DNA of 64,000 bases from Ewingella americana ATCC 33852 (lineage in GTDB: Bacteria > Pseudomonadota > Gammaproteobacteria > Enterobacterales > Enterobacteriaceae), in assembly GCF_000735345.1 (NCBI RefSeq), contig NZ_JMPJ01000071.1, positions 114,609 through 178,608 of the forward strand, read 5' to 3'. Both the position numbers and the translations under genes were made by a program. How positions within the stretch are numbered: the first letter of the stretch is position 1; each line of letters opens with the position of its first letter. This document shows, in pieces, positions 1 to 64,000 of the stretch. Under the pieces are notes generated by a model, which saw nothing but the letters and a program-made list of their open reading frames with translations, searched no databases and was not told the origin of the DNA.

Positions 1-805
1 ACAGGCTCTCAATGTTATCCACCGGCTCCGGCAGTTTGCCCGGATTGCCACGACGCAGATTGATGAACTGCTGCTGGTTCGAGGTGAACATGCGGCGCGC
101 TTCGGCGTCGGTATCAGCCGCGATGGCGTTAATGCACACCATGGCATGCGGCTTCTCAAGCTGCTCGGAAGGTTTGAACTGGCTACGATAAATCGCCAGC
201 GCCTGATACAGCATGTCCGGCGCGAAGTGGGAAGCGAAGGCAAACGGCAAGCCAAGTGCCGCAGCCAGCTGCGCGCTATACAGGCTAGAACCTAGCAGCC
301 AAATCGGCACGTGCAGACCTTGGCCCGGTACGGCTTGTACCGGCTGGCCTGGCTGGACATCGCCGAAGTAGTGCTGCAACTCCTGCACGTCGCGCGGGAA
401 GTTATCTACGTCGCCCGACATATGGCGGCGCAGCGCAATCATTGTGCGCTGGTCAGTGCCCGGCGCGCGTCCTAAGCCCAGATCGACACGGTCCGGGTAG
501 AGCGTCGCCAAGGTGCCGAACTGCTCGGCAATCACCAAGGGGGAGTGGTTAGGCAACATCACGCCGCCGGAACCAATACGGATAGTTTTGGTGCCGCCAG
601 CGATAAAGCCAAGCAGCACCGAGGTCGCCGCACTGGCGATACCAATCATATTATGGTGCTCGGCCATCCAGTAACGCTTATAGCCAAGTTTTTCAGCGTG
701 TTGCGCTAGTTCCAGCGAGGATTGAAAGGCTTGTTTAGGGTTTGAACCTTGAGGGACAGGAGCTAAATCAAGCACGGAAAGGGGAACGGTGTATTTCTCA
801 GACAT
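1..805 (-). CDS. yhbW: Luciferase-like flavin monooxygenase (YhbW family), C-terminus cut by window edge
   Basis: The reading frame starts at ATG 805 ([16 protein letters not shown]) and stays open to the window edge, giving 268 residues of a protein that is about 335 residues long in the family. The run [13 protein letters not shown] near residue 50 and the later [20 protein letters not shown] and [13 protein letters not shown] segments are hallmarks of bacterial luciferase-like (LLM class) FMN-dependent oxidoreductases. The substrate is not known for this family member. It lies next to ubiV-ubiU-ubiT, as in E. coli, except that the HlyD/ABC operon is inserted between. It is divergent from that operon. 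Confident on family, not on function. Confidence 0.9.
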
Positions 806-922
806 AGTCGTCGCTCACTCGTTGAGGGCTGAGGGCGAAGCTAATCGCCCGCTAATTATACAGCTAAGTATTACCGAATATGTTTGGGCTGAATACTTGA
901 TTTGTGCTCTAGGGATTTGGCT

Positions 923-968
923 TTGGGTGAATGTAATTGGTTTAGTTTATAATTTTAACCAATATGTT
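923..968 (+). promoter_or_regulatory. Candidate promoter with flanking inverted repeat, upstream of the HlyD/ABC operon
   Basis: In the 339-base gap between yhbW and the HlyD gene there is a perfect -10 hexamer TATAAT at 948-953. It is bracketed by the 7-base inverted repeat ATTGGTT (936-942) and AACCAAT (957-963). Such an arrangement is typical of a repressor operator covering a promoter. No strong -35 is seen (TTGGGT at 923-928 gives a long 19-base spacer). No regulator gene lies beside it. The promoter call is an inference. Confidence 0.4.
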
Positions 969-1056
969 GTTTCGTGTTAAAAAACCCTGACCGCACCCCG
1001 CTATCATGCCTGCTCTTCATTGACTGGAGACCTAGATAGCAACGGACGACGCTCGA

Positions 1057-1074
1057 TGGAAATGGAAATGGAAA
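1057..1074. repeat. Three tandem copies of the hexamer TGGAAA
   Basis: TGGAAA occurs three times without interruption, 71-88 bases before the HlyD-family start codon, so probably inside the 5' leader of that operon. Short perfect hexamer repeats can change in copy number; any effect here is speculative. Confidence 0.8.
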
Positions 1075-1144
1075 TGCCACTGCTCGAATCCCGAGGGTTC
1101 TCGCGCTGAGTTTCACTCTGGCAAATAAAAAGGAAGCTAAAACA

Positions 1145-2116
1145 ATGAGTAAGAGAATGTTATTGACCCTGCTGTTAGTGGCAGTGGCCATTTCGCTGGC
1201 GGTACTTTTCCGCGCGGGCAACCAGGACTTGTTATTGCAGGGAGAAGTGGACGCGCCGGAGGTGATCGTCGCGTCGAAAGCCAAGGGCCGCGTGATTGAG
1301 CGTTACGTGGAGCGTGGTGATGATGTTAAAGCCGGCCAGCTGCTGATGTCTCTCGACAGCCCGGAGCTGATGGCGCAGCTGCGCTCGCTGGAGGCTGCGC
1401 GCGATCAGGCCAAATCACAGCTGGAATTGTCGATTAATGGCACCCGTGAAGAGAGCATCCGCAATCTGAAAGCGACGCTCGGGCAGGCGCAAACCGAGTA
1501 CACCAACGCGCGTGACGAATACAATCGTAATGCCAAAGTTGCCGCCAAAGGCTTTGTTTCTGCTTCAGATTTAGAGAATTCCCGCCGCGCGCGCGACAGC
1601 GCCTACCAGCAAGTTTTAGTCGCCAAAGCCAACCTTGATGAAGGCGTTAACGGTGACCGCGTCGAGCAGCGCCAAAGCTATGCCGCCCAGCTGCGTCAGG
1701 CTGAAGAAGACCTGCTGGAAGTGAAAGCCCAAACGGATGATTTACAGGTCAAAGCGCCAGTTGATGGTGAAGTCGGGCCGATTCCGGTGGAGGTGGGCGA
1801 GCTGCAAAGTGCCTCCAGCCCGCTGTTAACCCTGCTGCGCTTGCCGGACGCCTACTTTGTTTTCAACCTGCGTGAAGACATTCTCGCCGGGGTGCATAAA
1901 GGCGACAAAATCAGAATTCGCGTGCCTGCGCTCAATAACCAAGAGGTGGAAGCCGAGGTGCGTTACATCGCGCCATTAGGGGATTACGCCACCAAGCGCG
2001 CCACCCGCGCGACCGGCGACTTCGACCTGAAAACCTTTGAAGTTCGCCTCTATCCGCTGCAAAAAGTGCCTAACATGCGCCAAGGCATGAGTGCTTTGTG
2101 GAACTGGAAAGAGTAG
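1145..2116 (+). CDS. HlyD/EmrA-type membrane fusion (periplasmic adaptor) protein
   Basis: 323 residues. An uncleaved N-terminal membrane anchor (residues about 5-22) is followed by the first half of a lipoyl-like barrel (GEVDAPEVIVASKAKGRV to LMSLDSPEL), a long alpha-helical coiled-coil hairpin (about 75-190, rich in E, Q, A and R), and the second lipoyl half (LQVKAPVDGEVGPIPVEVGE), then a beta-barrel domain. This is the standard adaptor layout that links an inner-membrane exporter to an outer-membrane channel. AAGGAAG precedes the ATG. The gene is followed directly by two ABC-2 permease genes, so it probably acts with them in export. The substrate is unknown. It resembles E. coli YhiI/YbhG-type adaptors. 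Confidence 0.9.
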   Translation: MSKRMLLTLLLVAVAISLAVLFRAGNQDLLLQGEVDAPEVIVASKAKGRVIERYVERGDDVKAGQLLMSLDSPELMAQLRSLEAARDQAKSQLELSINGTREESIRNLKATLGQAQTEYTNARDEYNRNAKVAAKGFVSASDLENSRRARDSAYQQVLVAKANLDEGVNGDRVEQRQSYAAQLRQAEEDLLEVKAQTDDLQVKAPVDGEVGPIPVEVGELQSASSPLLTLLRLPDAYFVFNLREDILAGVHKGDKIRIRVPALNNQEVEAEVRYIAPLGDYATKRATRATGDFDLKTFEVRLYPLQKVPNMRQGMSALWNWKE

Positions 2117-2121
2117 TGGCA

Positions 2122-3270
2122 ATGTTTCGGGTAAAAGCCGGCTGGCGCTGTTTCTCTCGCTCGTTCAACCGCGAAACGCGTGACGCCTTTCGCAAGCCGG
2201 TGATCCACTGGCTGGGTTGGATATTCCCTTTACTGCTGTTCATCCTGATCAGCAGTAACTTCTCCGAAGGCACCCTGTTAAACCTGCCGGTGTCGGTGGT
2301 GGATAACGACCACAGCACCCTGTCAAAGACGCTGATCCGCAAACTGGACGCGGGCTCCCATGCCCACGTGCAGGCTTTCGACGGCGGCTTGCAGGAGGCC
2401 GAGCATCGGCTGCGCACCGCGCAGGATTACGCCTTGCTCTACATTCCGCCTGACTTTCAGGCCGACGCGCTGGAAGGCAAGCAGCCCAGCGTGGTGCTCT
2501 ATTACAACGCGCTGTTTTACGGCGCTGGGCTTTACTCCACGCAGGATTTCAGCGGCTTAATCACTGAATTAAATAGTAAATATCGAGCGATTCTGGCTAA
2601 TGAAATGGGTAAAACCATGCCGCCAATGGCCAGCGTAGAACTGCTGTATGGCAGCCTGTTTAATGCCAGCGGCAGCTATATTTACTACCAGCAGTTCGCG
2701 GCGATGATCCATCTGATTCAGCTCTTTACCGTGACTTGCATGATTTACGTGATGGCCCGCAGCCAGTCGCTGCTCGGCGCGCCGTCCTTCACCTTTGCGC
2801 TGTTGGGCAAACTCGCACCTTACACCCTGTGTTTCACCACGCTGCTGGTGGTGGAAATCGCCATGCTGGTGGGCTTTTTTGACGCGAGGGTCAGCGGCAA
2901 TCCGCTGTTTATGGTGCTGATTAGCTTCTTCTATGTGATTGCCGCCCAGAGCATCGGGCTGCTGCTGTTCACCTTCACCAGCACCACCATCACGGCCTAT
3001 ACCCTGATGGGGATTTTCGTCAGTATCGCGTTGACCTTCTCGGGCATGGCGGTGCCGGAGCTGTCGATGCCATTAGTGGCGCGGATCATCTCCAATATCG
3101 AGCCTTTGACTCACGCCTTGTACGCCATGTTTGATATTTTCCTGCGACAGGTGCCAGCCAGCGCCATCTTCAGCGTGTGCGCTATTTTGATGATTTACCC
3201 GCTGGTGACCGGCGTGTTGGTGCATAAGCGACTGTACCTGCGACTCAAGAAGCAGGAGCCAGGAAAATGA
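2122..3270 (+). CDS. ABC-2 type exporter permease subunit (YhhJ-like), first of two
   Basis: 382 residues from ATG 2122, chosen because GGAAAGAG lies 8 bases upstream; an in-frame ATG at 2098 would overlap the adaptor gene and lacks a good ribosome site. Topology is the ABC-2 pattern: one N-terminal membrane helix (IFPLLLFILISS), a large extracytoplasmic domain with LPVSVVDNDHSTLSKTLI, then five helices in the C-terminal half (for example LIQLFTVTCMIYVMA and YTLMGIFVSIALTFSG). It is co-transcribed with the adaptor and with a paralogous permease overlapping by 4 bases. No ATP-binding subunit is encoded nearby. Confidence 0.9.
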   Translation: MFRVKAGWRCFSRSFNRETRDAFRKPVIHWLGWIFPLLLFILISSNFSEGTLLNLPVSVVDNDHSTLSKTLIRKLDAGSHAHVQAFDGGLQEAEHRLRTAQDYALLYIPPDFQADALEGKQPSVVLYYNALFYGAGLYSTQDFSGLITELNSKYRAILANEMGKTMPPMASVELLYGSLFNASGSYIYYQQFAAMIHLIQLFTVTCMIYVMARSQSLLGAPSFTFALLGKLAPYTLCFTTLLVVEIAMLVGFFDARVSGNPLFMVLISFFYVIAAQSIGLLLFTFTSTTITAYTLMGIFVSIALTFSGMAVPELSMPLVARIISNIEPLTHALYAMFDIFLRQVPASAIFSVCAILMIYPLVTGVLVHKRLYLRLKKQEPGK

Positions 3271-4436
3271 CGCTGCGCCAATGGCTTACCACTTACTGGA
3301 AGACCTTCGTCAAAGTCCTGACCGGCATGCTCGACAAGCCGATGTGGATGATGCTGCTGATTTCGCTGTGCGTGATGAGTACGGTTTATGCCAATCGCAC
3401 GGTGTGGGACTTGCCGGTGGCGGTGGTCGATCAGGACCACAGCTCGGCCAGTCGGATGCTTATCCGCCAGCTTGATGCGACCTCGAAAATCAAGATGAAC
3501 AGCTACGACAGCGTGGATCAGGCCGAGAAGGATCTAGCGTGGCGAAAACTGTTCGCGGTGATCATCATGCCGGTCGATCTGGAGAAGAAGATCCTCGCAG
3601 GCAGCGACGTGGTGATCCCGGTGTACGGCGATGCCACCAACCGTCTGGCGAACGGCCAGATCCAGCAGGATGTGGTCGCGGCCTACCAGTCGATTTTGAC
3701 CCAGTACAATACCGAACTGCTGATGCGTAACGGCTTTAACAGCAAGCAGGCCAATGTGCTGTTGACGCCAATCATCGGCCAGACGCTGGACTTGTTTAAC
3801 CCCGGCATCAGCTTCGCGGCGATTATCTTCCCCGGCCTGCTAGTCATGCTGCTGCAACACTCCCTGCTGATCGCCAGCGTGCGGGTGAATATCACCCTCA
3901 ACAGCGCGCCCGACGGCAAACCCGCAATTCCGGTATTCCTCGGCGGGTTAACGGCGCTGATCCCCATTTGGCTCTTCCTGTCGATTGTGCTGTTTGTACT
4001 TTGGCCATGGATTTTAGGTTATCGGCAGACGGCGACCATACCCGAAATCATCATGCTGACTTTCCCGTTCCTGCTGGCGGTGCTCGGGCTGGGCAAGCTG
4101 GTGACGGAGTGCCTGCGCAGCGTGGAGATGATCTACCTGACGCTCTCTTTCATCACCATGCCGGTGTTCTACATTTCAGGGACCATTTGGCCGCTACAGG
4201 CGATGCCGACGTGGGTGCGGGGCGTGTCGTCGATGCTGCCTTCCACCTGGGCTACCAAGGCGATTGCTGGAGTGAACCAGATGGGGCTGCCGTTCAAAGA
4301 GGTGGGCGGAGATATGCTGATGCTGCTGCTTCTTGGCGCGATTTATACCATTTTGGGCATCGGCCTTGGCATCTTGCGAGACAGCGGGCGGCTGCGTGGC
4401 TTGCTGCATCGCAAAAAGCCGCTGAAGAATGATTAA
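3267..4436 (+). CDS. ABC-2 type exporter permease subunit (YhhJ-like), second of two
   Basis: 389 residues; its ATG overlaps the previous stop in an ATGA tetranucleotide, showing translational coupling. It is a diverged paralogue of the upstream permease: LPVAVVDQDHSSASRMLI here matches LPVSVVDNDHSTLSKTLI there, at the same place after the first membrane helix. Five more helices fill the C-terminal half. The two probably form a heterodimeric channel working with the HlyD-like adaptor. In E. coli the similar YhhJ system is encoded with the ATPase RbbA; here the ATPase is missing from the operon. Confidence 0.9.
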   Translation: MTLRQWLTTYWKTFVKVLTGMLDKPMWMMLLISLCVMSTVYANRTVWDLPVAVVDQDHSSASRMLIRQLDATSKIKMNSYDSVDQAEKDLAWRKLFAVIIMPVDLEKKILAGSDVVIPVYGDATNRLANGQIQQDVVAAYQSILTQYNTELLMRNGFNSKQANVLLTPIIGQTLDLFNPGISFAAIIFPGLLVMLLQHSLLIASVRVNITLNSAPDGKPAIPVFLGGLTALIPIWLFLSIVLFVLWPWILGYRQTATIPEIIMLTFPFLLAVLGLGKLVTECLRSVEMIYLTLSFITMPVFYISGTIWPLQAMPTWVRGVSSMLPSTWATKAIAGVNQMGLPFKEVGGDMLMLLLLGAIYTILGIGLGILRDSGRLRGLLHRKKPLKND

Positions 4437-4452
4437 GGAAGGAAGTATGAAG

Positions 4453-4480
4453 AACAGGCGCAGAGAGTGCGCCTGTTTTG
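4453..4480 (+). terminator. Intrinsic terminator after the HlyD/ABC operon
   Basis: AACAGGCGC (4453-4461) pairs with GCGCCTGTT (4469-4477) across a 7-base loop and runs into TTTTG. It sits in the 46 bases between the convergent permease and ubiV genes and may serve both. Confidence 0.75.
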
Positions 4481-4482
4481 CT

Positions 4483-5361
4483 TCATTGCACTAACTCCAG
4501 CCCAGCGACGCGCTGCCAATAGCCATTACAGTCAGCTTTATCCTGTAACTCCAGCGCAGACAAACCTCTTTCATTGCCACGGAACTGCTCGAGCACCTGC
4601 AGGGTTTGCAGGCTTTCCGGCGACAATCTGACAATATCCACCAAGCCCTGCATTGAGGTTTGCTCATTGCCGAGGTTGTAGCAATAGCCGCTTTGGGTCT
4701 GAATGCCGTTGAGCACGAACACCTGCTGGTTCTCCTGCGACAGCACTTTGCGGCCCTGCGGATACTTAATACAGCAGGTTTCGCAATCATCCTTGGCCCG
4801 GTCTTCCGAGCGCGCGGTAAAGCAGCGCGCCGAGTAAGCCAGCGGCAAGTGGCCGTAGGACAGCACTTCCACCTCGAACTTGCCGCCAATCCCCATGTCC
4901 TGACACTGATTGAGCAGATTCACCAGCCAATCGCGGGAAAGCTCCACCGGCATGCACCAGCGCGACATGCCCTGTTGATGCAGAATCTTAAGAGTGGCGG
5001 CGTTGTAGCAGTTCAGCGCGTGTCCGGCGACAAACGGCAATTTGCGCTCGGCCGCCATGTTCACCGCGCCAAAATCATTGGCTTCCAGCAAAAACTCGCC
5101 GTTTTCCACGTAGCGTTTCAACTCATTCAATTCAGACGGAGCTTGCAGCAGTGCGAGGGTTGAAAGCACCACCTGTTTGCCGCTGGCGGCGAGCTGGCGG
5201 GCGATTTCCAGCCAATCATTGACCTTCATCTCGCGGCGCTTGGTACAGACATTTTCGCCGAGGTAGATGATGTCGGCACTGCTGCTGGCGGCGGCCTGAT
5301 AAAACGCCTCAACGTCCTGCTTCGGCCAGTAATAAAGGATGGCGCCTAAAGAGTATTTCAT
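4483..5361 (-). CDS. ubiV: O2-independent ubiquinone hydroxylation protein UbiV (U32 peptidase-like)
   Basis: 292 residues from ATG 5361 (MKYSLGAILYYWPK), preceded by AGGGGGAA; an upstream in-frame start would run into ubiU. UbiV with UbiU forms an iron-sulfur complex needed for the three ring hydroxylations of ubiquinone without oxygen. The four cluster-binding cysteines known in E. coli UbiV are at identical positions here: C39, C180, C193 and C197. The gene lies 14 bases after ubiU and is read from the same promoter. The U32 fold is a relic name; no protease activity is expected. Confidence 0.97.
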   Translation of the reverse strand: MKYSLGAILYYWPKQDVEAFYQAAASSSADIIYLGENVCTKRREMKVNDWLEIARQLAASGKQVVLSTLALLQAPSELNELKRYVENGEFLLEANDFGAVNMAAERKLPFVAGHALNCYNAATLKILHQQGMSRWCMPVELSRDWLVNLLNQCQDMGIGGKFEVEVLSYGHLPLAYSARCFTARSEDRAKDDCETCCIKYPQGRKVLSQENQQVFVLNGIQTQSGYCYNLGNEQTSMQGLVDIVRLSPESLQTLQVLEQFRGNERGLSALELQDKADCNGYWQRVAGLELVQ

Positions 5362-5375
5362 CGTTCCCCCTGCCA

Positions 5376-6371
5376 TTATTGCCACTTGCGATGATAAGCA
5401 CCGAGCGTGGTTTGGGTGCCTTCGGACATTGAACCTAGCTGCGTCATCCACTGAGTATCGGTAGTGAAAGCCTGCGGATTGGCCTTGCAACGGTCGATAG
5501 CGGCGCGCCAGACGCGGGTCACCTCGCTGACATAGGCCGGGCTGCGCTGACGCCCCTCGATTTTCACCGACGCGATATTGGCGGCAAACAGCTCAGGCAG
5601 CAGCTCCAGCGTATTCAGGCTGGTGGGCTCTTCCAGCGCGTGATACTTCGCGCCGTCCACCAGATAGCGCCCCTTACATAGAGTCGGATATCCGGCGTTT
5701 TCGCCTTCGTTATAGCGATCGATCAGCACATTATTGAGACGCGACTCCATGCCTTCGGCGGTCTGCTGCCAGCGGACAAATCGCGCCGGAGAGCAGGCGC
5801 CCACGGTGTTTGGCGACTCGCCGGTGAGATAAGAGGAGAGGTAGCAGCGGCCTTCGGCCATGATGCACAGGCTGCCAAAGGCGAAGACTTCCAGCGGCAC
5901 GACGCTGGTGCGCGACAGCTGGCGGACTTGATGCATCGACAGCACGCGCGGGAGCACGACGCGGGCGACATCGAAATTGCGCTGATAGAACTTAATGGCT
6001 TCATCGTTGGTGGCCGAGGCCTGTACCGACACGTGGCGCTCAACCTGCGGGTAGCGTTTGGCGGCGTAATCGAGCATGGCGATATCGGCGAGGATCAGCG
6101 CGTCTGCACCCAGCTGCGCGGCCATATCCACGGCGCGCTCCCAGCGCTCAAAGCCGTCAGGGTGGGCGAAGGTATTGATGGCAATATGCAGCTTGCGACG
6201 GTGGCGATGCACGTAATTCGCCGCCTCCTGCAATTTCTTCTCAGTAAAGTTCAGACCGGCAAAATGGCGGGCATTGGTATCGTCTTTTAGGCCGATATAG
6301 ACCGCGTCGGCACCCTGATCAATGGCCGCTTTCAACGCAGGCAGATTGCCCGCCGGGCAAAGTAACTCCAT
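5376..6371 (-). CDS. ubiU: O2-independent ubiquinone hydroxylation protein UbiU (U32 peptidase-like)
   Basis: 331 residues beginning MELLCPAGNLPALKAAIDQG. Partner of UbiV in anaerobic ubiquinone synthesis; the complex is thought to use prephenate as oxygen donor. The four [4Fe-4S] ligands reported for E. coli UbiU (C169, C176, C193, C232) are all present at those same positions. It is the first gene of a two-gene operon and is divergent from ubiT, the third protein of the pathway. A well-placed FNR-like site lies upstream (see 6467-6515), consistent with induction without oxygen. Confidence 0.97.
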   Translation of the reverse strand: MELLCPAGNLPALKAAIDQGADAVYIGLKDDTNARHFAGLNFTEKKLQEAANYVHRHRRKLHIAINTFAHPDGFERWERAVDMAAQLGADALILADIAMLDYAAKRYPQVERHVSVQASATNDEAIKFYQRNFDVARVVLPRVLSMHQVRQLSRTSVVPLEVFAFGSLCIMAEGRCYLSSYLTGESPNTVGACSPARFVRWQQTAEGMESRLNNVLIDRYNEGENAGYPTLCKGRYLVDGAKYHALEEPTSLNTLELLPELFAANIASVKIEGRQRSPAYVSEVTRVWRAAIDRCKANPQAFTTDTQWMTQLGSMSEGTQTTLGAYHRKWQ

Positions 6372-6466
6372 GGTTTATTCCTGACTTCAGCCGGTAAAAC
6401 TGCGCCGGTAAGAATGAAAAGGGGAGACCCGCTGACGTAAAGCCTTCATCAGTGAGCATTTTACTG

Positions 6467-6515
6467 GGGAGCTATTTTAGAGAAGGCGGTCGCGCAATAT
6501 TTTGATTTGAGGCAG
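6467..6515 (-). promoter_or_regulatory. FNR-type class II promoter of ubiU-ubiV
   Basis: Read on the minus strand, CTGCC-TCAA-ATCAA (6515 to 6502) matches the FNR consensus TTGAT-N4-ATCAA at 7 of 10 positions, with a perfect second half. TAAAAT (6479 to 6474) is a good -10. If transcription starts at 6467, as this -10 implies, the FNR site is centred at exactly -41.5, the class II activation position. E. coli ubiUV is known to be FNR-dependent. The rest of the 309-base gap to ubiT (6372-6680) holds no gene that I can see. Confidence 0.6.
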
Positions 6516-6680
6516 TTTATAACCTGTTGGCCCCGGCTCGGGGCGCGGGAGGTTGTGCGCGCTTTCTTTCTGTTGCAGTATTTATTGATGCAGGACGCGG
6601 TACTGAATAGTCGATGTGGCAAAATAGGGCCCATCTCTTGAGCGAATCAGTTTCCAAAGTTACCTAAAGGAGTGGTGCCA

Positions 6681-7202
6681 GTGTTGCAAAAACTACGAGC
6701 ACGTATGGTGCGTCAGGGGCCGTCATTGTTAAGTTTGCCGGTAAAATTCACGCCTTTCGCCTTGCAGCGGCAGGTTTTGCAACAGGTGCTAAGCTGGCAA
6801 TTCCGGCAGGCGCTGGCCGAGGGTGAGCTAGACTTCCTCGAAGATCGCTGGTTAAAAATCGAAGTCAGCGATATTGGTCTAAGCTGGCTGATGACCGTTG
6901 AAGATAGCAAGCTAGTGATTAGCGAGCAGGGTGAAGCGGATGTCAGTTTCAGCGGCAACGCTAACGATTTAGTGCTGATCGCCGCACGCAAGCAAGACCC
7001 TGATACGCTGTTCTTCCAGCGCCGTTTACGTATCGAAGGGGATACCGAACTCGGGCTGTACGTCAAAAATCTGATGGACGCCATCGATCTGGACAGTATG
7101 CCTTTGCTGCTAAAAAGCGGCTTAATGCGCCTGGCAGACTTTATAGAAGCAGGTTTACAAGAGGACCGCGAGCCCGGCGCTCCGGTAGTGCAAACATGTT
7201 AA
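6681..7202 (+). CDS. ubiT: Ubiquinone biosynthesis accessory factor UbiT (SCP2 domain)
   Basis: 173 residues. GTG 6681 was chosen because AAAGGAG ends 8 bases upstream and because the protein then starts V(M)LQKLRARMV, in register with E. coli UbiT; two upstream in-frame GTG codons lie inside the ribosome site. The protein is a sterol-carrier-protein-2 fold that binds prenylated ubiquinone intermediates and is needed for anaerobic synthesis with UbiU and UbiV. The segment IAARKQDPDTLFFQRRL is the conserved SCP2 signature. It is divergent from ubiUV and overlaps yhbS by 7 bases. Confidence 0.95.
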   Translation: MLQKLRARMVRQGPSLLSLPVKFTPFALQRQVLQQVLSWQFRQALAEGELDFLEDRWLKIEVSDIGLSWLMTVEDSKLVISEQGEADVSFSGNANDLVLIAARKQDPDTLFFQRRLRIEGDTELGLYVKNLMDAIDLDSMPLLLKSGLMRLADFIEAGLQEDREPGAPVVQTC

Positions 7203-7699
7203 TTCGTACTGAAATACCGATTGATGCCGCGGGCATCGACCGTTTACTGCGCGAAACCTTCAAGCGTGACGATGAAGCAGACTTGGTGAGAGAACTGCGC
7301 GAAGACGGTTTGCTGACGCTCGGCGTGGTCGCCACCGATGACGAAGGTCAGGTGGTCGGCTACGTGGCTTTCAGCCCGGTTGATATCAAAGGGGAAGACC
7401 GCAATTGGGTCTCTCTGGCACCGCTGGCCGTCGATGAATCACTGCGCGGACAGGGCTTTGGCGAAAAACTGGTATATGAAGGTTTAGACTCACTCAATGA
7501 GTTCGGCTACGCCGCCGTGGTGGTGTTGGGCGACCCCGCCTACTATGGCCGTTTTGGCTTCAAACCCGCAGCCCAGCACGACCTGCACTGCCGCTGGCCT
7601 GACACCGAAGCCACTTTCCAGCTCTACACCCTGAGTGACGATGCCCTCAACGATGCCCACGGCGAAGTCACCTTCCCGGCGGCGTTTAATCGTTTTTGA
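7196..7699 (+). CDS. yhbS: GNAT-family N-acetyltransferase YhbS
   Basis: 167 residues, single GNAT domain. VSLAPLAVDESLRGQGFGEKLVYEGL carries beta-4 and the acetyl-CoA-binding P-loop (RGQGFG), and VVVLGDPAYYGRFGFKP is the C-terminal motif B region with the usual YYGRFGF. The start overlaps the end of ubiT, so the two are translated from one message, as in E. coli. The acceptor substrate is not known. Confidence 0.92.
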   Translation: MLIRTEIPIDAAGIDRLLRETFKRDDEADLVRELREDGLLTLGVVATDDEGQVVGYVAFSPVDIKGEDRNWVSLAPLAVDESLRGQGFGEKLVYEGLDSLNEFGYAAVVVLGDPAYYGRFGFKPAAQHDLHCRWPDTEATFQLYTLSDDALNDAHGEVTFPAAFNRF

Positions 7700-7733
7700 G
7701 TCTGAAAGGCTGCTTTTAACGCGCATTTTTCTG

Positions 7734-7790
7734 TTGAAACAATAACCAATTCTTCCTATAGTATCTGTACGGTAAAAAACCGTACAGATA
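7734..7790 (+). promoter_or_regulatory. Sigma-70 promoter and palindromic operator of ataR-ataT
   Basis: TTGAAA (7734-7739), a 17-base spacer and TATAGT (7757-7762) form a strong promoter. Starting at the last base of the -10 is a perfect 12-base inverted repeat, TATCTGTACGGT (7762-7773) and ACCGTACAGATA (7779-7790), separated by five A residues. The palindrome covers the expected transcription start, the usual place for autorepression by a ribbon-helix-helix antitoxin such as AtaR. Confidence 0.75.
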
Positions 7791-7875
7791 TGCCTTTCTT
7801 GCATCTCTCCAAATCATAAAATCTCAAAAGAAGAGAATAGCTGCCGCCTGTGCGTTGGCAGTCTAGGAGCACCAC

Positions 7876-8145
7876 ATGTCAGCCCTGAAGAAACAGCGCA
7901 TCGATCTGAGATTGTCCGACGCTGATAAAAGCGCGATCGAAGAAGCTGCGGCAATGTCCAACCAGACCATCACGCAGTTTATGGTTGCTAGTGCCTCAAA
8001 GCGTGCTGCGGAAGTTATCGAGCACCATCGGCGCCTCATCCTTAATGAAGAGTCGTGGGATCTGGTAATGGATGCGATCAGCAACCCGCCTGAACTGAAC
8101 GATAGGCTGAAGCGAGCCGCCAAGCGTCTTGAGAATATGGAGTAA
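7876..8145 (+). CDS. ataR: AtaR-like DUF1778 antitoxin (ribbon-helix-helix)
   Basis: 89 residues. The N-terminal part, KKQRIDLRLSDADKSAIEEAA, is a ribbon-helix-helix DNA-binding domain; the C-terminal part (about 50-89) wraps and inhibits the partner toxin. It aligns along its whole length with E. coli AtaR, the antitoxin of the AtaR-AtaT pair. The toxin gene starts 3 bases after its stop. A perfect palindrome overlapping the promoter is the likely binding site. The pair is inserted between yhbS and yhbQ, which are neighbours in E. coli, so it probably arrived by transfer. Confidence 0.92.
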   Translation: MSALKKQRIDLRLSDADKSAIEEAAAMSNQTITQFMVASASKRAAEVIEHHRRLILNEESWDLVMDAISNPPELNDRLKRAAKRLENME

Positions 8146-8148
8146 GCG

Positions 8149-8670
8149 GTGGACGATTTAACAATAGGGATGTTGGTTGAAGACGCCGAATATGATTTTT
8201 CGGCATTTGATTGCGGAGAGGAGTCTCTCAACGTTTTTCTGACCGAGCACCTTGCGCGGCAGCACAGAAATCGCATTTTGCGCGGTTATCTGCTCATGAC
8301 CAAAGAGCCAAAACCCAAGGTCTTAGGTTATTACACGCTGTCGGGCAGCTGCTTTGAGAAGGCTTCTTTGCCATCAAATACTCAGAAAAGAAAAGTGCCT
8401 TATGAAAACGTCCCCAGCATCACGTTGGGCCGTTTGGCGGTTCATAAAGAGTTGCACGGGCAGGAGTGGGGAACCACGCTGGTAACACATGCCATGAAGG
8501 TGGTTTACTTGGCTTCTAAGGCTGTTGGCGTCCACGCACTTTTTGTTGATGCACTGAATGATAAGGCGAAAGGCTTCTACCAAAAATTGGGTTTCATCCC
8601 TCTTGCTGGCGATAATGCCCATTCTCTTTTCTTACCGACCAAGTCGATAGAGACGCTTTTTGCCTCCTGA
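8149..8670 (+). CDS. ataT: AtaT-like GNAT toxin (acetylates aminoacyl-tRNA), with unusual P-loop
   Basis: 173 residues from GTG 8149 (VDDLTIGMLVEDAEYDF), which aligns with the known AtaT start. AtaT/TacT toxins acetylate the amino group of charged tRNA and block translation. The conserved FDCGEE motif, LGYYTLSGSCFE and the catalytic tyrosine region (KAKGFYQKLGF, Y144) are present. The acetyl-CoA-binding loop, QGQGWG as I recall it for AtaT, reads HGQEWG here (H103, E106): a glycine of the phosphate-binding loop is replaced by glutamate. Binding of acetyl-CoA may be impaired, so the toxin could be attenuated or dead. Confidence 0.9.
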   Translation: MDDLTIGMLVEDAEYDFSAFDCGEESLNVFLTEHLARQHRNRILRGYLLMTKEPKPKVLGYYTLSGSCFEKASLPSNTQKRKVPYENVPSITLGRLAVHKELHGQEWGTTLVTHAMKVVYLASKAVGVHALFVDALNDKAKGFYQKLGFIPLAGDNAHSLFLPTKSIETLFAS

Positions 8671-8678
8671 TTGACCGT

Positions 8679-8975
8679 TTACTCGGCCAAATAACCCTCC
8701 AAACTCCCCGGCTGTTCCTTTACCAGTTTCTCTTTCTGCGCTTTAGTCAGTTTTTTCACTTTCAGTTCAAGCTTCGAGGCAAGCGAGCGGTCACCGGCGG
8801 GGCAGTGGAATACGAGTTCTAGTTCGCCTTTACCGCGCAGGGCTTTGGCACCTTTGCCCGATTGATGCTGGGATAGACGGCGTTCGACCTCGGTGGTGAT
8901 GCCGGTGTAGAGCATGCCGGACGGCGTGCGCAGCATGTATAAAAACCAGTGGGATGGCTCGGCAGACTCGGACAT
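8679..8975 (-). CDS. yhbQ: GIY-YIG nuclease-superfamily protein YhbQ
   Basis: 98 residues from ATG 8975 ([20 protein letters not shown]); the frame is open further upstream but would overlap the yhbP start. The GIY-YIG core is [17 protein letters not shown] followed by the conserved arginine ERRLSQH and [10 protein letters not shown]. coli YhbQ is a small DNA-binding member with reported structure-selective endonuclease activity. It ends 8 bases from the convergent ataT stop. Confidence 0.92.
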
Positions 8976-9078
8976 TTTGATTCGCAACGTAATGCTATGA
9001 ATTGAAGTTGACGGCAAGTTTACCTTATCGGCCCAAGAGCGCGTTAAACTGGCTGCAGATAATTTTGAGGAGTAACGC

Positions 9079-9519
9079 ATGACTGACGCGGGCGATGTAA
9101 AACATATCAGCACCTTTCTCAGTGATAATCACGTGCTGGCGCTGTGCGCGTTGGCGGACGGCGAGATGTGGAGCGCCAACTGCTTTTACGTGGCGGACCC
9201 GGAGATCATGACACTCTACTTTATGACCGAGTTGAAGACTCTGCACGGCGCAATGATGGCGAAAAACCCGCAGGTGGTGGGGACTATTGCGCCGCAGCCG
9301 GAGAGCATTGCGCTGATCCGCGGCATTCAGTATCGCGGCGAGGCGGTGATGTTGTCTGGAGAACAAGAGCAGTTGGCGCGCCAGCGTTATTGCCAGCAAT
9401 TCCCCATCGCGGCGACCATGAAGGCACCGGTTTGGGCGTTAAAGCTTAATGAAATCAAGATGACCGACAATAATCTCGGTTTTGGCACCAAGTTAAGATG
9501 GCAGCGAAACGCAAGCTAA
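9079..9519 (+). CDS. yhbP: YhbP family protein (split-barrel flavin-binding fold)
   Basis: 146 residues. It belongs to the pyridoxamine-phosphate-oxidase-like split-barrel family: [19 protein letters not shown] and [17 protein letters not shown] are the barrel strands that usually hold a flavin. Function is unknown in E. coli. GAGGAG lies before the ATG. It faces yhbO across a GC-rich hairpin, keeping the E. coli gene order. Confidence 0.9.
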
Positions 9520-9530
9520 CTGGCAGACAC

Positions 9531-9554
9531 CAAAAGGGCCGGTTTCCCGGCCCT
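9531..9554 (-). terminator. Intrinsic terminator of yhbO (convergent with yhbP)
   Basis: AGGGCCGG (9535-9542) pairs with CCGGCCCT (9547-9554) over a 4-base loop. On the minus strand the stem ends in TTTT, so it best fits termination of yhbO; yhbP may use it as well. Confidence 0.7.
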
Positions 9555-9607
9555 GTGGTTCAAGCTATTCAGTCAAACTATCGCATTAGTTTGGCTATTT
9601 AGCTGAG

Positions 9608-10126
9608 TTATGCTGCTAGCACTCTGAGCGACTCGCGGTTAAACGCGGGCAGGTCGTCTGGCGTGCGGCTGGTGACCAGCGTGTCGTTGTCTACCACCAC
9701 TTCTTTGTCGAAGAACTCGGCTCCGGCGTTTTTCACATCGACCACCACCGGTTTCACCGTCGTCAGCTTGCGTCCGCGAATGACATCCGCGTTAATCAGC
9801 AGCTGCGGGCCGTGGCAAATGGCGAAAATAGGCTTGCCGCTTTTGGCAAATTGGCGCGTAAACTCGACGAAGCGATCGTCACCGCGCAGGGTATCTGGCG
9901 AGTGGCCGCCCGGCAGTAGCAGCGCGTCAAAGTCAGCGACTTTCACATCATCAATAGATTTATCAATGGTGACTTTGGCTTTGCCCTGCTTGCCATGAAT
10001 GACGTTTCCGGCTTTATGCTCAATGGTGATCACTTGGTGGCCGGCTTTCTTGTAAGCTTCCGCTGGCGAGGTGAATTCTGAGTCTTCAAATTCGTCAGTG
10101 ATAAGAACTGCAATTTTCTTGCTCAT
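9608..10126 (-). CDS. yhbO: DJ-1/PfpI family protein deglycase YhbO
   Basis: 172 residues from the second of two adjacent ATG codons (10126), because GGGAG then has normal spacing and the start matches E. coli YhbO. The nucleophile elbow FAICHGPQLL holds the catalytic cysteine C104; the acid is E15 in DEFEDSEFTSP, as in the PfpI family. E. coli YhbO repairs glyoxal- and methylglyoxal-modified proteins and nucleotides and helps in stress survival. It is divergent from yraR. Confidence 0.95.
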   Translation of the reverse strand: MSKKIAVLITDEFEDSEFTSPAEAYKKAGHQVITIEHKAGNVIHGKQGKAKVTIDKSIDDVKVADFDALLLPGGHSPDTLRGDDRFVEFTRQFAKSGKPIFAICHGPQLLINADVIRGRKLTTVKPVVVDVKNAGAEFFDKEVVVDNDTLVTSRTPDDLPAFNRESLRVLAA

Positions 10127-10319
10127 CATGTCTCCCGTTGCTTATTGGAAAATGTCTTGATGTATAAAGCTTGGACGCCATGACCGCTGAGGTCAAACCG
10201 GATTCGTCCGAGTCTGTTTCTCCATCTGGCTTATACTCAGTCAGTAACGAGATATGTCTGATGGCGCTCCCGCGCAGAAAAGACAACGCTACGCGGCTGA
10301 ATCAACATAAGGAAATATC

Positions 10320-10958
10320 ATGGCAAAGGTACTTTTGCTGGGAGCCAGCGGGCTGGTGGGCGCGGAGCTGCTCTGCCTGCTAGAGCAAGATTCACGAGTG
10401 AGTCGCATTGTTGCCCCGACGCGGCGACCATTGGCCTCGCTGAGTAAGCTGGTTAACCCCGTCGGAAGCGATATCCCCGCGCTGGTGGCGGAGCTGGATG
10501 AGCCGATAGACCTGTTTTTCTGCTGCTTAGGCACTACGCGCAAGCAGGCGGGAAGTGCGGCGGCTTTCCGCGAAATCGAATTCAAGATGGTGGTTGATAG
10601 CGCGATGGCTGCCCGTAAGCTGGGTGCTAACCACTGCCTGTTGGTTAGCGCCAACGGCGCTGACCCTGATTCACGCTTGGTTTACAACCGCACCAAAGGT
10701 GAGATTGAACAAGCGCTGATTGCCCAGAAATGGCCTTTGCTGACGCTGGTCCGCCCCTCTTTGCTGGTGGGGCATCGCCAGCCGCCGCGCTTGGTCGAGC
10801 AACTCAGCGCGCCGCTATTCAAGCTGCTGCCCGGCAAGTGGAAAGCCATTGAAGCCCTCGACGTGGCGAAGGCGATGCAGCAACAGGCATTCAATGCCGG
10901 TCTCGGCGGTATCACCGTGCTAGAGTCCAATCAGCTGGCCGCGATTGCTCGCCAATAA
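10320..10958 (+). CDS. yraR: Predicted NAD(P)-binding nucleoside-diphosphate-sugar epimerase YraR
   Basis: 212 residues, a short atypical SDR protein. The N-terminal Rossmann motif is LLGASGLVGAELL (GxSGxxG). LFFCCLGTTRKQAGS and LVSANGADPDSRLVYNRTKGE follow the E. coli YraR sequence; the YxxxK pair of classical SDRs is present as YNRTK. The substrate is unknown. AAGGAAATATC precedes the ATG. It converges on phnP. Confidence 0.92.
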   Translation: MAKVLLLGASGLVGAELLCLLEQDSRVSRIVAPTRRPLASLSKLVNPVGSDIPALVAELDEPIDLFFCCLGTTRKQAGSAAAFREIEFKMVVDSAMAARKLGANHCLLVSANGADPDSRLVYNRTKGEIEQALIAQKWPLLTLVRPSLLVGHRQPPRLVEQLSAPLFKLLPGKWKAIEALDVAKAMQQQAFNAGLGGITVLESNQLAAIARQ

Positions 10959-10969
10959 AGACTAGGCTG

Positions 10970-11719
10970 CTACCAACTGAGCGTCTGGCCGTCTCGCGCC
11001 GCGAAGACGTTTTCCGGCAGCGGGTTGCTCTGCAGCCATAAATCCAGTTTGTGGCTGATGTGGGTCAGGTAGGTTTTGCCCGGCTTTAACTGCTCATGGA
11101 TAGCCAACGCCTGATGAATATCATTGTGGTTCTTGTCAGGGATTTCGCGCGGCGGGTGGCTGCAATCCAACACCATTGCATCTATTTCAATCTCCTCTAA
11201 ATATTTCGCCGTCGCCAGCGGCAAACCGGCGGTGTCGGTGAGGTAAGCCAGCGTCGCTTGCTCGGTTTTAATCAAATAACCGAAGGTGATTTTAGAGTGA
11301 TTAAGCGGCAGCGGCGTCAGTTGCAGATTACCGAACTGGCGCGTGACAAAGGGTTGAAACGGCGGCTGAAAATCCAGAATGCCCGGATGTTTATACAGGT
11401 CGTCACAGCCGTTTTCATCTGGCGGACCATAGACCGGGATCGCATTTCCAACACCCCAGCGCAACGGAAATAACCCCTGAACGTGATCCATATGGTAGTG
11501 TGTAAGCCAAAAACGCTGAATTTCGCCCGCCGTAAACTGTTGGGCTAACTCCGGCAATCCTGCATCAATCAGCGTCACTTCCCCCTGATATTCCAACTTT
11601 GCACTGCAAGGCTGACGGCGAAACGCCGGGTCTTTGCGCGCCTGTTCACACACGGCGCAGTCGCAACCAAAAACGGGCACCTGCTGTGCCCCGCCGGTGC
11701 CGAGAAAGGTCAATTGCAT
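10970..11719 (-). CDS. phnP: Phosphoribosyl 1,2-cyclic phosphate phosphodiesterase PhnP
   Basis: 249 residues from ATG 11719 (MQLTFLGTGGAQQVPVFGC). A beta-lactamase-fold hydrolase with the metal motif HYHMDH and a zinc-finger-like CDCAVC near the N-terminus. In the C-P lyase pathway it opens ribosyl 1,2-cyclic phosphate 5-phosphate to ribose 1,5-bisphosphate, the substrate of PhnN. A further in-frame start upstream would overlap the preceding gene and was rejected. It is the last gene of the phn operon. Confidence 0.96.
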   Translation of the reverse strand: MQLTFLGTGGAQQVPVFGCDCAVCEQARKDPAFRRQPCSAKLEYQGEVTLIDAGLPELAQQFTAGEIQRFWLTHYHMDHVQGLFPLRWGVGNAIPVYGPPDENGCDDLYKHPGILDFQPPFQPFVTRQFGNLQLTPLPLNHSKITFGYLIKTEQATLAYLTDTAGLPLATAKYLEEIEIDAMVLDCSHPPREIPDKNHNDIHQALAIHEQLKPGKTYLTHISHKLDLWLQSNPLPENVFAARDGQTLSW

Positions 11720-11742
11720 GCACGAATCCTTCAATTGAGAAC

Positions 11743-12378
11743 TCAAAGGTATTTTTCGACAAAGCTTTCGAGGTTGCGGAAATCCGGCATGCGCGCTCTT
11801 AACGTCTCGTGATCCCAGTTCCACCACTGGCTGCGCTCGATTTTCTCAATCAAGCCGTCGTTAAAGCGCATACCAATCTTTTTCGCCGCCACGCCCGCCA
11901 CGATGGAGTAAGGCTCGACGTCTTTGGTCACTACGGCTGAGGTGCCAATCACCGCGCCATTGCCGACTTTCACGCCCGGCATAATTACCGCGTTGTGGCC
12001 GACCCACACGTCGTTGCCGACGGTGACGTGATGCTCGCGGCGCCAGTCGAAGAAATTCACATCGTCTTCACCCAAATCATAGGCCGAAGCGCGATAGGTA
12101 AAGTGGTGCTGGGCGATACGATTATAGGTCGGGTGGTTGCCCGGATTGATGCGCACATAGGTGGCAATCGACACGAATTTACCAATGGTGGCATAGTGGA
12201 TCTGGTTGTTACCGGCGGTATAGGAGTAGTCGTCGATGGTAGATTCTTCAAAGATGGCATTATCGGAGATGTGGACGTAGCGCCCGGCGCGGGACTTATT
12301 CATCACCACGTTTTCACCGATTTTTGGCTGTGAGAAGTCGATTTCAGCACGTTGCGGGTTTTCAACAATGTCACTCAT
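11743..12378 (-). CDS. Phosphonate-associated hexapeptide-repeat acyltransferase
   Basis: 211 residues. The middle is a left-handed beta-helix of hexapeptide repeats (IGKFVSIATYVRINPGNH, VTVGNDVWVGHNAVIMPGV, VGNGAVIGTSAVVTKDV), typical of trimeric xenobiotic or maltose acetyltransferases. A related family is repeatedly found in phn operons. It takes the place that PhnO (a GNAT aminoalkylphosphonate acetyltransferase) has in E. coli, so it may acetylate aminophosphonates or an intermediate; that is inference. It overlaps phnN by 4 bases (ATGA). Confidence 0.85.
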   Translation of the reverse strand: MSDIVENPQRAEIDFSQPKIGENVVMNKSRAGRYVHISDNAIFEESTIDDYSYTAGNNQIHYATIGKFVSIATYVRINPGNHPTYNRIAQHHFTYRASAYDLGEDDVNFFDWRREHHVTVGNDVWVGHNAVIMPGVKVGNGAVIGTSAVVTKDVEPYSIVAGVAAKKIGMRFNDGLIEKIERSQWWNWDHETLRARMPDFRNLESFVEKYL

Positions 12379-12962
12379 GGCTCAACCTTCTGGGGAGAAA
12401 TAGGATAGAGAAACGCGGTGGAAGGCGCAGCTAAGAGCTGCAACAGTCCTGCCAGCGTCTGTTGTAACTGGCCGTTGTTTTCCAATCTCTGACAATGTGC
12501 GGGCATTTCATTGGCGTACTGCGCCGCGCGTTGCAGGCGATGGTGGATCTGCTCGCTGTTCTCCCGCCCGCGCTGCTCTAAACGCTGGCGCAAAACCTCT
12601 TCGGATACTTGTAAGCAGACTGGGATCAGGCGCTGGCCGTAGCGCTGCATCGCCTGTTCCAAATAAGCGCGAGAGCCATTGACCACCACGTTGCAGCCTT
12701 GCTGCATCCAGTGGTCTATCTCAATGCCAACCGCGTAATGGCAATCGTGAGCCTGCCACTCCAGAGCAAACAAGCCGCGCTCGGCTCGCTGGGAAAACTC
12801 ATGTTGGCTGAGAGCAATATGGTTCTCCGAGCCTGCATTGGCAGGGCGAGTGATGTAGCGATGCGCCACCATCAAATTGGGCGGCAGGTCGTGGCGCAGG
12901 GCATCCAGCAGGCTATCCTTGCCTGCTCCCGATGCGCCCATCAAGTAAACGAGTCGGCTCAT
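12375..12962 (-). CDS. phnN: Ribose 1,5-bisphosphate phosphokinase PhnN
   Basis: 195 residues from ATG 12962 with AAGGA 7 bases upstream. A guanylate-kinase-like P-loop protein: LMGASGAGKDSLLDAL is the Walker A motif, and HRYITRPANAGSENHIALS matches the substrate-binding region. It phosphorylates ribose 1,5-bisphosphate to PRPP, the last step of C-P lyase metabolism. It lies 14 bases after phnM. Confidence 0.95.
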   Translation of the reverse strand: MSRLVYLMGASGAGKDSLLDALRHDLPPNLMVAHRYITRPANAGSENHIALSQHEFSQRAERGLFALEWQAHDCHYAVGIEIDHWMQQGCNVVVNGSRAYLEQAMQRYGQRLIPVCLQVSEEVLRQRLEQRGRENSEQIHHRLQRAAQYANEMPAHCQRLENNGQLQQTLAGLLQLLAAPSTAFLYPISPQKVEP

Positions 12963-12976
12963 CAATCATTCCTTTA

Positions 12977-14113
12977 TCAAAACACCTGAATCCCCTGACG
13001 CCACACGTTTTGCACGTAGTGGTGGTCGGCGTGGGCGCGAGCTAGTACCAGGTCGGCGCGTTTGCCTTCGGCGATCACTCCACGGTCTTGCAGGCTCAGG
13101 GCACGGGCCGGGTTGCGGGTCACCAGACCTACCGCCTGCGGCAGCGTGAAGTCGTTGCTGTCGTCATTGGCGATACGGAACACGGCGTCGAGCAGGCTGG
13201 CCGGGTAGTAGTCAGAAGACAGGATGTCGAGAATACCCAGAGACGCCAGATGATGCGCGGCGACATTGCCGGAATGCGAGCCGCCTCGAACGATATTTGG
13301 CGCACCCATCAAGACTTGCAGGCCACATGCGTGCGAGGCCCGCGCAGCTTCTTCCGTGGTGGGGAATTCGGCAATCACGCTGCCCAGCGCGCGCGACTCT
13401 TCGACGTGCGCGGTGGTGGCGTCATCATGGCTTGCCAGCGCGATGCCCAGATTGCGGCAATGCTCGGCGATGGCGTAGCGGTTCGGTTTCGCCCAACGCA
13501 GGGAGTTCTGGATTTGCTCTTCTTGGAACGCTTCCATCTGGTCGTCATTCAGGTTGTATTTGCCCTGATAGTATTCGCGGTACTTTTGCGGCGTGGCGAA
13601 CTGGCGCTGGCCCGGCGAGTGGTCCATCAGGGAGACCAGCGACAGCACTTCGGTGTGCATCAGTTTTTCAAACAGCGGCAGCGTGCTTTCGTGCGGCAGC
13701 TCGCAGCGCAGGTGTAGGCGGTGCTCGGCGCGGTTAAGACCGGCTTTGCCGCTGTTGACCACGGCAGTAATCATCTTTTCAAGATTTTCCAGACGATGGC
13801 CGCCGTCGCGCGCGTCGCCCACTGATACGGCGTCGAGCACGGTGGTAATGCCGCTGGCGACCATCAGCGCGTCGTGGCTGCTCATCGCCGAGTGGGCCGG
13901 CCAGTCAACTTTCGGGCGCGGTGTGAAGAACTTGTCGAGGTTATCGGTATGCAGCTCGATAAGCCCCGGCAGCAACCAGCCGCCTTCAGCATTGATCGCC
14001 TGCGGCAGTTGGCTGCTGGTGTCGGCGAAGGCGGTAATGACGCCGTCCTGCACTTCCAGAGAACCTTTAACGACCTGATCTTCTAGGACCAAATTGACAT
14101 TGTTAATGATCAT
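12977..14113 (-). CDS. phnM: Alpha-D-ribose 1-methylphosphonate 5-triphosphate diphosphatase PhnM
   Basis: 378 residues, amidohydrolase superfamily. Metal-binding residues are seen in [17 protein letters not shown] near residue 55 and in the later [18 protein letters not shown] and SSDYYP motifs. It removes pyrophosphate from ribose 1-methylphosphonate 5-triphosphate to give the PhnJ substrate. Its ATG overlaps the phnL stop by 4 bases. Confidence 0.97.
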
Positions 14114-14817
14114 GCTGGGATCTCCGCAGAGGGCGCTGGTGTCATGGCATAGAGTCTATCGGCAACGCGCTCGCGCACGTCTTCATCGTGGAAAATGCCT
14201 ACGACGGCGGCTCCACGGGCTTTGGCTTGCTGAATCAGGGTGACGACCGCGGCGCGGTTGGTGGCATCCAGCGAGGCGGTCGGTTCGTCGAGCAGTAAAA
14301 TCGGGTAATCGACGATAAAACCGCGCGCAATGTTCACGCGCTGCTGTTCGCCACCGGAGAAGGTGGAGGGCGCGAGGTGCCACAGGCGCTGCGGCACGTT
14401 GAGGTGGCTCAGCAGGCGGCTGGCGCGCTCTTCGGCTTCGGCTTTGTCGACGCCCAGCTCAATCAGCGGCTGCATCACCAGATTCAGGGCGCTAATACGC
14501 GGGATAACGCGCAGGAACTGGCTTACCCAGCCGACGGTGTGGCGGCGTACGGCGAGAATTTCCCGCGCTTCTGAGCCCACCATGTCGACCCACTGGCCCT
14601 GATGTTCGACCCAAATATGGCCGCTGTCCGGCAGGTAGTTGCCGTAGAGCGAACGAAGTAAGGTTGATTTTCCGCTGCCAGAGTGGCCGTGAAGCACCAC
14701 GCATTCCCCGGCATCAACTTGCAGGCTGGCGTTATTGAAAACCGGCAACCGTGCGCTGTTCTGGTTATGTAATACAAAGGTTTTACTGAGGTTTTCGACC
14801 CTGAGCTTTGTCGTCAT
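14110..14817 (-). CDS. phnL: C-P lyase ABC-type ATPase PhnL
   Basis: 235 residues, one ABC ATPase domain: Walker [10 protein letters not shown] near residue 44, signature FSGGEQQR, Walker [13 protein letters not shown], and the switch histidine in GIFHDED. PhnL is needed for phosphonate use and can stack on PhnK on the C-P lyase core; no transport role is known. E. coli PhnL is 226 residues. It starts 13 bases after phnK. Confidence 0.96.
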
Positions 14818-14830
14818 TTTTGGTCACCTG

Positions 14831-15622
14831 TTAAGACAATACCGAGGAAACTAATAACTGCGTGTAAGGATGATGTGGATCGTCGAGCACGCGGTCGGTT
14901 AAACCACTTTCCACCACCTGACCCTGCTTCATCACCAGCAGACGGTTCGCCAGCAGGCGCGCGACGCCCAAATCGTGGGTCACAATCACCACCGCGAGCT
15001 GCATCTCCACCACCAAGGTGCGCAGTAAGTCCAGCAGGCGGGCCTGCACGGACACATCCAGACCGCCGGTTGGCTCATCCATAAATACCAGACGCGGATG
15101 CGTCACCAGATTGCGGGCGATTTGCAGGCGCTGCTGCATACCGCCGGAGAACGTGGTTGGCATGTCGTCGAGGCGAGACACCGGAATTTCCACATCTTCC
15201 AGCCACTTAGCGGCCTGTTTACGGATATCACCATAGTTACGCTGACCAATGGCCATCAGGCGCTCGCCGATATTGCCGCCAGCGGAAACCTGACGACGCA
15301 GGCCGTCCATCGGGTGCTGATGCACCACGCCCCAATCGGTGCGCAGGAGGCGGCGGCGGTCGCTTTCCGGCATGTCGTAAAGCGACTGCGCAGCCTGCTG
15401 ACCGTTGTTATAGATAACCTGCCCCTGCTGTGGCGCGAGGCGCGCGGAGATTGACTGCAACAGCGTGGTTTTACCGGAGCCAGATTCGCCCACGATGCCC
15501 AGCACTTCGCCCGGATAGAGATTGAAAGAGACATCGCTAAAGCCTTTGCCCGGCGCATACAGGTGGGTCAAGTTGTTGACCGACAGCAGAGGTTCAGCGT
15601 TGAGTTGGCGTGGAGTGGTCAT
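14831..15622 (-). CDS. phnK: C-P lyase ABC-type ATPase PhnK
   Basis: 263 residues, one ABC ATPase domain: Walker A GESGSGKTT, signature FSGGMQQR, Walker B LVFMDEPTGGLD, and the switch histidine in VIVTHDLG. PhnK binds the (PhnGHIJ)2 core next to PhnJ. Its ATG shares one base with the phnJ stop (TGATG). Confidence 0.96.
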   Translation of the reverse strand: MTTPRQLNAEPLLSVNNLTHLYAPGKGFSDVSFNLYPGEVLGIVGESGSGKTTLLQSISARLAPQQGQVIYNNGQQAAQSLYDMPESDRRRLLRTDWGVVHQHPMDGLRRQVSAGGNIGERLMAIGQRNYGDIRKQAAKWLEDVEIPVSRLDDMPTTFSGGMQQRLQIARNLVTHPRLVFMDEPTGGLDVSVQARLLDLLRTLVVEMQLAVVIVTHDLGVARLLANRLLVMKQGQVVESGLTDRVLDDPHHPYTQLLVSSVLS

Positions 15623-16512
15623 CAGTGTTGCGCCTTATTCTGGGTTTGTTGGCTGTTCAGCTCGACCTGCTGGGCGCAGAAGTCGGTGTCTGAGCACACG
15701 AACATCCGGTTGCCGAGGTCGTCGAGCACCACTTCGTCGAGATAGCTGTGGTGCGAGCCGCAAATAGCGCAAGGCTCATCCCACTGCTGCACGGTGAAAG
15801 GGTGGTCCTCGAAGTCGAGGCTTTCCACCTTGGTGAACGGCGGCAGGGCGTAAATGCGTTTCTCGCGACCGGCACCAAACAGTTGCAGCGCGGGCATCAT
15901 GTGCATTTTCGGGTTATCAAATTTCGGGATTGGCGACGGGTCCATCACGTAGCGATCGTTCACCTTGACCGGGTAGGCGTAGGTGGTGGCGATATGGCCG
16001 AAGCGCGCGATGTCCTCATACAATTTCACCTGCATCACGCCGTACTCTTCCAGCGCGTGCATCTTGCGCGTCTCGGTTTCGCGCGGCTCGATAAAGCGCA
16101 GCGGCTCTGGGATGGGCACTTGGAAAATCAGCACCTGATCTTCGGTCAACGGCGTCTCAGGGATGCGGTGACGGGTCTGGATCAGCGACGCATCGACGGT
16201 TTTCTCGGTGGTTTTCACCCCGGCGACGCTCTGGAAGAACTTGCGAATCGACACGGCGTTGGTGGTGTCGTCAGCGCCTTGGTCGATAACTTTCAGCACG
16301 TCTTGCTGACCAATAATGCTGGCGGTGATCTGAATACCGCCGGTGCCCCAGCCGTAAGGCATGGGCATTTCGCGACCGGCGAACGGCACTTGATAACCGG
16401 GGATCGCCACGGCTTTCAGAATGGCGCGACGGATCATGCGTTTGGTCTGTTCGTCGAGATAGCCGTGGTTATAGCCCGCGATGATGGCGGCGTGGTTATC
16501 ACTGCTTTTCAT
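15622..16512 (-). CDS. phnJ: Alpha-D-ribose 1-methylphosphonate 5-phosphate C-P lyase PhnJ
   Basis: 296 residues from ATG 16512 (MKSSDNHAAI), about 7 residues longer at the N-terminus than E. coli PhnJ. The four cysteines C248, C251, C273 and C279 (CAICG then FVCSDTDFC) match E. coli C241, C244, C266 and C272, including the [4Fe-4S] ligands of this radical-SAM enzyme. It cleaves the carbon-phosphorus bond and releases methane when methylphosphonate is the substrate. The start lies inside the end of phnI (14-base overlap). Confidence 0.97.
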   Translation of the reverse strand: MKSSDNHAAIIAGYNHGYLDEQTKRMIRRAILKAVAIPGYQVPFAGREMPMPYGWGTGGIQITASIIGQQDVLKVIDQGADDTTNAVSIRKFFQSVAGVKTTEKTVDASLIQTRHRIPETPLTEDQVLIFQVPIPEPLRFIEPRETETRKMHALEEYGVMQVKLYEDIARFGHIATTYAYPVKVNDRYVMDPSPIPKFDNPKMHMMPALQLFGAGREKRIYALPPFTKVESLDFEDHPFTVQQWDEPCAICGSHHSYLDEVVLDDLGNRMFVCSDTDFCAQQVELNSQQTQNKAQH

Positions 16513-17596
16513 GGTCTGAGTCCTGTGAAGTCGTTGAATCATGCTGCTGGCGCAGGCGTTTCAGCAGTTCCAGTTCGGCCTGGAAGTCAACGTAGTGCGG
16601 CAGTTTGAGGTGGGAAACAAAACCGGCGGCCTCGACGTTGTCGGCATGAGACAGCACGAACTCTTCGTCCTGCGCCGGGCTATTCACCAGTTCGTTGTAC
16701 TCTTTGGTCTGCAATGCGCGGTCGACCAGCGACATCGACATCGCCTTGCGCTCGGCGCGGCCAAACACCAAGCCGTAGCCACGGGTGAAGTGCGGCGGCT
16801 TGTCGTCCGGGGTGACAAAGCTGTTCACCATTTCGCATTCGGTCAGCAAGATCTCGCCGATATCAATCGCAAAGCCCAGCTCTTCCGGCACGATTTCCAC
16901 CGTCAGCCAGCCGGTACGAATTTCGCCAGCAAAGGGGTGGGTGCGGCCATAACCACGCTGGGTGGAGTAGCTCAGGGAGAGCAGGAAACCTTCGTCGCCG
17001 CGTACCAGCTGTTGCAGGCGAGCCGCGCGAGAAGCAGGGTAAACCGGCGGGGTGCGGGTGATGTCTTCCGGCTCGCTGCCGTCATCCTCTTCCTTCACCG
17101 CCAACTGTTGCGCGGTCAGCAGGTCAAAAACGTGGCTGCACTGCTCTGGCAGGGTTTCGTCGGCGATGGGCGTGAACGGCGCTTCGCCTTCGGCCAGCAG
17201 CGCGAAATCCAGCAAACGGTGGGTGTAATCGTAGGTCGGGCCAAGGACCTGTCCGCCCGGCAAGTCCTTATACACCGCAGAAATACGGCGTTCGAGGCGC
17301 ATATCGCTGGTGTCCAGCGGCTGGCTGGTGGCGAGGCGTGGCAGGGTGGTGCGATAGGCGCGCAGCAGAAAAATCGCTTCGACCAAGTCGCCGCTCGACT
17401 GCTTGATAGCCAGCGCGGCCAGCTGGCGGTCGTAAATTCCGCCTTCGCTCATCACGCGATCTACCGCCAGACCAAGCTGTTGCTCGATTTGCGCGCATTC
17501 AAGTTCATCAACGCGGGTGTCACCACGGCGCTCGTGCGCCAGAAGTTGATGGGCGGCAGCAATGGCTTTTTCGCCCCCTTTAACGGCTACGTACAT
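16499..17596 (-). CDS. phnI: C-P lyase core subunit PhnI
   Basis: 365 residues from ATG 17596 (MYVAVKGGEKAIAAAHQLL), matching the E. coli start. PhnI is the nucleosidase subunit that, with PhnGHL, exchanges the adenine of ATP for the phosphonate to form ribose 1-methylphosphonate 5-triphosphate. Conserved blocks LPGGQVLGPTYDYTHRLLDFA and GYGRTHPFAGEIRTG are present. ATG and the phnH stop share one base. Confidence 0.97.
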   Translation of the reverse strand: MYVAVKGGEKAIAAAHQLLAHERRGDTRVDELECAQIEQQLGLAVDRVMSEGGIYDRQLAALAIKQSSGDLVEAIFLLRAYRTTLPRLATSQPLDTSDMRLERRISAVYKDLPGGQVLGPTYDYTHRLLDFALLAEGEAPFTPIADETLPEQCSHVFDLLTAQQLAVKEEDDGSEPEDITRTPPVYPASRAARLQQLVRGDEGFLLSLSYSTQRGYGRTHPFAGEIRTGWLTVEIVPEELGFAIDIGEILLTECEMVNSFVTPDDKPPHFTRGYGLVFGRAERKAMSMSLVDRALQTKEYNELVNSPAQDEEFVLSHADNVEAAGFVSHLKLPHYVDFQAELELLKRLRQQHDSTTSQDSDHEKQ

Positions 17597-18177
17597 CAGC
17601 AAACCTCCACGCGGGTGGTGCGCGGCACTGCAATCAGCTCGTCACCGCAGGTAAACATGAAATCCAGCCCCAGCGGGAAGCGGTGCGGACGGTTAAGCAG
17701 GTATTGGCGCACCGCGTCTGGCAATTGCGGGGTGATCACGCGCTCGGACTCAATGCCCGGCCCAGTCAGGCGCAGCGCAGGGCCGCCACTCAAACCTTCG
17801 AGCTGCACAATCACGCTGGTGGCAAGCTCTGGAGACATTTCGTCGCCGCAAGGGAAAGCCAGCAAGGTGGCGCTATCGAGGGCCGGATCAGCCAGCGCGA
17901 AGCTGACGGAGGAAGGTTCTTCGGTCAGAACCGCGCCAGTGTGGAAGCGCAGGTTTTTACGCAGAATGTCGTCATTCAGCGCGGCGCTTATCCACAACGG
18001 CGTGTCTTGATCAATCAGCGTTAACAGCACGCAGGCGCTGGCAGAGCCGAGCGCGCCGAAGCCCGGAACGGCAGGCAATTCGACGCAGGTTCCCGGTTCG
18101 CTAAGGGCTTTAAGGATGCGGCGAAAGCTGAACTGCGCATCGGCGACGGGATTTTGGAAGCTGGCAACAAGTGACAT
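17596..18177 (-). CDS. phnH: C-P lyase core subunit PhnH
   Basis: 193 residues, beginning MSLVASFQNPVADAQFSFR. PhnH is a structural subunit of the PhnGHIJ core with a PLP-transferase-like fold but no PLP site. Blocks FRRILKALSEPGTCVELP and FPLGLDFMFTCGDELIAVPRTTRVE are typical. It lies 3 bases after phnG. Confidence 0.96.
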   Translation of the reverse strand: MSLVASFQNPVADAQFSFRRILKALSEPGTCVELPAVPGFGALGSASACVLLTLIDQDTPLWISAALNDDILRKNLRFHTGAVLTEEPSSVSFALADPALDSATLLAFPCGDEMSPELATSVIVQLEGLSGGPALRLTGPGIESERVITPQLPDAVRQYLLNRPHRFPLGLDFMFTCGDELIAVPRTTRVEVC

Positions 18178-18180
18178 GGA

Positions 18181-18624
18181 TTACTCTCCGCGAACCAAGG
18201 TGAAGAAGTCGACGCGGCTGGCTGCCACTTCCCGGGCGCGCTGTTCGCGGCGCTCTTGTTGGGTAGCGGCCAGCGGGGCGATCAGAGATTTATGCAACAG
18301 CTCATCCATGCCGTTGACCTGTAACAGCGCGTCAATAATGGCGCACAGTTCGGCATGAGCTTTGTCGCGACCGGCGACATAGCTGTAGCCATAAACGCCG
18401 GAATCGAGCTGCACCACGGCGCGAGTGACGGTCATGTCACCCATTACAAAGCGTTTGCCGGTGCCACCCATGCGGCCTTGCAACTGGGTCAAGCCAGTTT
18501 CTGCGGCGCGCAGGCGTTCAAATTTTGGAGAGAGGTTCAGCGGTTGCCACAGCGCCAGAAGTTCGGCGGGCTGGCTGTGTGCCAGCACTGACATCCAGCG
18601 CTGGCGATTTTCGAGGGCGTGCAT
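18181..18624 (-). CDS. phnG: C-P lyase core subunit PhnG
   Basis: 147 residues, with the E. coli-like core GTGKRFVMGDMTVTRAVVQL and GYSYVAGRDKAHAELCAIIDALLQ. PhnG is a dimeric subunit of the C-P lyase core that helps PhnI in the first, nucleosidase-like reaction. Its ATG follows the phnF stop directly (TGAATG), so it is translationally coupled. Confidence 0.96.
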   Translation of the reverse strand: MHALENRQRWMSVLAHSQPAELLALWQPLNLSPKFERLRAAETGLTQLQGRMGGTGKRFVMGDMTVTRAVVQLDSGVYGYSYVAGRDKAHAELCAIIDALLQVNGMDELLHKSLIAPLAATQQERREQRAREVAASRVDFFTLVRGE

Positions 18625-19353
18625 TCAGTGCTCCATTGTCAATTCAATCATGTCGGCACGGGTCAGCCCGACGGAGTATTCCGCCACGTTGCCACTGCCG
18701 TCACAGGTGTTGAGAGTCCGCACGCACAGCAACGGGGCCTGCGGGACGATTTCGAGTAATTTGCTTTCTTTCGCCAGTGCGCGGCGGGCGTTAATGCGGG
18801 TAGTGCGGCGGGTCAGGGTCTGTTTGATTTCGGTACGGATAAAGTCGTGCAGCGAACCATTGTGGAAATTTTGCAGAGAGGGCCACCAGTCGAGGTCCGG
18901 CAGGTAGTGGTCGATAACGCTGACCGGCACCCCGTTCACCCGACGCAGCGTGCGCAGGTGAATCACCGTGTCGCCCTCTTGCCGTGAAAGGGCCGTTGCG
19001 ACGTGGTCGGTACAAGGTCGCAGCACGGCTAACAATCTTTCGCTGGTGGGGTGACTGCCTTGCTCCAACAGGTTCTGACTAAAGCGGGCCTGCGAGTGCA
19101 GCGGGTAGTCGTAAGGGCGCATCAGGACCAGCGTGCCTATCCCCTGACGGCGTTGCAGCCAGCCGCGTTCAACCAGCTCATCAACCGCGCGACGCAGCGT
19201 GTGGCGATTGACCTGAAAGCGGTCGGCAAGTTGTTGTTCAGGAGGAAGATAGTCGCCACAGCGATAGCCGTTGCGCAGTTCGAGTTCAAGTTCGGCAGCA
19301 ATTTGCTGATATCGCGTGGGGTAACTGGTCGGATGTCTAGATAAGTTCATCAT
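18625..19353 (-). CDS. phnF: GntR/HutC-family transcriptional regulator PhnF
   Basis: 242 residues. The N-terminal winged helix-turn-helix reads YRCGDYLPPEQQLADRFQVNRHTLRRAVDELVERGWLQRRQGIGT; the rest (about 90-240) is a UTRA effector domain. PhnF is the first gene of the phn operon and a probable autoregulator of it. Two adjacent ATG codons (19353 and 19350) are possible; the second matches E. coli, the first has better spacing to GAGG. Confidence 0.94.
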   Translation of the reverse strand: MMNLSRHPTSYPTRYQQIAAELELELRNGYRCGDYLPPEQQLADRFQVNRHTLRRAVDELVERGWLQRRQGIGTLVLMRPYDYPLHSQARFSQNLLEQGSHPTSERLLAVLRPCTDHVATALSRQEGDTVIHLRTLRRVNGVPVSVIDHYLPDLDWWPSLQNFHNGSLHDFIRTEIKQTLTRRTTRINARRALAKESKLLEIVPQAPLLCVRTLNTCDGSGNVAEYSVGLTRADMIELTMEH

Positions 19354-19447
19354 AATGAAAACCTCGCACGGTCTTAACGAGCAGAGAAAAACCTAAAAAA
19401 TTGAGCTGGCGGGGAAGCGATGAACAGAGGGAAATACGCTTTCATAG

Positions 19448-19508
19448 TGCCAACCTCGTTTCGGTGTTGGCATCAGAATGGCCGAGCTAAGTGACAATTT
19501 GGTGAATG
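19448..19508 (-). promoter_or_regulatory. Candidate Pho box and inverted repeat upstream of phnF
   Basis: GTGACAATTTGGTGAATG (19491-19508), read on the minus strand, agrees with the PhoB box at about 13 of 18 positions. Between it and phnF there is the 7-base inverted repeat TGCCAAC (19448-19454) and GTTGGCA (19466-19472), which could be a PhnF operator. Phosphate control of phn operons is well known; both assignments here are tentative. Confidence 0.35.
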
Positions 19509-19576
19509 GCGGGTTGCAGATAAATGAAGAGTGGAAGACAGCTCGCAGGAAAGTGAGAGGGGAGTTTACGGGGCAG

Positions 19577-19595
19577 GAGTGTTCAAATTACACTC
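19577..19595. promoter_or_regulatory. Inverted repeat upstream of ccdA
   Basis: GAGTGT (19577-19582) and ACACTC (19590-19595) form a 6-base inverted repeat with a 7-base spacer about 46 bases before the ccdA start. It could be an operator. Because this CcdA lacks the usual DNA-binding domain, the binding protein is unclear. Confidence 0.3.
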
Positions 19596-19641
19596 AATGA
19601 GGAATAGGAAAAGGTAAGTCTCTCTCACATAAGGAATATGT

Positions 19642-19803
19642 ATGTCTGAAGCAAATAATATGGATTTTCAGCCTGCCGAAAAGCCGGTATTACCCGAAAC
19701 CGCCGCCGAAATTTGGTTGCGCGAAAATCAGCAAGGTCTCGAGGCAGTCAAACGATATGCCGAAGAGAATGGCGCTTTCTCTGATTACCAGCGGGCTTTT
19801 TGA
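19642..19803 (+). CDS. ccdA: CcdA-like antitoxin, lacking the N-terminal DNA-binding domain
   Basis: 53 residues from ATG 19642, preceded by AAGGAA. Residues 21-53 (AAEIWLRENQQGLEAVKRYA then ENGAFSDYQRAF) align with the C-terminal toxin-binding tail of F-plasmid CcdA (RAERWKAENQEGMAEVARF then MNGSFADENRDW). The first 20 residues are acidic and proline-containing and show no ribbon-helix-helix, which normally fills residues 1-40 of a 72-residue CcdA. An in-frame stop 4 codons upstream excludes an extended form. It probably neutralises CcdB but may not autoregulate. Its stop and the ccdB start share one base (TGATG). Confidence 0.85.
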   Translation: MSEANNMDFQPAEKPVLPETAAEIWLRENQQGLEAVKRYAEENGAFSDYQRAF

Positions 19804-20117
19804 TGGAGCAGTACGCTGTTTATGAGAATAAAGGTGGAGGAAAGGCCGCTTATCCTTTTCTGCTGAACATACAGCACCCTCTGGTTGAGGGCATTAGCCC
19901 TACCGTGATGGTTCCTTTAGTTCCGCTGGTTAAGTTAACTGCTTTTCCGCCCAAAAAGCTGTGCCCACTGCTACGAGTGGAACATCAATTCTGTGTTGCC
20001 ATGACACACATGCTGGGTGGCGTTCACTCGTGTGAGGTTGGGGAGCGGGTCAGTCGGCTTGATGGAGAAATTTACGACGTCAAAAATGCCTTTGATTTTC
20101 TACTGAATGGTATTTGA
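19803..20117 (+). CDS. ccdB: CcdB-like gyrase-targeting toxin
   Basis: 104 residues from ATG 19803. It has the CcdB pattern: basic N-terminal strand YAVYENKG, the block TVMVPLVPLVKL (compare RMVIPLASARLL in F CcdB) and a C-terminal helix YDVKNAFDFLLNGI (compare NDIKNAINLMFWGI). The last three residues, which in F CcdB are WGI and contact GyrA, are NGI here; from memory some chromosomal CcdB toxins also lack the tryptophan. Likely role: poison of DNA gyrase held by the 53-residue CcdA. Confidence 0.87.
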   Translation: MEQYAVYENKGGGKAAYPFLLNIQHPLVEGISPTVMVPLVPLVKLTAFPPKKLCPLLRVEHQFCVAMTHMLGGVHSCEVGERVSRLDGEIYDVKNAFDFLLNGI

Positions 20118-20122
20118 ATAAT

Positions 20123-20154
20123 AAGAGAGAGGAGTAAGATTCCTCTCTCTTCAT
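20123..20154. terminator. Hairpin between convergent ccdB and nrdG
   Basis: AAGAGAGAGGA (20123-20133) pairs perfectly with TCCTCTCTCTT (20141-20151). The flanks are T/A-rich (TTATTATT on the minus strand), so it may terminate both genes. Confidence 0.6.
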
Positions 20155-20167
20155 TATCCTCATCACT

Positions 20168-20632
20168 TCACCTCAAGTAATGAATCACCTGATTCGAGCT
20201 GCCGCGCCAGATAAGGGCGGGGTCTTTCAGCTCTTGCACAAATTTGCCATCTACCAACACGTTGATTAACTCGACCACTTGCTGCTGGTCGGCGGTTAAT
20301 TCATCGAGCTTATAGCCGGTCCACATCCAGACGTTTTTGCCGGGGCATTCGGCCTGAACACGTTCTAGCAGATGGCGAACTGCGGACAAATTTTGCGGAT
20401 GCAAAGGGTCGCCGCCGGACAGCGTCAGCCCTTGGCGGGGGATCAATTCGTCTTGCAGGTCGGCAATAATCTTATCTTCATCTTGTGGGGTGAAGGGCTT
20501 GCCTGAGTCCAGTCGCCAGGTGCTTTTGTTGTAGCACCCGCGGCATTCATGGACGCAGCCGGAGACGAACAGCACGCAGCGTGTCCCCGGTCCGTTAACG
20601 ACGTCCACACTGTAATATTGATGGAAGTTCAA
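20168..20632 (-). CDS. nrdG: Anaerobic ribonucleotide reductase activating protein NrdG
   Basis: 154 residues, same length as in E. coli. It uses a TTG start at 20632; reading from there gives MNFHQYYSVDVVNGPGTRC, the same register as E. coli. The radical-SAM motif is CVHECRGC (CxxxCxxC), followed by SGGDPL. It generates the glycyl radical of NrdD. The start is only 4 bases after the nrdD stop, with no strong ribosome site, so translation is probably coupled. Confidence 0.97.
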   Translation of the reverse strand: MNFHQYYSVDVVNGPGTRCVLFVSGCVHECRGCYNKSTWRLDSGKPFTPQDEDKIIADLQDELIPRQGLTLSGGDPLHPQNLSAVRHLLERVQAECPGKNVWMWTGYKLDELTADQQQVVELINVLVDGKFVQELKDPALIWRGSSNQVIHYLR

Positions 20633-20636
20633 AGCG

Positions 20637-22820
20637 TTAACCTAATTGCCCATTTCCCAGATGCTTGACGCGACGTTTTACCTCTTCCTGCTTACCGGCG
20701 TTGAACGGTCGGGCGTCGGGGCTGCCGAGATAGCCACAGACCCGGCGGGTGACCGAGACGCGTGACGGCTCGTGGTTGCCACATTTCGGGCAGGTGAAGC
20801 CTTTGCTGGTGCAGTCGAACTCGCCGGTGAAGTGGCACTCGTAGCACTCGTCGATTGGCGTGTTGGTGCCGTAGTAAGGCACCCGTGAGTAGCTGTAGTC
20901 CCAGACGTCTTCCAGCGCTTTCAGGTTATGTTGCAGGTTCGGGTATTCGCCATAGCAGATGAAGCCGCCGTTGCTCAGTGGCGGGTAGGGGGCTTCAAAA
21001 TCCAGCTTCTGATAAGGGTTCACCTTCTTCTCGACGTCGAGATGGAAGCTGTTGGTGTAGTAGCTTTTGTCGGTGACGCCGGGGATCAGGCCGAACTCGG
21101 CGGCGTCCAGACGGCAGAAGCGGTCGCACAAGTTTTCGCTCGGCGTGCTGTACAGGCTGAAGCCGTAGCCGGTTTCTTCTTTCCACGCCTCGGTGGCCTC
21201 TTTCAGGCGATTAACGATGGCGATGGCCTTCTCGCGCAGCTGCTCGGCGTCGAAAACGTGAGTTTGGTTGCCATACAGCGCGTTGATGGTTTCATGCACC
21301 CCGATATAACCCAGCGAGATCGACGCGCGGCCATTTTTGAAGATAGGCGCGATGTCGTCGTCAGCTTTCAGCCGCACGCCGCAGGCCCCTTCCATATAGA
21401 GGATTGGCGCGACGCGGGCTTTGATGCCGTCCAGCCGTGCAATGCGCGTCATCAAGGCCTTTTTCGCCAGCAGCAGTCTTTGGTCGAGCAAGGCCCAGAA
21501 GGCCGTTTCGTCGCGGCCCGCTTCAAGGGCGATGCGCGGCAGATTCAGGCTGATCACGCCAATATTGTTGCGCCCGTCGTGCTGCATCTCGCCGTTCTCT
21601 TCATAGACGCCGAGGAAGCTGCGGCAGCCCATTGGCGTTTTGAACGAGCCGGTGACCTTGACCACCTGCTCGTAGTTGAGAATATCCGGGTACATGCGTT
21701 TGCTGGCGCACTCGAGCGCGAGCTGTTTGATGTCGTAGTTGGCGTCGCCCGGCTGGCGGTTGAGGCCTTCACGGATAGCAAATACCAGTTTAGGGAACAC
21801 GGCGGTTTTATGGTTTTTGCCCAGACCGGCGATGCGATTGCGCAGAATAGACTGCTGGATCAGGCGCGATTCCCAAGAGGTGCCCAGCCCGAAGCCAAAG
21901 GTGACAAAAGGCGTCTGGCCGTTGGCGGTGTGCAGCGTATTCACCTCATATTCCAGCGACTGGAAGGCGTCGTAACACTCTTTCTCAGTGCGGCTGCGGG
22001 CGAAAGCTTCACCGTCTGCCACCTGCCACTCTTCAGCCACGGCTTTGTGCTTGTTGAAACTCTCGGTCACAAAGGGGGCGAGGATCTCATCAATGCGATT
22101 GATGGTCGTGCCGCCATAAATATGGCTGGCGACCTGAGCGATGATTTGCGCGGTGACTGCCGTTGCGGTGGAAATTGACTTAGGGGTGTCAATTTCCGCA
22201 TTACCCATTTTGAACCCCTTGGTCAGCATGCCTTTCAGGTCGATCAACATGCAGTTAAACATCGGGAAAAAAGGCGAATAGTCGAGGTCATGATAGTGAA
22301 TTTCACCGCGCTCGTGCGCCAGAACCACGTCACGCGGCAAAATATGTTGTTTGGCATAGTGCTTGGCGACAATGCCCGCCAGCAGGTCGCGCTGGGTGGG
22401 GATCACTTTGCTGTCTTTATTGGCATTTTCATTGAGCAGCGCCACGTTGCTCTGTTCGACCAGCCCGCGAATCTCCTGATTCAACCTGCCGCGCAGCTCG
22501 CGCGTCACATCCCGGTCATGGCGATATTCAATATAGGCGCGCGCCAGTTTTTTGTACGGGCCGGACATCAGCTGGTTTTCCACCGCGTCTTGGATCTCAT
22601 TGATATCCACCTGCGATTTATCCAGCAGCGCTTCACCCACTACTTGGGCGACCTGTTGGCAATATTCGGCGTTGTCGATACCTGCCGCACTTGCCGCGCG
22701 GCTTACCGCTTGCTGAATCAGGCTGCTATTGAAAGGCACTTTGCATCCGTCCCGCTTAATGACGATCGGCAGTTGGTGGCGAGTATTGACGGGATCAGAT
22801 TTCAACAGGTCAGCCTTCAC
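20637..22820 (-). CDS. nrdD: Anaerobic ribonucleoside-triphosphate reductase NrdD
   Basis: 727 residues (712 in E. coli; the extra residues are at the N-terminus). An ATP-cone allosteric domain (about 18-110, VIKRDGCKVPF to MSGPYKKLARAYIEYRHDRD) is followed by the glycyl-radical barrel. The radical glycine is G696 in RVCGYLG, 31 residues from the end as in E. coli. Zinc-site cysteines are in CYECHFTGEF and TCPKCGNHEP. It makes dNTPs without oxygen. It is first in an operon with nrdG; paired NrdR boxes lie upstream. Confidence 0.97.
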   Translation of the reverse strand: MKADLLKSDPVNTRHQLPIVIKRDGCKVPFNSSLIQQAVSRAASAAGIDNAEYCQQVAQVVGEALLDKSQVDINEIQDAVENQLMSGPYKKLARAYIEYRHDRDVTRELRGRLNQEIRGLVEQSNVALLNENANKDSKVIPTQRDLLAGIVAKHYAKQHILPRDVVLAHERGEIHYHDLDYSPFFPMFNCMLIDLKGMLTKGFKMGNAEIDTPKSISTATAVTAQIIAQVASHIYGGTTINRIDEILAPFVTESFNKHKAVAEEWQVADGEAFARSRTEKECYDAFQSLEYEVNTLHTANGQTPFVTFGFGLGTSWESRLIQQSILRNRIAGLGKNHKTAVFPKLVFAIREGLNRQPGDANYDIKQLALECASKRMYPDILNYEQVVKVTGSFKTPMGCRSFLGVYEENGEMQHDGRNNIGVISLNLPRIALEAGRDETAFWALLDQRLLLAKKALMTRIARLDGIKARVAPILYMEGACGVRLKADDDIAPIFKNGRASISLGYIGVHETINALYGNQTHVFDAEQLREKAIAIVNRLKEATEAWKEETGYGFSLYSTPSENLCDRFCRLDAAEFGLIPGVTDKSYYTNSFHLDVEKKVNPYQKLDFEAPYPPLSNGGFICYGEYPNLQHNLKALEDVWDYSYSRVPYYGTNTPIDECYECHFTGEFDCTSKGFTCPKCGNHEPSRVSVTRRVCGYLGSPDARPFNAGKQEEVKRRVKHLGNGQLG

Positions 22821-22891
22821 AATTTAACTCCTTTTAGGCGCAATGCCGCACTGCTCAAGGGCTGGAGCCGTATCCGCAGGGAAAGTGCATA

Positions 22892-22940
22892 ACGCTATAT
22901 GTTGGGTTGTTTTTATTAATCGGCCCACAATATATAGTCT
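22892..22940 (-). promoter_or_regulatory. Two NrdR boxes upstream of nrdD
   Basis: ACGCTATATGTTGGGT (22892-22907) and CCACAATATATAGTCT (22925-22940) match the NrdR consensus acaCwATATaTwGwgt at 13 and 14 of 16 positions. They are 33 bases apart, about three helical turns, as is usual for NrdR pairs. The remaining gap 22941-23256 to the divergent oxidoreductase gene is AT-rich; no clear FNR site was found. Confidence 0.75.
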
Positions 22941-23256
22941 ATAAAGAATTCCTGTATCTTTGAAATACGCTTTCCTTTGACCTAAAACAAAGATTCCCCG
23001 CATAAGTTTATTGATTGAGCAAACGACCAAAATGGCCTGATAAATGGCGTAAAAATTGCTTCCTTTTAAGCGAGTTATACAGGTCACATTTCCCTGCAAT
23101 AAGAGGGCAAATCAGCCGGACACGGTTTCGATTTGGTTGATACTTTAGGTTTAAACTGAATTGACCGCTGAGGGTCTACAGGGCAAGACGCGGACATGAA
23201 AAGATAGCCTCAACAGGCAGAGCGATGCCTCTCTTATACCTATTGAGGAAGTGAAT

Positions 23257-23784
23257 ATGTCATCGATTTTAGTGTTAAGCGCCCACCGCACTCCGGACCA
23301 ATCTCGCATCAACAAAGCGCAAGTTGCCGCGCTGCGTGAGGTTCCGGGCATCACCGTGCATGAGTTAATGCGCGAATACCCAGACTATAAAATCGATGTG
23401 GCGCGTGAGCACGAGCTGCTGAAAAACCACCAGCACATCGTCATGATGTTCCCGTTTTTCTGGTACAGCTCTCCGGCGATTTTGAAAGAGTGGGAAGATG
23501 CGGTATTAACCTACGGTTTCGCCTACGGCACCAACGGCACGGCGCTTCAGGGCAAGACCTTGCAGGTGATTGTTTCGACGGGCGGGGATGAAAAGGCTTA
23601 CACGCCAGAGGGTTACAACCGTTACCCGGCAAAAGATCAGCTGCTGCCTTTCCACGCCGTGGCTAATCGTACTGGTATGGATTGGCTGGAGCCGCTACTG
23701 ATCCAAGGCGCGAACAACATGACTGACGAACAGGTTCCTCATCATGTTGAACGCACGCTGGCATTACTGAAGAGCCAGCTTTAA
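23257..23784 (+). CDS. NAD(P)H-dependent FMN oxidoreductase (KefG/NQO1-like flavodoxin fold)
   Basis: 175 residues from ATG 23257, with TTGAGGAA 7 bases upstream; a GTG two codons earlier lies inside that site. The flavodoxin_2 fold shows ILVLSAHRTPDQSRINKAQ (phosphate-binding loop), MMFPFFWYSSPAILKEWEDAVLTYGFAYG (FMN and nicotinamide site) and VIVSTGGDEKAYTPEGYNRYP. It resembles the KefF/KefG ancillary proteins of potassium efflux and soluble quinone reductases, but no kef channel gene is beside it. It is a single gene, divergent from nrdD. Confidence 0.85.
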   Translation: MSSILVLSAHRTPDQSRINKAQVAALREVPGITVHELMREYPDYKIDVAREHELLKNHQHIVMMFPFFWYSSPAILKEWEDAVLTYGFAYGTNGTALQGKTLQVIVSTGGDEKAYTPEGYNRYPAKDQLLPFHAVANRTGMDWLEPLLIQGANNMTDEQVPHHVERTLALLKSQL

Positions 23785-23808
23785 TCGCGCTGGCTCTGGG
23801 CTACTGCT

Positions 23809-25446
23809 TTATAACAAATAGAGGCACTCGTACGGTCGCAGGCAGTTGGCGACCGGCGCATCAGCATAGTTGCTGAAGATAGGTGCCTGCTGGTGGTTAT
23901 CAAGATTGAGGATCTGCTGCTCACCGCTGAGGTTAGCAATCACCGTTAGCTGCTCGCCGTGCCAAGTACGGCGATAGCACCACAGGTGTGGGTTATCCGG
24001 CAGCAGGTCTTGATAATCACCGTGAGTCAGCACCGGCAGCTCTTTGCGCAGGCGAATCAGATACTGATAGGTGTAAAACACCGAATCGGTGTCCGCCAGC
24101 GCCTGTTCGGTGTTGATTTGGGTGTAATTCTCGCTCGGGGTGATCCACGGCGTGCCGGTGGTGAAGCCCGCATTGGCCGAGGCGTCCCACTGCATTGGCG
24201 TACGGCCATTGTCGCGGGATTTCGAGGCCAAAATCTCCAGCAGTTCTGCCTCGTTTCGGCCACTGGCCTTCAACTCAGCAAACATATTCAGGCTTTCCAC
24301 ATCGCGGTATTGCTCAAGATGCTGATAGCCCGGATTGGTCATCCCCAGCTCTTCACCCTGATAGATGTAAGGCGTGCCCTGCATGCCGTGCAGCACCATC
24401 GCCAGCATCTTGGCGGCAGGCACGCGCAGCTTACCATTTTCACCAAAGCGGCTCACAATACGCGGCTGGTCGTGGTTACACCAGAACAGCGCGTTCCACG
24501 CGTGGCCGTGCATCCCTTGCTGCCACTCATTGAAAATCTGCTTGAGCTGCACGAAATCTGGCGCGGCCTTGGTCCACTTCTCACCGTTAGGATAATCCAC
24601 TTTCAGGTGGTGGAAGTTGAAGGTCATCGACAGCTCGCTGCCGTCATTGGCGGCGTATTTGCGACAGTGCTCTAGCTTGGTTGACGACATCTCGCCGACG
24701 GTCATCAGGCCCAGCGGCTTGAAGACGTCACGGCTGAATTCTTGTAGGAACTCGTGAATGCGCGGGCCGTCGGTGTAGAAACGGCGGCCATCGCCGATGT
24801 CGTCGGACGGGAAATCTTGCTGTTTGGAAATCAGGTTGATCACGTCGAGACGCAGGCCATCCACCCCTCTTTCCGCCCAGAATTGGCAGATCTTTTTCAG
24901 CGCTTCGCGAACCGGCGGGTGTTCCCAGTTAAGGTCCGCCTGCTCGCTGGCGAACAGATGCAGATAGTACTGCTCGCTCGCCTCGTGCCACTGCCATGCG
25001 CCGCCGCCAAACTTGGAACGCCAGTTGTTTGGCGGGCCTCCGGCGCTGTCGGCATCGCGCCAGATGTAGTAATCGCGATAAGGACTGGCGGGATCTTGTG
25101 CCTGTTTAAACCACTCGTGATGGGTCGATGAGTGGTTAAACACCATGTCCATAACAATGCGGATCCCGCGGCGATGGGCTTCGGTGGTTAAATTTTCGAA
25201 ATCTTCCAGCGTACCGTAATCCGGGTCGATAGCGCAGTAGTCGGCCACGTCGTAGCCGTTATCAACCTGCGGAGAAACGTACATTGGCGTTATCCACAGC
25301 GCATCAACGCCGAGGGTTTTCAGGTAGTCCAGACGGCGGGTGATACCGTTGATATCCCCCATGCCGTTGCCGGTGGTGTCCTGAAAACTCTTCGGGTAAA
25401 TCTGGTAAATCACGCCGTTTTTCCACCACGGCAATTCACTGCTCAT
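23809..25446 (-). CDS. treC: Trehalose-6-phosphate hydrolase TreC
   Basis: 545 residues, glycoside hydrolase family 13. Catalytic motifs in order: MDMVFNHSS, GLRLDVINLI (nucleophile aspartate), LMTVGEMSS (acid/base glutamate) and WCNHDQPRIVSRF (third acid). It splits cytoplasmic trehalose 6-phosphate into glucose and glucose 6-phosphate. It follows treB by 33 bases in one operon. Confidence 0.97.
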   Translation of the reverse strand: MSSELPWWKNGVIYQIYPKSFQDTTGNGMGDINGITRRLDYLKTLGVDALWITPMYVSPQVDNGYDVADYCAIDPDYGTLEDFENLTTEAHRRGIRIVMDMVFNHSSTHHEWFKQAQDPASPYRDYYIWRDADSAGGPPNNWRSKFGGGAWQWHEASEQYYLHLFASEQADLNWEHPPVREALKKICQFWAERGVDGLRLDVINLISKQQDFPSDDIGDGRRFYTDGPRIHEFLQEFSRDVFKPLGLMTVGEMSSTKLEHCRKYAANDGSELSMTFNFHHLKVDYPNGEKWTKAAPDFVQLKQIFNEWQQGMHGHAWNALFWCNHDQPRIVSRFGENGKLRVPAAKMLAMVLHGMQGTPYIYQGEELGMTNPGYQHLEQYRDVESLNMFAELKASGRNEAELLEILASKSRDNGRTPMQWDASANAGFTTGTPWITPSENYTQINTEQALADTDSVFYTYQYLIRLRKELPVLTHGDYQDLLPDNPHLWCYRRTWHGEQLTVIANLSGEQQILNLDNHQQAPIFSNYADAPVANCLRPYECLYLL

Positions 25447-25479
25447 CGTCTTATCCTTTTCTTAATGCGTCATCTTTTA

Positions 25480-26898
25480 CTAAACAATCGCCAGCTCGCC
25501 TTTACGCGCTTTACGCTTGTAAACCAGTACCGTCAGAATGATTGGAATGACGGTGGCGACCAGCATTGCCAGTGCGAACACGCCCCAGAACTGCGGTTTA
25601 ATCGACAGAATGCCCGGCAAGCCGCCAACGCCGATACCGTTAGCCGTGACGCCGCTCAGGCCACAAATCAGGGAAGCCACTGCGGAGCCAACCATCGCGC
25701 AGAGCATTGGGAAGCGATATTTCAGGTTGATACCGTACATCGCCGGTTCGGTTACGCCGAGGAAGGCGGAGATGGCGGCCGGCACTGAAACTTCGCGTTC
25801 GTTGTGTTTCTTAGAAGCAATAATGATGCCGACGACCGCCGCCGCTTGCGCGATGTTGGAGATAGCAATCAGCGGCCAAACTGGCGTGCCGCCGGTGCTT
25901 TGCACCATCTGCATGTCGATGGCTAGCGTGGTCTGGTGCACGCCGGTGATAACCAAAGGTGCATAGAGGAAGCCAAACAGCGCGGCGCCAATTGGTGCGA
26001 AGCTGCCGGTCATCACGGCTTTCACAGCCCATGCTACGCCATCACCAATCATGCGGCCGAATGGACCAATCAGGGTGTGGGCCAGGAATACGGCGAGGAT
26101 CAACGACACCACCGGCACGATGACCAGATAGAGGTAGTTCGGCACGATTTTCTTCAGGCCGTTTTCGATAATGGCTAATGCCATACCCGCCAGCATAGAA
26201 GGAATGACCTGCGCCTGATAACCCACTTTCTCAATGGTGAACCAGCCGAAGTTCCACACTTCAGGAATTTGCTGGCCGAGGTTGTAGGAGTTCATCAGCT
26301 GCGGGGAAACCAGCGTGATACCCAGCACGATACCGAGGATTTCGGTGCCGCCCATTTTCTTCACCGTGGACCAACACACCGCCACTGGCAGGAACATGAA
26401 GATGGCTTCACCCAGCAACCACAGGAAGTCGTAGATGGTTTTCCACATTGGGTGCATCTGGGCCAATGTCTGGCCACCGCTCATCGGGATATCACCGATG
26501 ACGTTGCGGAAACCTAAAATCAAACCGCCGCTTATAAGAGCAGGCAGCAGGGGGAAGAAGATCTCTGCGAAGTGCGAAATGCCGCGCTCCACCCAGCTCA
26601 TATTCTGGCGAGCAGCGACCTTGGCGGCCTCTTTACCAGTGTCATCTTTGCCGCTGGTGGCGATCAGGGCTTTGTAGTAATCGTCAACTTCAGGACCAAT
26701 AACCACTTGGAACTGGCCAGCATTGGTGAAACACCCTTTGACCATTGGCAACTCTTCAATGGCTTTCGGATCGGCTTTCTCTGGATTATTTAATACGAAG
26801 CGCAGGCGGGTAATACAGTGCGTGACCGTGGCGATATTTTCGCTTCCGCCGACCAGCTCTATTAGCCGATTAACAGCTTGCTGATTTACTTTGCTCAT
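25480..26898 (-). CDS. treB: Trehalose-specific PTS enzyme IIBC, TreB
   Basis: 472 residues. An N-terminal IIB domain carries the phosphorylated cysteine C28 in TVTHCITRLRF; the IIC domain follows with about ten membrane segments and the conserved SGGLILGFRNVIGDIP and GVTEPAMYGINL motifs. No IIA domain is present, so the glucose IIA (Crr) is expected to donate the phosphate, as in E. coli. First gene of the treBC operon. Confidence 0.97.
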   Translation of the reverse strand: MSKVNQQAVNRLIELVGGSENIATVTHCITRLRFVLNNPEKADPKAIEELPMVKGCFTNAGQFQVVIGPEVDDYYKALIATSGKDDTGKEAAKVAARQNMSWVERGISHFAEIFFPLLPALISGGLILGFRNVIGDIPMSGGQTLAQMHPMWKTIYDFLWLLGEAIFMFLPVAVCWSTVKKMGGTEILGIVLGITLVSPQLMNSYNLGQQIPEVWNFGWFTIEKVGYQAQVIPSMLAGMALAIIENGLKKIVPNYLYLVIVPVVSLILAVFLAHTLIGPFGRMIGDGVAWAVKAVMTGSFAPIGAALFGFLYAPLVITGVHQTTLAIDMQMVQSTGGTPVWPLIAISNIAQAAAVVGIIIASKKHNEREVSVPAAISAFLGVTEPAMYGINLKYRFPMLCAMVGSAVASLICGLSGVTANGIGVGGLPGILSIKPQFWGVFALAMLVATVIPIILTVLVYKRKARKGELAIV

Positions 26899-26992
26899 GG
26901 ATTGACCTTATGTTCCCTTTGTACCTGACGCTAAGGAGGAGCCAAGGACGCTAGGGATATTGTGATTGTCGTTAGGGTACATTTCGACCTTT

Positions 26993-27054
26993 AGCATAGC
27001 CAAACCGATGGGAACTTGTCTGGGAACGTTCCCGGTTTTAAGCGGTAGATCACA
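26993..27054 (-). promoter_or_regulatory. TreR operator and treB promoter region
   Basis: The perfect 12-base palindrome GGGAACGTTCCC lies at 27022-27033, a LacI-family operator as expected for TreR. A half copy (GTTCCC on the minus strand) lies just downstream. TATGCT (26998 to 26993, minus) is a plausible -10. Upstream, TGTGAT (27054 to 27049, minus) is a CRP half-site with a poor second half. Confidence 0.75.
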
Positions 27055-27083
27055 ATTTTTCTGCATGGCTCAAAGTGAGGTAT

Positions 27084-28034
27084 TCAGCTGGCCAATTGGC
27101 CCGGAATAATAATTTGCCTTAAGTCAGTTTTTTGGCTGAGTTGGACCAGCAGCTGGCGGGCAGCGGATTCGCCACCTTTGCCATAACCCAGCTCGACCGA
27201 GAAGGTATTAGGGAAGAGGAAGCGGAGCAGGGGGTTGTTACCAATACCGCACACCTGAACGCCGCTAATGTTCTGTTGTTGCAGGTATTTCTCTGCGCCG
27301 AGCGCGATGGTGTCGGAGGCGCAAATCACCGCGTCGGTCTCAGGGAGCAAGACGTGAGAAATCAGCTCGAAGCCGCTTTCATAGTTCAGTTTGCCCAGCG
27401 CCATATGCGGCGTCAGGCCGTGTTCCGCGCAGTAGCTTTGGTAAGCCTCAAAACGTAACTGGCCAGTGGTGGTATCTTGCGGCGAGACCCCGATAAAGCT
27501 TATCTGCCGATGGCCTTTCTCCAGCAGGGTGTCCATCAGCAGCCGCACCGCGCCCGCGTCGTCATAGCAGACAGACGAAAACTGCGGCATTTCGCGCGCC
27601 ATCATCACCAGATTGTCCTGCCAGCCTTGCAGCATCGAGACATCCAGCCCGGTGAAACCAAACAGCACCACGCCGTCGATATTGCGCTGCTTCAGCACCT
27701 GCAAATGCTCTTGCACGCGTTCGGCGCTGAACTGGCTTTCCATCACAATCGGGTCGTAGCCCTGCTCATAAAACAGCGGCAGCATGGCGCGCACCGCCTG
27801 ATTCTCAGAGGGAGAATCAAGGCGCGACACGATGATCGCCACAATCTTATCGCTGAAGCCGCGCATCGCCCGCGCCGACTTCGACGGGCTGAAATTATGC
27901 TGCTCAATCACCGCCAGCACCCTTTCGCGCGTGCGTGGGCTGACGTTGCCTTCATTGTTTAGCACGCGTGAAACGGTAGATTTACCGACCCCGCTCAGGC
28001 GGGCAATGTCATTAATGGTCAGGCGATTTTGCAT
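27084..28034 (-). CDS. treR: Trehalose operon repressor TreR (LacI family)
   Basis: 316 residues. The helix-turn-helix and hinge are at the N-terminus (LTINDIARLSGVGKSTVSRVLN then VSPRTRERV), followed by a periplasmic-binding-protein-like effector domain that binds trehalose 6-phosphate in E. coli. It lies upstream of treB on the same strand; the operator palindrome sits between them. Confidence 0.96.
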   Translation of the reverse strand: MQNRLTINDIARLSGVGKSTVSRVLNNEGNVSPRTRERVLAVIEQHNFSPSKSARAMRGFSDKIVAIIVSRLDSPSENQAVRAMLPLFYEQGYDPIVMESQFSAERVQEHLQVLKQRNIDGVVLFGFTGLDVSMLQGWQDNLVMMAREMPQFSSVCYDDAGAVRLLMDTLLEKGHRQISFIGVSPQDTTTGQLRFEAYQSYCAEHGLTPHMALGKLNYESGFELISHVLLPETDAVICASDTIALGAEKYLQQQNISGVQVCGIGNNPLLRFLFPNTFSVELGYGKGGESAARQLLVQLSQKTDLRQIIIPGQLAS

Positions 28035-28058
28035 GATTTAAGCGCTAATGATTGATCA

Positions 28059-28093
28059 GGTTTATGTTTGGTTGCAGTTAACCAGCGTACACT
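28059..28093 (+). promoter_or_regulatory. PhoP box and promoter of mgtA
   Basis: GGTTTA-TGTTT-GGTTGC (28059-28075) matches the PhoP direct repeat (T/G)GTTTA-N5-(T/G)GTTTA with two mismatches in the second half. TACACT (28088-28093) begins after exactly 12 bases, the spacing of class I PhoP-activated promoters. Transcription should begin near 28100, leaving a leader of about 370 bases before mgtA. Confidence 0.75.
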
Positions 28094-28216
28094 GCGGGCG
28101 TTTGATGCCCACTGTATGTCAATTTGCCGATCCGCTGAGGGTTTTGCTCAGCCGATGAATTGTAATACCGGACGGGTATCTTTTCCTAAACGTTCCTTAC
28201 CGGAGATAAAAACCTA

Positions 28217-28252
28217 ATGGGACCCGACCCCAATTCTGTAAGTCCGTTGTGA
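28217..28252 (+). CDS. mgtL: MgtL-like leader peptide of mgtA
   Basis: ATG 28217 opens an 11-codon frame, MGPDPNSVSPL, ending in TGA 28250-28252, with GGAG 11 bases before it. E. coli MgtL starts MEPDPTPLP; the Pro-Asp-Pro run that destabilises translating ribosomes at low magnesium is kept at the same codons, while the arginine-rich tail is gone. The frame ends 2 bases before the first arm of the leader stem, so ribosome position could decide RNA folding. Identification rests on place and motif. Confidence 0.6.
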   Translation: MGPDPNSVSPL

Positions 28253-28254
28253 TC

Positions 28255-28325
28255 CGGTAAGCACCCGCTTTTTAGCTACTGCTTACCGTGACACTAACGC
28301 TTGAAAGAGTGCTGTACAGGTAAGC
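28255..28325 (+). ncRNA. mgtA leader attenuator: mutually exclusive stems
   Basis: Segment 1 CGGTAAGCA (28255-28263) pairs perfectly with segment 2 TGCTTACCG (28280-28288). Segment 3 GGTAAGC (28319-28325) can also pair with the core of segment 2, so the two stems exclude each other. This is the layout of the magnesium-responsive mgtA leader, in which stem choice controls elongation or Rho access. The following leader (28326-28473) is unstructured by eye and C-rich in places. Confidence 0.65.
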
Positions 28326-28473
28326 GGTGGCGATCGATTTTCGTTCGTCCCCCCCAATTTTAATTTATCCATTCTCCTGCACGGGCTAGTCACGCCTGCG
28401 TGTTGCAGCGGGATATGGGTTTGCTTTTGCCATGCCTAAATTTTAGATTCTGGGCGCAACAAAGGGTCGAACG

Positions 28474-31188
28474 ATGTTCAAAACTATTACTCAACGACTG
28501 CTCAATGCACTAAGCCGTAACTTACCACGCCGTCTGGTTCGCCGTGATCCCCTGCTGGGTGATGCATTGCAACAAAATGTGCACGGTGGCAAAGCGCAGG
28601 AAATTCCTGCCAGCATGGCCAATCACAGCCTGAAGTGCGCCCGCGCGACGGAAGATCAGCTGTATCTGCAATTTGGCAGCCACCCGGAAGGGCTGACCGG
28701 CCCTGAGGTCGAGGCTATCCGCGAGCGCGTGGGCTTCAACCAGACTGACGATCAGCAGCCCGCGCCTTGGTGGCAGCACCTGTGGCACTGCTATCGCAAC
28801 CCGTTCAACCTGCTGCTCACCGTGCTGGGGCTGGTCTCTTACGCCACTGACGACCTGACGGCGGCCTTGGTGATTGGCGCGATGGTGCTGATCTCCACCT
28901 TTATGCACTTCATTCAGGAAGCGCGCTCTAACCGCGCGGCGGACGCGCTGAAAGCCATGGTCAGCAACACCGCCACCGTGCTGCGCAGCGATGCCGAAAC
29001 GGGCCGCAGTGAAACCTGCGAAGTGCCTATCAGCCAGCTGGTGCCGGGCGACCTGATTAAGCTTTCCGCCGGAGACATGATCCCCGCCGACCTGCGCATT
29101 CTGTCGGCCAAAGACCTCTTTATCAGCCAAGCCGCGCTGACCGGGGAGTCCCTGCCGGTCGAGAAGCAGGCCAACAGCCGCATGCCCGCCGATTCCGACC
29201 CGCTGGAGCAGGATACCCTGTGCTTCATGGGCACTAACGTAGTCAGCGGCACGGCGATGGCGATTGTGATTGCCACCGGCGGCGAAACTTGGTTTGGCCA
29301 GTTGGCCGAGCGCGTGACGCAAGAAGAGACCCAGCCGAACGCTTTCCAGGCCGGGATCAGCAAAGTCAGCTGGCTGCTGATTCGCTTCATGATGGTGATG
29401 ACCCCTATTGTGCTGGTGATCAATGGCTACACCAAGGGCGATTGGTGGGAAGCGGCGCTGTTTGCGCTCTCCGTCGCGGTGGGCCTGACCCCAGAAATGC
29501 TGCCGATGATTGTCACTTCTACTCTGGCGAAAGGCGCGGTTAAGCTTTCAAAACAGAAGGTTATCGTTAAACGTCTGGACGCCATTCAGAACTTCGGCGC
29601 GATGGACATTCTGTGTACCGACAAAACCGGCACCCTGACGCAGGATAAAATCGTCCTCGAGCGCCACACCGACGTGCTTGGCGTCACCAGCGATGAAGTG
29701 CTGCACTTGGCGTGGCTCAACAGCCACTATCAGACCGGCCTGAAAAACCTGCTCGACGTGGCGGTGCTGGATCGCGGTGACATTGCCAATGCGCGCAACT
29801 CATTGAAAGTCGATGAGATCCCGTTTGATTTCGACCGCCGCCGTATGTCAGTGGTGGTATCGGACCATGCCGACAGCCATCGTCTGATTTGCAAAGGCGC
29901 GCTGGAAGAGATGCTGTCGATTTGCACCTTAGTGCAGCTCAACGGTGAGATTGTGCCGCTGACCGATGTGCTGCTGGCGCGTATTCGCCGCATTACCGAC
30001 GACCTCAACCAGCAGGGGCTGCGCGTGGTCGCCGTGGCGCACAAAGTGATGCCATCGCGCACTCAGGGTTACGGCATTAATGATGAATCCAGCCTGATTT
30101 TGGCCGGGTACATTGCCTTCCTTGATCCACCAAAAGAGAGCACCGCGCCTGCGCTGAAAGCGTTAAAAAACAAAGGAGTGACGGTGAAAATCCTCACCGG
30201 CGACAACCCGCTGGTGGCGCGCAAAGTCTGTAAAGACGTTGGGCTGAAAGTGGATGAGATCCTGATTGGCAGCGATATCGAAAATATGGATGACGCCCAG
30301 CTGCTGGTGGCAGCGGAGAGCACTACGGTGTTCGCCAAACTGACGCCAATGCACAAAGAGCGCATCGTGCGCGTGCTGCGCGGCGAAGGCCACGTGGTGG
30401 GCTTTATGGGCGACGGCATCAATGATGCTCCGGCGCTGCGCGCGGCGGATATCGGCATTTCGGTAGACTCGGCGGTGGATATCGCCAAAGAAGCAGCTGA
30501 CATCATCTTGCTGGAAAAGAGCCTGATGGTGCTGGAGCAGGGGGTGACCGAAGGGCGTAAAACCTTCGCCAACATGCTGAAATATATCAAGATGACCGCC
30601 AGCTCCAACTTCGGTAACGTCTTCAGCGTACTGGTCGCCAGCGCCTTCTTGCCGTTCTTGCCAATGTTGCCGCTGCACCTGTTAATTCAGAACCTGATTT
30701 ACGATGTGTCTCAAGTGGCTATCCCGTTTGATAACGTGGATGAAGAGCAGCTCGCCAAGCCGCAGAACTGGAACGCCGGAGATATCGGCCGCTTTATGGT
30801 GTTCTTCGGGCCGATCAGTTCAGTGTTCGACATTCTGACTTTCAGCCTGATGTGGTGGGTGTTCAAGGCCAACACGCCGGAAATGCAGACCCTGTTCCAG
30901 TCTGGCTGGTTTATTGAAGGCTTGCTGTCGCAAACACTGATTGTGCATATGATCCGCACCCGCAAAGTGCCGTTTATTCAGAGCCGCGCCTCTTGGCCGC
31001 TGTGCGTGATGACCCTGATGGTGATTGTCACCGGCATCGGTCTGATCTACACACCGGCCGCCGGATTCCTGCAATTGCAGGCCCTGCCGCTGAGCTACTT
31101 CCCGTGGCTGATCCTGATTCTGGCGGGGTACATGGTGCTGACTCAAACGGTGAAAGGCTGGTTCGTTCGCCGCTACGGTTGGCAGTAA
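28474..31188 (+). CDS. mgtA: P-type magnesium-importing ATPase MgtA
   Basis: 904 residues (898 in E. coli). A P3B-type ATPase: phosphorylated aspartate D383 in CTDKTGTLTQD, actuator motif TGESLPVEKQ, nucleotide-binding CKGALEE, hinge GDGINDAPALRAADIGISV, and about ten membrane helices with the metal-site VGLTPEMLPMIV. It moves Mg2+ into the cytoplasm at low external Mg2+. AAGGG precedes the ATG; expression is probably controlled by PhoP and by the leader. A strong terminator follows. Confidence 0.97.
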   Translation: MFKTITQRLLNALSRNLPRRLVRRDPLLGDALQQNVHGGKAQEIPASMANHSLKCARATEDQLYLQFGSHPEGLTGPEVEAIRERVGFNQTDDQQPAPWWQHLWHCYRNPFNLLLTVLGLVSYATDDLTAALVIGAMVLISTFMHFIQEARSNRAADALKAMVSNTATVLRSDAETGRSETCEVPISQLVPGDLIKLSAGDMIPADLRILSAKDLFISQAALTGESLPVEKQANSRMPADSDPLEQDTLCFMGTNVVSGTAMAIVIATGGETWFGQLAERVTQEETQPNAFQAGISKVSWLLIRFMMVMTPIVLVINGYTKGDWWEAALFALSVAVGLTPEMLPMIVTSTLAKGAVKLSKQKVIVKRLDAIQNFGAMDILCTDKTGTLTQDKIVLERHTDVLGVTSDEVLHLAWLNSHYQTGLKNLLDVAVLDRGDIANARNSLKVDEIPFDFDRRRMSVVVSDHADSHRLICKGALEEMLSICTLVQLNGEIVPLTDVLLARIRRITDDLNQQGLRVVAVAHKVMPSRTQGYGINDESSLILAGYIAFLDPPKESTAPALKALKNKGVTVKILTGDNPLVARKVCKDVGLKVDEILIGSDIENMDDAQLLVAAESTTVFAKLTPMHKERIVRVLRGEGHVVGFMGDGINDAPALRAADIGISVDSAVDIAKEAADIILLEKSLMVLEQGVTEGRKTFANMLKYIKMTASSNFGNVFSVLVASAFLPFLPMLPLHLLIQNLIYDVSQVAIPFDNVDEEQLAKPQNWNAGDIGRFMVFFGPISSVFDILTFSLMWWVFKANTPEMQTLFQSGWFIEGLLSQTLIVHMIRTRKVPFIQSRASWPLCVMTLMVIVTGIGLIYTPAAGFLQLQALPLSYFPWLILILAGYMVLTQTVKGWFVRRYGWQ

Positions 31189-31206
31189 CAGTAAGTTGTT
31201 AAGCTT

Positions 31207-31243
31207 AAGGCGGTGATTGTTAACTCAATCACCGCCTTTTTAT
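31207..31243 (+). terminator. Intrinsic terminator of mgtA
   Basis: AAGGCGGTGATTG (31207-31219) pairs perfectly with CAATCACCGCCTT (31226-31238) over a 6-base loop, followed by TTTTATT counted from the end of the stem. Confidence 0.92.
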
Positions 31244-31319
31244 TACACAAAGGCTATAGTTAATCCTTTACGATTCAGCAGGCTATGTCAGTCTGCTTTA
31301 CCTCTAAGGGATCTTGCCA

Positions 31320-33713
31320 ATGCCATTGCCATTCCGTCGTTCCTTATTTGCCTCGTCGTTATTCCTTGCTATCAGCTCTTCGGCCTTTGCCGCTCCTGCC
31401 GGGAATTTGCCCCTTATGCCATGGCCGCAGCAGGTTGAAGTGGCCCCACAGGCCGGAAAGTGGGTGGTGGACAACAGTCTGTCGGTGGCGGTGAGTGGGG
31501 ACAATCTCGGCGCTATTCCCCAGCGTTGGCGTGAGCGCATTGAGCAGCAGACCGGCTGGACGCTCCAGCCGCAGCCGACCGACGGCAAGCAGAGCAAAAT
31601 TCAGGTAGTGATCAAACATAAAGTAGACGCCCTGCCGAAGCCGGACAGTGATGAAAGCTATGATCTTGACGTCACGCCGCAGGGCGCGACCATTACCGCC
31701 AACAGCCGATTTGGCGCGCTGCACGGCATGGAAACCCTGTTGCAGCTGCTGCAAAACGACGGCGAAAACACCTTCCTGCCACTGGTGAAAATTCACGATA
31801 ACCCGCGCTTTGCGTGGCGCGGCGTGCTGCTGGACTCCGCGCGGCACTTCCTGCCGATAAGCACCATTAAGCGCCAGCTCGACGGCATGGCCGCCGCCAA
31901 GCTGAACGTTTTGCACTGGCATTTGACTGACGATCAGGGCTGGCGCTTCGCCTCCGAGCACTATCCGAAGCTGCAACAGTTAGCCAGTGACGGCGAGTTC
32001 TACACCGTGGCTGAAATGAAAGACGTGGTGGCCTACGCCACCGCGCTAGGTATTCGCGTGGTGCCGGAAATCGACATGCCGGGCCACGCCTCGGCGATTG
32101 CCGTCGCCTATCCTGAGCTGATAAGCGCCCCCGGCCCTTATCAGATGCAGCGCGAGTGGGGCGTACACGAGCCGACGCTCGACCCTTCCAACGAGCAGGT
32201 TTACAAATTTGCCGACACCATCGTTGGCGAGCTGACCGCCATCTTCCCCGACCCTTATTTGCATATTGGCGGCGATGAAGTGAAAGACACCCAGTGGGTG
32301 AATTCCACGGCGATTCAGGCTTACATGAAGAAGCATAATATTGCCGACAGCCATGCGCTTCAGGCCGCGTTCAACAAGCGTTTGCAGGAGATTTTGCATC
32401 AGCATCATCGCCAGATGGTCGGTTGGGATGAGATTTTCCATCCGGACTTGCCGCACGACATTGTTATCCAGTCATGGCAGGGGCCGGACTCGCTGGGGGC
32501 CAGCGCGCAGCAGGGGTATCAGGGAATACTTTCCACCGGCTTCTACCTCGACCAGCCGCAAAGCTCGGCCTACCACTATCGCAATGAAATCCTGCCGCAG
32601 CCGCTGGGCGTGGACCAAAACGTCGCCGAGGGTGAAAAAGCCCAGAGCTGGGCATTCTCCATGCCGCGCCTGAAAGGCAGTGCGGTAGACGGCAGCTTTA
32701 CGCTGATTGAAGGCAAGCAGGGCTGGCGCGGATTTATTGATTTTAAAGGCAAAACTCGCCGCGCGGTGCGCGATATCGTTTGGCAGAATGACGGCAAAGT
32801 CAGCTTCGCGGTAGACACGTGGATGGGCGACACCCGCCCGGTGCTCACCCTGAAAGACGGTAAATTCGACGGCTATTTCCTGATTGGCAACGCGCGCTAT
32901 CCGGCCACCGGCAGCCAGCTCAGTGCAGTACCGCAAGGCACGCCGCCGGTGGTGCCAGACGCCAAAGGAATGAAAAACATTCTGGGTGGAGAAGCCGCGC
33001 TGTGGCAGGAAAATATCACCTCGCAAATTCTCGACCTGAAGCTGTGGCCGCGCGGGTTTGTGGTCGCCGAACGCCTGTGGTCCGCCGAGGATGTGAAAGA
33101 TATCAACAACATGTACCAGCGCTTGGCGAAAGTGGATGCCTGGTCGGCGGTTTCCGTGGGGTTACAGCAGCATGCCGAAACCACCCGCCTGATGACCCGT
33201 CTGGCGAACAGCAGTGATATCACGCCGCTGCTGACCCTCTCTTCGGCCCTTGAGCCCGCGCAGTATTACACCCGCCAGCACCTAAAGTTTAAGGCTGGAA
33301 ACTACACCCAGTTTGAGCCACTGAATCGTCTGGTGGACGCTCTGCCTGCGGAGAGCAACGCGGTGCGCGAGCTGGATAATCAGGTCAAAGCCTTGCTGGC
33401 TGATGGCAAAGACGCGCAGGCCGCCGCTGCCATTCGCAACCAGTTGACGCTGTGGCAGGCCAACACCGCGCAGGTTCAGCCTATTTTGGCGCAAAACTAC
33501 GTGCTGAAGCCGGTCCAGCCGGTGGCGGAGCAGCTCAGCAAGCTGTCCGAACTGGGGCTGCAATGGCTGGATAAAATCCAGAAAGGCGAGAGCATCACAG
33601 CAGAAGAGCGCCAGCAGGCGCAGGCCCAACTGGACGGCGCGGCGCAGATTCAGGATGAGTTGGTGATTGCGGCGGTTTATCCGCTGGAAAGACTGCTGCA
33701 AGGCGTGAAGTAA
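31320..33713 (+). CDS. Secreted beta-N-acetylhexosaminidase (GH20)
   Basis: 797 residues from ATG 31320 (MPLPFRRSLFASSLFLAIS), with AAGGGA upstream; the frame also allows a TTG two codons earlier. A signal peptide with cleavage after AFA (about residue 25) sends it to the periplasm or outside. A GH20b N-terminal domain precedes the catalytic barrel; the catalytic aspartate-glutamate pair is D319-E320 in HIGGDEVKDTQW. The family releases terminal GlcNAc from chitobiose and related sugars. An extended C-terminal helical region (about 620-797) follows the barrel. It stands alone, with no chitin-uptake genes beside it. Confidence 0.92.
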   Translation: MPLPFRRSLFASSLFLAISSSAFAAPAGNLPLMPWPQQVEVAPQAGKWVVDNSLSVAVSGDNLGAIPQRWRERIEQQTGWTLQPQPTDGKQSKIQVVIKHKVDALPKPDSDESYDLDVTPQGATITANSRFGALHGMETLLQLLQNDGENTFLPLVKIHDNPRFAWRGVLLDSARHFLPISTIKRQLDGMAAAKLNVLHWHLTDDQGWRFASEHYPKLQQLASDGEFYTVAEMKDVVAYATALGIRVVPEIDMPGHASAIAVAYPELISAPGPYQMQREWGVHEPTLDPSNEQVYKFADTIVGELTAIFPDPYLHIGGDEVKDTQWVNSTAIQAYMKKHNIADSHALQAAFNKRLQEILHQHHRQMVGWDEIFHPDLPHDIVIQSWQGPDSLGASAQQGYQGILSTGFYLDQPQSSAYHYRNEILPQPLGVDQNVAEGEKAQSWAFSMPRLKGSAVDGSFTLIEGKQGWRGFIDFKGKTRRAVRDIVWQNDGKVSFAVDTWMGDTRPVLTLKDGKFDGYFLIGNARYPATGSQLSAVPQGTPPVVPDAKGMKNILGGEAALWQENITSQILDLKLWPRGFVVAERLWSAEDVKDINNMYQRLAKVDAWSAVSVGLQQHAETTRLMTRLANSSDITPLLTLSSALEPAQYYTRQHLKFKAGNYTQFEPLNRLVDALPAESNAVRELDNQVKALLADGKDAQAAAAIRNQLTLWQANTAQVQPILAQNYVLKPVQPVAEQLSKLSELGLQWLDKIQKGESITAEERQQAQAQLDGAAQIQDELVIAAVYPLERLLQGVK

Positions 33714-33719
33714 GGGAAA

Positions 33720-33747
33720 GTGCCGCCGGGAACACGCGGCGGCGCAC
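33720..33747. terminator. GC-rich hairpin between hexosaminidase and permease genes
   Basis: GTGCCGCCG (33720-33728) pairs with CGGCGGCGCAC (33737-33747) with a small bulge. It lies between two convergent genes; a T-rich stretch follows on the plus strand (TCTTATTAT). Confidence 0.55.
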
Positions 33748-33755
33748 TCTTATTA

Positions 33756-34523
33756 TCAGGCAGGCTCGGGCGGCGGCTCTTTGCGCGGCTTGCCTGCCCG
33801 CATCAAGCACCACAAAGGCAGTGGCAGGGTGGTGACCAGCAAAATCCACAGCAGCGGGTAAATCGACCCCACGCCGTCATTTTGCAGATTGATAAACAGC
33901 TTCACCGGGATCCCCTGCGGGAAGTAGCAGAACACCATCACGATGCCGAACTCACCAATCACTCGCACCCAAGCAATCGCCAATCCGGCGGCTAAACCGC
34001 GCGCGGCGACTGGCAGCGTGAGCCGCCAGAACACCATCAGCGGCGAGGCCCCCAGCGTTTGCCCGGCCTCTTCGATATCCCTCGGGACATTTTCAAAAGC
34101 CACTCTGGCCGACAGTACAAAGTAGGGCAGCGCGCCGTAAACCTGCGCCAACACAAAGGCCGGAGCATTGTTGTTCAGCGACACGCCCATGGCATTCAGC
34201 ACTTCACCAATCGAGCCGTAAGGCCCGTAAACCGAGATAAGCAGAATGCCCATCGCCAGCGGCGGAGTCAGCAACGGCACCAGCACCGCGACTTCCACCA
34301 GACTGCGCCAGCGATGCTGAGTGCGCGCCAGCCACAGCGCCAGTGGCAATCCCAAAGCAATAATCAGCGGAATCGACACCATGCTCAGGCCGAGAGAGAC
34401 GGCGACGGCCTGACCGTCACCGTAGGCGGTGTGGAAATCTGACCAAGGGGTGAGCACCGCCAGCGTGACAAAAGGAACCATCAGCAACGCCAGCGACGGC
34501 ACGGATAGCCAGAATAATCGCAC
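33756..34523 (-). CDS. ABC transporter permease, molybdate/tungstate type (WtpB/ModB-like)
   Basis: 255 residues from GTG 34523, one base after the stop of the binding-protein gene. About six membrane helices and the cytoplasmic EAA loop EEAGQTLGASPLMVFWRLTLP, which docks the ATPase. Family resemblance is to ModB/CysT/WtpB permeases. The preceding WtpA-like gene suggests an oxyanion importer. No ATPase gene follows, so an ATP-binding subunit from another locus must be shared, or the system is incomplete. Confidence 0.87.
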   Translation of the reverse strand: MRLFWLSVPSLALLMVPFVTLAVLTPWSDFHTAYGDGQAVAVSLGLSMVSIPLIIALGLPLALWLARTQHRWRSLVEVAVLVPLLTPPLAMGILLISVYGPYGSIGEVLNAMGVSLNNNAPAFVLAQVYGALPYFVLSARVAFENVPRDIEEAGQTLGASPLMVFWRLTLPVAARGLAAGLAIAWVRVIGEFGIVMVFCYFPQGIPVKLFINLQNDGVGSIYPLLWILLVTTLPLPLWCLMRAGKPRKEPPPEPA

Positions 34524-34524
34524 C

Positions 34525-35478
34525 TTACAGCGCTCCGCCTTTTGGCTTGCCGTAACCGTTTTGCTCTAACAGCGCCTGACCTTTGTCGCTTTGCAGGAAG
34601 CTGATAAAGGCTTTAGCCATCTCTGGGTGCGGCGCGTTTTTCAGCACGGCGGCGTAGAACACCAGCGGCTCGGTCTTAATGGTTTTGCTCTTGCCCTGCG
34701 GGTCAGTGATGTTGAAGCTCACCTTGCTGTACCACGGGGTTTCCATCTGCGGATTGCTCAGGTTGATCTCATCCGGCAGGCTGATGTACGGCAGGCCCGC
34801 CGAGCGCGTGGCGCTTTCATAGCCCGAGGCGGCATCCACTTGTCCGGCTTCCAGACGGGTTAATAATCCGCCTTCGCCGGAGATTTGTTGCTGGTTAAGA
34901 GTGTCGCCCAGCACGGTTTTGGTCAGGCCCGGCTGCTGGTAATAACGCTCTGCCAGCATCATGGTGAAGATAATGTTCTGGCCCTGTGGGTCAGTGGTTG
35001 GGTCGGTACGGCCAAATTTCAGGCCCGGCGTTTGCAGCACTTTCCACCACGGCGCAGCGCCCGATTTCTGTTCTTTAATGGCATTGAAAGCCTCGGCGTA
35101 TTTGCCTTTCGGGTTATAGGCGATAACCATGCTGGTGCTGGCCACCGGCACGGCAGAGTCCACCAGACCGGCTTTCTTCAGCACTTCAATCGGACCGGGA
35201 GTGATTGAGACAAACACGTCTGCCACCACTTTCTTCGACGCCAGCAGGTTCGCCATGCCATAAGCCCCTTGGCCCTGACCCTGATAATTGACGTGGTTCT
35301 GCTCGGCAAAGGTCGGCCCGAGGTGTTTGTCCATCACCACGCCCATCGAACCGGCGTAGGTCACGCGGAAGTCGTCAGCGGCATCGGCGGTTTGCACGGC
35401 GGTAAGGCTAAGAAGCAGGGCAGCGGCAGTCAGGGTTTTCTTGCCAGAAAAAGTGGCGAGGGAAGTGAACAGAGTCAT
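34525..35478 (-). CDS. WtpA-like molybdate/tungstate-binding periplasmic protein
   Basis: 317 residues. Signal peptide at the N-terminus (LTAAALLLSLTAVQTADAA, cleavage near residue 34). The mature part has the WtpA pattern: TYAGSMGVVMDKHLGP, KFGRTDPTTDPQGQN and LPYISLPDEINLSNP, close to archaeal and bacterial tungstate/molybdate receptors. A ModE-like palindrome overlaps the promoter (35489-35514). It forms a two-gene unit with the permease. Oxyanion substrate is inferred from family motifs; iron or thiamine receptors are less likely. Confidence 0.8.
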   Translation of the reverse strand: MTLFTSLATFSGKKTLTAAALLLSLTAVQTADAADDFRVTYAGSMGVVMDKHLGPTFAEQNHVNYQGQGQGAYGMANLLASKKVVADVFVSITPGPIEVLKKAGLVDSAVPVASTSMVIAYNPKGKYAEAFNAIKEQKSGAAPWWKVLQTPGLKFGRTDPTTDPQGQNIIFTMMLAERYYQQPGLTKTVLGDTLNQQQISGEGGLLTRLEAGQVDAASGYESATRSAGLPYISLPDEINLSNPQMETPWYSKVSFNITDPQGKSKTIKTEPLVFYAAVLKNAPHPEMAKAFISFLQSDKGQALLEQNGYGKPKGGAL

Positions 35479-35488
35479 GATAGTTATC

Positions 35489-35514
35489 CGTTATATAGTT
35501 AGAAGCATAACGAT
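35489..35514 (-). promoter_or_regulatory. ModE-like palindrome at the wtp-like promoter
   Basis: CGTTAT (35489-35494) and ATAACG (35507-35512) form an inverted repeat in the context CGTTATAT-N8-GCATAACGAT, similar to ModE operators. On the minus strand it overlaps a possible -10 (TATGCT, 35510 to 35505), fitting repression when molybdate is plentiful. A separate 12-base palindrome CCGTTGCAACGG lies at 35544-35555. Confidence 0.45.
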
Positions 35515-35609
35515 AATCCATCATTGCGACAGATTTATAAACCCCGTTGCAACGGAAATAATGATCGGAGAAATGAAAAAAGCCGGGGGGGAAATCTCCG
35601 ACTTTGATT

Positions 35610-35864
35610 TTAATAATGGTAGCGACAGGCTGCGATCATGATCGCATGTTCGGTGACTGCATAGACTAAACGATGTTCTTCAGTAATGCGCCGAGACCAG
35701 AAACCCGTCAGGTTGTACTTTAAGGGTTCAGGCTTACCTTTTCCTGCAAAGGGTTCTCGTTGTATGTCCTTAATGAGTTCGTTAATCCGTTTAACTATTT
35801 TTTTATCCGTTTGCTGCCAGTAGAGATAGTCATCCCAAGACTGGCTGGAAAAGGTAAGTTTCAA
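35610..35864 (-). CDS. yoeB: YoeB ribosome-dependent mRNA interferase toxin
   Basis: 84 residues, the exact length of E. coli YoeB. The known catalytic residues E46, R65 and H83 are all present (KPEPL, EEHRLVY, CRYHY). YoeB cuts mRNA in the ribosomal A site. Its start overlaps the yefM stop by 4 bases. The toxin looks intact. Confidence 0.96.
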
Positions 35865-36112
35865 TCAAATAGCTCCCTCTCAACGCCTTTGCCTGCCCTC
35901 AGTTCATCAATAGAATCCATGAGATGTCTGATGTTGGCTGGTGAGCGTAACAGATGAGCTGTTTCTTCTAAGGACTCGTATTCTTCTAACGACATCAGTA
36001 CGCAAGGCGTCCCGTTTTGGCGAGTGATAAGGATCGGGGCGCGATCCTCTGCCGCCTGCACCATGGTCGTTGAGAGATTCTGACGAGCTTCGCTATAACT
36101 AACCGTTCTCAT
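35861..36112 (-). CDS. yefM: YefM antitoxin
   Basis: 83 residues from ATG 36112 ([17 protein letters not shown]); an upstream in-frame start would run through the operator and was rejected. The N-terminal Phd/YefM fold dimerises and binds DNA; the C-terminal tail (about 55-83) folds onto YoeB. It is the first gene of the pair, under a large palindromic operator. Confidence 0.95.
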
Positions 36113-36145
36113 CGTGAATATCCTATATCGGTATGTACGGCATTC

Positions 36146-36186
36146 ATTGTACGTCAATTTGTACAATTGGACAAATTGACGTACAA
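36146..36186 (-). promoter_or_regulatory. YefM-YoeB operator and promoter: perfect 16-base palindrome
   Basis: TTGTACGTCAATTTGT (36147-36162) and ACAAATTGACGTACAA (36171-36186) are exact reverse complements with an 8-base spacer. A TGTACA core, the known YefM recognition motif, lies at 36160-36165. On the minus strand TTGTCC (36174 to 36169), 17 bases and TACAAT (36151 to 36146) form a promoter held almost wholly inside the palindrome, so repressor binding would block RNA polymerase. Confidence 0.8.
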
Positions 36187-36206
36187 GTGCTTCTAATAAT
36201 TACCGA

Positions 36207-37418
36207 TCACACCTTCTGGCACGCCGCCGCAGTAAAGATAACGTCGGTGGAGGAGTTCAGCGCGGTTTCTGCCGAGTCCTGAATGATGCCGATGATAAAG
36301 CCGACGGCGACCACCTGCATGGCGATGTCGTTGGGGATGCCAAACAGGCTACAGGCCATGGGGATCAGCAGCAGCGAGCCGCCCGCCACGCCGGAGGCAC
36401 CGCAGGCGCAGACCGCCGCCATCACGCTGAGCAGCAGCGCGGTGAGGATATCCACTTCAATACCCAGCGTGGTGACCGCCGCGAGCGTCAGCACGGTGAT
36501 GGTGATTGCCGCACCCGCCATATTGATGGTGGCGCCTAGCGGGATGGAGACGGAATAAGTGTCTTCATCCAGCCCCATTTTGCGGCACAGGTTCATGTTG
36601 ACTGGAATGTTAGCGGCCGAGCTGCGGGTGAAGAAGGCGGTGACGCCGCTCTCGCGCAGGCAGGCGAAGACCAGCGGATAAGGGTTGCGACGGGTTTTTG
36701 CAAACACAATCAGCGGGTTGAAGACCAGAGCGACCAGCAGCATACAGCCAACCAGCACCACCAGCAGGTGCGCGTAGTCATACAGCGCGCCGAAGCCGCT
36801 GGTGGCGAGGGTTTCGGCCACCAAGCCAAAAATCCCCAATGGCGCGAAGCGAATCACCACGCGGACGATTTTGGTCACGGCTTCAGACACGTCGCTAATC
36901 ATCGCCTTACTGGTGTCAGCCGCGTGGCGCATAGCCAGCCCCAGACCAATGGCCCAAGCCAGAATGCCGATGTAGTTGGCATCAATCAGCGCTTTGAATG
37001 GGTTCGACACGATGCTCATGATCAAGCCTTTCAGCACGTCGACAATGCCGCCCGGTGGGGTGATGGCAACATCGGCGATTTTGAGATCCAGCGTCGAAGG
37101 GAACATAAAGCTGACCACCACGGCGATCAACGCCGCCGAGAAGGTGCCGAACAGATAGAGGAACAGGATAGGGCCAAGCACGGTTTTCCGGCCCAGCGGG
37201 TGGTTCATGATCGAGGCGGTAACCAGTACTAAGACCAGCAGCGGCGCGACGGCTTTTAATGCGCCGACGAACAAGCTGCCGAGCAGCCCGACGGAGGTCG
37301 CCGCGCCGGGCGCAAGCCACGCCAAAGCAATACCTGCCAATAGGCCGAAGAGGATTTGTTTAACCAAACTTGCGTGCAGAATGCGTTGAATCAGCGATGG
37401 TGGAGACTGTGTTTGCAT
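36207..37418 (-). CDS. sstT: Sodium/serine-threonine symporter SstT
   Basis: 403 residues, dicarboxylate/amino acid:cation symporter family. About eight membrane segments plus the re-entrant serine-rich loop [14 protein letters not shown] and the [16 protein letters not shown] motif that bind substrate and sodium. It imports serine and threonine with Na+. As in E. coli it lies next to alx. A terminator of alx lies between. Confidence 0.96.
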
Positions 37419-37483
37419 GTTGTTTTTCCTTGTAGTGTTGCACCTTTCCCAATCCTGAGAGGTGGCCTAGCAGAATTTAGCTT

Positions 37484-37514
37484 AAAAAATAACGGGCACT
37501 TTAAGGCGCCCGTT
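37484..37514 (-). terminator. Intrinsic terminator of alx
   Basis: AACGGGC (37491-37497) pairs with GCCCGTT (37508-37514). On the minus strand the stem runs into ATTTTTTA (37491 to 37484). Confidence 0.8.
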
Positions 37515-37544
37515 TTGGCTTCTCATATTGCGAGCTATGCCCGC

Positions 37545-38516
37545 TTATTTTTCTAATTTTGCGCGGTCAGTTCGATGATTGACCCAAGTATTGATCAGCA
37601 GCGTGGTCACCAAAATGGTCGCGATCACGCCCAGTGATACTCCAACCGGAATATGGAACACGTCGAGCAGCAGCATCTTGATACCGATGAAAATCAGGAT
37701 CACCGCCAGACCGTATTTCAGCATCGAGAAACGTTCCGCCACGCCTGCCAGCAAGAAATACATGGCGCGCAGGCCGAGGATGGCAAACAGGTTAGACGTC
37801 AGCACGATGAACGGGTCAGTGGTCACGGCAAAGATAGCCGGGATACTGTCTACCGCGAAAATTACGTCGCTGAGTTCCACCATAATCAATACCAGCAGCA
37901 GCGGGGTGGCGAACAGCAGGCCGTTGCGGCGGACGAAGAACTTCTCGCCGTGCAGCTCATCGGTCATACGCATTTTGCTTCGCAGCCAGCGGATCATCGG
38001 CTTCTCGCCAATCTCGCCATCATCCTCTTTCGCCAGCGCCATTTTGATGCCGGTAAACAGCAGGAATGCGCCGAAGACGTAGAGGATCCAGCTGAACTGG
38101 CCGACCAACCAACTGCCCGCAAAAATCATCCCGGTACGCAGCACAATCGCGCCCAGCACGCCGTAGACCAACACGCGGCGCTGGAGGTTTGCCGGAACGG
38201 AGAAGTAGCTGAACAGAATCAGCCAGACGAAGACGTTATCCACCGCCAGCGCTTTTTCCAACAGATAGCCGGTAAGGAACATTAGCGCCTGTTTGTCCGC
38301 CACTTCGCGGCCAAATTCGCCGTTCAGATACCACCAGAAGCCGTAGTTAAACAGCAGCGACAGGCCAATCCACACCAGCGACCACATGGCGGCACTTTTC
38401 ATGGTCATCACCTGCGCGCCTTTACGGCCCTGTAAGAACAGGTCCACGGCGAGCATGATGACCACGACGACGGCAAAACTGCCCCAGAGCATCGGGTTGC
38501 CTACGGAATTCATCAT
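37545..38516 (-). CDS. alx: TerC-family membrane protein Alx (manganese efflux/pH response)
   Basis: 323 residues (321 in E. coli). TerC family: about nine membrane helices with conserved acidic residues in [20 protein letters not shown] and [26 protein letters not shown], which form the probable ion site. E. coli Alx is linked to manganese export and to alkaline growth. Two adjacent ATG codons (38516, 38513) are possible starts. Upstream lie an attenuator hairpin and a yybP-ykoY riboswitch, so expression should follow manganese and pH. Confidence 0.95.
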
Positions 38517-38540
38517 TCTGTTATCCTCGAAAAAACATCA

Positions 38541-38575
38541 AAAAAAAACGGCCACGTCAGAAGACGTTAGCCGCT
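38541..38575 (-). terminator. Attenuator hairpin between riboswitch and alx
   Basis: On the minus strand GCGGCTAACGTC pairs with GACGTGGCCG around TTCT and is followed directly by eight T residues (38548 to 38541). It lies 25 bases before the alx start and is the likely expression platform of the riboswitch. Confidence 0.8.
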
Positions 38576-38592
38576 CTTATTGAGCTATAAGC

Positions 38593-38876
38593 AAACCTCG
38601 CCTGACGGCAAGGTCTCACTTACAACCCACTATGCTTTATCCTTCGAGCTGCAGGGGTGTTGGCTGCGCTTGCTCACCCTAATCACTGACTTTTGTCAGC
38701 TCATAGGGATTCACGCGCTTGCCGCCTACCTGCAACTCGAATGCTTTCGCATAGTCGCTATTCATTCGATGAATATCTGGATTGCCCGGAAACCGGGTGG
38801 CTGAGACGTGCGCTGCGACAGCGCGGGTCCAGACACCGTAATGACGATTATCCGACGAAGAAGTTACTCCCCTTTG
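38593..38876 (-). ncRNA. yybP-ykoY (manganese/pH) riboswitch of alx, enlarged by a repeat
   Basis: On the minus strand the 5' signature AAAGGGGAGTAAC (38875 to 38863) and the 3' signature GTGAGACC followed by the hairpin CCTTGCC-gtca-GGCGAGG (38619 to 38596) are the conserved ends of this class. Inside, TCTGGA (38833 to 38828) pairs with TCCAGA (38781 to 38776) around two GC hairpins. Positions 38631-38753 are a 123-base palindromic repeat not found in the class, making the element about 285 bases instead of the usual 100-170. Confidence 0.85.
38631..38753. repeat. Palindromic intergenic repeat, copy A (inside the alx leader)
   Basis: 123 bases with ends TATGC and GCATA as a perfect inverted repeat, a second pair of arms TTCGAGCTGCA and TGCAACTCGAA, and a central hairpin CTGAC-tttt-GTCAG (38686-38699). 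It aligns end to end with copy B at 40723-40851. The family resembles palindromic repeats common between genes in Serratia, Rahnella and Pectobacterium. Confidence 0.85.
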
Positions 38877-38884
38877 CATGGCAG

Positions 38885-38913
38885 AAAGTAATCCAACCCG
38901 TGTCTAAAGTCAA
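38885..38913 (-). promoter_or_regulatory. Promoter of the alx riboswitch transcript
   Basis: On the minus strand TTGACT (38913 to 38908), a 17-base spacer and TACTTT (38890 to 38885). Transcription would begin near 38878, just before the first conserved riboswitch bases. Confidence 0.65.
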
Positions 38914-38937
38914 ACATTCTGACACATTATGAAATAT

Positions 38938-39684
38938 TCAGCCTGCCAATGCATTACGCTTGCCGAGCGCTGCAACGAACGACAGCAAAAGCCCCTGAGC
39001 CAGCGGCGTATCACTGAGTTGCTGCAATTTCTCAGCATAGTTGACGTTGTCTTCAAACGCCTGCGCGTCCAGCCATTCCAGATAGGTTTTCATCACAGAT
39101 CCCGAGAATTCAGGATGGAATTGCGTGCTGATGGCGTTCGGGCCGTAGCGCAGGATCTGGTGTGGGTCGACGGAGGAGCGCGCCAGCACGGTCGCGCAGG
39201 CTGGTGGCGTGATCACGGCTTGCAGGTGAATAAGGTTTGCCGCGAAGCGAGCGGGCAGGTGCGACACCAGCGGGTCGAGATGGCCGCTCGGCGTGAGTTC
39301 AATGTCGAGCGTTCCGACTTCAATGCCCTGCGCCAGATAATCCACTTCGCCACCCATGGCATAGGCCATCAGCTGATGACCGTAGCAAGTGCCAAACAGC
39401 GGCAACTCTTGCAACATCGCTAGACGCACCCAGTCGGCGGCGGCTTCGCTCCAGTCCAGATGCTCAGTCACCATGCTGCGCGAGCCAGTGATGATCGCGC
39501 CACAGTAGTTTTCCGGCGGCAGAGGGCGTTCGCCCGCCTGCAAATCGATAATTTGCAGCTGCTGCGGATTGATGTCCCCCTGACGCAGGAACATCTGCGG
39601 GAAATTGCCGTGGACGTCCTGAATCGGCCCCGGCGCATGGCCGGTTTGTAAAATCAGTAATGGCTTCAGATTGGCTGCACTCAT
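38938..39684 (-). CDS. Class I glutamine amidotransferase
   Basis: 248 residues from ATG 39684, preceded by GGGAG; a GTG four codons upstream is less likely. The GATase triad is visible: nucleophile C100 in LFGTCYGHQLMAYAMGG, and H190 and E192 in STQFHPEF. No synthetase domain is fused, and the acceptor partner is unknown; similar stand-alone proteins are often annotated as GMP synthase-like. It follows ygjR by 23 bases in a probable two-gene operon, at a place where E. coli has alx directly next to ygjR. Confidence 0.87.
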   Translation of the reverse strand: MSAANLKPLLILQTGHAPGPIQDVHGNFPQMFLRQGDINPQQLQIIDLQAGERPLPPENYCGAIITGSRSMVTEHLDWSEAAADWVRLAMLQELPLFGTCYGHQLMAYAMGGEVDYLAQGIEVGTLDIELTPSGHLDPLVSHLPARFAANLIHLQAVITPPACATVLARSSVDPHQILRYGPNAISTQFHPEFSGSVMKTYLEWLDAQAFEDNVNYAEKLQQLSDTPLAQGLLLSFVAALGKRNALAG

Positions 39685-39707
39685 CTCAACTCCCACTCAC
39701 ATGTCGT

Positions 39708-40712
39708 CTATTTATCTGCTGGGTTGTCTGCTTTCTTGTCTGCCGGGAACACCACGCCGGTCTGGCGGCGGATTTCGCTGAGCAGCTTGGCGGTAATACG
39801 CGAAACCTCCAGTCCCGGATGGCCGACGAACTGGTTATCGACCAACAGCGCAAAAGTTTCAGCCTCATACAGCATGGTGTTGATGTGCTGTGGCTGGGTA
39901 AGGTCTAACTTCTGGCTGCCGCGAGGGATCAGGCTCAGTGTCTGGCACTCGGAGATTTTCTCCATCTGCAAAGTGCCTTCTTCCCCTTGGATCTCACTGG
40001 CGAGATGGGAATCGGCGATTTTCGAATGATTGATCACCACGTCGAAACCATCGGCATATTGCAGCACGACGGTGCCCTGACCATCGACACCGCTCTCCAG
40101 CAGGGTGGCCGTCGCCTGAACCGAAAGCGGTTCGCCAAACAGGGAAACCGTGCTCGCCAGACAGTAATAGCCAATGTCCATAATCGAGCCATTAGAAAAG
40201 GCCGGATTGAAGGTATTTGGGTTCTCGCCCGCCAGATACCGTGGGTAGCGCGACGAATATTGGCAGTAGTTGAAAATGGCTTTGCGCAGCTTCCCGATGC
40301 GATTTAGCGCGCCTTTCATATGCAGGAAGTTTGGCAGATAGGCGGTTTTAAAGGCTTCGAACAGCACCACGTTATTCTCGGTGGCGCAGGCAATCATCTC
40401 TTCGGCCTGTTGCAGATTCGACGACAGCGGCTTTTCGCAAATAACGTGCTTTTTATGGCGCAGGAACAGCAAGGATTGCTGGCAGTGCATGGAGTTCGGG
40501 CTGGCGATATACACCGCGTCAATGTGGTCCGAGGCGGCGAGGGCGTCGAGAGAGTCGAAATAGTGCTCCACCGGGTAATCGTGACCGAAGGCCTTGGCAC
40601 CCTCAAGCGTGCGGGAGTAGATCGCGGTGAGCTTCATTTTGCCACTCTCATGAGCGGCATCGATAAAGCGTTGGGTGATCCAGTTGGTTCCAATTACTGC
40701 AAAACGAATCAT
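39708..40712 (-). CDS. ygjR: Gfo/Idh/MocA-family oxidoreductase YgjR
   Basis: 334 residues from ATG 40712 with GGAGCAACC before it. The NAD(P)-binding Rossmann motif is RFAVIGTNWITQRFI; the family signature VICEKPLSSNLQQAEEMI follows, and the C-terminal part is the GFO/IDH alpha/beta domain (NGSIMDIGYYCL). The sugar substrate is unknown. It is upstream of the glutamine amidotransferase. The adjacent ygjQ gene of E. coli is absent. Confidence 0.92.
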   Translation of the reverse strand: MIRFAVIGTNWITQRFIDAAHESGKMKLTAIYSRTLEGAKAFGHDYPVEHYFDSLDALAASDHIDAVYIASPNSMHCQQSLLFLRHKKHVICEKPLSSNLQQAEEMIACATENNVVLFEAFKTAYLPNFLHMKGALNRIGKLRKAIFNYCQYSSRYPRYLAGENPNTFNPAFSNGSIMDIGYYCLASTVSLFGEPLSVQATATLLESGVDGQGTVVLQYADGFDVVINHSKIADSHLASEIQGEEGTLQMEKISECQTLSLIPRGSQKLDLTQPQHINTMLYEAETFALLVDNQFVGHPGLEVSRITAKLLSEIRRQTGVVFPADKKADNPADK

Positions 40713-40722
40713 GGTTGCTCCA

Positions 40723-40851
40723 ATACCCTTCATCCTTCGAACTGCCTCGGCGTTGGCTGCCTTCGCGAACCCCAGTCACATACTGATGTATGCTCCTGGT
40801 GATTCACTCAGTTGCCGCCTTGATGCAATCCGAATGATTTTGGGTAGGTAT
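40723..40851. repeat. Palindromic intergenic repeat, copy B (between ygjP and ygjR)
   Basis: 129 bases, end-to-end alignable with copy A. Outer ends ATACCC and GGGTaggTAT are complementary, and the central hairpin is CATAC-tgat-GTATG (40779-40792). Relative to copy A the hairpin stem changed at two base pairs with compensation (A-T to T-A, T-A to G-C). This copy lies in the ygjP-ygjR gap. Confidence 0.88.
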
Positions 40852-40882
40852 GGTGTATTTTGAGAAACACGCACCATCAGTA

Positions 40883-41389
40883 TCACTGATAAAGTTTCCC
40901 GAATAACTCCAGATGCGTCAGGTACATGCGTGTGTCGAATTCTAATTGATGGTAGTCGGGCGTCATATGACAGCAAAGGCTATAAAATGCCTTATTGTGA
41001 TCTTTCTCTTTAAGGTGCGCCAACTCGTGTACCACGATCATCTTCAGGAAGGCTTCCGGCGCGGTTTTGAATACCGTCGCCACGCGGATCTCAGCCTTCG
41101 CCTTCAACTTTCCACCCTGAATTCGCGAAATGGCCGTGTGCAGGCCGAGTGCGTGCTTCATGACGTGAATTTTATTGTCATAGGCGACTTTGCTCAGCGG
41201 CGATGAGCTGCGCAAATATTGATTTTTGAGGTCCAGCGTATACTGGTACAGCGACTTGTCGGTGGTGAGTTCGTGCGGTTGCGGATAGCGCGACAGCAAA
41301 ACTTGGCCCAGACGCTGCTGGTCAATCAATTGGCGTACCTGAGCCTGTAGCGACTCGGGATAACCTTGTAGATAGGTCAATTCAGGCAT
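40883..41389 (-). CDS. ygjP: YgjP-like M48-type metallohydrolase
   Basis: 168 residues. The zinc motif is H121-E122-x-x-H125 in VVHELAHLKEKDHNKAFY, typical of the YgjP/DUF45 (WLM-like) family. E. coli YgjP is reported to be a UTP pyrophosphatase-related or metal-dependent hydrolase; the true substrate is unsettled. It is divergent from rlmG, as in E. coli. Confidence 0.92.
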   Translation of the reverse strand: MPELTYLQGYPESLQAQVRQLIDQQRLGQVLLSRYPQPHELTTDKSLYQYTLDLKNQYLRSSSPLSKVAYDNKIHVMKHALGLHTAISRIQGGKLKAKAEIRVATVFKTAPEAFLKMIVVHELAHLKEKDHNKAFYSLCCHMTPDYHQLEFDTRMYLTHLELFGKLYQ

Positions 41390-41527
41390 AACTGTTTGCT
41401 TTAGCTCTCATTGATCCGCAAAGAGTGCCGCAAAGGCGGCAGATAAAGCCTTTTTAACTGAAAAAACATTTTACTGATAGCCCAATTTAAGGGATAAACA
41501 GCGCAAATTGAATAATGAGGAGGGCCA

Positions 41528-42679
41528 ATGAGCCAATTCGAACTCGAACAAGGTGATCAACTGCTGCAACTGGAACTGGAACGTTACCCGCAAGATGAGG
41601 CGGCGACGCAGTTGCAGGCATGGGAAGCTGCGGACGAATATCTGCTGCAAACCCTGACCACCGACGCGCTCAATGGCCGTCCTGTCCTGATCTTTAACGA
41701 TGCTTTCGGCACGCTGGCTTGCGCGCTGCAACAGTTCGAACCGACCAGCATCAGCGACTCCTTTATGAGTCAGTTGGCAACGCGCCACAATCTGCGTTTG
41801 AACCATTTCGACGAAAGCCGCGTAGCCCAGCAAAGCAGTCTGGTCCCACTGCCAATTAATCCGGGCTTGGTGGTTATCAAGGTGCCAAAAACCTTGGCTT
41901 TGCTGGAGCAACAGCTGATTGCCCTGCGCGAAGTGGTGACGCCTGACACGCAAATTATCGCCGGTGCCAAGGCGCGTGATATTCACACTTCCACGCTGCA
42001 ACTGTTTGAAAAAATTCTCGGCCCGACCAAAACCACCTTGGCATGGAAGAAGGCGCGCCTGATCCACTGCCAGCCGACTTTACCGGCGCAAGCCGCCGAG
42101 CCGGTGACCACCGAGTGGGCGCTGGATGATAGCGAATTCCGCATCACCAACCACGCCAACGTGTTCTCACGCACCGGGCTGGATATTGGCGCGCGCTTCT
42201 TCATGCAACATTTACCAGAAGGCATTGAAGGCCGGATTGCTGATTTAGGCTGTGGTAATGGCGTGATTGGTATGACCGCGCTGGCGCTAAACCCAGACGC
42301 AGAGATGCTGTTCGTCGATGAGTCATACATGGCGGTGGAGTCGAGCAAGCTGAACGTCGAAAACAACCTGCCGGAAGATATCAACCGCTGCCAGTTTGAA
42401 GTGAATAACATGCTGGCCGGCGTTGAGCGCGAAAGCCTGCACGCCGTGCTATGCAACCCGCCATTCCATCAGGGCACGGTGATCAGCGATGACACCGCGT
42501 GGCGCATGTTCTGCGATGCCAAGCGCTGCCTGCAAACCGGCGGCGAACTGCGCATCGTCGGTAACCGCCATCTGGACTACTACCAGAAGCTGCGCCGCCT
42601 GTTCGGCAACTGCACCACCATCGCCACCAACCAGAAATTCGTTATTCTGCGCGCGGTGAAATCGGCGGCAAGAGGGTAG
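41528..42679 (+). CDS. rlmG: 23S rRNA (guanine-1835-N2)-methyltransferase RlmG
   Basis: 383 residues (378 in E. coli). An N-terminal degenerate methyltransferase domain is followed by the active C-terminal one with the SAM motif [13 protein letters not shown] and the target-base motif CNPPFHQG. It makes m2G1835 in 23S rRNA. GGAGG precedes the ATG. It is convergent with fadH, as in E. coli. Confidence 0.97.
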
Positions 42680-42695
42680 GTTTTTAGAAGTCATG

Positions 42696-42721
42696 TCGGG
42701 CGCGGCCTTTGCTGCGCCCGA
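42696..42721. terminator. Hairpin between convergent rlmG and fadH
   Basis: TCGGGCGC (42696-42703) pairs perfectly with GCGCCCGA (42714-42721). No strong T-run follows in either direction, so terminator function is only likely. Confidence 0.5.
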
Positions 42722-42726
42722 TAGCC

Positions 42727-44766
<2,040 letters not shown>

Positions 44767-44776
44767 TCAGACCCTT

Positions 44777-44793
44777 AAGTGGTCGGATGAGAT
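44777..44793 (-). promoter_or_regulatory. Candidate FadR operator upstream of fadH
   Basis: AAGTGGTCGGATGAGAT contains the TGGTCGGA core and matches the FadR consensus ANCTGGTCCGACNTGTT at about 10 of 15 defined bases. It lies 14 bases before the fadH start. The rest of the gap up to 45080 is AT-rich; TTATAT (45039-45044) with TTGCCG 18 bases upstream could be an rpfF promoter. Confidence 0.35.
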
Positions 44794-45080
44794 AAGTGTC
44801 AATTTAGCCGTAGAACGCCAGATTGGAAAGGAGACTGATGCCGAATGTGATGCAGTTCATAAAGATCATCTTATGCCCTGAAAACAACAAATAATGCCTG
44901 TCGAAGCGCCAGCCTTAAGATTAATTTATTAGCAGCCTTGTTTTTATGAATGGTATTAAGAGTATTTATTTCTTGAGCCAATAATTTCCCCATGAAATAA
45001 AAATAAGAACATTATTGCCGCTATTTAATTTCTACAAGTTTATATAAAAGACATTATTTAAGAGTATTAGGATTATTTTT

Positions 45081-45170
45081 ATGGGCGCGCTTCGAATCGA
45101 TTCAGTTCAGGTGGTGGCTGGTCTAGGCTGGTGCTGCTTCACCCAACCTACCATTCCAACCTGGGTATAA
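45081..45170 (+). CDS. Small upstream ORF in frame with rpfF (possible leader peptide)
   Basis: ATG 45081, preceded by AGGA 8-11 bases upstream, opens 29 codons (MGALRIDSVQVVAGLGWC, then CFTQPTIPTWV) ending in TAA 45168-45170. The rpfF ATG follows after 3 bases and in the same frame. The coding part is GC-rich against an AT-rich upstream gap. rpfF itself has only a weak GGG as ribosome site, so translation may depend on this ORF. It could instead be a former N-terminal extension cut by a stop. Confidence 0.45.
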   Translation: MGALRIDSVQVVAGLGWCCFTQPTIPTWV

Positions 45171-45173
45171 ACT

Positions 45174-46040
45174 ATGAATCTTATTGACCATACGGCTTGC
45201 CGTCCATTCACCGAAGCTGGGCATTTATCACAAATAGCCGCCTATTATGAAGAGGGGCGAAATGTGATGTGGATGATGCTAAAAGCCTTTCCGCGCCCAT
45301 GTTTTAATCAGCCTTTAATAGAAGACATTATGAAACTGACCTATGCGGCGAAAGCCTCGGGTCTGCGTTTTGATTTTTGGGTCACCGGGTCGCTGGTGCC
45401 TAATATGTATAATGTGGGAGGTGATTTAAGCTTTTTTGTCGATTCCATCCTCAATAACAAGCGCGAGGCGCTGCGGGCCTATGCGCGAGCCTGCATTGAC
45501 TGCGTACACGCCGCCGCGCGTGGCTTTGACGTGGGGGCCATTAGCCTGTCGATGATTGAGGGATCGGCGCTGGGCGGCGGTTTTGAGGCCGCGCTGGCGC
45601 ACCATTATGTCTTAGCGCAGAACACCGCCCGTATGGGTTTCCCCGAAATTGCCTTTAACCTGTTCCCCGGCATGGGCGGCTATTCGCTGGTCTCACGCAA
45701 AGCAGGCATGCGCTTGGCGGAGGAGCTGATCTCTACCGGCGAGTCGCACACCGCCGAGTGGTTTGAAAGCCGCGGGCTGGTGGATGTGCTGTTCCAGCCG
45801 GGCGAGGGCTTTATTGCCACGCGTACGTTTATCGACACCCTGCGGCCCAAGCTCAACGGCATTCGGGCCATGCTGCGGGCGCGCCAGCGGGTATTGCAGC
45901 TGTCACGCTCCGAACTGATGGATATCACGGAAGATTGGGTGGATTCAGCATTTACGTTGGAAGAAAAAGATGTCGCGTACATGGAGCGTTTGGTGATGTT
46001 GCAAAACCGCCACACGGCCACGTTACGCAAATCCGGCTAG
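45174..46040 (+). CDS. rpfF: DSF-family signal synthase RpfF (crotonase fold)
   Basis: 288 residues. Crotonase superfamily with the RpfF pattern FDFWVTGSLVPNMYNVGGDLSFFV, EGSALGGGFEAAL and GFPEIAFNLFPGMGGYSLV. The two catalytic glutamates E138 and E158 are 20 residues apart, as E141 and E161 are in Xanthomonas RpfF. Enzymes of this class make cis-2-unsaturated fatty acid signals (DSF, BDSF) from acyl-ACP. The neighbour rpfR, convergent 46 bases away, encodes the matching receptor, so this is a complete quorum-sensing pair. Confidence 0.93.
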   Translation: MNLIDHTACRPFTEAGHLSQIAAYYEEGRNVMWMMLKAFPRPCFNQPLIEDIMKLTYAAKASGLRFDFWVTGSLVPNMYNVGGDLSFFVDSILNNKREALRAYARACIDCVHAAARGFDVGAISLSMIEGSALGGGFEAALAHHYVLAQNTARMGFPEIAFNLFPGMGGYSLVSRKAGMRLAEELISTGESHTAEWFESRGLVDVLFQPGEGFIATRTFIDTLRPKLNGIRAMLRARQRVLQLSRSELMDITEDWVDSAFTLEEKDVAYMERLVMLQNRHTATLRKSG

Positions 46041-46086
46041 TCTGCTCATGATTGTCGTTATTGCTGCTAGCCGCCTTGACTGACGA

Positions 46087-48096
46087 CTAGCGAGTAACGT
46101 TGTTCACACTACCGGGTGAAGCAATTGCTTTCTGTTCAAGCCAGTGCTCGATCTCATCGGCGGGCATTGGTTTGGCAAACAGGTATCCCTGCTTGCTGTC
46201 TACGCCAATTTCATCAATTAGCCGCTCTTCTTCATGAGTTTCAACCCCTTCAGCCACCACGGTGAGTTGCAGCGTTCTTGCCACGGCGACAATCGCGCGG
46301 ACCAGCGCCTGTGACACCGAATTATGGTTGATACCGCGTACAAAGCTTTGATCCAGCTTGATGCAATCCAGTGGGATGCGCGCCAGCTGCGACAGGGAAG
46401 AGTAGCCGGTGCCGAAGTCATCCAGATGCACTTCCGCCCCCAGCTTGTGCAGTTGGTTTATCATGGTGACAGCCGCTTTTTCATCTTCTACCAGACAGCT
46501 TTCGGTCAGCTCAAAGTCCAACATGCATTGGGTCATGCCCACTTTTTGCATCGCTTCGGTAAAATCTGACACCAGCGAGCTGCTGTTTAACTGGCGGCCA
46601 GACAGGTTCACCGCCACCCGCAAATTCAAGCCTTTCTTCTGCCACTCGGCTGCCTGACGGGTGGCGGTTTCGATAACCCATTTCCCCAGCGGCGCAATCA
46701 GGCCGGACTCTTCGGCGTAGGAGATAAAGCTTTGCGGCTGGATCACCCCGCGCTCCGGCGAATGCCAGCGCAGCAGGGCTTCGACACTGCGCACTTCGCC
46801 ATTGTTCGAGACTTTTGGCTGGTAATAGAGCTGCAACTGCTGCTCTTCCAGCGCCTTTCTCAGGTTGGTGTCGAGCCACATGTATTCGGAGACTTTTTTG
46901 TTCATCTCCGGCGAGAAGACGCAGTGCGCGTTTTTGCCCGCCTCTTTCGCCACGTACATGGCGGTGTCGGCGTTGCGGATCAGGCTCTCGGCGTCGGTCC
47001 CGTGCTGCGGGCATACCGCGATGCCGCTGGAGCAGCCGGTATAGACTTCGATCAAACCGATGCGGAAAGGGGCTTTGAGCCGGCCTAAGATCTGCTGGCT
47101 AATGGCTTCGAGCTTCTCGACCGAGGCTTGGGTGCTGAGAATGATAAATTCGTCGCCGCCCAGTCGCGCAAGGATTTCGGTTTCTTCTAAACAGCTCTGA
47201 ATGGCGTGAGCCACCTCTTTAAGCAGGCGGTCGCCGAACATATGCCCGTAGGCATCGTTCACTTTTTTGAAGTTATCTAAGTCGAGATAAATCAGGCCGA
47301 TTTGATTGTCACCGCGCAGTTCCAGCGCGCTTTTCAGCTGGTCTTGCAGGGCATTGCGGTTGGCAAGGCCGGTGATGAGATCGGTATTGGCTAAGACTCG
47401 CAGCCGCTCCTGCGCCATGCGCTCGTCGGTGATATCCGAGCCGGAGCAGATAAGGAATTTCTGCTGTTTGCCGCTGCCGCTGTGAACAAATTTATTGCGG
47501 AATAAGAACAGGCGCTGGCCTTTAACCGTGTTAATCCAGCGCTCGACTTCGTATGACTGCTCTTTCTGAAAGAAGCTGGTGATGTTCTGGCGCGAGGCGA
47601 TGCCTTCTTCCATCGACATAAACATGTCGTAGGCGCTGTGGCCAATCACGTCCTGCTCACGCAGGCCGGTGTACTCTTCGCTCAGGCGGTTGAAGCGATG
47701 CACTTTGCCGTCTTGGTCGATGATCACGATAACCGAGTTGGCTTCTGACACTACCTGCTCAGCGAAGGTCAGACCCACTTCAAGGTCGTGCGCCACCGAG
47801 GCGGTATCTTCAAAATCAGAGGCAGTGCCTGCCCAGACATTGCTGTCCACTTTGCGGCCGACCAGATAGAGGCAAACCGGCTCGCCGAACAACGTGACGT
47901 CTATGGTGAAGCAAGAGGTGATGCCGGTCAGTTCGCGAATGCGAGCAGCTTGCGGGCTGGTGAGGGCTACGGCGACGTTGGTCACGCCCTGTTCCGCAGA
48001 CAGTTCGAGCGCGTTGCTATCAGAACCTAAGCGCCAGTAGGGGCGAGGTGTACCAAAATGCAGGTATAGAATGGAGTCATCTTGAGCGTCTGTCAT
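46087..48096 (-). CDS. rpfR: RpfR: PAS-GGDEF-EAL receptor for DSF-type signals
   Basis: 669 residues. An N-terminal domain (about 1-105) corresponds to the RpfF-interaction region, followed by PAS (about 115-235), GGDEF (G313-F317, LGGDEF intact) and EAL (E439-L441, EALLRW intact). Signal binding to PAS is known in Burkholderia and Cronobacter RpfR to stimulate c-di-GMP breakdown. Both catalytic motifs are intact, so both synthesis and hydrolysis are possible. Related to E. coli PdeR (YciR), which lacks an rpfF neighbour. Confidence 0.93.
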   Translation of the reverse strand: MTDAQDDSILYLHFGTPRPYWRLGSDSNALELSAEQGVTNVAVALTSPQAARIRELTGITSCFTIDVTLFGEPVCLYLVGRKVDSNVWAGTASDFEDTASVAHDLEVGLTFAEQVVSEANSVIVIIDQDGKVHRFNRLSEEYTGLREQDVIGHSAYDMFMSMEEGIASRQNITSFFQKEQSYEVERWINTVKGQRLFLFRNKFVHSGSGKQQKFLICSGSDITDERMAQERLRVLANTDLITGLANRNALQDQLKSALELRGDNQIGLIYLDLDNFKKVNDAYGHMFGDRLLKEVAHAIQSCLEETEILARLGGDEFIILSTQASVEKLEAISQQILGRLKAPFRIGLIEVYTGCSSGIAVCPQHGTDAESLIRNADTAMYVAKEAGKNAHCVFSPEMNKKVSEYMWLDTNLRKALEEQQLQLYYQPKVSNNGEVRSVEALLRWHSPERGVIQPQSFISYAEESGLIAPLGKWVIETATRQAAEWQKKGLNLRVAVNLSGRQLNSSSLVSDFTEAMQKVGMTQCMLDFELTESCLVEDEKAAVTMINQLHKLGAEVHLDDFGTGYSSLSQLARIPLDCIKLDQSFVRGINHNSVSQALVRAIVAVARTLQLTVVAEGVETHEEERLIDEIGVDSKQGYLFAKPMPADEIEHWLEQKAIASPGSVNNVTR

Positions 48097-48257
48097 GAAA
48101 GTTTCTCCGTGTCACCAGCAACCTGATCTGACAATGTTTAAGCAACCTGCAATTAAAAGCGCGGGCCCTGATAACAGAGACCCGCTCTTGATTTTAGATG
48201 ATTTTTATTACCAGTGATGGCGCTCCACGCGGCGCACCATCACCTTCTCTGCGGCAG

Positions 48258-50555
48258 TTATTTCAACAGGAAGCTACTTTGCTTCACGTCCTGCGAATCC
48301 AATCCAATGAATACATTGAATTTGCCCGGTTCAGATGCCCATTTGAGCTTGTCATTGAAGAAACGTAAATCTTTTTCATTGATCGCAAATGTAACGACTT
48401 TTTCTTCACCCGGCGCCAGATTTATTTTCTCGAAGTTTTTGAGCTCTTTAACCGGGCGGCTGATAGAGGCCGTCAGGTCACGCAGATAGAGCTGCACCAC
48501 GGTCGCACCGCTGCGTTTGCCGGTGTTTTTCACCGTCACGCTGGCGGTCAGCGGCTGCTTGGCACTCATGGTGGTGGAAGACAATGAAATATCAGAAACG
48601 CTGAACTGGGTGTAGCTCAAACCATAACCAAACGGGAAGAGCGGGCCATTGGTGATGTCGAAGTAGCGCGAGGTATATTTATCCGGATGCTGTGGATTAA
48701 ACGGACGACCGGTGTTCAGCACGCTGTTATACAACGGGATTTGACCCACGGAGCGCGGGAAGGTCATTGGCAGTTTGCCGGACGGGTTGTAGTCGCCAAA
48801 CAGCACGTCGGCAATGGCGTGTCCGCCTTCGGTGCCGCTAAACCAAGTTTCCAGCATGGCGTCAGCAATGTCGTTTTCCCACGTCAGGGTCAGCGGACGG
48901 CCATTCATCAGTACGATAACCAGCGGCTTGCCAGTGGCTTTCAGGGCTTTGAGCAGGTCGCGCTGGCTCTGTGGAATGTTCAGGTCAGTACGGCTGGAAG
49001 CTTCGTGCGCCATGCCTTGGGCTTCACCGACTACGGCGACCACTACGTCGGCTTTCTCGGCGGTTTTCACGGCTTCGTCAATCATTTCCTGCGCCGGGCG
49101 CGGGTCGTTAACTACCTGTTTCTCATAGGAGTTAAGGAAGTTGACGATGTCCTGATCGTTGGTGATGTTGGCACCACGGGCGTAGAGCAGCGTGGCTTTG
49201 TCGCCAATCGCGTCTTTCATGCCTTGCAGCACGGTGACGGTCTGGTTGGCTTTACCGGCAGCGGACCAGCTCCCCATGACGTCACGCTGGCTGTCGGCCA
49301 GAGTACCAATCAGGGCGATGGTGCCTTTCTTCTGCAACGGCAGGGTTTCGTTCTGGTTTTTCAGCAATACCAGTGAGGTACGCGCCACTTCACGCGCCTC
49401 TTTGCGATGCAAACGGCTTTCGGCGTTAGTATCGACTGGGTCACTTGAAGCCGGGCCAAGGTGGCGGTATGGGTCGATGAACAGGCCCATATCCCATTTA
49501 GCATTCAGTACGTTACGCACTGCGCGGTCAATTTCTTTAACGCTAACAATCTTGTCGGCAACCAAGCCTTTCAGGTATTTGCCGTACATGTCGTCGGCCA
49601 TGTCCATATCAACGCCGGACTTCAGCGCCATGGCGGCAGCCTGACGGTCATCTTCGGCCACGCCGTGTTTGACTAGGCCGCCGATTGCGCCGTGGTCACT
49701 GACGGTTAAACCTTTGAATTTCCACTGGTCGCGCAGCACTTGCTGCAACAGCCACGGGTTAGAAGTCGCCGGAATGCCATTCACCGAGTTCAACGCCACC
49801 ATCACGCCGCCCGCGCCCGCATCAAGCGCGGCTTTATAAGGAGGCATGTAGTCGTTGAACATGCGCGTCAGGCTCATGTCCACGGTGTTGTACTCGCGGC
49901 CGCCTTCTACTGCGCCGTACAACGCGAAATGCTTCACGTTGGCCATCACGCTGTCAGGGGCAGAAGGGTCGTTATTCTGGTAGGCGCTGACCATTTCGTG
50001 GGCCAGACGCGAGGTCAAGTAGGTGTCTTCGCCAAAGCCTTCTGAGACACGTCCCCAGCGAGGGTCGCGGGTGATATCCACCATCGGCGAAAAGGTCATG
50101 TTCAGACCATCGGCTGCGGTTTCAATCGCCGAGATGCGTGCGCTGGTGGCGACGGCTTGCATGTCCCAGCTGGCGGCAAGGCCAAGGCTTATCGGGAAAA
50201 TAGTGCGCTGGCCGTGAACCACGTCGTAGGCGTAGAACAGTGGGATTTTCAGGCGGCTGTGCTGCACTTGGTCCTGAATGCGGCGAATGTCAGGTTTGGT
50301 CACGGTATTGAACATACCGCCGACTTTATCCGCGCGAACGTCAGCCATAATGGCTTCTTTCGGGTAGTCGGGGCCGACGCTGACTAAGTTAAGCTGGCCG
50401 ATTTTTTCGTCCAGCGTCATTTGGGTCATCAGATGAGAGACAAAGGCATCGCGCTCTTTGGTCTGATTTTGTGGAATGCTCGACGCTTGCTCAGCAAACG
50501 ACGAGGTAGAACCTGCTATTAACACCAACGCGCCAATCAGGTGATGCGTATTCAT
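48258..50555 (-). CDS. bglX: Periplasmic beta-glucosidase BglX (GH3)
   Basis: 765 residues from ATG 50555 (MNTHHLIGALVLIAGSTSSFAEQ), with a signal peptide cleaved near SFA-EQ; AAGGAT is upstream. GH3 N-terminal barrel with nucleophile aspartate in GLTVSDHGAIGG and KHF motif NVKHFALYG, a second alpha/beta domain with the acid/base region, and a C-terminal fibronectin-like domain (VTVKNTGKRSGATVVQLYL). It hydrolyses beta-glucosides in the periplasm. It stands alone. Confidence 0.96.
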   Translation of the reverse strand: MNTHHLIGALVLIAGSTSSFAEQASSIPQNQTKERDAFVSHLMTQMTLDEKIGQLNLVSVGPDYPKEAIMADVRADKVGGMFNTVTKPDIRRIQDQVQHSRLKIPLFYAYDVVHGQRTIFPISLGLAASWDMQAVATSARISAIETAADGLNMTFSPMVDITRDPRWGRVSEGFGEDTYLTSRLAHEMVSAYQNNDPSAPDSVMANVKHFALYGAVEGGREYNTVDMSLTRMFNDYMPPYKAALDAGAGGVMVALNSVNGIPATSNPWLLQQVLRDQWKFKGLTVSDHGAIGGLVKHGVAEDDRQAAAMALKSGVDMDMADDMYGKYLKGLVADKIVSVKEIDRAVRNVLNAKWDMGLFIDPYRHLGPASSDPVDTNAESRLHRKEAREVARTSLVLLKNQNETLPLQKKGTIALIGTLADSQRDVMGSWSAAGKANQTVTVLQGMKDAIGDKATLLYARGANITNDQDIVNFLNSYEKQVVNDPRPAQEMIDEAVKTAEKADVVVAVVGEAQGMAHEASSRTDLNIPQSQRDLLKALKATGKPLVIVLMNGRPLTLTWENDIADAMLETWFSGTEGGHAIADVLFGDYNPSGKLPMTFPRSVGQIPLYNSVLNTGRPFNPQHPDKYTSRYFDITNGPLFPFGYGLSYTQFSVSDISLSSTTMSAKQPLTASVTVKNTGKRSGATVVQLYLRDLTASISRPVKELKNFEKINLAPGEEKVVTFAINEKDLRFFNDKLKWASEPGKFNVFIGLDSQDVKQSSFLLK

Positions 50556-50843
50556 CGAATATCCTTCAGACAAAAAACATGCGGCTTAGGTTAAAAACAG
50601 CCCCTAGCCAGAACGCGAACAAGGTAATGATCATTATAAGAAAACTATAGCGTGAGAATCTAATACGTCGCCTCAATTATTAGCAATCAATAGTTTTCTG
50701 CAAAAACGACTTATTTACCGCGAGTCGTCACAGCTCGCAATTTACGCTGAATTAAGAATCGATGTGCAAATACTGATACGAGATAGCGCGCAAATTCCGT
50801 TATTTAGGAATTTGCGCACAGTAATAAGTAGGAAGAAGAGACA

Positions 50844-51125
50844 TTACAGCAGCGGCATGTCGGTCGGCGTTTTGCTCATCACGTCGAAGAACACGTCTTT
50901 GGAGACGGACCAGAATTGCGCAACGGCTTCAGCGTTGTAGCTGATGCCCATCAGGCTCATGACGAAGAAGCAGGTCACCGTCAGGCCAATTCCGCTACAG
51001 ACAAAGGCCATGACGTTATGGCTGGACTGGCGGCAGCGAATGTTTAATTGGCTGGTGCAAAACATCAGAAACGCGCTCAGTAATTCCCAACGCATCATCA
51101 TCAAACCCGTGGCTAACGTACCCAT
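50844..51125 (-). CDS. yjcB: Small membrane protein, YjcB family
   Basis: 93 residues with GAGGA before the ATG. MGTLATGLMMMRWELLSAFLMFCTS and FVCSGIGLTVTCFFVMSLMGIS are two membrane segments that follow the E. coli YjcB sequence, with the same acidic C-terminal end. Function is unknown. It lies alone between bglX and malT. Confidence 0.85.
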   Translation of the reverse strand: MGTLATGLMMMRWELLSAFLMFCTSQLNIRCRQSSHNVMAFVCSGIGLTVTCFFVMSLMGISYNAEAVAQFWSVSKDVFFDVMSKTPTDMPLL

Positions 51126-51316
51126 CGAACAAATTCCTCAACTGAATTAAGCACCTGAAATGCACCAATCCAAAGGCAGTCCTCAGGGGGGCTGAATACC
51201 GGGGTGGAGCAAGGAGGCGTAGAAATAAAAATGTGATTTGCGTCACATTGTAGCGAGGGTTAATTCGATGCGCAAAAAAAAGTCGAAATTCGGTTTGATC
51301 TGCATCATCAAGCCAT

Positions 51317-51342
51317 AAAAAAACCGCCAGTCCGGCGGTTTT
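51317..51342 (-). terminator. Intrinsic terminator of malT
   Basis: AACCGCC (51322-51328) pairs with GGCGGTT (51334-51340); on the minus strand the stem is followed by a run of seven T residues (51323 to 51317, partly in the stem). Confidence 0.88.
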
Positions 51343-51372
51343 ACAGGGCAGGGCAAAGCTGGGGAGAGGCAA

Positions 51373-54096
51373 TCAGGCGCCGTAACCCATCACTTGCAGC
51401 AGGTGTTGCGCATGCTGCACGGCGTCCTGACGGTGAGTCACGCCCAGCTTCTGATACAGGTTGCGAATATGGGTTTTAATGGTGGTTGAAGCCACGGTCA
51501 GCTCGCCGGCAATCTGGTCATTGCTATAGCCGGAGTAGATGAGGCCGAGCACTTGCCATTCGCGCTGGGTCAGCGGGCTGGTGCGAATCAACTCTGGCAC
51601 CTGAGGGTGCGTGAGCAATTTGCTGACAAAGCCTTCGTCGAAATGGGCGAACTTGTGGCGATGGTGCTGGTTGATGTCGCGCAACACCTTCTGCGCTCGG
51701 CGCTGCTCCATTTCTGGCAACAGATTTAGCTGAATAAGCTGGCGCAACTGCTGCGCCATCATTTCGCCTTCAATCACAAAGTGGCTGACGAATCCGGTGC
51801 GGTTGGCTAATTCCAGTGCTTCAATCAGCACGCGCTGGGCTTCGTTTTTGCGATCGGTGTGCCAATAAAGCAGGTTGCTGAGGATCAGGTTGCGATTAAG
51901 GTCGCTGACCAGCTTCAGCTGGCGCGCGTAACCATTCAGTTCATCAATGATTTTCTCAGCTTCGTCATACTGGCCGAGCAGGATGTGGACTCGCGCAATA
52001 TTGCGCCACTGGCCTTGCAGGAAGTGGTTATCCGCCATGCCCGGTTTTGACGTCTGATTCAGCCAGCTGCGCGCGGCGTTTTTATCGCCGACCATTTGCC
52101 AGTAAATAACCCGCGGCTTATCAGTGTTGGTCAGCCAGTCGGTGTGGTACTGCCCGCTCTGCAACAGGGCTTCGCAGCGTTGCAAATAGCGATGAGCATT
52201 GTCGAGATGCCCGCGCGCCAGCGAGCACTTCGCCAGCATCGCCAGACATTGCAATTGCTGCTGGGGTTGGAAGTTAGCCAGCACTTCCAGCCCTTCGCGC
52301 GCGGCGCTTTCAGCATCGTCAAGACGCGCCCACGACCAGAGCAGCTGTGAGCGCAGGCGCAGTAAGAATTCGTGCATTGGCAGCTGTTCAAGATGCTGCT
52401 CGCGCACCAGTTCGAAGGCTTTATCCTGCGTCTCGTAGGCTGCCTGCAAGAAGCCTTGCGCGATCAGAATTTCACTCTGCTGGAGCAAGGCCCACAGCGC
52501 GTAGTGGTAAGCCTCGTGGCGGCGGGCAATCTGCTCGGTTTGTTGCATCAGCGGCAGGGCGCGGGTCAAATCACCTTTGCAGTGTTGGATCTCGCCGGTC
52601 ACCGAGGTGGCGACAATACGGCTGTAATAGCTTGAATAGGGAAGATATTTCAGCGCCTGCGCCGCCAGCTTCTCGGCTTTATCCTGCTTGCCGTCATTGA
52701 TGGCGACCTGCGCTCTCAGCGCGTCAAATTCGGCGCTGAGGGTTTTATCCATCTCGATCTGCTCGACCTGCATCTCGTTTTCAGCGCGCTCAAGCAGCAT
52801 TTCCACTTCGCTGTAGCGGTGTTGGCTCTGCGCCAGCCACGCCTGTAGCAGCGCCAGTTTCGGGTTTTGAATCAGTCGCTCATAGGGCAGGGCGCTGAGG
52901 CACTCTTCCAGCAGCACCAGCTCGCTTTGGTTGAACAGCGCCCAAGCGTGTTGCAGCAGAATGTCGCGCAGCATGTCGGTATCTTCGGCCCCCAGCGCGT
53001 GATGAATGGCCTCGGCGGGGAAGCCAAGCGCCAGCCAACCTTCAGCCGCCAAACGGTGGATCTCAGGCAGTTCAGCCGCCAGCTCCCACTGGCAGCGTTG
53101 ACGAAGGAAAGTGGCAAACAGCGGGTGGAAGTTAAACCATTCGCCGGAATCATCCATTCGGTGAATGAATAGCCCCTGACGTTCAAGCTCTTCTAGCCGG
53201 TGTTGGCCGTTTTCCGCGCCGGTCAGTTGCACAATCAGCGAATCATTCATTGAGCGCAGTAAAGAGCAGCGCAGCAGGAAGTCGCGGGTTGGCGCGTCCA
53301 CGCGATCCAGAACCTCATCCACCAGATATTCGGACAGATGGCTGGCATTCAGCCCGGCAAGCTTTTTGGCCGACTGCTGGGCCGAGGCGGTCGAGGTGTG
53401 CGACTGGCGGGCGGAGAGGGCAATCAGTTGGAGCGCGGTGGCCCAACCGGCCACGTCGTCGCACAGGCGGCTGCTGTCGGCCTGCTCGATAGGGTCGGCC
53501 AAACGGCAATCAAAGAACTGCTGGGCTTCGGAATGGTTGAAAGCCAACTGGGCGGCATTCAGCTCCAGCAGTTGGTCGCGCACGCGCAGGTTGGCAATGC
53601 CAAGCTGCGGCAGGGTGCGTGACAGCACCATCAATGTGAGGTTTTCCGGCTGATGGCGCAGGAAGAAGCGCATGCCTTCGTGAATGGCGTCATTGGAAAT
53701 CAGGTGATAATCGTCAATCACCAGCAACAGGGGGCGATGCCAATCAGACAGCTCAACAAAGAGTTGCGCAAACAGTGCTGAGAGGCTGGCATATTGATGC
53801 TTCTGACTGAGTGCTTCGCTTTTGGCGCAGTGCCCGCCGGTTGCCTGCTGAATAGCGGCAATCAGGTAGCTGGCAAAACGCTCGGGCTGGTTGTCACTTT
53901 CATCAAGAGAATACCAGCCGAGATCGCTTTTACCCGCCGCCCAGTGGGCAACAAGCGTGGTTTTGCCGTACCCAGCAGGGCAAGCAACCAGAACGAGTCG
54001 GTAATTCTGTGCGCTCGCCAATTTGGTTAACAGGCGATCGCGCACCACCGTATTTTGCAGTCGCACCGGGCGACTCAGTTTCGAAGGGATCAGCAT
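51373..54096 (-). CDS. malT: Maltose regulon activator MalT (STAND/LuxR)
   Basis: 907 residues (901 in E. coli). N-terminal NTPase with Walker [11 protein letters not shown] near residue 40 and Walker [10 protein letters not shown], a long TPR-like SUPR region that binds maltotriose, and a C-terminal LuxR helix-turn-helix ([25 protein letters not shown]). It activates malP-malQ and other mal genes in the presence of ATP and maltotriose. Divergent from malP, with MalT boxes in the 323-base gap. Confidence 0.97.
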
Positions 54097-54298
54097 TTTT
54101 ATAGATTCTTATGAACCGTAAGCAAATGAAAGGTGTGTTTATTTATTTTACAGCGCGTAATTAATATTATTCCTAAGGTCTGCCAATGCCGAAAGTATTG
54201 CAAGGCTGTTACATAATTACGTGTCGTTTAGTTGCTCTCGATCACAGTTTAGGCCCCTGTTTTTGGCCGAAAAAATCCTGATAACGCTACGCCCTTTT

Positions 54299-54331
54299 CC
54301 TCCTCCCTGTCTAATCCTTTACGGGATGATG
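54299..54331 (+). promoter_or_regulatory. MalT boxes upstream of malP
   Basis: CCTCCTCCC (54299-54307), read in reverse as GGGAGGAGG, and GGGATGATG (54323-54331) match the MalT box GGGGA(T/G)GAGG at 9 and 8 of 10 positions. Their opposite orientation and closeness fit the malPQ promoter of E. coli. TCACAG at 54242-54247 could be a CRP half-site. Nothing else gene-like is seen in 54097-54419. Confidence 0.6.
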
Positions 54332-54419
54332 CTGCACTTCCTACTTGGCTGCAGCATAGCCTCAATGTTCCAGCTTTTTACCCTACACCTACTCTACAAA
54401 TACCCCATAGAGGGAGCTT

Positions 54420-56825
54420 ATGTTGCCATCCACATTAGAGAAAACTCGGTTTGAACACGCCCTGACGCGCCAATGGCAGCGCTTTGGTTTACAGAGTGCC
54501 CAAGACATGACGCCGCACCAGTGGTGGCAAGCCGTGAGCGGCGCGCTGTCCGAGCAGCTCGCCGCGCAACCCGCGCCAGTTCAGGTGAAACAGCAGCAAC
54601 GCCACGTAAATTACATTTCGATGGAATTTCTGATTGGCCGCCTGACCTCCAATAATCTGATCAATCTGGGTTGGTATGACACCGTCAGCGAAGTGCTGAA
54701 GGCGCAGGGCGTTGAACTGGCCGACGTCCTCGAGCAAGAAACCGACCCTGCTTTAGGCAATGGCGGGCTGGGGCGTTTGGCAGCCTGTTTTCTTGATTCG
54801 ATGGCGACCGTGGGGCAATCAGCCACCGGCTATGGGCTGAACTATCAATATGGCCTGTTCCGCCAATCTTTTAGCGAAGGACAGCAGCAGGAAGCGCCGG
54901 ATAATTGGCATCGCGAGAGCTACCCGTGGTTTAGCCACAATAGCCACCTGTCGGTGGATGTCGGTTTTGGCGGTAAGCTGCTGAAAAATGAGCAGGGACA
55001 GGAGCGCTGGCAGCCGGAATTCACTCTTCGTGGCGAAGCGTGGGACCTGCCGGTGGTGGGCTATCGCAACGGCGTTACCCAGCCGCTGCGCCTGTGGCAG
55101 GCGACGGATGTGCATCCTTTTGACCTGACGCTGTTTAACGACGGGCAGTTCCTCAAGGCCGAGCAAAAGGGCATTGATGCCGCCAAGTTGACTAAAGTGC
55201 TCTACCCGAATGACAACCATCAGCAGGGCAAACGCCTGCGCCTGATGCAGCAGTATTTCCAGTGCGCCTGCTCGGTGCGGGATATTTTGCGCCGTCACCA
55301 CTTCCTTGGGCGCAAAATTGCTGAACTGCCTGATTTTGAAGTGATTCAGCTTAACGATACCCATCCGACCATCGCCATTCCCGAGCTGTTGCGCATTCTG
55401 CTCGACGAACACCAGATGGAGTGGGACGCGGCTTGGGCCATCACCAGTCGCACCTTCGCCTACACCAACCACACCTTGATGCCGGAAGCCCTTGAGCGCT
55501 GGGATGAGAAGCTAGTGCGCAGCCTGCTGCCGCGCCATTTCTCACTGATTAAGCAGATTAACGCGCGCTTCAAAAAGGTGGTGGAGAAGCAGTGGCCGGG
55601 CAATAAAGCGGTGTGGGAGAAACTGTCGGTGCATCAGGACAAACAGGTGCGGATGGCGAACCTCTGCGTGGTCAGCGGCTTCGCGGTCAACGGCGTCGCG
55701 GCACTGCACTCGGATCTGGTGGTGAAAGACCTGTTCCCCGAGTATCACCAGCTGTGGCCGCAAAAATTCCATAATGTGACCAACGGCATCACGCCGCGCC
55801 GCTGGCTGAAACAGTGTAATCCGGCGCTGTCGGTGCTGATTGATGACAGCCTGAAAACCGAGTGGGTTACCGAGCTTGATGCACTGCGCGGGCTGGAGAA
55901 ATTCGCCGATGACGCCAAATTCACCCAGCGTTATCAACAGATTAAGCGCGAGAACAAAGTGCGGCTGGCCGAGTATGTGCAGCAGCGCATGGGGATCACC
56001 CTCAACCCTGACGCCATTTTTGACGTGCAGATTAAGCGCCTGCATGAGTACAAACGCCAGCATCTCAACCTGCTGCATATCGTGGCCTTGTACCGCCAAT
56101 TGCGCGACAACCCGCAGCTCGAGATGGTGCCGCGCGTGTTCCTGTTCGGGGCGAAAGCCGCGCCGGGCTACTATCTGGCGAAAAACATTATCTATGCAAT
56201 CAATCAGGTGGCGGAGAAGGTCAATAACGATCCGATCGTCGGCGATCGTCTGAAAGTAGTGTTCATTCCAGATTATCGCGTTTCGGTCGCCGAGCTGATG
56301 ATCCCGGCCGCCGACGTCTCCGAGCAGATCTCCACGGCGGGCACCGAAGCCTCTGGCACCGGCAACATGAAGCTGGCGCTCAATGGCGCGATGACCGTCG
56401 GCACGCTGGATGGCGCGACGGTGGAAATCGCTGAGCAGGTGGGCGAAGACAATATCTTTATTTTCGGCAATACCGTCGATCAAGTGAAAGCCCTAAAAGC
56501 CCAAGGCTACTCGCCGCTGCAATGGCGTAAAAAAGACAAATTGTTGCATGCCGTCTTGAAGGATCTGGAAAGCGGCCTGTTCAGTCACGGGGATAAATCC
56601 GCCTTCGGCCCGATGCTCGACAGCCTGCTGTCTGGTGGCGATCCCTACTTAGTGTTAGCCGATTTTGCTGATTATTGTCAGGCACAACAGAGAGTTGACG
56701 CGATGTATCGCGATCAGGCGGAGTGGACGAAGCGCACTATACTCAATACGGCCCGTGTTGGCATGTTCAGTTCAGACCGGTCGATCCGTGACTATCAGCA
56801 ACGGATCTGGCAGGCGAAACGCTAA
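54420..56825 (+). CDS. malP: Maltodextrin phosphorylase MalP
   Basis: 801 residues, glycogen-phosphorylase family (797 in E. coli). Conserved blocks: [30 protein letters not shown], and the PLP-lysine motif [20 protein letters not shown]. It releases glucose 1-phosphate from linear maltodextrins. AGAGGGAG lies before the ATG. The regulatory N-terminus of eukaryotic phosphorylases is missing, as expected. It forms an operon with malQ, 9 bases downstream. Confidence 0.97.
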
Positions 56826-56834
56826 GGAGCAGCA

Positions 56835-58925
56835 ATGGAGAGCAAACAGCTAGAACAAGCGGCGATCGAGGCTGGGATCGCCGCCGGTTATATCAATGCA
56901 CATGGTAAACAACAGGCTATTGCTGCCGCCACCAAACGGGATTTGTTGGAGGCGATGGGCTGGGCCGCGGGCGTTCCTCACGCCGTGGAAGCGCCAGTGC
57001 CGGTGGTGAAAGTGTTTATTAAGGGCAGCCGTTTAGCCCTGCCGATTGGCGGCGAAGGTGAGTTTCAGTGGCAGTTAAAGTTGGAAAGCGGGGCGGTGCA
57101 GCAAGGGCGCACCAGCGCCAAAATGACCTTGGCCCTGCCGGGACGGATTTCTAGCGGCTATCACCAGTTGACGCTGACTCAGGACGCGCAAAGCTGGGAG
57201 TGCAGCATCATCGTGGCGCCAAAACGCTGCTATGAGCCCGATGCGCTGCTGGCTGGAAAAAAGCTGTGGGGCGCCTGCGTGCAGCTCTACACGCTGCGTT
57301 CCGATAACAACTGGGGCATCGGCGATTTTGGTGACTTGCGCCAACTGGTGCAGGAGATGGGCAAACGCGGCGGCGCTTTCGTCGGCCTCAACCCCATCCA
57401 CTCGCTCTATCCCGGCAACCCAATCGCCGCCAGCCCTTACAGCCCGTCTTCACGGCGCTGGCTGAACGTGATTTATATCGACGTCAACGCGGTGGAGGAT
57501 TTCCAGCTCAGCGAGGCGGCGCAGGCGTGGTGGCGCGAGCCGCAAACGCAGAAAATCCTCAAAGAAGTTCGCCGCAGCGCGTGGGTGGATTACGCCCGCG
57601 TGGTGCCGCTCAAGCTCACCGGGCTGTCGCTGGCGCATCAGCGTTTTGTCACCCGTAGCGCGTCCGATCCGCTGCAAAAAGCCTATCGAAAATTTGTCCG
57701 CGAGGGAGGCGACAGCCTCTATCAGCAGGCGGCGTATGACGCGCTTTATAGTCATCTGGCAAAGCAGGGCGAGCAGCCACAAGGCTGGCCGCACTGGCCG
57801 GAAAAGTACCGCAGCGCGCAGAGTGCCGCGGTCAAAGCCTTCTGCCAGCAGTATGAGTCCGAGGTCGATTTCTACCAGTGGCTACAGTGGCTAGCCGAGT
57901 ATCAGTTTGGCCGCTGTTACCACGACAGCCAGCAGGCCGAGATGCCGATTGGTTTGTATCGCGATTTAGCTGTGGGCGTAGTGGAAGGCGGTGCCGAAAC
58001 GTGGGGCGATCGTGATGTTTATTGTCTTAAAGCCTCGGTCGGCGCACCACCGGATATCCTTGGGCCGCTCGGCCAAAACTGGGATCTGCGCCCGATGGAT
58101 CCGCACGTCATGGTGCGCCGCGCCTATCAACCTTTTATCGATCTGCTGCGCGCCAACATGACCAGCTGTGGCGCGTTGCGCATCGATCACGTGATGACCC
58201 TGCTGCGGCTGTGGTGGATCCCTTACGGTGAAACCGCCGACAACGGTGCTTATGTGCAGTATCCGGTGGACGATCTGCTGGCGATTCTGGCACTGGAAAG
58301 CCAGCGCCACCGCTGCATGGTGATTGGAGAAGATCTCGGTACCGTGCCGGTGGAGATCGTCAGTAAGCTGCGCGAAGGCGGGGTTTACTCCTACAAAGTG
58401 TTGTACTTCGAGCGCGACGCGGAGAATAACTTCCGCGCGCCGCAGTCTTACCCGGTGCAGGCGATGGCGACCATCACCACGCATGATCTTCCAACGCTGC
58501 GCGGCTACTGGCAGGGGGATGATTTGGCGCTAGGCAAGAAGCTGGGGCTGTATCGCGATGAAGAGGTGTTAACCGAGCTGTACGCCGATCGCGGTCGCGC
58601 CCGGCAGGGGCTGCTCAATGGTTTGCATCACTATGGCTGCGTGCCGAAAAGCACAGGCCACAATGCGGACGTGATGAGCATGACCCCGACGCTGAATCGC
58701 GGCCTCCAGCGTTATGTTGCTGACAGCGCCTGCGCTCTGTTGGGCCTGCAACCCGAAGACTGGCTGGACATGGGTGAGCCGGTCAACATCCCCGGCACCA
58801 GCGACGAATACCCCAACTGGCGGCGCAAACTGACGCGAACGCTGGAAGATATGTTTGCCGACGACGAGGTGAATAAGTTGATTAAGGACTTGGATAAGCG
58901 CCGAAGGAAGGTGTCGGTGAGTTGA
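56835..58925 (+). CDS. malQ: 4-alpha-glucanotransferase (amylomaltase) MalQ
   Basis: 696 residues (694 in E. coli), GH77. Catalytic nucleophile in ALRIDHVMTLLRLWW, acid/base in CMVIGEDLGTVP, and third acid in TTHDLPTLRGYW. It transfers glucan units between maltodextrins so that MalP can degrade them. AAGGAGCA precedes the ATG. A GC-rich hairpin follows the stop. Confidence 0.97.
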   Translation: MESKQLEQAAIEAGIAAGYINAHGKQQAIAAATKRDLLEAMGWAAGVPHAVEAPVPVVKVFIKGSRLALPIGGEGEFQWQLKLESGAVQQGRTSAKMTLALPGRISSGYHQLTLTQDAQSWECSIIVAPKRCYEPDALLAGKKLWGACVQLYTLRSDNNWGIGDFGDLRQLVQEMGKRGGAFVGLNPIHSLYPGNPIAASPYSPSSRRWLNVIYIDVNAVEDFQLSEAAQAWWREPQTQKILKEVRRSAWVDYARVVPLKLTGLSLAHQRFVTRSASDPLQKAYRKFVREGGDSLYQQAAYDALYSHLAKQGEQPQGWPHWPEKYRSAQSAAVKAFCQQYESEVDFYQWLQWLAEYQFGRCYHDSQQAEMPIGLYRDLAVGVVEGGAETWGDRDVYCLKASVGAPPDILGPLGQNWDLRPMDPHVMVRRAYQPFIDLLRANMTSCGALRIDHVMTLLRLWWIPYGETADNGAYVQYPVDDLLAILALESQRHRCMVIGEDLGTVPVEIVSKLREGGVYSYKVLYFERDAENNFRAPQSYPVQAMATITTHDLPTLRGYWQGDDLALGKKLGLYRDEEVLTELYADRGRARQGLLNGLHHYGCVPKSTGHNADVMSMTPTLNRGLQRYVADSACALLGLQPEDWLDMGEPVNIPGTSDEYPNWRRKLTRTLEDMFADDEVNKLIKDLDKRRRKVSVS

Positions 58926-58934
58926 GTTTTGCTC

Positions 58935-58964
58935 TGCCCCCTCCCCTACTTAGGGGAGGGGGCA
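58935..58964. terminator. 12-base GC hairpin between malQ and the c-di-GMP gene
   Basis: TGCCCCCTCCCC (58935-58946) and GGGGAGGGGGCA (58953-58964) form a perfect 12-base stem with loop TACTTA. It lacks a T-run on either side, so it may be a repeated extragenic palindrome or an mRNA-end stabiliser rather than a classic terminator. Confidence 0.55.
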
Positions 58965-58974
58965 AGTTCAAAAA

Positions 58975-61035
58975 CTACTCCAAATCTGGATTACTCGCGA
59001 TTTGCTCCACGGTCATGGGCCTGCCGAGCAAATACCCCTGCAACGAATCACAGCCTAGCGCGGTGAGGAAATCTTGCTGCTGGGTGGTTTCCACCCCTTC
59101 GGCGACCACTTTCAAATTCAGCGTCTGGCCGAGGGCGATGATGGCTTGCACGATGCTGGCGTCTTCGCTTCCCGCAATCAGGTCATTGATAAAAGCGCCG
59201 TCGATTTTCAGCTCGCTGGCCGGTAAACGTTTCAGATAAAGCAAACTGGAGTAGCCGGTGCCGAAGTCATCAATTGAGGCTTTAACGCCGAAACGCGTGA
59301 GCTGCTCGAGGATCTCGACGCTGGCGTCCGGATTGCGCATCGCGGTGGTTTCGGTGACTTCCAGCGTTAGCATCTCTGGTGGGATCTGATGCTTCTGCAC
59401 CGTAGCAATCACCTTTTCCACCAGATTCGGCTGCTCAAATTGCAGGGCCGACAGGTTCACCGCCACGGTCCAAGTGCGATGCCCAGCCAAGTGCCACTGG
59501 CGCAGCTGGCGGCAAGCTTCATTAATCACCCACTCGCCAATTGAGATGATCAGGCCGGTTTTCTCCGCCATCGGCAGGAAGACATCCGGGCTGAGCATGA
59601 CGCCGTGGCGTTCCCAGCGCAGCAGAGCCTCGAAGCCTGTCACCGGGCCGTGCGGCGCGACAAACTTCGGCTGATAGTGCAGGCGCAGCTCGTTATGCTC
59701 CACCGCCATGCGCAAGTCATTGAGCATTTGCAGCTGGTCTTGCGCATTGGCATTCATCGACGGTTGGAAGAAGTTGTAGCCGTTGCGCCCGGCATTTTTG
59801 GTGTGGTACATCGCCGCGTCGGCGTTGAGCATCAGCTCGCGCTCGTTTTCGCCATCACCCGGATAGACCGCAATCCCAATACTCACCGACACCAACAGCT
59901 CATAGCGCGACACTTGGAAAGGCTTGGCAATCAGATGCACCAGCTTATCGGCCAGCGTCGCGGCGTCGTTCGGGTCGCCGATTTCCATCAGCAGCACGAA
60001 CTCATCGCCTCCGAGGCGTGCCAAGGTATCCGAGGCGCGCAGGTGGGCTTGCAGCCGCTCGGTGACGGCAATCAGCAGCAAATCGCCGACGTGGTGGCCG
60101 AATGCGTCATTCACCGCCTTAAAGCCGTCGAGGTCGAAAAACAGCAGGGCGAAGGAGGATTGAGTACGCTCCGCTTTTTGGAAAGCCTGACTCAGGCGGT
60201 CTTCCAGCAACAGGCGGTTTGGCAAGCGCGTTAGATTATCGTGCAAGGCGAGCTGCGTTAGCTCACGGTTGGCCTGCGCCAAAGAGGAAGCCAGAATCGA
60301 GGTGCGGGCCTGAAGACGGGCATCGAGCACGGAGATGATCAGGGTGATGGCGAGCACCGCCAAGGTGACGACAATCACCAGCAGCGCCAGCCAGTTGTTA
60401 TTCACCCCGGAATAGGCCGCCATGCTGTGGCTGTCGTGGGGGAAATTGGCGGCGGCCATGCCGATGTAGTGCATGCCGACAATTGCGGTGCCCATGACGA
60501 TCGCCGCGCCAACGCGCAGCATTTTCACATTTGGCGAGTGCTGGCGCAGATGAAACGCCATCCACAGCGCGGCACCGGAAGCCACCACTGCGACCACTAC
60601 CGACAGTGTCACCCAGCGGAAATCGTACTCAATGCCGGGCATCATGCGCATCGCCGCCATGCCGGTATAGTGCATTGCCACAATGCCGCCGCCCATCAGC
60701 AGCGAACCAAGCAACAGGCTTTGGGTCGGCAGACGCTCGTGGCACACCAGCCACAGGGCAAAAGCGGAAGAAACGATAGCGATCAGCATCGAAAAGAGGG
60801 TGATCAGCGGGTCATAGCCCATCGACACCGGCAAACTGAAGGCCAGCATGCCGATAAAATGCATCGACCAGATGCCAATTCCCATCGCAAGTGCCCCGCC
60901 CGCTAACCACAATTTCGACGCTCTTCCCTGTGTCGTTGCCACTCGTCCAGCCATGTCGAGCGCAGTGTAAGACGCGAGCATCGCAACGATGAAGGAGAAC
61001 AGAATCAGGACATCGTTGTAATTACTGGAAAGCAT
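58975..61035 (-). CDS. MHYT-GGDEF-EAL membrane c-di-GMP enzyme
   Basis: 686 residues from ATG 61035, with GGAG 7 bases upstream; a more distal in-frame start lacks one. The N-terminal MHYT sensor (seven membrane helices) shows three copper- or gas-sensing motifs, SMHFIGM, AMHYTGM and GMHYIGM. Then come GGDEF (G342-F346, intact) and EAL (E469 in FEALLRW, intact). Both c-di-GMP synthesis and breakdown are possible. MucR and YkoW have the same architecture. It is convergent with malQ. Confidence 0.92.
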   Translation of the reverse strand: MLSSNYNDVLILFSFIVAMLASYTALDMAGRVATTQGRASKLWLAGGALAMGIGIWSMHFIGMLAFSLPVSMGYDPLITLFSMLIAIVSSAFALWLVCHERLPTQSLLLGSLLMGGGIVAMHYTGMAAMRMMPGIEYDFRWVTLSVVVAVVASGAALWMAFHLRQHSPNVKMLRVGAAIVMGTAIVGMHYIGMAAANFPHDSHSMAAYSGVNNNWLALLVIVVTLAVLAITLIISVLDARLQARTSILASSLAQANRELTQLALHDNLTRLPNRLLLEDRLSQAFQKAERTQSSFALLFFDLDGFKAVNDAFGHHVGDLLLIAVTERLQAHLRASDTLARLGGDEFVLLMEIGDPNDAATLADKLVHLIAKPFQVSRYELLVSVSIGIAVYPGDGENERELMLNADAAMYHTKNAGRNGYNFFQPSMNANAQDQLQMLNDLRMAVEHNELRLHYQPKFVAPHGPVTGFEALLRWERHGVMLSPDVFLPMAEKTGLIISIGEWVINEACRQLRQWHLAGHRTWTVAVNLSALQFEQPNLVEKVIATVQKHQIPPEMLTLEVTETTAMRNPDASVEILEQLTRFGVKASIDDFGTGYSSLLYLKRLPASELKIDGAFINDLIAGSEDASIVQAIIALGQTLNLKVVAEGVETTQQQDFLTALGCDSLQGYLLGRPMTVEQIASNPDLE

Positions 61036-61298
61036 GCAAACTCCACACAATAGGATTATCTATATTAAGTGCTAATTTTGGCGCGGGATAATCGCATTAA
61101 ATAATAATAAAGGCTATTGAATTAGCGCCTTTCTATTAAATTTACTTAAGCTTATTGCTCAATTCTTATAAATTGAGTTGTAAAACTTGTTATGAGTAAA
61201 CGTAATAGGAACAAGGTCTTTGCCTTAATAAAATACGCCAGCGGGTAGATGGTCTATAGTTAACTATTAATTTGGCTAATCAGTTTGGAGTTATAAAC

Positions 61299-61967
61299 AT
61301 GATCACGGTTCACCATTTAAATAACTCACGTTCCCAGAGAGTGCTCTGGATGCTCGAAGAGCTGGAATTGCCTTATCAAATTCAGCGTTATCAACGTGAT
61401 GAAAAGACCATGCTGGCCCCGGCGTCACTGAAGAAGGTGCATCCGCTGGGGAAATCGCCAGTGCTGGTGGATAACGACCTGACGCTGGCCGAGTCGGGTG
61501 CGATTCTGGAGTACCTGCAAGAAACCTATGATGCCCAAGGAAATTTCAAACCTACCGATCACTTCGCTCGCCAGCAGTATCGCTATTGGATGCACTATGC
61601 CGAAGGTTCGTTGATGCCGATTTTGGTGATGAAGCTGATTTTTGGACGATTAGGCAAACCGCCAATGCCGTGGCTGATCCGCCCAATTGCCGGCGCTATC
61701 GGCAAAGGCGTGCAGCAAAATTATCTGGATAAGCAGCTGGCGACCCACGGTGCCTATCTTGAGCAGCATCTGACTGAAAATACGTGGTTTGCTGGTAGCG
61801 ATTTCAGTGCTGCCGACGTGCAGATGAGTTTCCCGGTGGAAGCCATGGTGTCGCGCGGAGGATTAGATAAATATCCTAAATTGCATACTTGGCTTTCTAC
61901 TATTCATGCGCGCCCAGCCTATCAAAAAGCCTTAGAGCAGGGTGGTCCCTACCAAATTGGTAGCTAA
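61299..61967 (+). CDS. Glutathione S-transferase family protein
   Basis: 222 residues from ATG 61299 with TTGGAG upstream. The N-terminal thioredoxin fold begins TVHHLNNSRSQRVLWMLEEL, where the serine after NN is the likely glutathione-activating residue, and has the cis-proline GKSPVLVDND and ESGAILEYL glutathione-binding motif. The C-terminal helical domain has FSAADVQMSFP. The substrate is unknown. It is a single gene. Confidence 0.9.
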   Translation: MITVHHLNNSRSQRVLWMLEELELPYQIQRYQRDEKTMLAPASLKKVHPLGKSPVLVDNDLTLAESGAILEYLQETYDAQGNFKPTDHFARQQYRYWMHYAEGSLMPILVMKLIFGRLGKPPMPWLIRPIAGAIGKGVQQNYLDKQLATHGAYLEQHLTENTWFAGSDFSAADVQMSFPVEAMVSRGGLDKYPKLHTWLSTIHARPAYQKALEQGGPYQIGS

Positions 61968-61999
61968 TCAAAATTCCAGTGTTATCTATTTTTCAGCAA

Positions 62000-62055
62000 C
62001 GCCGATTTTTATTTTCATGAAAACATAAGTGATGCTTATTATCTCCAAATCGGCG
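62000..62055. other. Structured intergenic element after the glutathione transferase gene
   Basis: CGCCGATTT (62000-62008) and AAATCGGCG (62047-62055) are exact reverse complements, enclosing a 38-base loop with its own small palindrome TTTTCATGAAAA. It may be part of a terminator or a small RNA. The rest of the 576-base gap (61968-62543) holds only the PurR-like sites and a palindrome described separately. Confidence 0.4.
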
Positions 62056-62348
62056 GGTCTGAATTTTAATAACGTAATAGGAATATTGTTAAGCTATTAA
62101 TCCTGTCCGGTTTTATTTCTTTATCTCTTCGGCCTTTTTTCTCCCTTTCAAAATAGCGCGGTCTATTTTCTTCTCTCCTGAAGCCCTATCCGATTTTCCA
62201 TTTTTTCATCACCGTTTTGGCAAGTTGCGCAGCCTGCTAACCATTCAAAATAGGCGGTTTGCGCAAATTCTGTGGCGATCTGGCTTTTTATTGAACAAAA
62301 CGCCATAAAATGTCGTGAACGGGAGTTGAAAAGAGGGGGTTAATGGCT

Positions 62349-62498
62349 GGATAATCGTTTGCTTTGCAGTACCCGTGGTTTTTATTTCCGCCTTACGCGA
62401 TGAGAGTTAAACGTTTGCCTTGGTTTTGCGCATCGATCTTGCAGGTTTTCGAGCACATTACGGCGGTTAGGGAAGCGAACGTGACGAAACGGTTTCGT
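62349..62498 (+). promoter_or_regulatory. PurR-like boxes and palindrome upstream of adeP
   Basis: AGTTAAACGTTTGCCT (62406-62421) matches the PurR box ACGCAAACGTTTGCGT at 12 of 16 positions; GGATAATCGTTTGCTT (62349-62364) matches at 10. A perfect odd palindrome ACGAAAC-G-GTTTCGT lies at 62484-62498, 46 bases before the adeP start. adeP is thought to belong to the PurR regulon in E. coli. Confidence 0.5.
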
Positions 62499-62543
62499 AA
62501 TGACCACGCAGGCATTTCAGCAAGACACTTCAGAGGGTTGCAC

Positions 62544-63911
62544 ATGGCTAGTCAACACAATCAAACGGGCAGTGGCGTTGCGCCTGCCGGTTCGCTTGAT
62601 GCTTTCTTTAAAATATCTGCGCGTGGCAGTAACGTTCGTCAGGAAATTATTGCCGGTCTGACGACCTTTTTGGCAATGGTTTACTCGGTCATTGTGGTGC
62701 CGGGCATGCTGGGCAAAGCCGGTTTCTCTCCGAGCGCCGTGTTTGTTGCCACCTGTTTGGTGGCGGGCTTTGGCTCTCTGCTGATGGGGCTGTGGGCCAA
62801 TTTGCCTTTGGCGATTGGTTGCGCAATTTCCCTTACTGCCTTTACCGCCTTCAGTCTGGTGCTGGGCCAGCACATTAGCGTGCCGGTCGCACTGGGCGCG
62901 GTATTCCTAATGGGCGTGTTGTTCACCATTATTTCCGTCACCGGGATTCGTTCGTGGATTTTACGCAATTTGCCGATGGGCGTTGCGCACGGCACGGGTA
63001 TTGGTATCGGGCTGTTCTTGCTGCTTATCGCCGCAAACGGTGTCGGCTTGGTTATCAAGAACCCACTCGACGGCCTGCCAGTGACCCTTGGCGCTTTCAC
63101 CTCTTTCCCTGTAGTCATGACATTGTTAGGTCTGGCGGTAATTTTCGGGTTAGAGAAACTGCGCGTGCCGGGCGGCATCCTGCTGGTTATCATCGTGATT
63201 TCTATTATCGGCCTGATTTTTGACCCTGCGGTGAAGTATCAGGGCCTGTTCGCCATGCCATCTTTGTCAGACGCTAACGGCCACTCGGTGCTGTTTAATC
63301 TCGACATCATGGGCGCGCTGAAACTGGCGGTTCTGCCAAGCGTGTTGGCATTGGTAATGACGGCAGTCTTCGACGCCACCGGCACTATCCGCGCGGTCGC
63401 CGGCCAAGCGAATTTGCTGGATAAAGACGGTCAGATCATCAGCGGCGGCAAAGCTCTGACCTCCGACTCAATCAGCAGCATGTTTGCCGGTTTGGTAGGT
63501 GCATCGCCAGCCGCGGTGTATATCGAATCCGCCGCCGGTACTGCCGCAGGCGGTAAAACAGGCCTGACCGCCACCGTGGTCGGCGTGCTGTTCCTGCTGA
63601 TGCTGTTCCTCTCTCCACTGTCGTATCTGGTCCCAGCCTACGCCACCGCCCCTGCGCTGATGTATGTCGGTCTGTTGATGTTAAGCAACGTCACCAAACT
63701 GGATTTTACCGATTTCGTCGACGCAATGTCCGGCCTGCTGTGCGCGGTGTTTATCGTTCTGACCTGTAATATCGTGACCGGTATTATGTTAGGTTTCAGC
63801 GCGTTAGTGATCGGCCGCATCTTCTCCGGCGAATGGCGTAAGCTGAACATCGGGACAGTTATCATCGCCGTGGCGCTGGTAGTGTTCTATGCAGGTGGAT
63901 GGGCTATTTAA
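62544..63911 (+). CDS. adeP: Adenine permease AdeP (NCS2 family)
   Basis: 455 residues from ATG 62544 ([22 protein letters not shown]); the frame is open further upstream through the regulatory region, and that longer start was rejected. The sequence follows E. coli AdeP closely ([58 protein letters not shown]), with about 12-14 membrane segments and the conserved [17 protein letters not shown] in the substrate region. It is a proton-coupled adenine importer. A hairpin follows. Confidence 0.95.
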
Positions 63912-63919
63912 GATTTTGG

Positions 63920-63944
63920 AGGGGCGAAAATCTGGCGCCCTTTT
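63920..63944 (+). terminator. Weak hairpin after adeP
   Basis: AGGGGCG (63920-63926) pairs with CGCCCTT (63936-63942) including one G-T pair, followed by TTAA. A weak terminator candidate. Confidence 0.45.
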
Positions 63945-63968
63945 AAGGTCAAGGTCAAGGTCAAGGTC
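63945..63968. repeat. Four tandem copies of AAGGTC
   Basis: AAGGTC occurs four times without change directly after the adeP hairpin. Such a hexamer array may vary in copy number. The bases that follow to the window end (63969-64000) show nothing recognisable. Confidence 0.85.
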
Positions 63969-64000
63969 GTGCGCTGCCGCCACACCGGCCTTGAGGGGCG

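Follow-up and report, generated by a model that had tools for sequence, protein, structure and literature searches.

Inside the stretch of Ewingella americana DNA analysed here (64,000 nucleotides, called the window below), the leader of the alx gene contains a complete copy of the mobile ERIC palindrome within the aptamer of its predicted manganese/pH riboswitch. The element is located in the loop of P4, between the intact base strands 38784-38779 and 38628-38623 (minus strand), and our preferred reading, to which we assign a probability of roughly 0.8, is that it is nested in this peripheral loop and tolerated as an extension of P4. The evidence comes from the position of the insert and the intact core sequence around it, from relatives with an empty or an eroded site, from recurrence of the same nesting in other lineages and from the computed cost of the aptamer fold.

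The alx leader and its aptamer

The gene itself (37545-38516, minus strand) encodes a membrane protein of the TerC/Alx family (TIGR03718, 399.1 bits, E 1.3e-119) in an open reading frame of full length. The original prediction had recognised both conserved ends of a yybP-ykoY aptamer and its attenuator, and all three are present on the minus strand: the 5' conserved strand AAAGGGGAGTAACTT at 38875-38861 (P1.1, L1 and P1.2), the 3' end TAAGTGAGACCTTGCC starting at 38622, and a terminator-like hairpin at 38567-38554 (one found by the hairpin search, 0.6 expected from shuffles), which together with its T-run occupies 38540-38572 ahead of alx. The aptamer as a whole (38610-38875) comprises P1.1, P1.2, P3 and P4. 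As judged by sequence, alignment and pair counts, P3 with its L3 stretch ATCGTCATTACGG (38848-38836) and a long P3.2 hairpin, like that of the genus mates and Rahnella, extends over 38785-38855. The base of P4 is formed by CAATCC (38779-38784) and GGGTTG (38623-38628), predicted to be paired with a probability of 0.85 and belonging to a helix with covariation, and on the transcribed strand a small AUUCAUCGAAUGAAU hairpin precedes the ERIC within P4. The 3' conserved strand TAAGTGAGACCTT (38610-38622; P1.2, L1 and P1.1) follows; all core stretches of the window leader are unchanged. In 43 uninserted leaders, positions 2 and 4-14 of the 5' strand are invariant and the 3' strand is mostly so. A further hairpin, CCTTGCCGTCAGGCGAGG (38596-38613), has its 5' arm in common with P1.1 and a loop complementary to part of the terminator hairpin, and presumably has a role in switching.

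The comparison was based on two sets of leaders. The first consists of 86 loci, 80 of them chosen by Alx protein similarity (the best 80 of 563 confirmed and hence biased to near relatives) and six belonging to the window's genus, including the window; the second consists of 176 loci (56 loci and 120 stretches) chosen by a 26-base 3' motif, which is present in 225 of 392 sampled genomes, the loci being drawn from among the matches listed. Both aptamer ends can be found in 261 of the 262 loci (85 of the 86 chosen by protein), which represent 233 distinct leaders. The sole exception is Atlantibacter subterranea, in which the aptamer core upstream of alx is deleted; the 5' strand runs directly into CCTTGCC, hairpin and terminator are retained, and the locus (L058) thus is a natural riboswitch-less alx leader.

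P3 and P4 of the alx aptamer are supported by covariation. In the 43 uninserted leaders, on whose alignment the structure of P1.1, P1.2, P3, P3.2 and P4 had also been drawn (which favours it), 95.4% of the cells are paired and 16 of 27 pairs have changed on both sides; the covariation score is 0.294 versus 0.146 in shuffles, none of 500 shuffles being as high, and slid versions of the structure reach at most 47.2% paired cells. P1.1 and three of the four pairs of P1.2 are invariant, bar one unpaired cell, and covariation is silent on them. A covariance model built from the same leaders (R2) gives one full-length match to the window at 38597-38875, running across the ERIC (90.9 bits, E 1.7e-22), so that, together with the covariation, the window leader fits a P1-P3-P4 arrangement closed by P1; with filters off the match comes as two pieces of 50.5 and 27.5 bits. 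The scores of genus mates that lack a full ERIC are 95.5-109.6 bits (50 sources searched, 41 matches). With default filters, the junction inserts of loci L087, L095 and L062, the two tandem ERICs of L255 and the inserts of L074 and L081, all described below, are split or not bridged.

The Rfam model RF00080 misses the alx branch of yybP-ykoY. The window leader does not reach its gathering score and is not matched even at E 10, 20 alx loci, some inserted and some not, give no match at E up to 1, and an Escherichia leader is not matched at E up to 10. A comparison of the Rfam fit with and without the repeat, as proposed in the original prediction, is indecisive, since the model misses alx leaders either way, including uninserted ones. 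R2 in turn misses leaders of the RF00080 type (13 given, one weak match of 16.7 bits), and therefore the alx leaders are assigned to the family by their L1 strands and by the literature. These strands, GGGGAGUA and GAGACC, which we take to be the metal site, occur in the window as well as in ten printed RF00080-scoring leaders of the own genome and of relatives; in the RF00080-scoring leader L008 one base is changed on each of the two strands. A database model can thus miss a whole branch of a riboswitch.

The inserted element

The insert was first recognised as an ERIC by primer sequences. What had been described as a 123-base repeat of an intergenic family (38631-38753) proved to be a full element of 126 bp at 38629-38754, oriented as alx transcription: a covariance model (R1) built from 13 ERIC copies of the E. 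americana genome, the window copy among them, matches it on the minus strand over its full length (model positions 1-126, 135.1 bits, E 1.3e-31), and the ERIC profile matches as well. Its terminal inverted repeats are ACTATGC (38755-38749) and the complementary GCATAGT (38635-38629), and its predicted fold is one long hairpin. By inspection, TA is found at or near both ERIC ends in several leaders; the junction in the window is blurred.

ERIC copies are numerous in this and related genomes. R1 has at least 51 matches in the own genome (87 of 1441 candidates scored), the copy numbers within the genus amount to 51-70 per genome as lower bounds, and a match is found in 86 of 149 family genomes with at most 23 candidates scored per genome; the intergenic position of the copies was judged through crude ORF calls alone. 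BLAST of the region against the own genome returned 18 places including itself, the other 17 at 71-91% identity, and the best long matches to the window ERIC elsewhere in this genome show 79-81% identity. A second ERIC of the window (40722-40847) overlaps the first codons of the ORF 40733-39708 as called from an upstream ATG; given this overlap, the true start of the ORF probably is the later MIRFAV.

No family named ERIC was among the results of our Rfam scan, in which V_AS5, Ysr49 and CssrA (RF02818, RF02766, RF02798) match ERIC stretches below threshold; this suggests that the models of these families could contain ERIC copies. In 20 of 48 fetched ERIC loci, scanned at the gathering threshold, no ERIC lies inside a known cis-regulatory family of Rfam, and in 30 RF00080 loci, found with an insertion-sensitive model, none was detected at E up to 0.01. 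Among the 20 scanned loci, one ERIC lies about 10 nt from RyhB and one near tRNAs.

Empty and eroded sites in close relatives

The empty site for which the original prediction had suggested looking in close relatives does exist. Four genus mates (L113-L116) have the same aptamer core with a short P4 and without ERIC, L114 differing by one base at the 5' end, so that of the five other species of the window's genus four have a core without insert, and the fifth, the closest sister (L112), has an eroded one. Alx of this sister is 100% identical (rounded) to that of the window, and because its leader shows the same flanks and the same ERIC ends with the middle deleted to a mini-hairpin, the insertion probably is older than the split of the two species and has since been eroding as a hairpin. 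A stretch of L112 chosen by eye gives a score of 28.1 when aligned with the joined ends of the ERIC, a value that none of 2000 mononucleotide shuffles reaches (best 8.0); the ERIC profile does not detect this eroded insert.

Recurrence across Enterobacterales

The case had been described as unusual; instead it is one of many insertions at several loops. ERICs, full or eroded, are found inside the aptamer in 16 of 233 distinct leaders, at three peripheral sites and in at least eight lineages. Of the 261 loci, 18 have an ERIC profile match between the two aptamer ends, corresponding to 14 distinct genomes after merging of duplicate records, and two more leaders with eroded inserts (L112, L062) were recognised by alignment. 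Inserts in the P4 loop occur in the window, in Rahnella sp. AA and R. laticis, in Rouxiella silvae, in Yersinia thracica (L052) and in two species of the genus g198. The P3.2 loop is occupied in Kosakonia sp. S29 with Phytobacter ursingii and P. diazotrophicus (shortened), in Brenneria alni and in the Pectobacterium-like L310, and the P1.2-P3 junction, presumably the place of P2 in other yybP-ykoY RNAs, in Serratia grimesii and S. quinivorans, Serratia sp. AKBS12 (L062) having what looks like an eroded form there. Another three insertions are found in or past the terminator: one within the terminator hairpin, on inspection still closable by 7 pairs, in Erwinia persicina and E. rhapontici, one past an apparently decayed terminator (L308/L363) and one between terminator and start in P. 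diazotrophicus. Weak ERIC pieces (L083, L106 and L052; E 4e-4 to 0.19) were accepted on position, those of Phytobacter (L083, L106) also on flanks common with Kosakonia, and matches with E above 3 (L088, L193, L195, L196, L228) were dropped, that of L228 being 17 bases on the minus strand within the aptamer span (E 4.2).

The differences between the lineages in both loop and ERIC sequence suggest that ERICs entered the aptamer at least eight times. ERIC identity between most lineages is 50-81%; it is 97% within Serratia, 86% within Erwinia and 88% within g198, and 83% between the window and Rahnella. The window and the two Rahnella share the same loop and fall into separate Alx clades with empty species between them; their insertions were counted as one event in the aptamer minimum and as two in the event count for the binomial and Fisher tests given below. 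On the Alx tree (94 rows, without five identical-protein rows and L058; gains and losses pooled) the aptamer ERICs, eroded ones counted, require 11 gains or losses, at least 10 of them forced by supported branches, and the full ERICs alone need 9 changes, at least 8 of them forced.

Some leaders deserve separate mention. L255 (genome G481, genus g198) carries two tandem ERICs in one P4, its aptamer ends being 367 nt apart and intact. In Escherichia whittamii and E. albertii (L074, L081) P4 contains an insert, presumably REP-like, which is flanked by near-duplicate arms resembling AAAGGAATACGCAGACGTATTCCTTT, with 286 nt between the aptamer ends; Escherichia sp. E1V33 (L089) lacks this insert. 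At least 80% of an Escherichia alx leader is covered by a match in 5369 of 5426 E. coli genomes, and all 30 leaders among the matches listed are in one piece.

Folding with and without the insert

In ten leaders the cost of enforcing the aptamer core was compared for the real insert, for the joined flanks and for shuffled inserts. The insert adds no computed cost: it is equal to the joined flanks in nine leaders and lower in one, in agreement with the earlier suggestion that the palindrome, folding on itself, could be tolerated as a loop extension. Shuffled inserts are on average more costly in all ten leaders (by 0.7 to 4.3 kcal/mol). In five leaders no more than 4 of 60 shuffles equal the real insert, and in L096 9 of 60 do; in the window (17 of 60), L031 (30 of 60), L037 (36 of 60) and L255 (23 of 60) many shuffles are as cheap, and self-folding is thus not needed for tolerance there. 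The mapped core contains three mispairs in L031 and one in L254, for which only the comparisons count.

Without enforcement, as folded for 27 leaders, the P4 base of the window leader is predicted with a probability of 0.85, the tested P3 base with 0.26. The competitor of P3 in the window is a local CCCGG-TTT-CCGGG hairpin, and the ERIC is not the cause of the low probability, since equally low values are obtained for the sister L112 (0.21) and the uninserted L038 (0.25). For P1.2 the prediction is weak in most leaders, inserted or not. In the Kosakonia/Phytobacter leaders L075, L083 and L106, L3 pairs with GAGACC in the unforced fold and no aptamer is formed, whereas the uninserted L102 does form it; this predicted misfold slightly lowers our confidence in the preferred reading.

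The poorly predicted P3 of the window and the aptamer-less folds of these three leaders would agree with an ERIC that has inactivated the riboswitch, its ends persisting as the insertion is recent, and with alx now being unregulated or silenced. We regard this as decidedly improbable, as the insertion appears older than the sister split and the sister has eroded its ERIC yet kept the core, as the P3.2 insertion is common to Kosakonia and Phytobacter with the core unchanged, and as the window has both unchanged core stretches and a full-length Alx frame.

Under the preferred reading of a tolerated extension of P4, an ERIC would have jumped into the P4 loop in an ancestor of the window species and its closest sister. 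Because the element pairs with itself to form a single long hairpin, it would act as an extension of P4, and with the core strands of P1, L1, L3 and P3 remaining in the transcript on either side the aptamer could still form. Selection on alx regulation would purge insertions in the core and spare peripheral ones, so that the same nesting would recur in many lineages, and the inserts would later erode to shorter hairpins. The leader presumably is transcribed whole and still switching, and the element would have been retained through tolerance rather than benefit.

Density, orientation and target choice

ERICs are denser in alx leaders than in neighbouring non-coding DNA. At E up to 0.001, the 86 protein-chosen loci contain 12 ERICs in 17.7 kb of leader (the window being one of the 12) as against 2 in the remaining 36.2 kb of non-coding DNA as delimited by crude ORF calls; the binomial P is 7e-5 by copies and 0.0012 by events (9 versus 2, by our own count). 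In none of these 86 loci does an insertion break an aptamer end, a point on which the loci chosen by motif are uninformative. All well-scoring leader ERICs are co-oriented with alx, and the sole opposite-oriented match below E 1 is a weak one on the minus strand of L042 (E 0.042), upstream of the leader. Elsewhere, 6 ERICs between tandem genes are co-oriented and 20 anti-oriented (52 copies by crude ORF calls: 26 tandem, 15 divergent, 6 convergent and 5 without a flank), and the comparison of 8 of 8 leader events with 6 of 26 elsewhere gives a Fisher P of 1.7e-4.

This density and this orientation would agree with an ERIC hairpin recruited to alter regulation, for instance by slowing folding or pausing or by exposing or hiding an RNase E site, and kept by selection. 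Inversion of the insert, too, raises the core-fold cost in four of the ten leaders and leaves it unchanged in six (insert ends cut roughly): from 1.4 to 2.8 kcal/mol in the window, from 1.0 to 4.1 in L037, from 2.2 to 6.4 in L254 and from 2.2 to 14.8 in L255. Orientation-dependent cleavage of ERIC transcripts by RNase E is moreover attributed to De Gregorio 2005 in three later papers (PMC2229807, PMC10969869, PMC3049150). We nevertheless consider recruitment unlikely: several inserts are eroding, most of the species sampled have no ERIC, and a replication-fork bias may explain the orientation. On the sister chromosome (G001, contig C1; one overlapping reverse match and the copies on contig C4 left aside) 41 of 50 ERICs oppose the fork with an origin near position 1 and 38 of 50 with one opposite dif (2.094 Mb), and alx also opposes the fork. 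In three further genomes (G019, G014, G021) the bias is weak or unclear on inspection by hand. Co-orientation was consequently rejected as proof of selection, the fork bias in the sister genome being a plain alternative.

The position of the inserts could also reflect target choice. If ERIC preferred the tips of DNA hairpins, the pattern would be silent on tolerance, and the P3.2 and P4 inserts are indeed found at hairpin tips, that of Erwinia in a terminator hairpin. The junction site of Serratia, by contrast, is not a tip, and at 27 ERIC sites elsewhere the flanks form no more stem than in the swapped-flank control: the mean flanking stem is 2.44 versus 3.05 for swapped flanks, and long stems occur at 2 of 27 sites versus 8% (the sites are the best-scoring copies of several relatives, some of them near-duplicates and one dubious). 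Targeting of hairpin tips was therefore rejected as an explanation and is, in our view, very unlikely to account for the pattern; ERIC does not seem to seek such tips, and the loop position thus looks like tolerance rather than targeting.

Relation to known systems

ERIC and the alx riboswitch are each known; in the searched literature, which covers few subscription papers, no paper was found to describe a mobile palindrome within an aptamer or the nesting of these two. The elements named ERIC, IRU or RU-1 of enterobacteria are characterised in PMC2229807 as multicopy imperfect palindromes of 126-127 bp with terminal inverted repeats, and the window element agrees with them in family, length, inverted repeats and the many copies per genome. 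Described ERICs are, according to PMC10969869, mostly intergenic and some intragenic, whereas those of the alx leaders lie within the aptamer domain of a riboswitch. In E. coli, leader reporters of both alx and mntP are responsive to Mn2+ as well as to alkaline pH (PMC9603457). The window leader has the same gene and core strands as the yybP-ykoY riboswitch of E. coli alx and differs by the 126-bp mobile element in P4; it is a predicted Mn2+/pH switch.

Mobile palindromes in structured RNAs are not without parallel. According to PMC2229807, Ogata 2002 described palindromes of Rickettsia in the genes of tmRNA and RNase P RNA, where they are possibly neutral. These Rickettsia palindromic elements likewise are mobile palindromes in genes of structured RNAs, but they belong to another family and reside in constitutive RNAs, whereas the ERIC of alx resides in a ligand-binding switch. 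In the pneumococcal trp operon a BOX element is co-transcribed between two T-box riboswitches, which appear to be working (PMC3049150); in the text available this is a single case and the element lies between riboswitches, while the alx ERIC lies inside an aptamer. Intervening sequences in helix 25/45 of 23S rRNA (PMC4990558) likewise are selfish elements in a helix of a functional RNA, but they are larger and located in rRNA. It has been considered conceivable that MITEs form riboswitches, as put in a 2024 review (PMC10969869).

The origin of the variation in peripheral riboswitch stems between species is rarely visible. In the alx leaders, full, shortened and absent forms of the same mobile hairpin occur at matching loops among close relatives, and the path from transposable element to helix becomes readable. 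The intervening sequences of 23S rRNA are excised from the RNA. Should the inserted alx leaders still be switching, they would show where an aptamer naturally tolerates the addition of more than 100 nucleotides. As a tentative extension, for which we would put the odds somewhat below even, ERIC palindromes could be a recurrent raw material for riboswitch architecture, landing in peripheral loops of alx leaders, being tolerated there and eroding into short helices; some of the variation among P3.2, P4 and junction stems across Enterobacterales would then be derived from transposable elements and may have been tuned to alter switching.

Complementarity between loop and terminator

The loop of the hairpin that follows the aptamer (38607-38602 in the window) is complementary to a stretch of the terminator at 38560-38555 (minus strand), and reads CGUCAG in the window and CGGAAG in most of the surveyed leaders. 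An exact complement of the own loop is present in 145 of 241 leaders versus 2954 of 28586 cross pairs with different loops, relatedness being uncontrolled in this comparison. The complement accompanies CGGAAG in 96 of 169 leaders, CGAGAG in 14 of 20, CGAAAG in 13 of 14, CAGAAG in 13 of 13, CGAATG in 6 of 7 and CGTCAG in 3 of 3; it is missing with CGGGAG (0 of 10), CGTAAG (0 of 3), CGGATG (0 of 1) and CAGTAG (0 of 1). Loop and terminator tend to change together, which looks like a kissing interaction or an alternative pairing in the expression platform of alx.
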